Made by a program: the position numbers and the translations under genes. This document shows positions 1-40,295 of a DNA stretch of 40,295 bases, one piece after another. The notes below the pieces were generated by a model, which worked only from the letters and a program-made list of their open reading frames with translations, was not told where the DNA came from and searched no databases. Position 1 is the first letter of the stretch; every line of letters begins with the position of its first letter. This DNA is from Flavobacteriia bacterium (lineage in GTDB: Bacteria > Bacteroidota > Bacteroidia > Flavobacteriales > Schleiferiaceae), in assembly GCA_013373425.1 (NCBI GenBank), contig JABXHW010000051.1, forward strand, positions 1 to 40,295. The letters are read 5' to 3'.

Positions 1-87
1 GCAAGAACGAGTAATGAAGTAATCTTCAGTTCCCATGTCCTTGAAGCAAACCAAACGGTAGTTCTCTGGGTGAATTCCTTGTTTCAT
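1..87 (-). CDS. rpmE2: 50S ribosomal protein L31 type B, N-terminal part (runs off the window)
   Basis: The reverse strand from 87 reads 29 codons beginning MKQGIHPENYRLVCFKDMG and is cut by the window edge. IHPENYR followed by V-x-FKDM is the signature of the type B (zinc-free) form of ribosomal protein L31, a component of the large ribosomal subunit. The CxxC of the zinc-binding form is absent in the visible part. A TACTTTTG promoter element lies 61 bp upstream at 156-149. The match rests on only 29 residues, but the motif is distinctive. Confidence 0.85.
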   Translation of the reverse strand, partial: MKQGIHPENYRLVCFKDMGTEDYFITRSC

Positions 88-148
88 CTTTCTATAGTTT
101 ACAACCGAGGTTTTTGCCCCGATCCCTAGTTATTCCTATAACGGACGG

Positions 149-156
149 CAAAAGTA
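149..156 (-). promoter_or_regulatory. -7 promoter element TACTTTTG of rpmE2
   Basis: The reverse strand reads TACTTTTG, an exact match to the Bacteroidota consensus TAnnTTTG, 61 bp before the rpmE2 start. The leader contains a small perfect hairpin (129-133 with 138-142, loop of 4), which could take part in ribosomal-protein autoregulation. I see no convincing -33 element. Confidence 0.55.
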
Positions 157-202
157 CGTCAAAAATCCATACGTGCCAGTGGTTGAGGAGGAGAAATTTG
201 AC

Positions 203-231
203 CTGGGTACTGGGTACTGGGTACTGGGTAC
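203..231. repeat. Heptamer tandem repeat (CTGGGTA)x4
   Basis: Four exact head-to-tail copies of the 7-mer CTGGGTA (203-230) plus one further base. Degenerate variants (AATACTG, GATACTC) continue nearby at about 283-311 and 364-386. The same heptamer recurs at 40268-40295 at the other end of the window. Confidence 0.95.
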
Positions 232-304
232 GAAATTACCACTAGCAGTTAAATGTTCTTCTGAAGGGGATTAGTTCAGGAACAATACTGAATACTGGAT
301 GCTC

Positions 305-454
305 AATACTGATGCAGCGTGATTACTTGCGTTCCTGTACTCCTGCGATCCTGCGCTCCTTTCAGAATACTGGATACTCCATACTGACGCAGCGTGATTA
401 CCTGCCTACTTGCGTTCCTGCGCTCCTGCGCTCCTTTCAAGATACCAGATACTC
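305..454. repeat. Two direct tandem copies of a 75-bp unit
   Basis: Copy 1 is 305-379 and copy 2 is 380-454, adjoining and equal in length, about 80-85% identical by eye. Each contains GCAGCGTGATTAC and ends in GATACTC. Inside each are smaller octamer repeats of the type TCCTGCGC. Because 75 is a multiple of three, an open frame at 312-527 reads a 25-residue peptide twice (QRDYL...LRSFQ). I regard that frame as a product of the repeat rather than a gene: it has no promoter match, no signal sequence and no recognisable family. Confidence 0.85.
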
Positions 455-641
455 AATAGTGGACATACTCACACACATCCTCAATAATCCTTTACCTTAT
501 TCGTTAACCTCCAAGCCTCCCCCTTAAAAACACCATACCGCTAATCCCAACCTTAACACCTAAGCACCTTAATCAACCTCCCTCTGCCCAAACCCTTTAA
601 ATCCCTAAGCCCCTTACTCTACCCTTAATCCCCTTTTCCCC

Positions 642-649
642 TATCTTCG
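642..649 (+). promoter_or_regulatory. -7-like element TATCTTCG before a GTG start
   Basis: TATCTTCG differs from TAnnTTTG at one position and ends 4 bases before the GTG at 654. Transcription would therefore begin at or next to the start codon. The same string CTATCTTCG stands 5 bases before the GTG of the porin gene at 40183 on the other strand. Confidence 0.5.
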
Positions 650-653
650 CCCT

Positions 654-2144
654 GTGAGAAAACTCCTTTACATTTCACTATTCAGCGCTATTCTCATCGC
701 AGCTTTTGGCTGCCGCCGAGATGATGCATTCACTCGTCGCAGTGTGAACCTCGGGTTCTCAGCGGATACTATCTTCTTGGATACTGTATTTACTCAAGTT
801 GGGTCGTCGACTAGAACTTTGAAAGTTTTCAATCCAACTAACGAAGACATTTATATCGATCGAATCTCATTGGGTCGTGGAAATGGAAGTTTTTATCGCT
901 TGAATGTAAATGGGATACCAACGAAAAACATTGAAGATGTAGAGCTGCTGGCATCCGATAGTATCGTCATTCGAATAGAAGTAACCGCTGATGTGACCAC
1001 AGCGAATGAGCTTTTGTATACGGATAGCATCATTTTCAATACTCTTGGAAACATTCAGGATGTAGACCTAGTCACTCTTGCACGAGACGCCCACTTCTAC
1101 TACCCTACGAATGTCTTGATCATACCTCAACCTGCACCCTTTCCAGACATTCGCATCCCTTATTCGGTCCTCGACTGCAATGAAATTTGGGGAACCGATA
1201 AGCCACATGTGATCTATGGTTATGCAGTAGTAGATAGCGGTTGCGTTCTAACCGTTCAACCCGGCACTGAGGTTCATTTCCATTCGGGAAGTGGCCTTTG
1301 GGTGACCAGCGGTGCCCGCGTTGAAATGGACCCAAACAACACTGGACATATCGAAAATAACCCTATTATCATTCAAGGCGATCGACTCGAACCGGTATAT
1401 GAGAACATTGCGGGTCAGTGGGGCGGTGTTCTAGGTGGCATCTTTATCCAGAATGGTAGTCATGGTAATGTTATCCGCAACACCATCATTAAAAATGCCA
1501 ATATTGGCTTACGAGTAGACAGTACCGACGCCGCGAATCAAAACCTCCTGCTCGAAAACGTCCAAGTCCTAAACCATAGCAGGGTGGGCATTTACGGTGG
1601 ATACGCCAATATCCAAGGCGACAACGTAGTGGTAGGCGATTGTGGAATTTATGGATTGTACGCATTAGGCGGGAACTATCAATTCCGTCACAGCACCTTT
1701 GCGAACTACACTCTTGGTGGAAGAAGTACGCCAACTATTGGTCTATTCAACTACTTCGAACCCACTCCTGGGACTCGAATAGTGCGCGAAGTCGAAAGCG
1801 CCACGTTCGAGAATAGTATCGTTTATGGGAATCGACTTGTTGAATTCGGAGTGGGCCTCGAAACTTCGGGTAACCTAAACTTTCTATTCAGCGACTGCTT
1901 CCTGAGAATCTCAGAGAATCCAGATGATGGCGCATTCGATCGAAACGACCCCAGTCTATTCGACAATTGTGTACTGAATGTAGATCCGGAGTTTATTGAC
2001 GTTCAGAATTTCAACTACGGATTAGATAGCATTTCTACAGCTCTAGATATAGGCGACGTGAACGTAGCTCAGCAGGTTCCTACCGATATTCTCAAAGTGA
2101 GTAGGACGTCAAGTCCAGATCTGGGAGCCTACGAACGTCAGTGA
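654..2144 (+). CDS. Lipoprotein with right-handed beta-helix fold, function unknown
   Basis: A 496-residue protein with a GTG start. Residues 1-20 form a lipoprotein signal ending in AAFGC, so Cys20 should be lipidated, giving an envelope lipoprotein. Residues of about 30-130 resemble an Ig-like domain. From about 190 to 400 there are repeating short beta-strands with N-ladder spacing (for example QNGSHGNVIRNTIIKNAN and LLLENVQVLNHSRVGIYGG), typical of right-handed parallel beta-helix proteins of Bacteroidota. No catalytic residues of a named polysaccharidase family can be assigned, so a substrate cannot be given. The GTG start is favoured by the K/R-rich n-region and by the promoter element four bases upstream. 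Its 3' end overlaps the convergent acyl-CoA reductase gene by 7 bp. Confidence 0.8.
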   Translation: MRKLLYISLFSAILIAAFGCRRDDAFTRRSVNLGFSADTIFLDTVFTQVGSSTRTLKVFNPTNEDIYIDRISLGRGNGSFYRLNVNGIPTKNIEDVELLASDSIVIRIEVTADVTTANELLYTDSIIFNTLGNIQDVDLVTLARDAHFYYPTNVLIIPQPAPFPDIRIPYSVLDCNEIWGTDKPHVIYGYAVVDSGCVLTVQPGTEVHFHSGSGLWVTSGARVEMDPNNTGHIENNPIIIQGDRLEPVYENIAGQWGGVLGGIFIQNGSHGNVIRNTIIKNANIGLRVDSTDAANQNLLLENVQVLNHSRVGIYGGYANIQGDNVVVGDCGIYGLYALGGNYQFRHSTFANYTLGGRSTPTIGLFNYFEPTPGTRIVREVESATFENSIVYGNRLVEFGVGLETSGNLNFLFSDCFLRISENPDDGAFDRNDPSLFDNCVLNVDPEFIDVQNFNYGLDSISTALDIGDVNVAQQVPTDILKVSRTSSPDLGAYERQ

Positions 2145-3181
2145 AGCCCCGCTAAAAACTCTACAGTATCTAGCCCGTCGGCATAATCCCAAAGTGCAGG
2201 CGACTGGGTATTCCCAAGAGCGACTACAGGAAGATCTCCTTGCTTTGACTTAGACGCTATGCACTGAATTCCATCTTGTGATGCAGCGAGTGACTTCCAA
2301 ACATCATTCACGTTCTTATATCGTTCATAGTGAACCGTGCCAACTGGAGTAGACATTTGCTCATGTTCTCTCAATATCACAAATCCATTTTCTAAGAATG
2401 GCTTTCTATCGAGCATCAGAATAGCTCGATGATAATCGTAATTATTGGCATACTTGTGATTCTGAACAGCATCTTGATAAGGCATCCAGGCGCCGAAGAT
2501 TCGATCCAAATCAAAATCTTCTGGTAAATAAATCTTGGAGATTGAGCGACATCCCATTCCGAAGTATCGGAATACATCTTCCCCTAGCGCTGCCAAATCT
2601 TCTTCGCTTTCATCACCATTTAGAACAGCTACACTTTTGCGATTCTTTCGAATAATGTTCGGATACTTTCCGAAGTAATGCTCGAAGTAGCGGGCAGTGT
2701 TGTCGGAACCCGTCGCAATAACGGCCTCCATGTCATTCAGACGTTCAACCCATTGAATGTCTTCTTCATTTTCGCTCACATGCAAAAGAGCAGGCAACAA
2801 TTGATTGTCGTCGCTTGACAGTTTAACCAGAGGCTGGTGCCCCGTCAAGTGCACCGTAAGCAGATCGTGGAAACCTACAAGCGGGATGTTACCAGCCATA
2901 ACCAAACCAACCTTCTTTGGTGATGTTGGATTGAAGTGCGTTTCAGGATAGCGAGCCACCCAGGCACTTAAACTTTCCTCACTGAGGGCGGTAGACCATT
3001 CCTTCAGGGCATGCATCACTTCTGCGCGCTCAAACCATCCGTTGTGGTGAACCGCTTTATTTACTTTTTGAAGTAAGTGTTGCGACCATTCATCATCAGA
3101 TTGACCGTTAGACTCCACAAAATCAGCGAGTTTGTCGCCAATACTCCTCCAGGCTTTAAACCTATTTTCAAACTTCTGCAT
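2138..3181 (-). CDS. Acyl-CoA reductase, LuxC family
   Basis: A 347-residue protein from the ATG at 3181. The family reduces fatty acyl-CoA or acyl-enzyme to aldehyde with NADPH; in luminous bacteria LuxC supplies the luciferase aldehyde. Visible marks are the cofactor-site stretch GLVMAGNIPLVGFHDLL, the ATGSDNTARYFEHYF segment and the putative catalytic Cys211 in GMGCRSIS. No luxA, luxB, luxD or luxE gene is nearby, so bioluminescence is not implied; the Bacteroidota substrate is unknown. The gene diverges from a ferredoxin gene across a 45-bp palindromic promoter. The open frame extends much further upstream, but that part is antisense to ferredoxin and I exclude it. The family call is firm, the physiological role is not. 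Confidence 0.88.
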   Translation of the reverse strand: MQKFENRFKAWRSIGDKLADFVESNGQSDDEWSQHLLQKVNKAVHHNGWFERAEVMHALKEWSTALSEESLSAWVARYPETHFNPTSPKKVGLVMAGNIPLVGFHDLLTVHLTGHQPLVKLSSDDNQLLPALLHVSENEEDIQWVERLNDMEAVIATGSDNTARYFEHYFGKYPNIIRKNRKSVAVLNGDESEEDLAALGEDVFRYFGMGCRSISKIYLPEDFDLDRIFGAWMPYQDAVQNHKYANNYDYHRAILMLDRKPFLENGFVILREHEQMSTPVGTVHYERYKNVNDVWKSLAASQDGIQCIASKSKQGDLPVVALGNTQSPALWDYADGLDTVEFLAGLH

Positions 3182-3195
3182 ACAAGCACTAGTTG

Positions 3196-3215
3196 TTACC
3201 TTTGTGCAAAGGTAA
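3196..3215. promoter_or_regulatory. Palindromic bidirectional promoter between acyl-CoA reductase and ferredoxin
   Basis: TTACCTTTG (3196-3204), a 2-base spacer TG, and CAAAGGTAA (3207-3215) form a perfect 9+9 palindrome. Each arm carries an exact TAnnTTTG -7 element: TACCTTTG at 3197-3204 on plus (22 bases before the ferredoxin ATG) and at 3214-3207 on minus (25 bases before the reductase ATG). The elements point towards each other, so two polymerases could not occupy the site together. Confidence 0.7.
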
Positions 3216-3226
3216 AACAACACGCC

Positions 3227-3574
3227 ATGGCCATAAAGATTACTGACGAATGTATTAACTGCGGAGCATGTGAGCCGGAGTGTCCAAATAACGCCATCTA
3301 CGAAGGTGCGATGGAATGGCGATTCAGCGATGGAACCGAACTTTCTGGGAATATCGTAACACCAGGAGGAAAAGAGTACAATGCTGATGAAGCCCAAGAA
3401 CCTGTAGATTACGACGTTTACTATATCGTGACCGACAAGTGTACGGAGTGTGCTGGCTTCCATGAAGAACCACAGTGTGCAGAAGTATGCCCAGTAGATT
3501 GCTGCGTTCCAGACGAGGACAATGTAGAATCTGAAGAGCAACTCCTTTCGAAAAAGGATTTCATGCACCTTTAA
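3227..3574 (+). CDS. 2[4Fe-4S] ferredoxin
   Basis: A 115-residue cytoplasmic electron carrier. The first cluster motif is C9-x2-C12-x2-C15-x3-C19-P. The second is the extended form C72-x2-C75-x8-C84-x3-C88-P, as in Allochromatium/YfhL-type ferredoxins. An insert of about 45 residues lies between the motifs, and further cysteines occur at 92 and 93. The ATG at 3227 begins MAIKITDEC, the usual ferredoxin start; an in-frame extension to 3077 overlaps the divergent gene and is rejected. It is paired head to head with the acyl-CoA reductase, suggesting shared control and perhaps a redox link; the partner is not shown by the sequence. Confidence 0.93.
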   Translation: MAIKITDECINCGACEPECPNNAIYEGAMEWRFSDGTELSGNIVTPGGKEYNADEAQEPVDYDVYYIVTDKCTECAGFHEEPQCAEVCPVDCCVPDEDNVESEEQLLSKKDFMHL

Positions 3575-3579
3575 AATTT

Positions 3580-3634
3580 ACCGAGGCACCGCACGAGACG
3601 TTTACTCTCAGCTTGCAACCCGCGGTGTCTCGGT
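3580..3634. other. Long-loop inverted repeat downstream of ferredoxin
   Basis: Arms 3580-3592 (ACCGAGGCACCGC) and 3622-3634 (GCGGTGTCTCGGT) pair over 13 positions with a single non-Watson-Crick position, around a loop of 29 bases. There is no T-run after the right arm, so it is not a typical intrinsic terminator, though it could stop or stabilise the ferredoxin transcript. Confidence 0.5.
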
Positions 3635-3674
3635 ATCTCCACAATTACGGCCCAACTATTGCGTTCCTCCAATC

Positions 3675-4571
3675 ATGAGAGTTAGTATAGTTTCCTTATT
3701 TTTTTTGATGTCCAGCGCCCTCTTCGCACAAGAAGCAGATAGCGTATATCGCCATCACCTCCCCTTCTTGCAGGATTATGGCCAAAGGATTCTCACTGAA
3801 ATGAATTTGGAAGACAGGGTGGCCGCTGCAGATACCTTTCAATCGGTTTTGGGCATCGTCTGCAACTATCCCGAAGCCATTGACTTCACCTTTGAAGGAG
3901 TCTCCAATATGTCCATCATTCAGTCTCCCGATGGGCAGTTGAAGCTGATGACTTTTATGGTTCCTCAAGAGAATCTTACCTATCACCATAGGGGCATGAT
4001 GCTCTATCGCGACGATGAGACGTTTAAGAAAATTCCGCTCTTCGATAACACCAGAGGAGGCAGAGAACTTCAATATCGCCTCTTGTCACCCGCGAACTGG
4101 TACGGGAGTCTCTACTACGACATTATCGAAGAGGAAGTGGAAGATCAAACAGTGTACTTCCTTCTCGGCTATAGATCCATCAACGCTCAGATTCAACAGA
4201 AGCTTATCGACGCAGTGACGGTCACTGAGGGCTTAGTTCGCTTTGGGTCAAAGTCATTTAAAGTGGAAGAGTTTAACGACGTTCGAAATCCAAATGCGCC
4301 GTATCGATTAATGCTCTCTTACTCTGCTAAAAACGGTGCAATGTTGCGTTGGGACGATGAGTATGAAGGCATAATTATGGACCATTTGTCTCCTCCAGAC
4401 GCTAGCATGCGCGGTCTTTACATGGAATACGGACCAGATTTTTCATACGATGGTTTACGCTGGGAGGATGAAAACTGGGTCCTAGAAAGAGGAATTCGCG
4501 TTCAATCCGACATCGAACCTCAACCCCGAAGGAGACAACCCGAAAACGACCTGAGTCCAGAAGACAATTAA
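3675..4571 (+). CDS. Secreted or periplasmic protein of unknown function upstream of serC
   Basis: A 298-residue protein with a clear Sec signal peptide (RVSIVSLFFLMSSALFAQ, cleavage probably after Ala18). The mature part is mixed alpha/beta, rich in acidic and aromatic residues, with no lipobox, metal site or catalytic motif I can name. The last 20 or so residues are basic then acidic and probably disordered. It stands alone between ferredoxin and serC with about 90-100 bp on either side, so it is probably its own transcript. I do not recognise the family beyond an impression that similar proteins occur in other Flavobacteriales. Confidence 0.75.
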   Translation: MRVSIVSLFFLMSSALFAQEADSVYRHHLPFLQDYGQRILTEMNLEDRVAAADTFQSVLGIVCNYPEAIDFTFEGVSNMSIIQSPDGQLKLMTFMVPQENLTYHHRGMMLYRDDETFKKIPLFDNTRGGRELQYRLLSPANWYGSLYYDIIEEEVEDQTVYFLLGYRSINAQIQQKLIDAVTVTEGLVRFGSKSFKVEEFNDVRNPNAPYRLMLSYSAKNGAMLRWDDEYEGIIMDHLSPPDASMRGLYMEYGPDFSYDGLRWEDENWVLERGIRVQSDIEPQPRRRQPENDLSPEDN

Positions 4572-4623
4572 GGCATCCTATTGATTTCATGTCTAGTTAA
4601 CCTCAGAGGCTTTGTCAATTTGC

Positions 4624-4631
4624 TACTTTTG
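4624..4631 (+). promoter_or_regulatory. -7 promoter element TACTTTTG of serC
   Basis: An exact TAnnTTTG match ending 29 bases before the serC ATG, consistent with a short leader of about 20-25 bases. No clear -33 TTG at the expected distance. Confidence 0.6.
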
Positions 4632-4660
4632 CACCAGCTAACAAGCAACCAATTTCAGAC

Positions 4661-5731
4661 ATGAAAAAGCACAATTTCTCTGCCGGTCCGTGTATCCTAC
4701 CGGAATCCGTGTTGAAGCAAGCCTCAGAAGCAGTTCTAAACTTCGACAACCTCGACCTTAGCCTTATCGAAATCAGTCACCGCTCTAAGAACGTTGTGGC
4801 GGTTATGGATGAAGCACAGGTCTTGGTGAAAGATCTTTTGAACCTTCCTGAAGGATATAGCGCACTCTTCCTTCAAGGTGGAGCAAGCTTGGAGTTTTTG
4901 ATGGTTCCTTACAACTTGATGAAGCAAGGCGGAAAAGCTGCCTATCTAGAAACAGGTGCTTGGGCTAAGAAAGCACGTCAGGAAGCTGAAGCCTTTGGCG
5001 ACGTGGTTGTGGTTGGAAACTCATCTGACAAAAACTACAACTACATTCCTAAGGGTTACGAAGTTCCTTCCGACGCAGACTATTTCCACTCTACCTCGAA
5101 CAACACCATCTACGGAACACAGATGAAGAGCTTCCCAGAGACAGGCAATGCTCTTAATGTTTGTGATATGTCCTCTGATATTTTCAGTCGTCAGCTCGAC
5201 TTCTCAAAATTCGACCTCATCTACGCTGGTGCTCAAAAGAACATGGGACCTGCGGGAACTACGCTTGTGGTAGTTAAGGATGAGATTTTGGGTAAGACCG
5301 GAAGAAACATTCCTACAATGCTGGACTACAACACGCACATCGCGAAAGAGTCTATGTTCAACACTCCTCCAGTATTCGCATTCTATGTGAGCATGCTCAC
5401 ACTTCGCTGGTTGAAAGAGAACGGAGGCATTGATTGGATTGAAGGCATCAACAACCAGAAGGCTGATTTGCTTTATGGAGAAATTGATCGCAACCCATTG
5501 TTCGTAGGAACCGCAGCAACAGAAGACCGTTCCAATATGAATGCTTGCTTCTTGTTGAACGACGAAACAAAGAAAGATCGCTTCGAGCAAATGTTGAAAG
5601 ACGGAGGCATCAACGGATTGAATGGACACCGTTCAGTTGGTGGATATCGTGCATCGATGTACAACGCTCTTCCACTTTCAAGCGTAGAAGCACTAGTAGA
5701 AATCATGCGTGAATTTGAGCGCACTGCATAA
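4661..5731 (+). CDS. serC: Phosphoserine aminotransferase
   Basis: A 356-residue PLP enzyme that converts 3-phosphohydroxypyruvate plus glutamate to phosphoserine (second step of serine synthesis) and also acts in pyridoxal phosphate synthesis. It starts with the family signature NFSAGPCILP and carries FLQGGASLEF, the cofactor lysine K193 in GAQKNMGPAG, and the C-terminal GGYRASMYNALP substrate-binding stretch. Length is normal for the family. serA follows 18 bp downstream in the same direction, so the two form a serCA operon with its promoter at 4624 and terminator at 6726-6764. Confidence 0.97.
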   Translation: MKKHNFSAGPCILPESVLKQASEAVLNFDNLDLSLIEISHRSKNVVAVMDEAQVLVKDLLNLPEGYSALFLQGGASLEFLMVPYNLMKQGGKAAYLETGAWAKKARQEAEAFGDVVVVGNSSDKNYNYIPKGYEVPSDADYFHSTSNNTIYGTQMKSFPETGNALNVCDMSSDIFSRQLDFSKFDLIYAGAQKNMGPAGTTLVVVKDEILGKTGRNIPTMLDYNTHIAKESMFNTPPVFAFYVSMLTLRWLKENGGIDWIEGINNQKADLLYGEIDRNPLFVGTAATEDRSNMNACFLLNDETKKDRFEQMLKDGGINGLNGHRSVGGYRASMYNALPLSSVEALVEIMREFERTA

Positions 5732-5749
5732 ATCGACAAAACCGAGAAT

Positions 5750-6706
5750 ATGAAGATTTTAGCAAACGACGGCATTGCCGCAAATGGCAAAGAAGCTCTC
5801 GAAGCCGCCGGACACGAAGTATTGGAAACCAAGGTCGCTCAGGAGCAATTGGCCGATTACATCGTTGAAAATAAAGTAGATGTTCTCCTCGTCCGCAGCG
5901 CCACTAAAGTGCGTGAAGACATGATTGACATCGTAGCAGACCAACTCAAGATGATTGGTCGCGGCGGTGTTGGTATGGACAACATTGATGTTGAATACGC
6001 CCGCAATAAGGGTATTTATGTGTTCAATACACCAGCTTCTTCTTCACAGAGTGTTGCAGAATTGGTGATGGCTCACCTTTGGGGCATGGTTCGCTTCCTA
6101 CACGACAGCAATCGCCAAATGCCTTTGGAAGGTGAAACTAATTTCAAAGACTTGAAGAAAGCCTACGGAAAAGGAATCGAGCTTCAGGGGAAAACTTTGG
6201 GTATCATTGGTTGCGGACGTATCGGTCAAGCACTCGCAAAGATGGCTGTAGGCGTAGGTATGAACGTAATCTGCCACGATCGTAACGGAAACAACGTAGA
6301 CATCACTTTGACTTTCGCTAACGGTGCGAGTATCGATTACTCCGTTGACAACGTTAGCATGGACGACCTTCTCGCAAAAAGCGACTTTATTTCAATTCAC
6401 GTAAGCGGTGCTGGAAAATGCATCATCGGTGAGCCAGAGATGAAGAAAATGAAGGCCGGTTCATTCATCGTGAACACTGCTCGAGGGGGATCTATCGACG
6501 AGGTAGCACTATTGAGTCAGCTTGAAGATGGACATATTGCAGGTGCGGCACTCGACGTATTTGTGAATGAGCCTACTCCAGCCATGCAAGTATTGATGAA
6601 TAGATACGTGAGCTTGAGCCCACACATTGGTGCGGCTACAAAAGAAGCTCAGGATCGCATCGCGATGGAAATTGCTGACATCGTGAATGAAGGCGTTCCA
6701 GCGTAA
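5750..6706 (+). CDS. serA: D-3-phosphoglycerate dehydrogenase (short form)
   Basis: A 318-residue D-2-hydroxyacid dehydrogenase. Its place directly after serC indicates the first step of serine synthesis, oxidation of 3-phosphoglycerate to 3-phosphohydroxypyruvate with NAD. The nucleotide-binding loop GCGRIGQ is at residues 154-160. The catalytic set is complete: Arg245 in TARGG, Glu274 in VNEP and His292 in SPHIG. There is no C-terminal ACT domain, so the serine feedback control seen in the long E. coli enzyme is not expected in that form. A strong intrinsic terminator follows. Confidence 0.93.
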   Translation: MKILANDGIAANGKEALEAAGHEVLETKVAQEQLADYIVENKVDVLLVRSATKVREDMIDIVADQLKMIGRGGVGMDNIDVEYARNKGIYVFNTPASSSQSVAELVMAHLWGMVRFLHDSNRQMPLEGETNFKDLKKAYGKGIELQGKTLGIIGCGRIGQALAKMAVGVGMNVICHDRNGNNVDITLTFANGASIDYSVDNVSMDDLLAKSDFISIHVSGAGKCIIGEPEMKKMKAGSFIVNTARGGSIDEVALLSQLEDGHIAGAALDVFVNEPTPAMQVLMNRYVSLSPHIGAATKEAQDRIAMEIADIVNEGVPA

Positions 6707-6725
6707 GCATACCATATATGTATCG

Positions 6726-6764
6726 AAAACCTCCTTGGTCCATAGTGACTAGGGAGGTTTTTTT
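6726..6764 (+). terminator. Intrinsic terminator of serC-serA
   Basis: AAAACCTCC (6726-6734) pairs with GGAGGTTTT (6753-6761) around an 18-base loop; the T-run spans 6758-6764. The last T is also the first base of a TATCTTCC promoter-like string. Confidence 0.85.
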
Positions 6765-6771
6765 ATCTTCC
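6764..6771 (+). promoter_or_regulatory. -7-like element TATCTTCC fused to the terminator T-tract
   Basis: TATCTTCC begins at the last T of the serA terminator and lies 26 bases before the SRPBCC gene. The identical 14-mer (seven T followed by ATCTTCC) occurs after the pruA terminator at 28868-28881. It deviates from TAnnTTTG at the last two positions. Confidence 0.35.
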
Positions 6772-6797
6772 TTCTTTCATCCTAAATAGCCTCTGTC

Positions 6798-7235
6798 ATG
6801 CGCTACACCTACACTCTTCAAATCAACAAACCCAAGGCATTTGCCGTAGAAAAGTTCCAAGATGAGGAAGGTATTGGTAATTGGATGGAAGGCTTTCAGC
6901 GCATTGAGCGCATCTCAGGCGAACCCGGAAAAGTCGGTGCTCGATCTGATTTCTTTTTCACGATGCGTGACAAAGAGATGAAAATTGAGGAGACCATCAT
7001 TGAAGAAAGTCTGCCCGATCAGATCAAATTCGCCTATCAGAGTCCGATGGCTTACAATGAGGTTGAAGTGATTTTCGAAGAGCTCGGTCCAAATGAAGTT
7101 AGGGTCATCTCAAACAACTACTTCAAATTCAGCGGAGGAATGAAATGGTTCAGCTGGCTGTTCAAGCGTCTCTTTGTGAAGCAGACCGCATCCAATCTCC
7201 ACGGATTGAAGAATTGGGTGGAATCTATTGAGTGA
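6798..7235 (+). CDS. SRPBCC (START-like) family protein
   Basis: A 145-residue cytoplasmic protein. The helix-grip fold is suggested by the opening strand YTYTLQINKP, the KFQDEEGIGNWMEGFQRIERISG segment, several antiparallel strands, and a long C-terminal helix (SNLHGLKNWVESIE). Members bind hydrophobic ligands or act as polyketide cyclases; none of that can be assigned here. It follows the serA terminator and precedes the histidine kinase by 38 bp, so these two could be cotranscribed. Family assignment is moderately sure, function unknown. Confidence 0.75.
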   Translation: MRYTYTLQINKPKAFAVEKFQDEEGIGNWMEGFQRIERISGEPGKVGARSDFFFTMRDKEMKIEETIIEESLPDQIKFAYQSPMAYNEVEVIFEELGPNEVRVISNNYFKFSGGMKWFSWLFKRLFVKQTASNLHGLKNWVESIE

Positions 7236-7273
7236 TATATTCCGTAGATTGAAGAGCGTATTTAGACCACCAC

Positions 7274-9547
7274 ATGACTGACAATCCTACTAAAGAGAAA
7301 TCAATCTCAAGAAGATTGATCATCCTCTATTCTTCTGCACTCCTCTTGGTCGCGCTTTCAGTAACCGGAAGTTATGTGATTATCGAGCAGATTGTACGTT
7401 CTCAAGAGTCAGATGCCAATGTGATTAACGTTGCAGGACGGCAGCGAATGCTCAGTCAAAAACTAACCAAAGGTGTCCTGCAGCTTGAAGGAGCTCACAC
7501 ACAAATTCAAAAACAGAGCACGCGCGAAAATGTTATTCGCGACCTCGCGCTTTGGCAACTCTCCCACCATGCATTAAGAAGCGGCAATGATTCGCTCAAC
7601 GTTCCACAGGAGTACAACTCTGAAATCATCGACAGCATGTTCGATGCGATGGAACCCACCTATCTTGCATTGAGTACATCAATTGAAGAATTCCTTTCAA
7701 CAGCTGCCGCCAAGGATAGCCTCGCATTGGCCATGGTCCTGCATGCAGAATTGAGTTATCTTCCTATGATGGACGCCATTGTGAAGCAATATGCTGAGGA
7801 AGCTTCCTCAAAGGTGTACACCATGAAATCTACTGAGCTAGTCTTGGTTTGTCTGAGCTTAGTGGTTCTATTCCTTGAAGCGATTTTCATCTTCCGACCG
7901 AGTATTATCAACATTCGGAACTATATCAAACGAATTCGGCAAAAGAACGAGGAGTTAGAAGAATTGAACATTCAACTGGAAATTGCCAAGACCAATGCCG
8001 AGGCTGCGAGCGAAGCGAAATCTAACTTCTTGGCGAATATGAGTCACGAAATTCGCACTCCACTCAATAGTGTAATTGGCTTCAGTGACTTACTCCTCAA
8101 AACCGATCTAGAAGAAAGTCAGCATCAGTACATGGAATATGTGAATCACTCTGCTGGTTCACTCCTAGATCTGTTGAATGACATTCTAGACTTTTCGAAA
8201 ATTGAAGCAGGGAAGCTCGAGTTAGCTCCTGAGTCTATCAGCCTTCATGATTTGAATACTCAAATTGTGGACATCGTTCGACATAAAGCTTCGGAGAAGA
8301 ATATTGAGTTGTTGCTCAACCAAGGGGATAATGTTCCTGATTCCGTTGTGGTGGATTCAATACGACTGAGACAAGTACTCATAAATCTTCTTGGAAACGC
8401 TGTTAAGTTCACAGAAGAAGGACAAATCCTCTATTCTATTGAACTGATTGAGGAGTTGGAATCAAACCGCTATCGCTTAAAATTCAGCGTTGAGGATACA
8501 GGCATTGGAATTCCACTCGATAAACAAAAGGTGATTTTCGAATCATTCTCTCAGGAAGACGCAACTACCACCAGAAAATACGGAGGCACGGGATTGGGCC
8601 TAACCATTTCCAACAGTTTACTTGAACTCATGAATAGTAGCCTTCAATTAGAGAGTGTTCATGGACAAGGAAGCAACTTCTATTTTGAAATTGAGGTTGA
8701 GGGTGAAGTGATTGCAACTAATCTAGAAGACCAATATGCCTCGCTAAGGAAGTTCAAGAACATTTTAATTGTGGATGACAACCACAAAAACTGTGAGATT
8801 CTTGAAGGGATTCTCAACTTGCGCAACATCCCTTCTCACTCTGTTCAAGACGCTATGAGTGCATTTAGTTACCTTGAAAAACATGAGGTAGATCTTCTCA
8901 TTTCAGACTATCACATGCCATATATGAATGGCTTACAAATGATTGAGCGCATTAGAAATGAGATGAAATTAAGCGAGGAAGAATTGAAAATTGTTCTTCT
9001 ACACAGCTTGTCAGATGACTCGATTATTTCAGAAGAAATCCAAGCCCTCGATATTGTCAAAAGTATCAGCAAGCCTATCACATCTGATCGGATTTACAGA
9101 ATCCTCTCCTCCATCGCAAACCAGGAGCAGGTTCTGCAAAAGCAAGAGCAGGCTTCACTTAACCATGTATTGTCTGACAAGCTCCTGAACATACTCCTTG
9201 TTGACGACAACAAGACCAACTTGGTACTTGCTAAAACCATGTTGAAGAAGATATTGCCTAATGCCAATGTATCCACCGCCGATGATGGCGAGAAAGCGGT
9301 TTCTGAATTCGAGAAGATTCAGCCAGACATCACTTTGATGGATATACAAATGCCAGTCATGAGTGGGTATCAAGCAAGTGAGAAAATCCGACAAATCAGT
9401 TCGAATAGGCGCACCCCTATCATCGCACTCACTGCCGAGGCACTTGAAGGAGAACGAGAGCGGTGTATCGCCGCTGGCATGAATTCACACCTCACGAAGC
9501 CACTCACTTTGGCGAACTTGGAGGAGGAATTAGAAAAACACTTGTAG
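7274..9547 (+). CDS. Hybrid sensor histidine kinase with PilJ-like sensor and two receiver domains
   Basis: A 757-residue inner-membrane kinase. It has a transmembrane helix at about 13-36, a periplasmic helical sensor with the PilJ/NarX-like signature [15 protein letters not shown] (about 46-62), a second membrane helix at about 187-208 and a coiled coil at about 215-250. HisKA carries phospho-acceptor His258 in MSHEIRTP. The ATPase domain (about 355-475) has N-box [11 protein letters not shown] and G-boxes DTGIGIP and GGTGLGL. Receiver 1 has Asp545 in LLISDYHMP; receiver 2 has Asp690 in LMDIQMP; both keep the SKP or TKP lysine. There is no HPt domain and no adjacent response regulator, so the output partner is elsewhere. 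The stimulus is unknown. Confidence 0.93.
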
Positions 9548-9598
9548 TTAACATTGCATTAATCAATCGTCCGTATCTTCACTCTTATTCTCTCATCT

Positions 9599-10546
9599 GT
9601 GAAGCAAATCGGCATACTCCTTCTTCTTGTCAGCTGCACTTCTTGTGCTACCATCTTCAATGGAAAAACTCAAGACATCAAACTCATTTTGCTTTCTGAA
9701 GCGGATGTGGTGATGAATGGAGATACTTTGCAACCCAATAGCCGGGGCGTGGTGAAGGTAAATGTGGAACGTACTTGGCTCGACACGAGCTTCGCGCTTA
9801 TCAGCGACTCAAATCGAGTTGAATACAAGCTCGAGTCCAATTTAGGAGGAGCATATTACTTCAATTGGCTTACTCCCTACTTTGCCGGTTTCATTGTCGA
9901 TTGGACGAGGGATGTTCGATACAATTATCCTGGAAGAGTGTATGTGGATATCAATGAAGACCAACCCACTCTTCATCGATATTCACCGTGGCAGCGAAAA
10001 GGTGATGTGAACCTTCGCGTGAGTTTACCTTACTACACACAGTACCAATGGCAAGTGGAAGATTACGGTTCTGCAAATGGCAGAGGCTTCATAGGTATAT
10101 CGGCTGGAGTTGAATATTTCTACACCGACAATCAGTTCGCCTCCTTCAACATTCTGAGCCAAACCAGTTATCCTTATTTACTACCCTTAGTTCCACTCGA
10201 CAGAGGCGTCACCGCTAATTTGAACACCATCAGTTTCACGAATAACCATCAAGTTGGGGTATGGAGTTTGGGATATGGGGTGAGTTTCGTTCAGAAGGAA
10301 TTCGTGCAAAGAATCAGCAATGGAATAGATCCTTGGTTCGGCGGATTTACCACAGAAAGCACAAATTATGATTGTTTGGGATTAATTGGACAAGGCCACC
10401 TTCGACTCTTCCGAACGCTTCACGCCGGACTCATATTCCAACCCACTTTTGTTCGATTAGGTTCAGCTGATGCTTTTCGCATGGAGCACAACCTCACCTT
10501 CGATATACTCTGGCGAATACCGATTTACGAAGGAAGGAGATACTAG
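9599..10546 (+). CDS. Lipoprotein of unknown function
   Basis: A 315-residue protein with a GTG start (the K after it and the hydrophobic stretch fit a signal peptide). The lipobox is LVSC, so Cys13 is the likely lipidated residue, although the following CTSC also fits with Cys16. The mature N-terminus CATIFNGKTQDI resembles a recurring opening in bacterial lipoproteins. The remainder is rich in aromatic strands (for example LRVSLPYYTQYQWQV and HQVGVWSLGYGVSFVQ) and looks like a beta-barrel or sandwich. It lies 51 bp after the kinase. A TATCTTCA string at 9574-9581 may serve as promoter. Function not recognised. Confidence 0.7.
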   Translation: MKQIGILLLLVSCTSCATIFNGKTQDIKLILLSEADVVMNGDTLQPNSRGVVKVNVERTWLDTSFALISDSNRVEYKLESNLGGAYYFNWLTPYFAGFIVDWTRDVRYNYPGRVYVDINEDQPTLHRYSPWQRKGDVNLRVSLPYYTQYQWQVEDYGSANGRGFIGISAGVEYFYTDNQFASFNILSQTSYPYLLPLVPLDRGVTANLNTISFTNNHQVGVWSLGYGVSFVQKEFVQRISNGIDPWFGGFTTESTNYDCLGLIGQGHLRLFRTLHAGLIFQPTFVRLGSADAFRMEHNLTFDILWRIPIYEGRRY

Positions 10547-10579
10547 AATCACTACGTTCCGCAATCGAGGCTAGAATTC

Positions 10580-10587
10580 TATCTTTG
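10580..10587 (+). promoter_or_regulatory. -7 promoter element TATCTTTG of the DUF1015 gene
   Basis: Exact TAnnTTTG match ending 20 bases before the ATG at 10608, consistent with a leader of about 14-16 bases. Confidence 0.55.
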
Positions 10588-10607
10588 TCCTGGCTCAAAT
10601 CAAAGAC

Positions 10608-11837
10608 ATGATAAAGATATCTCCATTTCGCGCTGTGCGTCCGAAACGCGATGTTGTCAGCTTAGTGGCTTCACGTTCCTATGTCACTTACTCCGACGAA
10701 CAACTCGGCGAGAAGTTGGCTAACAACCCTTACACCTTTCTTCATATCATCCACCCCGACACTCAAGCGGAAATCAAGTCAGAGGGCGAAGACAAGTACA
10801 AGTTGGTGAAGCGAGAGTTTGATCATTTTAGAGAAGACGGGATCTTTGTCAAAGATGCAGAGCCATCCATCTATCTCTATCAACAGAGAACTCATTCTCA
10901 TGTATTCACAGGATTGATTGCTGGAGTTTCCGTTGCGGACTACAAAGAAGGTAGAGTATTAGTCCATGAGCACACGCTTACCCAAAGGGAAGAAATGTTC
11001 AAGAACTACCTCAATGTAACAGGCTTCAATGCTGAACCTGTGTTGTTGATGTATCCTGAAAATGGCGATGTCAATAAGATTATCGGACAGACCATGGAGA
11101 GTCGTCCTGAGTTTGAATTTACCACGACAGATAAAGTCTCACATTACCTCTGGCCAATTTCGGACGAGAGCGATGTTGAAACCATTGTGAACGCCTTTGG
11201 AGGCATGGACAAGATCTACATTGCCGATGGCCACCACAGAAGTGCTTCATCCGCCCTTTTGGCTGAACAGCTTTCGAGTGAAGGGAAATCTGGGCCATTT
11301 GAAAACTTCATGGCCTACTTGATTCCTGAGAACTCCATTCATATTCACGGTTTCCATCGTTTGGTGAAAAATATCGGCATGAGCACATCGGAGTTCCTAG
11401 CTAAATTGAGTCAGGATTTCATTGTTTCCGAATGGGAAGGCGATGCCTATGCACCCGATAGAGTTCACGAAATCGGCCTCTACCTCGAAAGAAAATGGTA
11501 CACTTTAAGCGTGAAGCCCGGAACCTTCTCACCAGAAGATCCTGTTCAAAGTCTAGACGCTGAAATTCTGAGTCGGAATGTCCTTGCCCCTATTCTCGGC
11601 ATCGACGATTTGAGAAATGACCCGAGAGTAGATTTCATTCCAGGCGACAAAGGTTGTGGAGTGATTGAAAAGGCAGTTGATAAAGGTGCTTATCAATGCG
11701 GCTTTGCGCTGTATGCAGTAACCACTGATCAGCTTAAGAATGTGGCAGACGCCTCACGAATCATGCCTCCGAAAAGCACCTATGTCGAGCCTAAACTTCG
11801 TAGTGGCCTTACCATCTTCGAACTGTTTGAACCTTGA
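10608..11837 (+). CDS. DUF1015 family protein
   Basis: A 409-residue cytoplasmic protein matching the DUF1015 family: the opening ISPFRAVRPKRDVVSLVASR, the LYQQRTHSHVFTGLIAGVSVADY strand pair, the HEHTLTQREEMFKNYLN segment and the strictly kept YIADGHHRSASSALL at about 204-218 (D207, H209, H210, R211). DGHHR resembles the D-G-x-x-R motif of ParB/sulfiredoxin-fold enzymes, which include the archaeal free-serine kinase SerK. As I recall, the family is often found next to serC and serA; here serA is about 4 kb away with four genes between. A role near serine metabolism is my inference. The biochemical activity is not established by sequence. Confidence 0.88.
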   Translation: MIKISPFRAVRPKRDVVSLVASRSYVTYSDEQLGEKLANNPYTFLHIIHPDTQAEIKSEGEDKYKLVKREFDHFREDGIFVKDAEPSIYLYQQRTHSHVFTGLIAGVSVADYKEGRVLVHEHTLTQREEMFKNYLNVTGFNAEPVLLMYPENGDVNKIIGQTMESRPEFEFTTTDKVSHYLWPISDESDVETIVNAFGGMDKIYIADGHHRSASSALLAEQLSSEGKSGPFENFMAYLIPENSIHIHGFHRLVKNIGMSTSEFLAKLSQDFIVSEWEGDAYAPDRVHEIGLYLERKWYTLSVKPGTFSPEDPVQSLDAEILSRNVLAPILGIDDLRNDPRVDFIPGDKGCGVIEKAVDKGAYQCGFALYAVTTDQLKNVADASRIMPPKSTYVEPKLRSGLTIFELFEP

Positions 11838-11872
11838 AAGCATTCGTCTGTTGAACGAACAAAAGAGCCAAC

Positions 11873-12541
11873 ATGACTGATATCGCAAAGAATCTAGAAT
11901 CTATTCAATCTGTATTGGGCCCGAGCGTCACGTTAGTGGCTGTTTCTAAAACAAAGCCTGCATCAGATATCCGCGAAGCTTATGAAGCAGGTCACCGTGA
12001 TTTTGGAGAGAACAAGATTCAGGAAATGACGGAGAAGTCGGATGAATTACCTTCCGACATCCAATGGCATATGATTGGTCATGTTCAAACGAATAAGATC
12101 AAATACATGGCACCTTTCGTTCACCTAATACACGGCTGTGATCGTGAAAAGGTGCTGAAGATTGCCGACAAAGAAGGTCGAAAAAACGACCGTAAACTCA
12201 AGGTGCTACTTCAAGTTCATATCGCGGAAGAGTCGACGAAGTTTGGTTTCTCTGCTGAGGAGCTGCGCGAGTTTATTGAATCCAAGCGTTGGGAAGGATA
12301 CGAATTCATTGAGATTAAAGGCTTGATGGGTATGGCCACGAACACAGACGATAAAGCTCAAGTTGAACGAGAGTTCAAAATGCTCAAAGCCCTTTATGAC
12401 GAAGTAAAAAGCGTGCTTGGTGATTCCATCGACACCCTCTCCATGGGAATGAGCGGTGATTATGCCATTGCAATCAATGCGGGATCAAACATGGTGCGCA
12501 TTGGCAGCGCCATCTTCGGAGCAAGAAATTATCCGGCTTAG
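11873..12541 (+). CDS. YggS/PROSC family pyridoxal phosphate homeostasis protein
   Basis: A 222-residue protein with an alanine-racemase-like barrel. Lys26 in LVAVSKTKPA is the PLP-binding lysine, followed by the family stretches FGENKIQE, WHMIGHVQTNK, GLMGMA and LSMGMSGDYAIAI. These proteins hold PLP and keep its level and that of amino-acid pools in balance; no catalytic reaction is known. It follows the DUF1015 gene by 35 bp and is probably cotranscribed. Its TAG stop overlaps the TAA of the convergent envelope operon by 4 bp. Confidence 0.95.
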   Translation: MTDIAKNLESIQSVLGPSVTLVAVSKTKPASDIREAYEAGHRDFGENKIQEMTEKSDELPSDIQWHMIGHVQTNKIKYMAPFVHLIHGCDREKVLKIADKEGRKNDRKLKVLLQVHIAEESTKFGFSAEELREFIESKRWEGYEFIEIKGLMGMATNTDDKAQVEREFKMLKALYDEVKSVLGDSIDTLSMGMSGDYAIAINAGSNMVRIGSAIFGARNYPA

Positions 12542-13161
12542 AGCTTAATTCCTAGTAGTAGTTGGCCTCGAATGGAAGGCCCTTCATATCCACTGTAGGT
12601 CATGTTATCGAATGACTCGTAGTGCGGGTGTTCTTCATCCAAATTCGACCAGCGTAAACCGTAAGAGCCAGAGACTTCTACAAAGGCGTTTGTGCCAATT
12701 TCGTAGTGTGCACCAAATATCAGAGAGAACCCTGTTTGCATATATCTTTCGCGATAAGTCGTCTCCACTTGCTCGTAGTACATGAGGCCATCCGGACCTT
12801 GAACCAAACTCCACTCATTGCCTACATACCAAATTTGAGAATCGACTAGCAGGCCAGAGATTTGAAGAAAGATGCCCTCCGCTTCTGGAATCATCCATCT
12901 TGGACCAAGCTCGAATCGAATATCTTGAACGGAAGTATTCAAGTCCATTCCATCCTTCAAGCCGCCGGCCATATAGAATACCCCAGCAAACTCAGGATTG
13001 AACCGATACATGAATTGCGCATTGTAATTATACAAGACGAAATCGGCCACATTCACCCCCACATAGTACTTTGAATAGGTCGATTCAGAACCTCCCTGTG
13101 CAAAGGAAAACTGTGACGTGAGCATTAATAAGACGCTCACGATTAATGACTTCTTCACCAT
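12538..13161 (-). CDS. Outer-membrane beta-barrel-like protein, function unknown
   Basis: A 207-residue protein with a Sec signal peptide (KKSLIVSVLLMLTSQFSFAQ, cleavage after about Ala21). The mature part has alternating amphipathic strands (YYVGVNVADFVLYNY, AGVFYMAGGL, MQTGFSLIFGAHYEIG, NAFVEVSGSYGLRW, IRGQLLLGIKL), as expected for a small eight-stranded outer-membrane barrel. It is the last gene of a three-gene minus-strand operon; its start overlaps the end of the LVIVD lipoprotein gene by 7 bp, implying coupled translation. Specific role unknown. Confidence 0.75.
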   Translation of the reverse strand: MVKKSLIVSVLLMLTSQFSFAQGGSESTYSKYYVGVNVADFVLYNYNAQFMYRFNPEFAGVFYMAGGLKDGMDLNTSVQDIRFELGPRWMIPEAEGIFLQISGLLVDSQIWYVGNEWSLVQGPDGLMYYEQVETTYRERYMQTGFSLIFGAHYEIGTNAFVEVSGSYGLRWSNLDEEHPHYESFDNMTYSGYEGPSIRGQLLLGIKL

Positions 13162-13901
13162 AAAGAGGAACGTTCGGTCACTACGCCGTTCTCATCAATA
13201 TCCACAATCTTCACACCCGTTAACGTGGTGATGAAGAAGCTGCCACGATAGGCGATAATATCTACTGCATCGGTGATTGGAACCGTTCTTAGAAACTGAG
13301 GATTGTCACGATCCGTAATGTCGTAAACCATGACGCCATTATTACATACATACAATCGGTCTCCAAGAATGCATAACCCCTTAGGATTATCCAAAGAAAT
13401 CGAACGAATCTCCTGGATATTGGAAAGGTCTGAGACGTTCAATACATCTAACTGACTCACCCCATTACATCCATTATTTGAATTCAATGTCACATAGGCG
13501 TGTGTACTATCCGCAACGACTGGGTCACATGATTGAATGTGGATGTACATATCGAGTAAATTCGGCTGACCATCGGATACATTATAGATAGCCATCCCTC
13601 GGTCACCGCCCGCAAAAAGCGTGTTGTTATCTCTGGCAAATAGCGTTTGGATAACGAAGTTCTCGTATTGCGATGACACATATAGCGGAGCTTCAACGTC
13701 AGCAATATCATAGGTCATCAGCCTTTGGTCATCAGCCATGAACAATCGGTCTTGAGTGATAGCAAATCTTGCCAATGAACCAGTTTGTCCAACGGTTCCT
13801 CCACCAGAAGCTGCTGGAGAATCGAAACTTGCTCCGTCTGATTCGCAGCCGCTGAATAAAGCGACAATTGCGAAGGCTGATATCATTCTATAAATCTTCA
13901 T
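13155..13901 (-). CDS. LVIVD-repeat lipoprotein
   Basis: A 248-residue lipoprotein: signal peptide with lipobox FSGC (Cys19), a Gly/Ser-rich linker at about 22-42, then beta-propeller-like repeats in which each blade ends in a pattern such as LMTYDIADVEAPLYV, MAIYNVSDGQPNLL, LDVLNVSDLSNIQEI, VMVYDITDRDNPQFL and VKIVDIDENG. This is the LVIVD repeat pattern of bacterial surface proteins. Two cysteines (in QSCDPVV and NNGCNGV) could form a disulfide. It is preceded by a shorter LVIVD lipoprotein 6 bp upstream. A binding role at the cell surface is inferred; the ligand is unknown. Confidence 0.85.
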   Translation of the reverse strand: MKIYRMISAFAIVALFSGCESDGASFDSPAASGGGTVGQTGSLARFAITQDRLFMADDQRLMTYDIADVEAPLYVSSQYENFVIQTLFARDNNTLFAGGDRGMAIYNVSDGQPNLLDMYIHIQSCDPVVADSTHAYVTLNSNNGCNGVSQLDVLNVSDLSNIQEIRSISLDNPKGLCILGDRLYVCNNGVMVYDITDRDNPQFLRTVPITDAVDIIAYRGSFFITTLTGVKIVDIDENGVVTERSSLW

Positions 13902-13907
13902 GTCTCT

Positions 13908-14393
13908 TTATTTTATTCTCCATCCAACAATTACTGCATCTTCCGGAATATGGGTGTAATCCGCTGTACGTACTCCTTGTGGAGGCGCAACAGGCTGAAA
14001 TACTTCTCGCTGGCGATCAACCTCAACCACATCGTTGTGTTCCCATTTTAAAGTGACCAAGTCTACAGCGTTGTCTACGTAAATGTGACCGTCTTTTGCA
14101 ATGATGTCCATGCAGCCTGGCACCTGAATAAATCCAAGTTGATCGGGATTATCCACATCGGAAACATCGAATACATGAATTCCTTTTCTTCGCTCTAGAA
14201 CGAAGTACAAGTCTTGGTACAACATCATTTTACCCGCGGCAATTATGGGTTGCGACTCGGTGAAGGAAATAGAATTTTCTAGCTGAGTACGTGGCATCAG
14301 AATCGGTTCATACACCGTTTCTGTCTCTGCCGGCTCGATGCACGAGGTCATCATCAGCGCCAGACTAAAGAGCAAAATAAGTTGAGAGCGCAT
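13908..14393 (-). CDS. Short LVIVD-type lipoprotein, first gene of the envelope operon
   Basis: A 161-residue lipoprotein with lipobox MTSC (Cys18). The mature part has one clear LVIVD-like blade (RRKGIHVFDVSDVDNPDQL) and parts of others (MLYQDLYFVLE, GCMDIIAKDGHIYVDNAVDL). At this length it cannot form a full propeller alone, so it may act together with the longer LVIVD protein encoded 6 bp downstream. A TATCTTTC promoter-like element lies 24 bases upstream on the minus strand. Confidence 0.8.
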   Translation of the reverse strand: MRSQLILLFSLALMMTSCIEPAETETVYEPILMPRTQLENSISFTESQPIIAAGKMMLYQDLYFVLERRKGIHVFDVSDVDNPDQLGFIQVPGCMDIIAKDGHIYVDNAVDLVTLKWEHNDVVEVDRQREVFQPVAPPQGVRTADYTHIPEDAVIVGWRIK

Positions 14394-14417
14394 ACTAAGT
14401 GATTTTTAAAGCGTAGA

Positions 14418-14425
14418 GAAAGATA
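14418..14425 (-). promoter_or_regulatory. -7-like element TATCTTTC of the LVIVD operon
   Basis: Reverse strand TATCTTTC matches TAnnTTTG at all but the last position and lies 24 bases before the start of the first LVIVD gene. Confidence 0.4.
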
Positions 14426-14505
14426 GTCCATTTCCACAAGCGATGCGTTAAGCCCAAATTAATTTGAAGTAACATAGAACCGCTTTTTTGAGCGAATTGA
14501 AATCT

Positions 14506-14513
14506 TACCTTTG
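14506..14513 (+). promoter_or_regulatory. -7 promoter element TACCTTTG, five bases from the start codon
   Basis: Exact TAnnTTTG match ending 5 bases before the ATG at 14519. Transcription would start at or near the ATG, implying a leaderless mRNA. Confidence 0.6.
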
Positions 14514-14518
14514 AGCAC

Positions 14519-15856
14519 ATGTACGCGGTAATCGACATTGAAACATCTGGAGGAAAGTTCGGCGAAGAACGCATCATCGAAGTAGCTGTGTTTCGCTATG
14601 AGGATGGTGAAATCACAGATCAATTCATCAGCTTGGTCAACCCAGATGGACCGATTCAACCTTATGTTCAACGTCTTACCGGCATCACTCCCAAGATGGT
14701 TCGTCGGGCACCCAAGTTTCATGAAATTGCAAAGCGATTGATTGAAGTGACCGAAGACGCCGTGTTTGTCGCTCACAATGTCAACTTCGATTATCGTGTA
14801 GTTCAAGAAGAGTTCTCAAGATTAGGCTACGACTTTCAGCGTAGGACTCTCGATACGATCACACATGCTCAGCGTCTAATCCCCGGACTGAAAGCTTACG
14901 GACTCGAGACTCTATGTGAAGCCCTGGGCATTCTTAATACCAGTCGACACCGAGCCGATGGCGATGCACGAGCAACCGTAAAGTTGTTATCCATCCTTCT
15001 CGACAAAGACACTGAGAAGAAGATTGAAAAGATCGCTCGCAATAGACAGGACACGACACCGGATCATGATTTTTCAGATCTCACTTCCAAGTTATACAAC
15101 ACCACCGGTCTCTACTACATTCACGATAGAAATGGTGAGGTGATTTTCATTGGTCAGAGCAACAATCTTCGCAATAAAATCGACCGTCACTTCTTGGCGA
15201 CCAATGAGCGTGCTATTCAACTTCAAAATGAAGCGGATAGCATTCGAATCGAACCTACGGGGAGCGAACTCATTGCGCTGATTACAGAGCATCAGGAATT
15301 GAGAAAGCTCAAGCCGAAGATGAATAAGCGTACCGACAAGTATTCCATGTCATATGGCTTATTTGCTGACTCCGATAATGACAAAGATCTCCGTGGCTTC
15401 AGAGTTCAGAAAGTGAAGAAGGAAAACCCACTCATCCATGTTGCGGATGAAGATGCCGGTATTGAAATCGCGGCGAAGTATTGTCGAAATTTTGGTGTAG
15501 AACCCAAAGACGTTTCATTGTCTCGTCAACTCGACCGAATGCAAGCGGCCTACAACGAATATTTAGAGCCCAAGAAGATTCGAGCTCAATCCATTAAAAA
15601 ACGAGTTTGGAGATCCGCACTGCCTTTCACCAATGCTCTGTTTATAGACCAGGGGAGAAAAACAGGAGAAAAGTCGGTAGTAGTTTGGGAAGATGGCAAG
15701 TTGAGAGGCTACGGATACTTCGACTTGGAGTATCAGCTTAGCGACATCGATACCGTTAAGCGCTCAATGACGTCAATCGCCTCATCTAGCTACCTCAGCA
15801 GCCTTGTTTACGATCATTACAGACGTGGCAAGTTCTCGGAAATCCGAACTTTCTAG
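14519..15856 (+). CDS. DnaQ-like exonuclease fused to a UvrC-type GIY-YIG nuclease domain
   Basis: A 445-residue protein. Residues 1-165 form a DEDDh 3'-5' exonuclease related to the DNA polymerase III epsilon subunit: Asp6 and Glu8 in VIDIETSGG, HNVNFDYRV, and H-x-x-DGDAR at the end. Residues of about 195-280 form a GIY-YIG endonuclease like that of UvrC/Cho, with GLY (from 197) and FIG in place of YIG, Arg in NLRNKIDRHF and the metal Glu in ITEHQELRKLKPKMN. About 165 further residues have no family I recognise. Members of this architecture are thought to act in DNA repair, but no uvr gene is nearby. It overlaps the convergent porin-like gene by 4 bp. Confidence 0.9.
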   Translation: MYAVIDIETSGGKFGEERIIEVAVFRYEDGEITDQFISLVNPDGPIQPYVQRLTGITPKMVRRAPKFHEIAKRLIEVTEDAVFVAHNVNFDYRVVQEEFSRLGYDFQRRTLDTITHAQRLIPGLKAYGLETLCEALGILNTSRHRADGDARATVKLLSILLDKDTEKKIEKIARNRQDTTPDHDFSDLTSKLYNTTGLYYIHDRNGEVIFIGQSNNLRNKIDRHFLATNERAIQLQNEADSIRIEPTGSELIALITEHQELRKLKPKMNKRTDKYSMSYGLFADSDNDKDLRGFRVQKVKKENPLIHVADEDAGIEIAAKYCRNFGVEPKDVSLSRQLDRMQAAYNEYLEPKKIRAQSIKKRVWRSALPFTNALFIDQGRKTGEKSVVVWEDGKLRGYGYFDLEYQLSDIDTVKRSMTSIASSSYLSSLVYDHYRRGKFSEIRTF

Positions 15857-16452
15857 AAGAGGGCGTAACCCAAGCTCAAGATAAACTGACCCGCTCGTGC
15901 ATCTACTGCATAAGCTTGACCATCGATAACCACCTCTTCTGCCAACGGCTGAAATGAGCCTTCATATTTTGCATCTAAGATAAAGTTGCCGAAGGTTAGT
16001 CCAACTCCTGCCTGAAAACCCAATGTCCCACCGTCGTAATCGATATCGACGATTTCTGACGGATGATTCAAGTTATAGCTAAGAACTGGTCCGCCAAAAA
16101 TACTTGCAGGACCAACTTTGAAGCCTAAGTTCACGGGGATGTCGAATCTCGATAAAGCGAAATCAACGGTTTGCGTTCCGCCACCGTTTTGTTGCACCTC
16201 GATATCACTATAAATCTGAGTAAACAAGAATTCAGGCTGAAGATAGATACTCAACACCTTAACTCGAACGTAGGCTCCCGCGTGATAACCAAATTTGTTA
16301 CTAGCAACAATGTCTTCAATATTTGAATTCTCTTCCAAATCCTCGAAAGTGAGTGTGGAAGAGTTAGCACCAGCTTTTAGTCCGAAATCGAACTGTGCCA
16401 ATGTGGTAAAGCTTGCAAAACAAAGTAGAGCGATGGTGGTTAGGCGGCTCAT
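15853..16452 (-). CDS. Porin-family outer-membrane beta-barrel protein (PorT-like fold)
   Basis: A 199-residue protein with a Sec signal peptide (cleavage after about Ala19, TLAQ) and the typical Bacteroidota opening QFDFGLKAGANSSTL. Strands such as GYHAGAYVRVKVLSIYLQPEFLFTQ, FDIPVNLGFKVGPASIFGGPVLSY and FILSLGYALF (terminal Phe) indicate a small outer-membrane barrel of the PorT/OMP_b-brl type. This fold group is large; I do not claim it is the T9SS protein PorT itself. It starts 2 bp after the purC stop, so it is the last gene of the phoH-purC operon. Confidence 0.85.
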   Translation of the reverse strand: MSRLTTIALLCFASFTTLAQFDFGLKAGANSSTLTFEDLEENSNIEDIVASNKFGYHAGAYVRVKVLSIYLQPEFLFTQIYSDIEVQQNGGGTQTVDFALSRFDIPVNLGFKVGPASIFGGPVLSYNLNHPSEIVDIDYDGGTLGFQAGVGLTFGNFILDAKYEGSFQPLAEEVVIDGQAYAVDARAGQFILSLGYALF

Positions 16453-16454
16453 AG

Positions 16455-17405
16455 TTAGAGGTTCTTTAGGGCTGACTCAACGTTCTGTGAGATTCTTCCT
16501 ACTAAGTTAGACAAATCTGCTTTTGCAAAACGCATGCCGGTTACCTTCTCGTACAACTCGATGTATCGATTACTCACCGACTGAACGAAAACTTCTGTCA
16601 TTTCTGGAACCTGCTGTCCTTCTTTTCCTTGAAACCCATTTTCAATCAACCACTGACGAACGAACTCCTTCGACAATTGCTTTTGAGTTTCGCCTTTTTG
16701 CTGACGCTCTTCATAGCCATCTTGATAGAAGTAACGAGAAGAATCTGGGGTGTGAATCTCGTCGATAAGAACGATCGTACCATCAGGCAATTTGCCGAAT
16801 TCGTACTTCGTATCCACTAGAATCAATCCGCGCTCACTAGCCATTTCCTGACCTCTTTGAAAGAGGGCACGAGTATACTTCTCGAGTTGCACGTAGTCGT
16901 CTTCTGAAACGATGTCCTTCGCGAGAATATCTTCCCGAGAGATATCTTCATCGTGCAAGCCTTGATCGGCTTTAGTGGTTGGAGTAATGATTGGCTCCGG
17001 AAACGCATCATTCTCTTTCAATCCTTCCGGCATTGTTACACCGCACAGTGTTCTGACACCATCGCGATAGGTCCTCCAAGCATGTCCGCTCAAGTATCCA
17101 CGAATCACCATTTCAACTTTGAATGGCTCGGCCTTATGCCCGATAGTTACAACTGGATCTGGCGTAGAAAGCTTCCAGTTCGGAACAATATCAGATGTAG
17201 CGTCCAAGAAATGACTCGCAATTTGATTGAGCACCTGTCCTTTGAAGGGAATGCCTTTTGGAAGAATGACGTCGAACGCCGAAATGCGATCGCTCGCAAT
17301 CATAACGAGCTTATCTTCTCCAATAGAATAAACGTCTCTCACTTTGCCGTGGTAGACATGTGTTTGCCCGGTAAAATTGAATTCGGAGCGTTCTAGTGCG
17401 GTCAT
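16455..17405 (-). CDS. purC: Phosphoribosylaminoimidazole-succinocarboxamide synthase (SAICAR synthetase)
   Basis: A 316-residue cytoplasmic enzyme of purine synthesis that joins CAIR and aspartate with ATP. Signatures are [30 protein letters not shown] near the N-terminus, [15 protein letters not shown], and [26 protein letters not shown]. It is longer than the E. coli enzyme (about 237 residues), as in the longer form common in Bacteroidota. Its ATG overlaps the TGA of phoH (ATGA, 17402-17405), so translation is coupled. Confidence 0.97.
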
Positions 17406-18355
17406 GACTTCTTCTCTTCTTTGTCGTATGCGTGAATGATGTCCTTCACCAATGAGTGGCGAATCACATCCTTATCGTCTAGCTGTATAATTTCAATCCC
17501 CTTCACATTCTTCAATATGCGGAGTGCCTCTTTCAAACCCGACCCTTGATTTCTAGGTAGATCGATTTGAGTAGCGTCACCTGTTACGATGAACTTAGCA
17601 TGTTTCCCCATACGAGTGAGGAACATCTTCATTTGCGAATGCGTGGTATTCTGCGCTTCATCCAGAATCACGAAAGCGTTATCGAGCGTTCGGCCACGCA
17701 TAAATGCAAGTGGAGCAATTTCAATGACACGTGATTCAATGTAATACTGAAGCTTCTCATGAGGAATCATGTCGTGCAAAGCATCGTACAATGGCTGCAT
17801 GTACGGATCGAGCTTCTCTTTCATATCCCCTGGAAGGAAACCCAGGTTCTCCCCTGCTTCAACTGCAGGTCTAGTGAGAATAATTCGTCTTACCTCTTTA
17901 TTCTTCAGTGCTCTAACTGCAAGCGCAACTCCAGTATATGTCTTACCCGTACCTGCCGGTCCGATGGCAAAAACCATATCGTTCTCGTCAATACCCTTCA
18001 CCATTCTCTTTTGGTTAAGGGTTCTCGCCTTGATTAGATTTCCACCGGAACCGTGCACAAGCACATCGTTCACCTCTGCATACGTCTTCGCTACTTCACG
18101 ACCATCTTCCATGACAATGCGTTCAATTTGATTCTCTGTAATGGAATTGTAGCGTTGCAAGTGGAGCAATATCAAGTTCAGCTTCTCTTCGAATTGCTCG
18201 ATAATATCCTCGTCGCCATTTATCTTGATTTTATCGCCACGAGCCGTAATCTTAAGCTTGGGATAAAAACTTTTAAGCAAGTTGAAATACCGATTATTCG
18301 CCCCGTAAAACTCCTGGGGATTAGTGTCTTCGAGAATGACTGTTTTTTCGGTCAA
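17402..18355 (-). CDS. phoH: PhoH family ATPase
   Basis: A 317-residue P-loop ATPase. An N-terminal KH-like region (about 20-75) precedes the PhoH core with Walker A GPAGTGKT at 132-139, Walker [10 protein letters not shown] and [10 protein letters not shown]. PhoH proteins are RNA-associated ATPases/helicases of incompletely known role. The only plausible start is TTG at 18355; it gives the normal N-terminus ([17 protein letters not shown]) and no in-frame ATG or GTG lies between it and the divergent promoter region. It leads the operon phoH-purC-barrel protein. Confidence 0.93.
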
Positions 18356-18397
18356 ATGCAGGGTTTCTTTGTGTTATGTACGAAGCACTTCAATTCG

Positions 18398-18405
18398 TAC
18401 TTTTG
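18398..18405 (+). promoter_or_regulatory. -7 promoter element TACTTTTG of the SAM-hydrolase/gldFG operon
   Basis: Exact TAnnTTTG match 54 bases before the preferred start at 18460. An ATG follows the element directly at 18406, but it would lie at about +1 or upstream of the transcript start, which argues for the downstream start. Confidence 0.5.
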
Positions 18406-18459
18406 ATGTCACAAAATAACGGAATATCCCGCAATTTAGCTGCTGTCCACAAGCGATTT

Positions 18460-19257
18460 ATGAGCTTAATCACACTCACATCCGACTACGGAATCATTGA
18501 CCACGACGTGGCTGCATTGAAAGGTGATATTTGGCGAGAGATGCCAGATGCACGGATTGTGGATATATCTCACAGTGTCGCTCCGTACAATATCATGCAA
18601 GCCGCCTACCTTTTGGGCAGGACCTACAAGCACTATCCAGAGGGTACAATCCACTTCGTATTGGTCGATGCTTTGCAACCCAAAGACAAGCCACATTTGC
18701 TTTGGGAAATGGCAGGTCAATTTTTCATCGGACCGGATAACGGTGTCTTAACGATCATCGATCCCAATGAAAAACCAACCTTGGTGACTGCTTTGGATCT
18801 GCGAAATAGCAAGAGTGATGATGGTCTGCACAGCATGTATGTTCAGGTAGCAGCCCATTTGCAACGCGGCGGTAAATCAAGCGTGCTTGGTCAAGCTAGC
18901 AAGAATTACGAGATGAAATCACCGTCTCGCCCTACCTTGAAACCTGATCAACTAGAGGTCATTGCCCATGTGATTCATATCGATACCTTTGGCAACCTCG
19001 TTACGAATGTGAGTAGAAAGTGGCTCGTTGAAAATACGAGCAACAAGAAGCTCACCGTGATTGCGCGAAATAAGCGAATAACCCGAATCGTGGAAAATTA
19101 CCACGAAGGGCCAACGGAAGGCGAGCTTTTCTGCGTCTTCAATAGCGATGACCTACTTGAAATCGCCGTTCAAAAGCCCGGGGGTAGAAATATCAACAGC
19201 GCATGCAGTCTGTTGGGATTACAAGTAAACAGTAACATCTACATTGAACTTCAATGA
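18460..19257 (+). CDS. SAM hydrolase / SAM hydroxide adenosyltransferase family protein
   Basis: A 265-residue protein of the family that cleaves S-adenosylmethionine to adenosine and methionine (related to SalL/FlA). Visible marks are the opening LITLTSDYG with the substrate Asp, ALKG, the VDISHSVAPYNIMQAAYLL stretch, FFIGPDNGVL and HIDTFGNLVTNV. The start at 18460 gives MSLITLTSDYG, the usual N-terminus; an extension to 18376 is unlikely because it crosses the promoter element. It is the first gene of an operon in which the next three genes each overlap by ATGA. Why SAM cleavage would be tied to gliding-motility genes is unclear. Confidence 0.88.
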   Translation: MSLITLTSDYGIIDHDVAALKGDIWREMPDARIVDISHSVAPYNIMQAAYLLGRTYKHYPEGTIHFVLVDALQPKDKPHLLWEMAGQFFIGPDNGVLTIIDPNEKPTLVTALDLRNSKSDDGLHSMYVQVAAHLQRGGKSSVLGQASKNYEMKSPSRPTLKPDQLEVIAHVIHIDTFGNLVTNVSRKWLVENTSNKKLTVIARNKRITRIVENYHEGPTEGELFCVFNSDDLLEIAVQKPGGRNINSACSLLGLQVNSNIYIELQ

Positions 19258-19550
19258 TGGTACGTGTAGTTAAGATGCACTTTAGAGAAGAGGAAATTGA
19301 TTCCTTTCAAGCTTTATTCGAAAGTCGCAAAGAACTCATTCGTGGGTTTGAAGGCTGCGAGTATCTGGAGTTGTGGCAGGACATTAATAACCCGGCCATC
19401 TTCTTTACTTACAGTCATTGGAAGCATCCAGATTATCTAGAGATGTACCGAAAAAGTGAGTTGTTTGCCGATGTTTGGGCAAAGACCAAAGCCCTTTTCG
19501 CTGAAAAAGCACAAGCCTGGAGTGTAGAACCACAAGTGAAATTACCATGA
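19254..19550 (+). CDS. Antibiotic biosynthesis monooxygenase (ABM) fold protein
   Basis: A 98-residue protein with a ferredoxin-like ABM fold: RVVKMHFREEEIDSFQALFE, then GCEYLELWQDINNPAIFFTYSHW and a C-terminal helix ending LFAEKAQAW. Members are small, usually dimeric, and include quinol monooxygenases and heme-degrading enzymes; none can be assigned. The start is ATG at 19254 (overlapping the previous TGA) or the adjacent ATG at 19257. It overlaps gldFG by 4 bp. Confidence 0.82.
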   Translation: MMVRVVKMHFREEEIDSFQALFESRKELIRGFEGCEYLELWQDINNPAIFFTYSHWKHPDYLEMYRKSELFADVWAKTKALFAEKAQAWSVEPQVKLP

Positions 19551-22006
19551 TCAGTCTCTTTTTAAAAGAAATAAGAGCCTTCTTCAATTCGGTAACCGGC
19601 TATTTAGTCATTATCGTATTCCTGTTACTCAATGGTGTTTTCCTATGGCTTCTTCCAGGGTCGTTCAACCTTCTCGATGCCGGATATGCAGGCATTGATG
19701 GCTTGTTTATGATTTCGCCTTGGGTGTTTATGTTCCTGATTCCCGCCATTACCATGCGCATGTTCGCAGATGAGAAACGGATTGGGACCATGGAGTTCTT
19801 GTTGACCAAACCACTAACCGAGTTACAAATCTTCTCGGCGAAGTTCTTGGCGGCCTTATCCTTGGTGCTCTTCAGCTTACTCCCTACCCTGCTTTATTAT
19901 TTCTCGATTCATCAACTGGGTGAACCCGTTGGAAATGTTGATTCGGGGGCTACAGCTGGAAGTTACATCGGACTCTTCCTTTTGGGAGCCGCGTACATTT
20001 CCATCGGACTTTTTGCATCCTCCATTACAGACAACCCTATCATCAGTTTCATCCTCGCCGCACTAATCAGCTTTGTTTTCTTCTTTGGATTTGATGCCGT
20101 TGCTGAGCTCGACGTTTTCGGAAGCATGGATTTGTTGATTTACAGTTTGGGCATCAACGAGCACTATTTAAGTATTAGTCGAGGCGTGATCGACAGTCGA
20201 GACGTCCTCTACTTCTTTGGATTGATTGTGGTTTTTGCGGCTTTGTCGCGCTTGATCATGCAAAGCAGAAAATGGGACAAAAAATCGCGATTGGCCGATT
20301 TCACTCAATTCGGACTCGTTCTCGCACTCGCAGTGATGCTCAATGTGGTCGGCGCTTTCAAATTTGCGAGAATCGACCTGACCGCTGAAGGGCGTTACAG
20401 TTTGAATGAGGTTACGCTCAATCTTCTCGATGAGATTGAGGATCCGATGCTTTTCAAAGTATACCTGGATGGTGAATTCAATTTCGCAGGTGCAGCAGAT
20501 TTACTTCGTCTAAAGAAGGAGACCCGTCAGATGCTTGAGGAGTTCCGTGCATACAATTCAAATATTGAATTTGAGTTTATCGATCCAAATGAAGGAGACG
20601 ATTCCAGGGAGTTAAAGCAAGTCCTTCAATCTAGAGGCCTCAGTCCATACTTTATAGAAAGTCAAGCAGAAGGAGGATCAGTTCGATTGGAGGTTTACCC
20701 TGGGGCGCTTGTATCTTATGGAGATAAAGAAATCCCCATCAATCTGCTCGAATCGCGAATAGGCACCAACTCAGCATCTCAAGTTAATGCCTCGGTTCAG
20801 GAAATGGAATACAACCTTGCTTCTGGACTAAACACCCTGCTGACGACAAATCGACCATTAATTGGATTCTTGCAGGGGCATGGAGAATTACCTGCCCGAT
20901 TTGTAGTGAGCATTGCCACGGATTTGAGCGAGTCGTACGACATCGACCGATTCAACATCAAAGAATATCCAGTAGACACGGTAACAGGTGAGGTGAGCTT
21001 GGTAGATCAAATCAATCGAATGAACCGTTTTGATATGCTCATCGTAGCCAAGCCTGAACAACCCTTCAATGAAACCGACAAGTTCCTAATCGACAATTAC
21101 ATCATGAATGGTGGTCGCATCATGTGGTTCATCGACCCTGTTGCAGCGGCTATGGATTCTCTTACTCAAAAGAGAGAGTTTCTTGCCCTACCTCAGATGG
21201 AAAAGTTGAACATTGATGACATGCTCTTCCAGTATGGAGTTCGTCTCAACACTAACTTGATTCAGGACTATGTATGTGGCTATGTAAATGACATGCGTTC
21301 GCTGCGAAAGTGGATTTACTTTCCAGCAATCACCGCACGAGTTGATCATCCAATTACGAAGGACCTCAATGTGTTGAAGCTGAATATGGCATCTGAGATT
21401 GATACGGTTTACTCTCCAAATATCAAGAAGACGCCCCTCTTGGTAACAAGTGGAAATAGCCGAACACAAGAGGTGCCAGGCATTGTAAGTCTGAGAACGC
21501 TTTACTCCGACCATGTCCCTGAGGAATTCCCTAGTAGGAATTTATTAGCAGGCGTGCTTTTGGAGGGTCATTTCACTTCCATTTACAAGAATCGATTAAA
21601 GCCGCGTTCGCTAGAAGCGCAAAATATTCGTCTACGTGATTCCAGCGAATGGACGCAACAGATCGTAATAGCTGATGGGGACTTTATTAGAAACGAGTTG
21701 AGCTTTGGTAGTAGAGACCGTCCGGCGGGATCTCCGTTAAAGTTGGGCTTCGATCAACTCACAGGCCATCAATACGGCAATACAGAATTTATATTGAATG
21801 CGGTGGATTATATGTTGGATGATTCTGGATTGATAGATGTTCGCTCTACTCGTGAAATAAAGATGAGACTCCTAAATAACGCGAAAGTCGAAGATGAAAG
21901 ACTCACTTGGTCTATTCTGAACACGGCTGTTCCAGTAGTATTCGTACTGGTGTTCGGCGTCTTATATACATGGAATAGAAGAAGAAAATACGCAGTAAAG
22001 GCATGA
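19547..22006 (+). CDS. GldF-GldG fusion protein (gliding-motility ABC transporter permease plus GldG)
   Basis: An 819-residue membrane protein. Residues 1-241 are an ABC-2 permease of the GldF type with six membrane helices and the DEKRIGTMEFLLTKPL motif. From about 246 it continues as GldG: a membrane anchor (252-270), the RIDLTAEGRYSLNEVT motif, a large periplasmic GldG_N/ABC_transp_aux domain (EMEYNLASGLNTLL, GFLQGHGE), a further segment rich in charged strands, and a C-terminal membrane helix (about 795-812). In Flavobacterium johnsoniae gldF and gldG are separate genes and act with ATPase GldA in gliding. No ATPase gene is in this window. There is no stop or frameshift between the halves, so it is a true fusion. 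Both ends overlap neighbours by ATGA. Confidence 0.9.
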   Translation: MISLFLKEIRAFFNSVTGYLVIIVFLLLNGVFLWLLPGSFNLLDAGYAGIDGLFMISPWVFMFLIPAITMRMFADEKRIGTMEFLLTKPLTELQIFSAKFLAALSLVLFSLLPTLLYYFSIHQLGEPVGNVDSGATAGSYIGLFLLGAAYISIGLFASSITDNPIISFILAALISFVFFFGFDAVAELDVFGSMDLLIYSLGINEHYLSISRGVIDSRDVLYFFGLIVVFAALSRLIMQSRKWDKKSRLADFTQFGLVLALAVMLNVVGAFKFARIDLTAEGRYSLNEVTLNLLDEIEDPMLFKVYLDGEFNFAGAADLLRLKKETRQMLEEFRAYNSNIEFEFIDPNEGDDSRELKQVLQSRGLSPYFIESQAEGGSVRLEVYPGALVSYGDKEIPINLLESRIGTNSASQVNASVQEMEYNLASGLNTLLTTNRPLIGFLQGHGELPARFVVSIATDLSESYDIDRFNIKEYPVDTVTGEVSLVDQINRMNRFDMLIVAKPEQPFNETDKFLIDNYIMNGGRIMWFIDPVAAAMDSLTQKREFLALPQMEKLNIDDMLFQYGVRLNTNLIQDYVCGYVNDMRSLRKWIYFPAITARVDHPITKDLNVLKLNMASEIDTVYSPNIKKTPLLVTSGNSRTQEVPGIVSLRTLYSDHVPEEFPSRNLLAGVLLEGHFTSIYKNRLKPRSLEAQNIRLRDSSEWTQQIVIADGDFIRNELSFGSRDRPAGSPLKLGFDQLTGHQYGNTEFILNAVDYMLDDSGLIDVRSTREIKMRLLNNAKVEDERLTWSILNTAVPVVFVLVFGVLYTWNRRRKYAVKA

Positions 22007-23019
22007 AGAAGAAACAATTAATCAACCTCATCATATTTGCCGTCCTCATTGCTGGGGGAATATTCTTGGCTTTCCAAGACTTTGATTCGAGCAGCACACT
22101 TGGCGATGATGAGCTGGCTTACGACATGGCTATCGAAGACACAGCTGCGGTGACCAAATTTGTCATCACCAACCGTGAGCCCGACACGGCCATTTTAGAA
22201 CGTACGAGCAATGGTTGGATTGTAAACGGTAAATACCCTGCTCGTCAAGGTTCAGTAAACGAAGTTTTGAGAACCCTTCATGAAATGGAGCTTCGCAACT
22301 TCCCAACAGAAGCTGCACGCGAAACCGTATTACGCCGAATGGCTGGTTACGGAAGAACTTTGCAGGTATATGCTGGCGATGAGCTCGTGCGAGATATCAT
22401 CATCGGAACCCAGCAAAATGATGGTTTGGGAACTTGGATGATGAAGCGAAATGCACGCACTCCAGTTGCCATGCATGTTCCAAGTGAGAATGCATTCCTC
22501 GAATCTCGATTCTTCGCTCGTGAAGACTTGTGGAGAAACAGAGTCATCTTTGGATGGGACGACCTAGAGATTGCTGAAGTTAAAATGGACTATCAACTGG
22601 TTCCTCAGGAGGGATACCGCATCGTTCAAACAGAGGACAGTAAACTATCCGTTTTCGATGATGCTGGTATTGCCATTGAACCATTCGATGCCCAGCACAC
22701 GCGCTATTTGCTAGAATCTCTTCGCACGTTGAGATACGAGGGTGCTATAATCGAAACAGACTTAGCCTATCAAAAGCAGGACAGCATTGTGAACTCAATT
22801 CCCGTTTTTGAGCTTTCACTTACCAACTTTGAGGGGGAAACCAAAACGCTTTCGGCCTTCCATGTGCCCGCAGCTCCGGATGAATACGACGCTTTGGGCA
22901 ACCCAAGGAAATATGATGTGGATCGTTTCTATGCAAAAATCAGCGACGGACGCTTTGTCTTGATTCAGACCTTCGCATTTGAGAACGTACTTAAAACCAG
23001 AGAGTACTTCAACCTATAA
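22003..23019 (+). CDS. DUF4340 family membrane-anchored protein
   Basis: A 338-residue protein with a short basic start (KKKQL), one membrane helix (about 6-24) and a large extracytoplasmic part. Repeated strand-turn units such as AAVTKFVITNREPDTAILERTSNGWIVN match DUF4340, which commonly accompanies GldG-type transporter genes. It overlaps gldFG by 4 bp, so a role as an accessory part of the same transporter is likely. Mechanism unknown. Confidence 0.82.
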   Translation: MKKKQLINLIIFAVLIAGGIFLAFQDFDSSSTLGDDELAYDMAIEDTAAVTKFVITNREPDTAILERTSNGWIVNGKYPARQGSVNEVLRTLHEMELRNFPTEAARETVLRRMAGYGRTLQVYAGDELVRDIIIGTQQNDGLGTWMMKRNARTPVAMHVPSENAFLESRFFAREDLWRNRVIFGWDDLEIAEVKMDYQLVPQEGYRIVQTEDSKLSVFDDAGIAIEPFDAQHTRYLLESLRTLRYEGAIIETDLAYQKQDSIVNSIPVFELSLTNFEGETKTLSAFHVPAAPDEYDALGNPRKYDVDRFYAKISDGRFVLIQTFAFENVLKTREYFNL

Positions 23020-23078
23020 TTGTGAATCTCTTGTTAGCAAAATTCACTTTGAGAGTGACATAAGCGCAAGTGAAAAAG

Positions 23079-23086
23079 TATATTTG
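23079..23086 (+). promoter_or_regulatory. -7 promoter element TATATTTG of dnaN
   Basis: Exact TAnnTTTG match ending 38 bases before the dnaN ATG, in the 105-bp gap after the gldFG operon. No clear -33 TTG at standard spacing. Confidence 0.5.
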
Positions 23087-23124
23087 CTTTCGGCGAAGAA
23101 GACTCGCAGCAAACAATTAGCCTC

Positions 23125-24246
23125 ATGAAATTTATTGTATCCAGCGGAACCCTATTACGTGAATTGCAAGCCATTGGTGGTGTAATCAACAACAACAATA
23201 CACTTCCAATTCTCGATAATTTCCTTTTCGAACTCAGCCCTAACCAACTTAAAGTTTCAGCTTCAGACCTTGAAACTACCATGAGTACAACGTTGGCGGT
23301 TGAAACAGAATCTGAAGGGACAGCAGGTGTTCCAGCAAAGATTCTTCTAGATACATTGAAAACCTTCCCAGAGCAACCACTCACCTTCACGCTTGACGAG
23401 AAGTCTCACAACGTAGAAGTGAGCAGTGATTTTGGTAAGTATTCCTTGGCTTTTGTTGAAGGGGATGAATTTCCTCAACTTCCTGAGTTGGAAGATGCGA
23501 GTGAGGCAGTGGTTCCCGGCGACGTTCTTGGAAACGCCATCGCAAAGACCATCTTCGCCGCGGGTAACGACGACCTTCGTCCGGTGATGTCAGGTGTGTT
23601 CTTCCAATTCGCGTCAGACAGCCTAACTTTCGTTGCTACAGATGCGCACAAACTCGTTCGCTACAGAAGAACGGATTTGAGCACTTCGAGCACGGCTGAA
23701 TTCATCATGCCTCGCAAGCCTTTGAACTTACTTCGATCGAGCTTGGTGGGTACAGATGGCGACGTGAAGATTTTCTACAACGAAACCAACGCGCGCTTCG
23801 AGTATGACAACATCATCATGACCTGTCGTTTGATTGATGGAAAATACCCGAATTACGAAGCGGTTATTCCTAAGGACAATCCTAACCGCATGTTGATTGA
23901 TCGCTCAGGATTTTTGAGCTCAGTAAAGCGTGTGTCTATCTTCTCTAACAAGACCACCCATCAAATTCGCTTGAAGATTGCAGGAACGGAGTTGACCGTT
24001 TCAGCAGAGGACCTCGACTTCAGTAATAAAGCTGTAGAGCGACTCACTTGCGACTACGACGGATCAGATATGGAAATCGGATTTAACAGCCGTTTCCTAA
24101 CTGAAATGTTGAACAACTTGGAGTCGGATTCAGTGAAGGTAGAATTGAGCGCCCCCAACCGCGCTGGTCTCCTCATCCCAAATGACGGTGTGGACGAAGG
24201 TGAAGACCTTCTCATGCTCGTCATGCCTGTCATGTTGAATTCATAA
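23125..24246 (+). CDS. dnaN: DNA polymerase III beta subunit (sliding clamp)
   Basis: A 373-residue protein with the three-domain clamp pattern. Domain 1 opens MKFIVSSGTLLRELQAIGGVINNNNTLPILDNFLF; domain 2 contains RPVMSGVFFQFASDSLTFVATDAHKL; domain 3 contains GFNSRFLTEMLNNLESDSVKVELS and ends in LMLVMPVMLNS. It tethers the replicative polymerase to DNA. dnaA is not adjacent, and I see no cluster of DnaA boxes, so this is not evidence for an origin. A phosphatase gene follows 7 bp downstream. Confidence 0.98.
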   Translation: MKFIVSSGTLLRELQAIGGVINNNNTLPILDNFLFELSPNQLKVSASDLETTMSTTLAVETESEGTAGVPAKILLDTLKTFPEQPLTFTLDEKSHNVEVSSDFGKYSLAFVEGDEFPQLPELEDASEAVVPGDVLGNAIAKTIFAAGNDDLRPVMSGVFFQFASDSLTFVATDAHKLVRYRRTDLSTSSTAEFIMPRKPLNLLRSSLVGTDGDVKIFYNETNARFEYDNIIMTCRLIDGKYPNYEAVIPKDNPNRMLIDRSGFLSSVKRVSIFSNKTTHQIRLKIAGTELTVSAEDLDFSNKAVERLTCDYDGSDMEIGFNSRFLTEMLNNLESDSVKVELSAPNRAGLLIPNDGVDEGEDLLMLVMPVMLNS

Positions 24247-24253
24247 ATCTCCC

Positions 24254-24895
24254 ATGAACATCTTCGCCATTGGTGATGTTCACGGCTGCTACCACACCTT
24301 TAAGGAGATGGTAGAAGAACACTGGAATCCAGAAAATGAGTTCTTGGTTCAAGTGGGTGACCTCATCAATAAAGGCAAGAGATCGGGAAAAGTGTACCTC
24401 TTAGCGAAGCAACTTCAGCAAGAGTATCCCTATCAGGTTTTCTTCCTCAAGGGAAATCACGAACAAAGATTTATTGAACTGTATCAGCGTGCTGGTCGAG
24501 ACAAGACCATCGACCAATGTAAGCGTGACTTTATCAAGCGCGATATCAATTTAAAGAAGGCGGTGGATTGGATGAAGGCACTACCGCTGAAGTGGGAAAC
24601 GCCGAATGTCCTCATCACTCACGCTGGAATTAGTCCGTATTCAAAAGATCCCTACGGCAACAATGCTCGTCGCGGCGTTTTGCACAATCGCTCAACCGTC
24701 AAGAATGTCGGCAAGCTACAAGTTCACGGTCACATGATTCAATCCGATGGCGAGCCAAGGTTCGTCGAAAAATCGGATGCATGGTGCATCGACACCGGTG
24801 CATGGCTAGGAAAAAACCTGACGGGAATTAGAATCTCTTCTGAAGGTGAGGTGATTGAGGTCGTAAAGATGCCGACCCATACAAAAGATCTCTAG
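24254..24895 (+). CDS. PPP-family metallophosphoesterase (serine/threonine phosphatase or ApaH-like)
   Basis: A 213-residue phosphoesterase with the complete metal-site order of the PPP family: GDVHGCY (Asp8, His10), VGDLINKGKRSG, FFLKGNHEQRF, ITHAGISPY and VHGHM. The family removes phosphate from proteins or cleaves dinucleotide polyphosphates; the short length fits bacterial PrpA/ApaH-like enzymes, and the substrate cannot be told. It follows dnaN by 7 bp and may be cotranscribed. Its stop is 5 bp from the stop of the convergent DUF6428 gene. Confidence 0.9.
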   Translation: MNIFAIGDVHGCYHTFKEMVEEHWNPENEFLVQVGDLINKGKRSGKVYLLAKQLQQEYPYQVFFLKGNHEQRFIELYQRAGRDKTIDQCKRDFIKRDINLKKAVDWMKALPLKWETPNVLITHAGISPYSKDPYGNNARRGVLHNRSTVKNVGKLQVHGHMIQSDGEPRFVEKSDAWCIDTGAWLGKNLTGIRISSEGEVIEVVKMPTHTKDL

Positions 24896-24900
24896 TGTCC

Positions 24901-25371
24901 TTAGCAACAACCACTGCCCGGCTTGCATGCATTTGAGGCCTGACCCAATGTACTCAACTTTACCCTTTTCTTTGTCTCCGGAATACCACACTTGTCCTTA
25001 GCTAGGCAGTTGGTTTCGGTCGGGATAAGATTGAACACTCCCTCAGTGAAATCCAAATCATAAATCTCGATACTGGCACCTTGGTACTCCACCTTAACGT
25101 CGACATCGGGCAGGCTGAGTTGATCCACAGATATTTCAATAATCGATTGTAATTTTTGAACTCCTAGACGATGATCGTAATCGCTCGCCGTATAGAGTTG
25201 AAAGGCAATGGTGCTTTCATCTCGAATTGTCCCACCACAATCGATAAAGTTTTTACGCACAAGTCCGACTTCGGTGACGTGAAAATGCGCAGGCACTAGC
25301 TCCCCAGAAGGAAGAGCAAATCGAACGTTTTCAAGCGTATTCAGCGCATGGCGTACTTCTGATAGTTTCAT
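24901..25371 (-). CDS. DUF6428 family protein with cysteine-rich tail
   Basis: A 156-residue cytoplasmic protein. It begins KLSEVRHALNTLENVRFALPSGELVPAHFHVTEVG, the mark of DUF6428, a family commonly encoded in Bacteroidota arsenic-resistance clusters. Cysteines occur at FIDCGG, TNCLAKDKCGI and the C-terminal ACKPGSGCC. The cysteines and the arsR gene 19 bp upstream in the same operon suggest a metalloid-linked function; the reaction is unknown. No arsenate reductase or efflux pump follows: the next gene is convergent. Confidence 0.82.
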   Translation of the reverse strand: MKLSEVRHALNTLENVRFALPSGELVPAHFHVTEVGLVRKNFIDCGGTIRDESTIAFQLYTASDYDHRLGVQKLQSIIEISVDQLSLPDVDVKVEYQGASIEIYDLDFTEGVFNLIPTETNCLAKDKCGIPETKKRVKLSTLGQASNACKPGSGCC

Positions 25372-25390
25372 CTAGAAATGTCTTTATATA

Positions 25391-25726
25391 TCAGCAACAA
25401 TCTCCATCCGTAGGTTGCTCAAACTGATCGAACATTGTGTCAAACACTTGTTTGATTTCAAACCACTTATCTGGATTGATGCAATAGCTCATCTTTGTTC
25501 CCTCGATGGTTCCTCGAATAATTTCAAGCTCTTTCAGCTCCCTCAAGTGCTGACTAATGGTTGCTTGTGCTAGACCTAACTCCAGGACCAACTCACCGTT
25601 GATACAGTCCTTCGTCTCCAACAGGTGAAAGACAATTGCAACCCGAGCGGGGTGCGCAAAAGCACGAGCTAGCGCTGCAATTTCATTGTGCTCTTTTGAA
25701 AACAAGTCCGACTTGGATAAACCCAT
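25391..25726 (-). CDS. arsR: ArsR/SmtB family winged-helix repressor
   Basis: A 111-residue regulator. The core is ALARAFAHPARVAIVFHLLETKDCINGELVLELGLAQATISQHLRELKELEIIRGTIEGTKMSYCI, with recognition helix LAQATISQHLREL. The family represses its own operon until As(III), Sb(III) or a similar ion binds to cysteines. Candidate ligands are the Cys in KDC, the Cys in SYC and the vicinal C-terminal pair GDCC (110-111). A near-perfect 16-bp palindrome lies 15-30 bp before the start (25741-25756). Which metal or metalloid is sensed is inferred only from the DUF6428 neighbour. Confidence 0.9.
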   Translation of the reverse strand: MGLSKSDLFSKEHNEIAALARAFAHPARVAIVFHLLETKDCINGELVLELGLAQATISQHLRELKELEIIRGTIEGTKMSYCINPDKWFEIKQVFDTMFDQFEQPTDGDCC

Positions 25727-25740
25727 CGCTGAATAATTTC

Positions 25741-25756
25741 ATCGCAATATTACGAT
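25741..25756. promoter_or_regulatory. Probable ArsR operator overlapping the arsR -7 region
   Basis: ATCGCAATATTACGAT is a 16-bp palindrome with 14 of 16 positions symmetric. On the minus strand it contains TAATATTG (25752-25745), one base from TAnnTTTG, 18 bases before the arsR start, so a bound repressor would block the promoter. Confidence 0.65.
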
Positions 25757-25804
25757 TATCGAGATTCATGGGGAAGGGCCTTGGTTGGAAAATTTTATCC
25801 ATCA

Positions 25805-25876
25805 GTAAACGTATACCCTCCGAATAATCGGCTGTAGCTTCGTACCTTGATAGTGGGGTCAGCGGGAGCTGGCCCC
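25805..25876 (+). repeat. Intergenic element, copy A
   Basis: Begins GTAAACGTATAC (25805-25816), then 4 bases, then CGAATAATCGG (25821-25831). Copy B at 26989 has the identical 12-mer, the same 4-base spacing and CGACTAATCGG. Similarity continues loosely through a GCTT...CTTGA...GGGG stretch and ends at GGCCCC. Copy A also contains a perfect CCGA/TCGG hairpin (25820-25831). Confidence 0.7.
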
Positions 25877-25905
25877 TTGGGCGCCCCCAACCCGTAGTCA
25901 AGGTA
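25843..25905 (+). ncRNA. Possible structured RNA element: three-way junction hairpin
   Basis: An outer stem TACCTTGA (25843-25850) with TCAAGGTA (25898-25905) encloses two hairpins. Hairpin 1 is GGGGTCAGC (25855-25863) with GCTGGCCCC (25868-25876), 9 pairs with one G-U, closed by the GNRA-type loop GGGA. Hairpin 2 is TTGGG (25877-25881) with CCCAA (25886-25890). It lies 41 bp before the T9SS cargo gene. It could be a leader structure or an untranscribed DNA hairpin; no known RNA family is recognised. Confidence 0.4.
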
Positions 25906-25946
25906 AAGGACGACCAGTTTGTTATTCAACCTCATTCTCTCTCGAA

Positions 25947-26906
25947 ATGAAAAAGCTCCTACTCACAATCTCCGTCACTCTCTTCACATTGAACGTTCAA
26001 GCTCAATTTGGTGAGAATGCCACTTGGCATTTCAACTACACTGAATACGGATACTTCGGACATAAGAAAATTGAACATGTAGGAGACACCAATATCCTAG
26101 GCATGCAATGGCTCAAATTTGAGGTCACAGGATCAAGGGCCATTTACACAGGGCCAAGCACCTATAGCGTGTCAAGAGGGCTGACATTTGATCCCATTTT
26201 CATTGCTACCAGAAACGATTCCGTTTTCAGACTAGGGGTAGATACGGCTCTCCTACTATATGACTTGAATGCCGACATCGGCGACTCATGGGAGTTCGCT
26301 CTACCTGACACTTCGTTCGGCTGCACGTCCCCATCTAAAGCAACAGTAGTAGCAAAAGGCGTTGAAAACATCGCAGGAGCCAATGTGAGATACATCGATG
26401 TCCGCTTCCCAATGGACACCGTGTCTTATCCAAATGGACCGTACTATCAAATTGTTAGTCCGCACTACCTAAGTGAGAGAATTTACCTCGACTTTGGCGC
26501 GCTGTTTTACCACGGACTTTTCGCTCCTTCTCCTAACACATGTGATGGAACCTCCTTTCAATTGAACATGTATGATCTGAGGTGTTTTCAGAATGACACC
26601 ATATCTTTCAACCGCACCAATTATCCTTGCGCAACGACAATTGGTCTGAATGAAACAGAAGAACAAAAGGTCTCTATCTACCCAAATCCTACTCATGGCA
26701 TTATTACTATAGAATTCCCATCTCCGACGAATTTTGATACCGAAGTGCGAGTGGTGAACATTCATGGGCAACTAGTGATGAGAACTGCCATTCCTCAAAC
26801 CGACGAGCTTCACATCGAAATTGAAGAAACAGGAGTCTATTTTATCCACATCACCTCTGATCAGGGTAGAATAGACATTGTCGAAAAGGTCGTGGTTGCG
26901 CACTAG
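25947..26906 (+). CDS. Secreted protein with T9SS type A C-terminal sorting domain
   Basis: A 319-residue protein: Sec signal peptide (KKLLLTISVTLFTLNVQAQ, cleavage after about Ala19), a unique middle part of about 220 residues with no family I recognise, and a C-terminal sorting domain from about 240 with VSIYPNPTHGIITIEF and GVYFIHITSDQGRIDIVEKVVV. Such domains send proteins through the type IX secretion system to the cell surface. The gene is flanked on both sides by copies of the same intergenic element, which makes it look like an inserted or exchanged unit. Confidence 0.9.
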   Translation: MKKLLLTISVTLFTLNVQAQFGENATWHFNYTEYGYFGHKKIEHVGDTNILGMQWLKFEVTGSRAIYTGPSTYSVSRGLTFDPIFIATRNDSVFRLGVDTALLLYDLNADIGDSWEFALPDTSFGCTSPSKATVVAKGVENIAGANVRYIDVRFPMDTVSYPNGPYYQIVSPHYLSERIYLDFGALFYHGLFAPSPNTCDGTSFQLNMYDLRCFQNDTISFNRTNYPCATTIGLNETEEQKVSIYPNPTHGIITIEFPSPTNFDTEVRVVNIHGQLVMRTAIPQTDELHIEIEETGVYFIHITSDQGRIDIVEKVVVAH

Positions 26907-26940
26907 AATCAGCACAATAGAATTACGTCAAATCTGTGTC

Positions 26941-26970
26941 GCCTGAATTGAATTCAGAGCGGCATTTTTT
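26941..26970 (+). terminator. Probable terminator of the T9SS cargo gene
   Basis: GCC (26941-26943) can pair with GGC (26961-26963), enclosing the perfect palindrome CTGAATT-G-AATTCAG (26943-26957). A run of six T follows at 26965-26970. The stem has an unpaired GAGC-type bulge, so efficiency is uncertain. Confidence 0.5.
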
Positions 26971-26988
26971 GTGAATAACTAAGCGATT

Positions 26989-27060
26989 GTAAACGTATAC
27001 TTTACGACTAATCGGGATGCTTTGCCGAACTTGAGTTGGGGAGGAGGTTTGGAGGCCCCC
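26989..27060 (+). repeat. Intergenic element, copy B
   Basis: GTAAACGTATAC (26989-27000), 4 bases, CGACTAATCGG (27005-27015), then a G-rich stretch in which GGGG (27038-27041) can pair with CCCC (27056-27059). Outer GGATGC (27015-27020) can pair with GCATTC (27065-27070). Same orientation as copy A, 1184 bp away, with the T9SS cargo gene between. Confidence 0.7.
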
Positions 27061-27160
27061 GGACGCATTCATGAAACTCGACTGATTTTCAACCAATTAA
27101 CAACACTCCTTCGACTCAAAACCACCGCCGTTTCGCCCTTGTAGTTCAACCTGTAATGGC

Positions 27161-27168
27161 TACTTTTG
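27161..27168 (+). promoter_or_regulatory. -7 promoter element TACTTTTG of pruA
   Basis: Exact TAnnTTTG match ending 27 bases before the ATG at 27196. It overlaps an in-frame TTG at 27166, which is why that codon is not used as the pruA start. Confidence 0.6.
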
Positions 27169-27195
27169 AAGTCAAACCCAAAAAAGATTCCGAAA

Positions 27196-28821
27196 ATGCC
27201 GAAGGGAATTTATCCAGTACCTGTGGCGGTGAATGAGCCGATTTTGAGCTACGCGCCAGGTACTCCAGAAAAAGTAGAATTGCTCAGCACCTATCGCAAG
27301 ATGAAGTCGCAGGTGACTGACATTCCAATGTTTATAAATGGAGAGGAAGTAAGAACAGACAATACGTTCCCGCTCTACCCACCTCATGAATTGAAAACCC
27401 AAATTGGCACCTACCACAGAGGTACAGCCAAGCATGTTCAAGATGCAGTTGACGCAGCGCTCGCCGCTCGCGAGCAATGGGCTAACTTGAGCTGGGAGCA
27501 CCGCGCAAGTGTATTCCTCAAAGCTGCAGATCTTATCGCCGGACCTTACCGTGCAAAGATGAATGCGGCAACGATGTTGGCTCAGAGTAAAAACGCTTTC
27601 CAAGCTGAAATCGACTCAGCATGTGAATTGGCTGACTTCCTCAGATTCAACGTTCAATACATGACGGAGATCTATGAAATGCAACCAGAGTCATCTGAAG
27701 GCATTTGGAACCGTCTCGAGTATCGTCCACTTGAAGGATTCGTTTTCGCAATTACTCCATTCAACTTTACGGCCATCGCCGGTAACCTTCCTGCTGCTCC
27801 TGCCCTCATGGGGAACGTGGCAGTTTGGAAACCAGCCGACAGTCAGATTTATTCTGCTCATGTAGTGATGGAGGTATTCCGCGAAGCAGGTGTTCCTGCT
27901 GGAGTAATTAACCTCGTATTTGTTGACGGACCAGAAGCAGGCGATGTTGTATTCAACCACCCAGACTTTGCAGGATTGCACTTCACCGGTTCTACTGGGG
28001 TCTTCCGCCACTTGTGGAAGACTATCGGTCAGAATATCGACAAGTACCGCAGCTACCCGCGCATCGTGGGTGAAACAGGTGGTAAGGACTTCATCTGGGC
28101 ACACAAATCAGCAGATCCACAACAAGTGGCTGTAGCCATGGCTCGTGGTGCTTTTGAATTCCAAGGACAAAAGTGTTCTGCAGCTTCAAGAACTTACCTT
28201 CCTTCGAATACTGCCGATGAGATTCTCGAAAGAGCAGTAAGCATCGTGAAAGAATTCAAGATGGGTTCTCCAGAAGATTTTGGAAACTTCATTAACGCTG
28301 TTATCGATGAAGCTGCATTCGACAAGATTGCTAATTACATCGATTACATCAAGTCTCAAGACGATGCGGAAATCCTCGTTGGTGGTAACTACGACAAGTC
28401 TGAAGGTTACTTCATCGAACCTACAATCGTCAAGACGACCAATCCGAAGTTCCGCACCATGTGTGAAGAAATCTTTGGACCTGTATTGACGGTTTACGTT
28501 TACCCAGAAAATGAATGGGAAGAAACACTTCAACTCATTGATGAAACAGGTGAATACGCACTTACAGGAGGCATCTTCTCTGCTGATCGCTATGTAATCG
28601 AAACTGCAGCTAAGAAGCTTGTGAATGCGGCTGGTAACTTCTATATCAACGACAAGCCGACAGGTGCGGTAGTTGGTCAGCAGCCATTCGGTGGTGCGCG
28701 TGGTTCAGGAACCAACGACAAGGCAGGTAGCTACTTGAACTTGTTGCGTTGGGTTTCTCCACGAACTGTTAAAGAGAACTTCGTTCCACCAGTGGACTAC
28801 CGTTATCCTTTCATGGGATAA
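27196..28821 (+). CDS. pruA: L-glutamate gamma-semialdehyde (1-pyrroline-5-carboxylate) dehydrogenase
   Basis: A 541-residue aldehyde dehydrogenase. It oxidises glutamate semialdehyde to glutamate with NAD, the second step of proline breakdown. It starts PKGIYPVPVAVNEPILSYAPG, the family N-terminus, and contains FAITPFNFTAIAGNLPAAPALMGN, FTGSTGVF, the general-base Glu293 in VGETGGKD and catalytic Cys327 in FQGQKCSAASR. The proline dehydrogenase (PutA N-terminal) domain is absent, so this is the separate single-function enzyme. It has its own promoter (27161) and a strong terminator (28845-28874). Confidence 0.96.
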   Translation: MPKGIYPVPVAVNEPILSYAPGTPEKVELLSTYRKMKSQVTDIPMFINGEEVRTDNTFPLYPPHELKTQIGTYHRGTAKHVQDAVDAALAAREQWANLSWEHRASVFLKAADLIAGPYRAKMNAATMLAQSKNAFQAEIDSACELADFLRFNVQYMTEIYEMQPESSEGIWNRLEYRPLEGFVFAITPFNFTAIAGNLPAAPALMGNVAVWKPADSQIYSAHVVMEVFREAGVPAGVINLVFVDGPEAGDVVFNHPDFAGLHFTGSTGVFRHLWKTIGQNIDKYRSYPRIVGETGGKDFIWAHKSADPQQVAVAMARGAFEFQGQKCSAASRTYLPSNTADEILERAVSIVKEFKMGSPEDFGNFINAVIDEAAFDKIANYIDYIKSQDDAEILVGGNYDKSEGYFIEPTIVKTTNPKFRTMCEEIFGPVLTVYVYPENEWEETLQLIDETGEYALTGGIFSADRYVIETAAKKLVNAAGNFYINDKPTGAVVGQQPFGGARGSGTNDKAGSYLNLLRWVSPRTVKENFVPPVDYRYPFMG

Positions 28822-28844
28822 TGATATCCACTTGACTATATCTC

Positions 28845-28874
28845 AAAGGCCTCCAGTTTTGGGGGCCTTTTTTT
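28845..28874 (+). terminator. Intrinsic terminator of pruA
   Basis: AAAGGCCTCC (28845-28854) pairs with GGGGGCCTTT (28861-28870), one G-U, loop AGTTTT, followed by T to 28874. The last T begins TATCTTCC, the promoter-like string of the next gene. Confidence 0.9.
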
Positions 28875-28881
28875 ATCTTCC
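28874..28881 (+). promoter_or_regulatory. -7-like element TATCTTCC overlapping the pruA terminator
   Basis: TATCTTCC ends 4 bases before the ATG at 28886, so a leaderless mRNA is implied. Two positions deviate from TAnnTTTG. Confidence 0.35.
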
Positions 28882-28885
28882 CACA

Positions 28886-29455
28886 ATGGAAGAAATGCTC
28901 TCTTGCCCAGTATGCGATACTGCAAAACATCCCGATTCATCTGAATGTACATTCTGTTCTTTCCCTTTTGAAGGCACAGAGAGGGAACAAGGAAGATTTA
29001 GAGGCGAAGTCATCGTGTTCGGAACCAAAGTTGAAAAGCTCCAAAAGCAAATGATTTGGGCGCAGGTCATTCTCGGACTGCTTTGTGCTTTCGGACTAAT
29101 TGTCTCCTACTCTATTTCGATGGAATTGGGTGAATTCGAAGCGCTCGTCTTCGCAATAACCGCACTGCCCTCTTTGATTTTTGGGGTCTGTGCAATTTTA
29201 CTCAAGAAGAATCCACTGCTCTACAGTCGAATTGCATTCTTCTTCTACCTTGGCTTCAATATTCTTGATGGAATACTAGAACCTGCCAGCATAATTAATG
29301 GAATTCTTTGGAAAGCCGTGATTATTACTGTCTTGGTTGGAATCATGAGCACGGCAAGCGACGTCATGAAGAAAGCCAAACAGGCTCCATTCTTCTATCA
29401 CAAGATATTTCCGAAAGCGAAAAGGAGAACGATTCTGGACGAGATTAACGACTAG
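28886..29455 (+). CDS. Zinc-ribbon membrane protein of unknown function
   Basis: A 189-residue protein. The N-terminus MEEMLSCPVC...ECTFC has two CxxC pairs (Cys7/Cys10, Cys21/Cys24), a likely zinc ribbon. Three to four hydrophobic segments follow (about 55-78, 85-106, 113-135 and 138-158). The tail is basic. The ATG at 28886 is preferred because an upstream TTG frame runs through the pruA terminator. It converges on rsmG, overlapping it by 11 bp. Family not recognised. Confidence 0.78.
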   Translation: MEEMLSCPVCDTAKHPDSSECTFCSFPFEGTEREQGRFRGEVIVFGTKVEKLQKQMIWAQVILGLLCAFGLIVSYSISMELGEFEALVFAITALPSLIFGVCAILLKKNPLLYSRIAFFFYLGFNILDGILEPASIINGILWKAVIITVLVGIMSTASDVMKKAKQAPFFYHKIFPKAKRRTILDEIND

Positions 29456-30068
29456 CTGGAACGTATACAACCTTCTTAGTTTCAAAGAATTCGCCATCGA
29501 ACCATTGTGACAAGTCGTACTCTACGGCCTTGGGGAAGTCTGCAAGTTCTTCTGATAGATCTCCACCTTTCAAGTAGAGAATTCCATTCTTGAGATCATT
29601 GAAAGACTTTGCATTGAAATGTCCTCGTATCCACGAGTAAAATGCTGGCATTCGTGTTACCGCTCTCGAAATCACGAAGTCGAATCCCCTTGGTGTCTTC
29701 TCAGCTCTTCCGTGAATCGCAACTACATTTTTCAAACCAAGCTCCTCCACTACCGCAGTAACTACTTTGATTTTCTTTCCGATGCTATCCACCAGCGTAA
29801 AATGAACTTCTGGGAATAGAATGGCTAACGGAATCCCTGGAAAGCCTCCACCCGTGCCAACATCTAGAACTTTAGTTCCTGACTTAAATGACATCACCTT
29901 GGCTATGCCCAGGCTGTGAAGAACATGGCGCTCGTAAAAATTATCGGTATCTTTTCTACTGATCACATTGATCATAGAGTTCCACTCCTTATACAGCGGT
30001 TCCAGCTTCTCCAATTGAGAAAGCTGCAAAGATGTTAATTCCGGGAATTGAGTCTTGATTACTTCCAT
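29445..30068 (-). CDS. rsmG: 16S rRNA (guanine-N7)-methyltransferase RsmG
   Basis: A 207-residue SAM-dependent methyltransferase that modifies the 530-loop guanine of 16S rRNA. Marks are LEPLYKEWNSMINVISRKDTDNFYERHVLHSL, the SAM motif VLDVGTGGGFPGIPLAI, VDSIGKKIKVV and FVISRAVTRMP. The ATG at 30068 gives the usual N-terminus (MEVIKTQFPELT) and overlaps the stop of the glycosyltransferase gene as TGATG; a GTG at 30077 in the same frame is possible but less likely. It is downstream of, and coupled to, the glycosyltransferase gene. Confidence 0.95.
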   Translation of the reverse strand: MEVIKTQFPELTSLQLSQLEKLEPLYKEWNSMINVISRKDTDNFYERHVLHSLGIAKVMSFKSGTKVLDVGTGGGFPGIPLAILFPEVHFTLVDSIGKKIKVVTAVVEELGLKNVVAIHGRAEKTPRGFDFVISRAVTRMPAFYSWIRGHFNAKSFNDLKNGILYLKGGDLSEELADFPKAVEYDLSQWFDGEFFETKKVVYVPASR

Positions 30069-31192
30069 CACTTCCACCCTTTAGGTCTACCTTTCCAAGC
30101 GTTCACGATATGAAGAAATGTACCGGTAAAGGACCAGATCAGTTCATAAATCGGCCAGAGATAAACCACATCGCGGTTGCCTAAAAAGCGAGCCGCCATC
30201 AATCCTACTAGGTATTGATATAGGATGCGAAGAAGTCCTAGCCCCAGTACAATTTGAAAGAGTATTCCCGACGTCATGAATGCTGCCAATATCATCATTG
30301 GCCAAAACGCAAGTGTAGTTGTACCGTACGTTCCAAGCAAAATCTGATGCCAAGGTTTGTACAATGTCGATGTGCTAAAATGTCTTCGTTTCTGGCGAAT
30401 CCAATCTTTCCAGGTCGTCTTCGATTGAGTAAGCGTATGTGCTGTTGATTTTGCAACACGCCCCACCTTTCCTCTCTTGGCAGCTGAGTTGACAAACAAA
30501 TCATCGTCGCCACTCGGAATGTGAATGTGCTTGATGAAGCCGTTCTGTTCGAACCACAAACTCTTGCGGTATGCGAGATTTCGTCCAACACCCATGTATG
30601 TCATTCCCCAAAAGGACCATGCGAAATACTGCATCGCAGTTTGGAAGGTCTCAAAGCGAGTGAGACCGTTCACAAAACCTGTCTCTTTCTCAACGTCACC
30701 ATATCCAATCACCATTTCCTTTCCTCCCATGAACCCCGAAATCATTTCGCGAATCCAATCCGGACTTGACGGATAACAGTCGGCATCTGTAAGCAACAAA
30801 TGCTCGTATTGTGCAGCTTTAATTCCGAGAGCTAATCCAAATTTCTTTCCGTTCCAGAATTGATCATTCTCAGGAACTTTCACAAGGCGTAAGTGAGCAT
30901 ACTCCTTTTGTAACTCTTCAATAACTTGCCCACTATCATCAGAGCTCTGATCATTGACAGCAATGACTTCAAAGTTGGGGTAATCTTGATTGAGGATGGT
31001 CGGAAGGTGCATCTTGAAATTCCCCTCCTCATTCCTTCCAACCACAATTACACTGACAGGTGGAAGCAAATCTGCTTGTTGAGTTTCATGCGGTTTCTTG
31101 AAGGCAAAACGCGGAAAAATGAACAGCCAATAAAGCAGTTGAGCGGCAGCTATGGCCGCGAAGAGGATGAAAATGAGTGTACTGATATCCAT
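30068..31192 (-). CDS. Membrane-bound family 2 glycosyltransferase
   Basis: A 374-residue protein. It has an N-terminal membrane helix (about 5-23), then a GT-A domain with VSVIVVGRNEE, VIAVNDQSSDDS, LLLTDADCYPSS (the DAD metal motif), PSGDDDLFVN (base region) and RQKRRHFST (the QxxRR-like motif), and two or three C-terminal membrane segments. It transfers a sugar from a nucleotide donor, probably in envelope glycan or glycolipid synthesis; donor and acceptor are not evident. The start at 31192 (MDISTLIF) follows a TACCTTTG promoter by 13 bases; a longer frame to 31228 overlaps the promoter and is rejected. Confidence 0.9.
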   Translation of the reverse strand: MDISTLIFILFAAIAAAQLLYWLFIFPRFAFKKPHETQQADLLPPVSVIVVGRNEEGNFKMHLPTILNQDYPNFEVIAVNDQSSDDSGQVIEELQKEYAHLRLVKVPENDQFWNGKKFGLALGIKAAQYEHLLLTDADCYPSSPDWIREMISGFMGGKEMVIGYGDVEKETGFVNGLTRFETFQTAMQYFAWSFWGMTYMGVGRNLAYRKSLWFEQNGFIKHIHIPSGDDDLFVNSAAKRGKVGRVAKSTAHTLTQSKTTWKDWIRQKRRHFSTSTLYKPWHQILLGTYGTTTLAFWPMMILAAFMTSGILFQIVLGLGLLRILYQYLVGLMAARFLGNRDVVYLWPIYELIWSFTGTFLHIVNAWKGRPKGWK

Positions 31193-31205
31193 AGGTAATG
31201 CCCGG

Positions 31206-31213
31206 CAAAGGTA
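31206..31213 (-). promoter_or_regulatory. -7 promoter element TACCTTTG of the glycosyltransferase-rsmG operon
   Basis: Exact TAnnTTTG match on the minus strand, 13 bases before the glycosyltransferase ATG. It is 37 bp from the divergent tgt -7 element. Confidence 0.6.
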
Positions 31214-31249
31214 GAATTCCAAGACCATCTATCCCGCAGAAAAATCGCG

Positions 31250-31257
31250 TATTTTTG
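31250..31257 (+). promoter_or_regulatory. -7 promoter element TATTTTTG of tgt, four bases from the start codon
   Basis: Exact TAnnTTTG match ending 4 bases before the tgt ATG, implying a leaderless or nearly leaderless mRNA. Confidence 0.6.
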
Positions 31258-31261
31258 CCCG

Positions 31262-32392
31262 ATGAAATTTGAACTCCAATCTACAGATTCAAAGTCCAAA
31301 GCGCGTACTGGCTTGCTGACAACCGACCACGGACAAATCGAAACTCCCATCTTTATGCCGGTGGGAACCGTGGCTTCAGTTAAAGCTGTTCATCAGACAG
31401 AGTTGGTAGATGATATCAAAGCTGAAATCATTCTCGGAAATACTTACCACCTCTACCTTCGTCCAGGTACCGATACCTTAGAAGCAGCAGGTGGACTCCA
31501 TAAGTTCATGAATTGGGAGCGTCCGATTCTAACCGATAGCGGTGGGTTCCAAGTTTATTCACTTGATGACATCAGCAAAATCACCGAACAAGGCGTCAAG
31601 TTTCAGTCTCATATTGATGGCTCTAAGCATCTCTTTACACCTGAAAATGTGATGGATGTTCAGCGCCAAATTGGTGCCGACATCATCATGGCATTCGACG
31701 AATGTACTCCCTACCCTTGTGAGGAGAAGTATGCAAAAGAAGCTATGGACCGCACGCATAGGTGGCTAGATCGGTGCATCCGTCGATTTGACGAATCAGA
31801 GCCTCTTTACGGCTACAGCCAGACACTATTCCCAATCGTTCAAGGCTCAGTTTATCCTGAACTTAGAAAGCAGTCCGCTGAATATATCGCACAAACCGAC
31901 AGAGAGGGGTACGCTATTGGCGGGCTGAGTGTGGGAGAACCTCACGAAGACATGTATGAAATGAGCGAATTGGTGTGTGATATTCTGCCCAAGGACAAAC
32001 CACGCTACTTAATGGGAGTGGGTACGCCTGCGAACATTCTGGAAAACATCGCCCTCGGGGTAGATATGTTCGATTGCGTCATGCCGGCAAGGAATGGAAG
32101 AAATGGCCAGCTTTTCACGTCGGAAGGCATCATCAACATTAAAAACGCCAAATGGGCCAAGGACTTCAGTCCACTCGACCCGAATGGGGATAGCTTCGTG
32201 GATGCTATGTATTCCAAAGCCTATGTGCGACATTTGTTTCAAGCGAACGAATACCTCGGACGACAAATCGCTTCTTTGCACAATTTGAGATTCTATCTGT
32301 GGTTAGTGAAAGAGGCGAGAACCAAAATTCAGGAAGGCACATTTGCCGAATGGAAGAATCAGATAGTTCCTAAACTTCAAACTCGATTGTAA
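31262..32392 (+). CDS. tgt: Queuine/preQ1 tRNA-ribosyltransferase, lacking the usual zinc cysteines
   Basis: A 376-residue enzyme that exchanges guanine 34 of GU(N)-anticodon tRNAs for the queuosine precursor. Marks are ILGNTYHLYLRPG, LTDSGGFQVYSL (active-site Asp), AFDECTPYP, GGLSVGEPHEDM and GVDMFDCVMPARNGRNG (nucleophile region, Asp268/Asp271). In place of the zinc-binding C-x-C-x2-C (E. coli C302, C304, C307) the sequence has Gly309, Ser311 and Asp314, while the fourth ligand His340 is kept at the right distance. The lptF/lptG-type gene begins directly after its TAA. Assignment is firm; the zinc site is altered. Confidence 0.95.
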   Translation: MKFELQSTDSKSKARTGLLTTDHGQIETPIFMPVGTVASVKAVHQTELVDDIKAEIILGNTYHLYLRPGTDTLEAAGGLHKFMNWERPILTDSGGFQVYSLDDISKITEQGVKFQSHIDGSKHLFTPENVMDVQRQIGADIIMAFDECTPYPCEEKYAKEAMDRTHRWLDRCIRRFDESEPLYGYSQTLFPIVQGSVYPELRKQSAEYIAQTDREGYAIGGLSVGEPHEDMYEMSELVCDILPKDKPRYLMGVGTPANILENIALGVDMFDCVMPARNGRNGQLFTSEGIINIKNAKWAKDFSPLDPNGDSFVDAMYSKAYVRHLFQANEYLGRQIASLHNLRFYLWLVKEARTKIQEGTFAEWKNQIVPKLQTRL

Positions 32393-33472
32393 TTGAAGCT
32401 GATTGATTGGTACATATTCAGAAAGTTCATCGGCACTTTCGTCCTCTTTTTTGTTCTCTTGATGATGATTGCGGTAGTAATCGACATCTCCGAAAAATTG
32501 GACGATTTTACCGTGAATGGAGCCAAGCTTCACGAGATTGTCAATGATTACTACATCAACTTTATCGCCCTTTACGGCAATCTCTTTTCTGCGCTGATTC
32601 TCTTCCTATCTACGATTTACTTCACTTCCAAGATGGCGAACAATACGGAAATTGTTCCCATACTCACCGGAGGAAGAAGCTTTGCGCGATTCACCCTACC
32701 CTACTTCATGGGGGCTTTCATAGTCTTTCTCATCAGCTCTGCGGTCAACCACTACATCATCCCAATCACAAATGTGGATCGCCTCGACTTTGAGATGAAG
32801 TATACAAAGGTGCGAGACGAACGCAAGACGCAGAATCGTTTTCGCCAAGTTCAACCTGGACACTTTGTTTATTTCAGAAGCTTTACCCCAGAACGAAATA
32901 CAGGATACAACTTCGCCTATTACGTTGTAGAAGATCAAAAGCTGAAATCCGCACTGAATGTGGACTATATGCGATTCGACACAGTTACTGGAAACTGGCG
33001 ACTTCAGACTTGGAGGCTACGTGAAATCCATCCCGATGGAACAGAATCCATTAGTCAGGGGCAACAAAAGGATACCGCCTTCGTATTTAACGCTGATGAT
33101 ATAGTTCCCAAGCTTTTTGCTACGGAAATGATGACCACGCCTCAGTTGCTCGATTTTATCGAAAAGGAAGAGATGCGTGGTTCTGAGACCTTGAACAATC
33201 ATTTAATCGAGCTGAATAAACGATCCTCCTATCCCTTCTCCAGTTTTATTTTGGTGTTGATAGCAGTCTCGATAAGCTCCCGAAAACGGCGTGGTGGGCT
33301 AGGAGTGAATATCGCAATAGGTCTGGTGCTCGTAATGATCTATATCTTCTTTATGGAGGTATCAACATCTCTGTCGAAAGCAGGGTCTGTTTCACCAGCA
33401 CTAGCCGTATGGACGCCCAACATCGTCTTTGGGTTGCTAGGACTTTATACTTTCCGAGTTGCCCCAAAGTGA
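32393..33472 (+). CDS. LptF/LptG family permease of the lipopolysaccharide export ABC transporter
   Basis: A 359-residue inner-membrane protein of the YjgP/YjgQ family. The opening KLIDWYIFRKFIGTFVLFFVLLMM is typical. About six membrane helices are present, three before and three after a periplasmic beta-jellyroll (about 130-265). With LptB and a second permease it extracts LPS from the inner membrane; no lptB is visible here. The start is TTG at 32393, immediately after the tgt stop, which gives the normal N-terminus; no in-frame ATG lies near. I cannot separate LptF from LptG by eye, though the position and N-terminus suit LptG. Confidence 0.92.
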   Translation: MKLIDWYIFRKFIGTFVLFFVLLMMIAVVIDISEKLDDFTVNGAKLHEIVNDYYINFIALYGNLFSALILFLSTIYFTSKMANNTEIVPILTGGRSFARFTLPYFMGAFIVFLISSAVNHYIIPITNVDRLDFEMKYTKVRDERKTQNRFRQVQPGHFVYFRSFTPERNTGYNFAYYVVEDQKLKSALNVDYMRFDTVTGNWRLQTWRLREIHPDGTESISQGQQKDTAFVFNADDIVPKLFATEMMTTPQLLDFIEKEEMRGSETLNNHLIELNKRSSYPFSSFILVLIAVSISSRKRRGGLGVNIAIGLVLVMIYIFFMEVSTSLSKAGSVSPALAVWTPNIVFGLLGLYTFRVAPK

Positions 33473-34370
33473 CGACGTAAAAAGCCAAATCAAACTCCAC
33501 TTTGTAGTATTCCTGTGGGGTTTCACTGCCATCCTTGGAGACCTAATCTCTTTGGATTCAAATCCCCTAGTCATGTACCGCATGCTCATCGCGGTCATTG
33601 GGATTTACCTCTTCCTCAAGCTTGTTCGAAAGCGCAATACTGGAGTGAGTGGAAATATGCGATGGAAACTATATGGGGCGGGAAGCGTAATCGCCATTCA
33701 TTGGATCACCTTCTTTCATGCTATCAAAATTTCCAATGTAAGCATTACCCTGGCTTGCATGGGTTCAACAGCACTTTTCGTTTCCATTATAGAGCCCATC
33801 TTTTTCAAACGGAAAATTGCAATCTCTGAAGTACTTCTTGGTCTATTAGTCGTGGTAGGTATCTCCACCATTTTTGTTAGTGAAAGCGATTACTCTAGCG
33901 GGATTATCGTGGCATTGATTTCTGCTTCACTTTCTGCGCTATTCTCCGTACTCAACGGACTTCTAGTAAGAAAGGAATCACCGGCGGTTATCACAGTGCA
34001 CGAACTCTTTGGAGGTTGGATGCTCACGGTCATTCTATTGGGAGTGATGATTACGCTTGGAGAAAGAGAGATAGAATCCTTAATACCCACTCAAATGGAT
34101 TGGGTTTACCTCTTGATTTTAGGGACCATCGCGACCGCGTATGCCTTCATTCAATCCGTAGACGTGATGAAGCACCTGAGCCCTTTCACCGTTGTGCTTA
34201 CCATCAATATGGAACCTGTGTATGGAATTCTAACTGCATATCTTCTCTTTGGAAACAGCGAAAGAATGTCAACAGAATTCTATCTTGGCGCCCTTATTAT
34301 TCTCTTAGCCGTTGTGATCAACGGATGGTTGAAACGAAATAGAAAGCGAAGAACCGCTGCTGAACAATAG
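33459..34370 (+). CDS. EamA/DMT family transporter
   Basis: A 303-residue membrane protein with about ten transmembrane helices in two EamA repeats: [33 protein letters not shown] begins the first, and [26 protein letters not shown] the second, with [20 protein letters not shown] near the end. Substrate unknown (family members export amino acids or other metabolites). The start is TTG at 33459, overlapping the lptF/G-type gene by 14 bp; the first in-frame ATG is inside the first helix repeat and would truncate it. The C-terminus is basic, as expected for a cytoplasmic tail. Confidence 0.9.
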
Positions 34371-34410
34371 GGATATTTGTAATTTGCAGGCCCTAAACAA
34401 AGTCATTCTT

Positions 34411-35364
34411 ATGGACTATTTAGACTTCGAAACTCCGATTAAGGAACTGGAAGACCAGCTGATAAAAGCCCGTGGATTGGAAGAAGAGACCAACACGGAT
34501 ATGAATAAAAGTATCAAGGAACTTGAAAAACGTATCGTTCAAACGCGTAAGGACATTGCGAAAAACTTGACTCCTTGGCAACGTGTACAACTTTCACGTC
34601 ACCCAAACCGCCCGTATACACTTGCATACATTGAAGCAATGACTGAAGGCAACTTCATTGAGCTTCATGGTGATCGTGGTGTGAAAGACGATAAGGCCAT
34701 GGTAGGTGGCTGGGGTCAAATCGACGGCGAGTCGTACATGTTCATCGGTCAACAAAAAGGGATCAACACCAAGATGCGTCAGTATCGCAACTTCGGAATG
34801 CCAAATCCTGAAGGTTACCGCAAGGCCCTTCGCTTGATGAAGATGGCCGAGAAATTCAACCGTCCAGTTGTTGCGCTCATCGACACTCCAGGTGCATTCC
34901 CAGGCCTTGAAGCTGAAGAACGCGGACAAGGGGAAGCGATTGCCCGTAACATCTTCGAAATGGCTCGTCTAAATGTGCCGATTATCTGCATCATTATCGG
35001 TGAAGGAGCATCAGGTGGAGCATTGGGAATCGGTGTAGGCGATAAAGTACTCATGCTTGAGAACACTTGGTACTCCGTAATTTCTCCAGAGTCTTGTTCA
35101 TCCATTCTTTGGAGATCTTGGGACTATAAGGAGCAAGCCGCATCAGCTTTGAAACTGACTGCACAGGACATGCTGAAGAACAAGTTGATTGACGGTATCA
35201 TCAAAGAGCCACTCGGAGGTGCGCACACCGATCCTGAAGCAATTTATGAAACCGTGAAGAAGGAAATTTCTAAGCAGTACGCTGCCTTGAAGAAAATTGA
35301 TATTGATAAACTGATTACCCAGCGTGTTGAGAAATTCAGCAACATGGGTGTCTACAGCGAATAA
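34411..35364 (+). CDS. accA: Acetyl-CoA carboxylase carboxyltransferase alpha subunit
   Basis: A 317-residue subunit that, with AccD, moves carboxyl from biotin carrier protein to acetyl-CoA, the first step of fatty acid synthesis. Marks are the N-terminal [17 protein letters not shown] coiled coil, [19 protein letters not shown], the HGDRGVKDD segment, [19 protein letters not shown] and the oxyanion glycines of [12 protein letters not shown]. The ATG at 34411 gives the normal start. accD is not adjacent. A strong terminator follows. Confidence 0.97.
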
Positions 35365-35386
35365 GGTTTAACGACCTGAATCAAGA

Positions 35387-35409
35387 CCCCGCTCAGGCGG
35401 GGTTTTTTT
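35387..35409 (+). terminator. Intrinsic terminator of accA
   Basis: CCCCGC (35387-35392) pairs with GCGGGG (35397-35402), loop TCAG, followed by seven T (35403-35409). Confidence 0.93.
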
Positions 35410-35569
35410 GTGTCGTGACAATTGGACAGCCAGGCGTGTCAGCCTCTACTTTTTAGAGGAGTTCACTTCAAACAGAACTGCCTAACTATTTGATAGTCTG
35501 CATATTTTATCAAACTGAAATTCGTTAAAAACTCAATTAGCCTGCGAGATTATCGCATGTGCTTATTTG
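35410..35569. other. Gene-free region with a series of small hairpins
   Basis: Between the accA terminator and the dnaB promoter there are four successive inverted repeats: CCTCTA/TAGAGG (35443-35459), AGTTC/GAACT (35460-35479), TTTGATA/TATCAAA (35489-35514) and TGCGA/TCGCA (35543-35557). No open frame or tRNA is visible. They could belong to a small RNA, or the last one to control of dnaB. Confidence 0.45.
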
Positions 35570-35577
35570 TACTTTTG
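35570..35577 (+). promoter_or_regulatory. -7 promoter element TACTTTTG of dnaB
   Basis: Exact TAnnTTTG match ending 7 bases before the dnaB ATG at 35585, so any leader is at most a few bases. Confidence 0.6.
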
Positions 35578-35584
35578 ATGGTCT

Positions 35585-37093
35585 ATGAATCAGCCTGAAC
35601 AAAATTTCAATCCGAAAAAGAAGAACCAAAAATCGGTGGTTCAACTCGAGCAAGGACGCATCCCGCCCCAAGCTGTTGAGCTTGAAGAAGCGGTTCTTGG
35701 CGCACTGTTGATCGACAATAGTGCATTGAACCAAGTTATCGACATTCTTAGTCCTGAGGCCTTCTACAAGGATACACACAGTAAAATTTACAAGGCGATT
35801 CACGAACTCTTCGGTCGTTCGGAAGCGATTGATATCCTCACCGTAGCCCAAGACCTTAGAAAGAAGGGAGAACTCGAAATAGTAGGTGGTGAGTACTACC
35901 TCGTCCACTTAAGCCAACGAGTATCCTCTTCTGCTCACATCGAGTACCATGCGCGCATCATCGTGCAAAAACATATTCAGCGAGAGCTTATCCGTATTTC
36001 TTCTGAAATCATCAATGACGCCTTTGACGAAGGCTCCGATGTAATGGACCTCTTAGACAAGGCTGAACAAAGCTTGTTCAACGTAGCTCAAGGTAACCTC
36101 AAGAAGAATTACGAATCTTCTCAAGACTTGATTCATCAGGCGATTTCAAGAATTGAAGAAATCTCGAAGAAAGAAGGACTCTCTGGTGTGCCATCAGGCT
36201 TTACACAAGTTGACCGTGTAACCTCTGGATGGCAACGTTCCGACTTGGTGATTATCGCGGCACGTCCAGGTATGGGTAAAACCGCGTTCGTACTCTCCAT
36301 GGCGAGAAACATGGCAATCGATCATCAAACCCCGGTGGCTGTATTCTCTTTGGAGATGAGCTCCGTTCAGTTGATTACCCGTTTGATTTCGAGTGAAACC
36401 GGCCTCTCATCTGAGAAATTGAGAAAAGGAAATCTCGATGATCACGAATGGCAACAGCTCCTAGCGAAGGTTAAGAACCTAGAGGACGCACCAATCTTTA
36501 TTGATGACACTCCTGCACTTTCAGTTTTCGACATGCGAGCGAAGTGTCGACGACTCGTTGCACAACACGGCGTTGGCATCATCGTAATCGACTATCTTCA
36601 GTTGATGACCGCTGGAGGAAGTGGTGGCAACCGTGAACAAGAAATTTCTACGATTTCGCGTTCATTGAAGAGTATTGCGAAGGAATTGAATGTTCCTGTC
36701 ATTGCCCTATCCCAGTTGAGTCGAGCGGTAGAAACACGTGGAGGCAGTAAACGTCCGCTTCTATCCGACCTTCGTGAATCAGGTGCGATTGAGCAGGATG
36801 CCGATATCGTTTCGTTCATCTATCGTCCGGAGTACTACGGCATCACCGAATGGGATGATGACGGAAGTCCATGTGAAGCGCAAGGTGAGTTTATCATTGC
36901 GAAGCACCGTAACGGTAGTTTGGAGAATGTTCGACTTAAGTTCGAAGGCCACATGGCCAAGTTCTCCGACTTGGATGAAATGCCTGGATCTTTTGAGCCT
37001 TCGCTGATTGAATCAAAAATGAACTCGGATGAAGACGCAAATGATTACTTTGGGGGAGACTACACTGCTCCAAATCCAGATGATGCGTTTTAA
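35585..37093 (+). CDS. dnaB: Replicative DNA helicase
   Basis: A 502-residue hexameric helicase that opens the replication fork. The N-terminal primase-interacting domain (about 28-130) opens with PPQAVELEEAVLGALLID. The RecA-like motor has Walker A RPGMGKT at 227-233, Walker B GIIVIDYLQLM, and SQLSRAVETRGGSKRPLLSDLRESGAIEQDAD with the arginine-finger region. The C-terminal acidic tail of about 35 residues is probably disordered. No intein interrupts the P-loop or other motifs. The following gene overlaps it by 14 bp. Confidence 0.98.
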   Translation: MNQPEQNFNPKKKNQKSVVQLEQGRIPPQAVELEEAVLGALLIDNSALNQVIDILSPEAFYKDTHSKIYKAIHELFGRSEAIDILTVAQDLRKKGELEIVGGEYYLVHLSQRVSSSAHIEYHARIIVQKHIQRELIRISSEIINDAFDEGSDVMDLLDKAEQSLFNVAQGNLKKNYESSQDLIHQAISRIEEISKKEGLSGVPSGFTQVDRVTSGWQRSDLVIIAARPGMGKTAFVLSMARNMAIDHQTPVAVFSLEMSSVQLITRLISSETGLSSEKLRKGNLDDHEWQQLLAKVKNLEDAPIFIDDTPALSVFDMRAKCRRLVAQHGVGIIVIDYLQLMTAGGSGGNREQEISTISRSLKSIAKELNVPVIALSQLSRAVETRGGSKRPLLSDLRESGAIEQDADIVSFIYRPEYYGITEWDDDGSPCEAQGEFIIAKHRNGSLENVRLKFEGHMAKFSDLDEMPGSFEPSLIESKMNSDEDANDYFGGDYTAPNPDDAF

Positions 37094-38339
37094 CTTATTC
37101 GTAGCCCTACTCTTAATCACTTTTTCAGCCAATGCCAATTGGGTACTATTGCCCATGGGCGAAGATGATCAACGCGATCACTTAAAGTCGTACGGAATTG
37201 CCTATTGGTCACTTGAACAAGGCTCCGAAGTACAGTGGCTACTCAATTATCGTGGTGGAAGCTTTATGATTCCAACCTTCGATGGACTTCAAAATGAATG
37301 CACCATTCGAGGAGTAACATTCGAGACTATTTCTGATGCTCAAGCTGAAGGCATCCTCGCTCAGATTGCCAGTCCGTCGGTTAACATGGAAGCTGTAAAG
37401 CTGGAGAAGGTTCCCAAAATCGCTGTCTATTCACCCGAGGGAAATCAACCTTGGGATGATGCGGTTACCCTGGTTCTGACCTATGCTGAAATACCCTATG
37501 ACATCATTTACGACGAAGAGGTGCTAAATGATGAATTAACCCGATACGATTGGCTACACCTTCACCATGAAGATTTCACAGGTCAGTATGGAAAGTTCTA
37601 CGGCTCATTTAGAATGGCGGCCTGGTATATTGAACAGAAACGACTTGCGGAGGCTGAAGCAGCTCGACTTGGCTTCGCAAAAGTTTCAGATTTAAAGTTA
37701 GCAGTAGCGATGCGGATCAAGGAATATGTCGCTGGAGGTGGGTTCCTTTTCGCGATGTGTTCTGCAACTGACAGCTATGACATTGCACTCTCTGCTATGG
37801 ATGTCGATATATGCGAGCCTATGTTTGATGGAGATCCATCTGACCCTGGCTATCAAAATCGATTGAACTTCGATAACACATTGGCTTTTACTGATTTCAC
37901 TTTGAGTCAGAATCCGATGGAGTATGAGTTCTCCAATATCGACATGACCAATCAACGTCAAATTGATGCCGATAATGACTTCTTCACGCTATTCGAATAC
38001 TCCGCCAAATGGGATGTTATTCCGAGCATGTTATGTCAGAACCACACTCGAGTAGTTCCCGGTTTCATGGGGCAAACAACCGCGTATCGAAGAGATCTAA
38101 TCAAGCCGGATGTTCTTATAATGGGTGAAAATCGTGCAGACAATGAAGCGCGATACATTCATGGAGAGATAGGTCGCGGTCAGTGGACATTTTACGGTGG
38201 CCATGACCCCGAAGACTACACGCACCGAGTTGGCGATCCTCCAACAGAATTGGAGCTTCATCCCAATTCACCGGGGTACAGATTGATATTGAATAATATT
38301 CTTTTCCCGGCTGCAAGGAAGCAGAAGCAGAAGACTTAA
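37080..38339 (+). CDS. Exported Bacteroidota protein usually labelled asparagine synthetase B, true function unknown
   Basis: A 419-residue protein with a Sec signal peptide (MMRFNLFVALLLITFSANA). From memory it matches a very conserved Bacteroidota family annotated as asparagine synthetase B, with stretches KSYGIAYW, NYRGGSF, DAVTLVLTYAEIPYDIIYDEE, YDWLHLHHEDFTGQYGKFYGS, GGHDPEDY and HPNSPGYRLILNN. It has neither the N-terminal Cys2 glutaminase nor the ATP pyrophosphatase loop of real AsnB, and an exported protein could not do that job. VAGGGFLFAMCSATDSYD (Cys227) resembles the nucleophile turn of class I glutamine-amidotransferase-like folds. The start is ATG at 37080 or 37083. It overlaps dnaB by 14 bp. 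Confidence 0.8.
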   Translation: MMRFNLFVALLLITFSANANWVLLPMGEDDQRDHLKSYGIAYWSLEQGSEVQWLLNYRGGSFMIPTFDGLQNECTIRGVTFETISDAQAEGILAQIASPSVNMEAVKLEKVPKIAVYSPEGNQPWDDAVTLVLTYAEIPYDIIYDEEVLNDELTRYDWLHLHHEDFTGQYGKFYGSFRMAAWYIEQKRLAEAEAARLGFAKVSDLKLAVAMRIKEYVAGGGFLFAMCSATDSYDIALSAMDVDICEPMFDGDPSDPGYQNRLNFDNTLAFTDFTLSQNPMEYEFSNIDMTNQRQIDADNDFFTLFEYSAKWDVIPSMLCQNHTRVVPGFMGQTTAYRRDLIKPDVLIMGENRADNEARYIHGEIGRGQWTFYGGHDPEDYTHRVGDPPTELELHPNSPGYRLILNNILFPAARKQKQKT

Positions 38340-40183
38340 TTAAAGAACCTCCAGCGCACCCCCAAGTGTATGGTTCTATCGGCTAGCGGGTAATACGGAG
38401 CAGCGAAGTATGCCCGATTCAATAAGCCTTCGGCGGCATTCTCAGCAATCACGTATATCTGAGCGGAAGAAATCTTAAAGCCTGCCACACCATTCAAGTA
38501 TAGGAAGTTTCCAATGCTGCGTTCATCTTGCAGATAAAACGTTCCCGTTGCCGGATTGTATCTGTTAGCTTGATAGCTAGAGAACGATAAGGCTTCAACA
38601 CCTGTGTACGCTTTAAGTGCTCCCCCGGCTATTTCCCATTCAGCAAAGATGCCAGAACGGTTTACAAGAGTAGGTAGACGAAGGACATCTTCAGGCCCAG
38701 AAGTGAGTTGAAGCGTTGTTCGCGAAGTGATGGTCAGCCAAGAGAGAACAGGTACGCGCAAGTCGAGCTCGGATTGAACCAACTGCACCGTTCCATCCAG
38801 CTGCGTAGGCAAAGAAGATTGATTGTAGTAGATAGGTCGACTCCAGTTCTGTAGGTTCACTGATAGAGAAGCGTATCGGCTATATCGGAGGGTTCCGCCT
38901 AACTTTTGATAGAAGGTCGACTGAAAGTCGTTGCTCCATATAAAATCATTGGCGTACCATTCTTCCGACTGAAGTGTTGGGCTTTGTTGTTGAAAACGTG
39001 CATTCCCCAAGAACGCGAATGCTCCAAGGTCGAACTCTATTCTGCCGCGCACATCAAAGGCACCAGCTTGGGTACCGACCAGATAGTATTCTCCGTCTGC
39101 CTGCCAAGCATAGCTCTTCCCTTCTCCTCTCAATTCAGTAGAAAGAAAAATCGTTCCTTCGGAGCGCAATATAGAGTCGTTGGACAATTGACCATAACGA
39201 TATCCCACCCCTGCTTTGGCATAGGTGAATGACTTCAGGCCAGATTGAAATACAAGTCCGACTTCCTGCTGTGTCATTGCATAGTGCATGCTATCTGCAG
39301 TGCGGACAGAGTCAATGAAGTAGTTGCCGTAAACGGAATCGGTGGATGTGAAAGTTCGGTTGGATAAATTGAAATCAGCATCATGATACAAGCCGATTCC
39401 CTTCATAGAGATAGAATCCGAAAATGGAAGGTATTGCTGAGATAGTGCGAAATCGAGTTGACGCGCCTTAAACTCTGAATTGTAGAGTCTGACGTTGATA
39501 AGCTCTCGGTCTGTAATCACCGAATCGGGATCACTAAATCCAGGGAAGTTGGTGATTCCGCCACTTTCTCTTCCTCTATTCAAATTCCAAGCAACAGCGG
39601 ATTGGAAGTGATATTGATTGTTGTGTGTGCGATAATTCGTGCTAGCATTAATCTGATCCAGCAGGTTATCTTGACTGAAGTAATCGCCGCGAGCTGATAC
39701 ACGCTGGTAATCGAAGTTGATATTAAGACGCTCATGTGCATTGGCTGTAAAATACCCTCCAAATAGCTGTCCTCGTTGATACCCGCTTAGGTATCTGATT
39801 CCAGATAGTGGGGCTTTGACATCGTATAGAGGAATCTCTTTTGCCGCTCTCCAGCCATTGAAATAGGACTCAAATCCTGACCGCACTCCGATAGCTTCAT
39901 TGGGTTGGTAGACCAAAAAGCTCAATGGAGAAGCCAGGTTTGCCCATGGAAGCTGTCCATAGATATCTCTATTCCATTCATTCAATTGCCCATGACTACC
40001 GACGGTCATAAGGCTATCCACGGAACGAAAATTTAAATCGTTCCATCCTCTAACTGTTATAGCTGAGTAAGCTTCTTCACTTTCTAATGTGTCCGGTGAG
40101 GACTGGACGAGCGCCGAATCAGTTTGGCCTACTGCCACAACTGACCAAGCGAGGATGAAGAATATGGAGACGCTGAATTTCAC
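38336..40183 (-). CDS. Putative porin, large outer-membrane beta-barrel
   Basis: A 615-residue protein with a Sec signal peptide (KFSVSIFFILAWSVVAVGQ, cleavage near residue 20). After a short N-terminal part (residues of about 25-120) it consists of many amphipathic strands with aromatic girdles, such as LNINFDYQRVSARGDYF, TYAKAGVGYRYGQL and SLSVNLQNWSRPIYY, ending in HLGVRWRFFN, a typical outer-membrane C-terminus. It fits the Bacteroidota putative-porin family (Porin_10 type). The start is GTG at 40183, which gives the positively charged n-region; TATCTTCG lies 5 bases before it. Its stop overlaps the convergent gene by 4 bp. Substrate unknown. Confidence 0.85.
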   Translation of the reverse strand: MKFSVSIFFILAWSVVAVGQTDSALVQSSPDTLESEEAYSAITVRGWNDLNFRSVDSLMTVGSHGQLNEWNRDIYGQLPWANLASPLSFLVYQPNEAIGVRSGFESYFNGWRAAKEIPLYDVKAPLSGIRYLSGYQRGQLFGGYFTANAHERLNINFDYQRVSARGDYFSQDNLLDQINASTNYRTHNNQYHFQSAVAWNLNRGRESGGITNFPGFSDPDSVITDRELINVRLYNSEFKARQLDFALSQQYLPFSDSISMKGIGLYHDADFNLSNRTFTSTDSVYGNYFIDSVRTADSMHYAMTQQEVGLVFQSGLKSFTYAKAGVGYRYGQLSNDSILRSEGTIFLSTELRGEGKSYAWQADGEYYLVGTQAGAFDVRGRIEFDLGAFAFLGNARFQQQSPTLQSEEWYANDFIWSNDFQSTFYQKLGGTLRYSRYASLSVNLQNWSRPIYYNQSSLPTQLDGTVQLVQSELDLRVPVLSWLTITSRTTLQLTSGPEDVLRLPTLVNRSGIFAEWEIAGGALKAYTGVEALSFSSYQANRYNPATGTFYLQDERSIGNFLYLNGVAGFKISSAQIYVIAENAAEGLLNRAYFAAPYYPLADRTIHLGVRWRFFN

Positions 40184-40188
40184 GGGCT

Positions 40189-40196
40189 CGAAGATA
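40189..40196 (-). promoter_or_regulatory. -7-like element TATCTTCG before the porin GTG start
   Basis: Reverse strand TATCTTCG, one mismatch to TAnnTTTG, 5 bases before the GTG. It is the same string and arrangement as at 642-656. Confidence 0.45.
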
Positions 40197-40267
40197 GTGA
40201 ACGAGAACGTATGAGTATATAGGTGTTTGGGTAGGAAACGTGAGGAATGGGGGAAAAGTACGGAGTA

Positions 40268-40295
40268 CTGGGTATTGGGTACTGGGTACTGGGTA
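40268..40295. repeat. Heptamer tandem repeat (CTGGGTA)x4, cut by the window edge
   Basis: Four heptamers in register (the second is TTGGGTA) running to the last base of the window, preceded by the related CGGAGTA. Same unit and orientation as 203-231. Confidence 0.9.

Follow-up and report, generated by a model that had tools for sequence, protein, structure and literature searches.

Short non-autonomous repeats in intergenic DNA are a known kind of bacterial sequence. The REP/REPIN (BIME) elements of the GTAG superfamily are repeated intergenic hairpins in inverted pairs, their families occur in few genomes, and the spacer between the hairpins can be conserved, as described in the available sections of one account (PMC3733652). 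The repeat family presented here shares all of these features. It also resembles BOX and RUP of pneumococcus, ERIC and the Correia elements in being short, dispersed, folded and modular, and some Correia insertions create promoters (PMC3049150, available sections). Set beside these elements by description, the present family differs in that its promoter-like module is common to a chromosomal gene set. The sigma-A box TAnnTTTG of Flavobacterium psychrophilum occupies positions -12 to -5 and has a variant, TAnnTTGY (SM5 motif) (PMC9723704, available sections). Comparable boxes are found here before plausible starts, [TC]AnnTTTG-like at standalone sites and TAnnTTGA-like within the repeats, but here they are preceded by a palindrome and CGACTA, and the available sections of that paper describe no motif with such a core. 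Natural transformation of Riemerella requires a helix-hairpin-helix protein and is impaired in YifB/ComM mutants (PMC8459023), while RadC and ComM have been listed as hypothetical competence proteins (PMC7965970). Genes of the helix-hairpin-helix and YifB/ComM kinds carry the core in the genomes studied here, whereas dprA and comEC do not; the available parts of both papers report no shared promoter motif, and the literature found describes neither a regulator nor a promoter motif for the DNA-uptake genes of Bacteroidota, Riemerella included. No paper was found that combines such repeats with competence. The letters of the palindrome do appear in the accessible literature, in papers on an insect virus, on CcpA of Staphylococcus and on the xylose operon of a Paenibacillus.

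The window analyzed here is a stretch of 40,295 nucleotides from a genome (G000) of the genus Phaeocystidibacter. Two sites within it, E1 and E2, are likely to be degenerate copies of a genus-specific, MITE-like non-autonomous repeat carrying a predicted promoter of the DNA-uptake type. The dispersed repeat is real and apparently undescribed in the literature found; its general kind is known, and what is unusual is a near-identical version of a promoter-like module belonging to uptake and repair genes. The initial annotation had reported two similar sites, and a recount by hand confirms its 23 of 27 identical positions; the pattern GTAAACGTATAC-N4-CGAnTAATCGG is matched exactly at 25805-25831 and 26989-27015, both on the plus strand. 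With up to three mismatches the GTAAACGTATAC pattern had no match in 100 dinucleotide shuffles. It also had no further match in the genome at that tolerance, and the additional genome copies that the initial annotation proposed to look for emerged, in dozens per genome, with a covariance model. The GTAAACGTATAC pattern is thus too strict to show the repeat family.

The core of E1, of the type CG-N3-GTAAACGTTTAC-N4-CGACTA with three mismatches, occupies 25800..25826 on the plus strand, with a palindrome-like center at 25805-25816. It is followed at 25843..25850 (plus strand) by the box TACCTTGA, which resembles the flavobacterial -7 box (TAnnTTTG / TAnnTTGY), is putatively active and stands at the same spacing from the core as in other copies. 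The right terminus at 25855..25876 (plus strand) is a 22-nt hairpin with a 9-bp stem and a GGGA loop. Beyond it, TCAAGGTA at 25898..25905 is an inverted copy of TACCTTGA and possibly a remnant of a second, oppositely oriented terminus, in which case two termini would abut back to back at E1. E2, likewise on the plus strand, has a core with one mismatch at 26984..27010 (palindrome-like center 26989-27000), a putative -7-like box, GAACTTGA, at 27027..27034, and a right terminus, GGGGAGGAGGTTTGGAGGCCCC, at 27038..27059 in which only a 4-bp outer stem (GGGG/CCCC) pairs. The G-rich DNA ending in GGCCCC that had been noticed after both sites is present (25855-25876 and 27038-27059), but the hairpin attributed to both is strong in E1 only. 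When the two 121-nt stretches were folded, z values were -1.69 and -0.41 on the plus strand and -1.66 and 0.99 on the minus strand. Both sites are incomplete copies, consisting of a core and a right end, and neither has an inverted left terminus.

A search of 40 genomes with the strict pattern and up to three mismatches gave a single site, with three mismatches, in one related genome; comparison of the three sites revealed that conservation runs on to CTTGA at equal distance and then to GGGG..CCCC. Once this right-hand box was included in the pattern, three genus members had 5, 7 and 2 sites, and the remaining 85 of the 88 family genomes had none. The covariance model, built from an alignment of 14 sites, gave 39 copies in G000, 48 in Phaeocystidibacter luteus LMG 25704 (G002) and 17 in G001, a third species of the genus. 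These are hand counts of matches that are 80 nt or longer and have an E value no higher than 0.002, in which the opposite-strand match C22:51059 of G002 is left out as the partner of another. They are minima, because scoring covered 150 of the roughly 650-750 candidates in each genome. Convincing matches were obtained in 3 of 395 sampled genomes of the order, all in this genus, although weak relatives may have been missed since scoring, under strict filters, was limited to the 10 best candidates of each genome. One weak, single match in G065, which belongs to another genus of the family, was not counted: it covers a terminus-like hairpin, GGAACTTTAT..GGGGG..CCCCC (L194), that lies directly after a gene and has no core. 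The viral contigs and plasmids searched contained no match to the element, and in a collection of genome contigs, which may omit the window's own genome, the exact core pattern occurred in P. luteus only. A second repeat of P. luteus, made of arrays of TCTAACCCTC-like units, adjoins several of its element copies (L154, L157, L161, L168, L173 and L193).

A complete copy is about 190-200 bp long and comprises two inverted G-rich termini that often form hairpins, a left arm and the core. In BLAST comparisons between copies the shared sequence commonly has the same two end points, which are separated by 190-200 bp and have unrelated flanks beyond them; a few alignments run longer (e.g. L118-L125 and L154-L155). 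The left terminus appears as an opposite-strand partial match to the right-end part of the model. The consensus of 24 G000 copies consists, in order, of a CCC-rich arm, CCCC-n4-TCAAGTTCG, AATCTCA, a GTGAATCAC-like stretch, AGCCG-TAA-GTAAACGTTTA-n5-CGaCTa and cgTAaCTTgA-n4-GGGG..GCCCCGGGca. The order of modules is the palindromic GTAAACGTTTAC with its CG and CGACTA, about 20 bp, the -7-like box and then, usually after 3-4 bp, the G-run of the right terminus; the core is off-center within the element and the distance to the left terminus varies. Counted from the core start in 77 hairpin copies, the TT of the box lies at offset 47 or 48 in 72 (49 and 23 copies, respectively) and at 46 in one, and was undetected in four; among cores with up to three mismatches, 84 of 85 have TT at offset 46-49. 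The class assigned automatically to each copy is approximate, as E1 was called "full" through a chance left-end match, L188 "left_only" and L142 "core_only". These copies form a dispersed multi-copy unit with sharp ends and, when complete, with terminal inverted repeats, as in a MITE, and the suggestion of a mobile unit in the initial annotation gains support from the roughly 190 bp common to copies in unrelated flanks. Copy number, dispersal as a unit, restriction to the genus among the sampled genomes and rigid spacing can all be read from the sequences.

The termini can be divided into several types. In one of them the inner stems differ in sequence and still pair perfectly (CGCG/CGCG, CGAG/CTCG, CAGC/GCTG, ATGC/GCAT, TAGC/GCTA), and such compensatory variation is a sign of selection on the hairpin in this class. 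Other types, including that of E2, pair over 4 bp only. Across 85 unique ends the value for the longest stem is 5.6, barely above the 5.1 of interior-shuffled controls. A test that requires the stem to begin at the first G detects no better folding than in shuffles for 29 of 77 right ends and 28 of 59 left ends. RNAalifold over the mixed ends supported only three pairs, none of them compensatory.

The same core also stands alone before genes. A search with the core only, allowing up to three mismatches, found 35, 12 and 49 sites in G000, G001 and G002, against 0, 1 and 1 for the reversed control. Fifteen cores without hairpins lie directly before a gene start and all point at the gene; two further standalone sites, one inside a gene (L279) and one with no downstream gene found (L282), are not included. 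The genes concerned are comM/YifB (two), a helix-hairpin-helix protein (three), yraN (two), radC (two), recJ (one), a membrane-type protein gene in an operon with a second helix-hairpin-helix gene (three), a DUF2851 protein (one) and a 23S-intervening-sequence protein (one). Identities come from a domain scan of one member per group, extended to two members for the first helix-hairpin-helix protein and to all three for the membrane-type protein, the remainder being named by eye from likeness to a scanned member. The second helix-hairpin-helix protein scored below the Pfam cut-off (20.7 vs 27 bits), and Pfam matches were lacking for the membrane-type proteins and for the first helix-hairpin-helix protein in G001. 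Six groups with links to DNA uptake, repair or nuclease-like domains account for 13 of the 15 genes. The gene for the 23S rRNA intervening-sequence protein of P. luteus (L272), which has a core of the uptake type, is an odd member among DNA-handling genes. In 14 standalone sites the box is CAnnTT[TG]G-like and its TT is invariant at offsets 48-49, with the recJ box one base later. Core and spacing, to within 1-2 bp, are common to the hairpin elements and the comM, helix-hairpin-helix, radC, yraN and recJ sites. This recurrence just upstream of 15 genes favors the option of a repeated regulatory element that was raised initially.

A shared candidate site precedes several uptake genes, as expected of a competence regulon, but dprA and comEC have no core in the fetched flanks, to which the search was confined, and an "uptake regulon" would for that reason be partial. 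Best scores around dprA and comEC were -6.8 to -16, except for 4.2 at a hairpin copy near the dprA of G001; the 14 standalone sites score 47.5 to 67.6 on a matrix trained on those same sites. At the corresponding place before comM in G001 there is a core that appears degenerate by eye, with a score of -7.1 that lies within the background (mean of 3-kb maxima -10.3, sd 4.8). Outside the genus, the regions upstream of 18 comM starts had no clear core by eye, G017 having GTAAACGTTGAT. For this comM set 30 loci were fetched and 29 analyzed (L308 excluded), of which 21 had a start and eight without one were dropped.

The proposed explanation begins with the core, which would bind a regulator of the comM, helix-hairpin-helix, radC, yraN and recJ promoters. 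A MITE-like non-autonomous mobile sequence would have captured such an uptake-type promoter, and transcription would begin on or next to the first G in the right terminus and run outward. Promoter activity of the module of core and box is predicted here from its likeness to described boxes. When TACCTTGA is set at -12 to -5, the predicted +1 of E1 is 25855, the first G of the hairpin, and the same placement puts the predicted start of E2 at 27039, one base inside the G-run. E1 may give the T9SS gene an additional, regulated start 92 bp before it. As for genes on the right-hand side of the 77 hairpin copies, 18 have the same direction as the copy, 20 the opposite direction and 39 are uncalled. 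Since hairpin copies have no preference for pointing at genes, the majority of them are probably not gene promoters.

Four other explanations can be set against a MITE-like repeat with a captured promoter. Five copies have both flanks represented in the sampled G002 sequence; three of these (L117, L141 and L177) face an element-free sister site, L174 was left out of the reading, and at L131 the same intergenic gap in G002 holds an element in the opposite orientation (C12:72990-73080), through either inversion via the termini or an independent insertion. No target-site duplication was readable in the sister sites, which are too diverged, and a search limited to Y1 transposases found no mobilizing enzyme. 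A REPIN/BIME of the RAYT type, in which GTAG-tagged REP hairpins are moved by a Y1 (REP-associated tyrosine) transposase, would account for the inverted pairs of termini, for the GTAG that by eye precedes CTTGA in many G002 right ends, and for the presence of Y1_Tnp genes in G000 (one) and G002 (three), that of G000 with a core-like site upstream scoring 8.3 (3-kb maxima on one strand of G002 C1 average -10.3, with one at 18.0). Yet G001 has no Y1_Tnp match despite at least 17 copies, by eye the tag is mostly GTAA, GTAC or GGAA in G000, and the spacer holds a promoter-like core, unlike in the REP/REPIN families of the sections cited above (PMC3733652). Unlike in those families, too, no RAYT flanked by the element was found: the model placed no copy next to the G002 genes at L100 and L112 (the third was scanned for the core only), and the G000 gene has its own, different CATCGGGTGGNAACCCGATG hairpins at 1211 and 1436 of L105 (stretch 1211-1455), a type present in one of 40 fetched G000 element loci. 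Nor were lone termini found in the stretches searched, 796 kb of G002 and the 40-kb window, where 18 of 19 matches to a terminus-only motif that misses some known termini lay in core-bearing elements and one was chance-like. Y1 transposases are a poor fit, and RAYT mobilization, which we consider improbable, was rejected. An integron-like recombination or cassette site, with E1 and E2 as direct repeats for insertion or loss of the T9SS gene, is the least probable of the four and very doubtful. The initial annotation had described the copies as flanking a single T9SS cargo gene, and the gene at 25947..26906 (plus strand) indeed encodes a sorting domain (PF18962, E 1.2e-12), but the copies are not a pair framing one gene. 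Their equal orientation on either side of it, and the failure to find a full-length homologue of it in either sister species, would suit a cassette. So would the rare core variant CGTATAC, common to E1 and E2 and, by eye, absent from all others of 96 core matches. Against this, neither copy is closest to the other: over core and right end the nearest relatives are L126 and L114 for E1 and L116 for E2, the mutual ranks are 35 and 28 of 76, and the right ends are only 63% identical. From the core alone E2 is the eighth nearest of 76 to E1, which together with the shared CGTATAC is a hint that the two sites arose by local duplication or underwent gene conversion. An old local duplication fits, and so does independent insertion followed by gene conversion.

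The sister species weigh further on the cassette reading. In P. luteus the dnaN, metallophosphatase and aldehyde dehydrogenase genes are adjacent, and in G001 the same locus holds genes read by eye as nadA and nadB; E1, E2, the T9SS gene, the DUF6428 gene and the ArsR-family regulator gene (25391..25726, minus strand, upstream of E1 and outside the element) are absent there in both. The prediction that relatives without the gene would retain a single copy thus fails, as gene and both copies are missing in two sister species and no one-copy allele remains; the locus is in this respect a further element-free case. The missing block extends to the DUF6428 and ArsR genes outside the repeats, and 13 other core sites in sampled G002 stretches were not seen in pairs around single genes. 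The metallophosphatase-dehydrogenase junction (window 24896-27100; also L044 and L045) differs in gene content by species, with DUF6428/ArsR/T9SS, none, and nadA/nadB by eye, and may be an insertion hot spot. Downstream of E2 lies an aldehyde dehydrogenase family gene (Pfam Aldedh; 27196..28821, plus strand), which we call pruA. E2 is probably of no consequence for it, because the bases right before its start are similar in all three species, though the sisters lack E2. A small RNA gene family, with a shared promoter and a GC-rich 5' hairpin in each member, would explain why the G-run usually begins 3-4 nt past the box, where a transcript would start, and would suit the compensatory stem changes of one class. 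This has only a slim chance of being correct: a covariance-model search of window 25700-27300 gave no Rfam match up to E 5, the 14-sequence alignment has little conserved beyond the right terminus, neither a conserved 3' part nor a shared T-run is seen, and right-side flanks are unrelated between most copies. The early proposal of an RNA is not supported, and neither is that of a recombination site around the T9SS gene. A dispersed binding site for a chromosome-organizing or replication protein, in which the hairpins would serve as DNA structures and the promoter likeness would be secondary, agrees with a palindromic core in many intergenic copies and with the lack of direction bias relative to called genes. 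It is slightly less improbable than the RNA and RAYT readings and still unlikely, for it leaves aside the 15 standalone cores that stand immediately before genes and are accompanied by a fixed -7-like box, and the ties of most of those genes to DNA handling.

A MITE-like repeat with an uptake-type promoter remains the preferred reading, and it can be extended, tentatively and with considerable doubt, to the possibility that the element took over the DNA-uptake control site of the genus, so that at the onset of uptake dozens of dispersed copies would be transcribed outward together. If this were true, activity of the element would be tied to competence, as might be its movement on DNA that is incoming or single-stranded, and the element would have spread competence-controlled promoters over the genome. 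The standalone cores provide a precise candidate site for the control of DNA-uptake genes, and, judging by the hairpin copies, a selfish repeat may be carrying this candidate uptake site around the genome.
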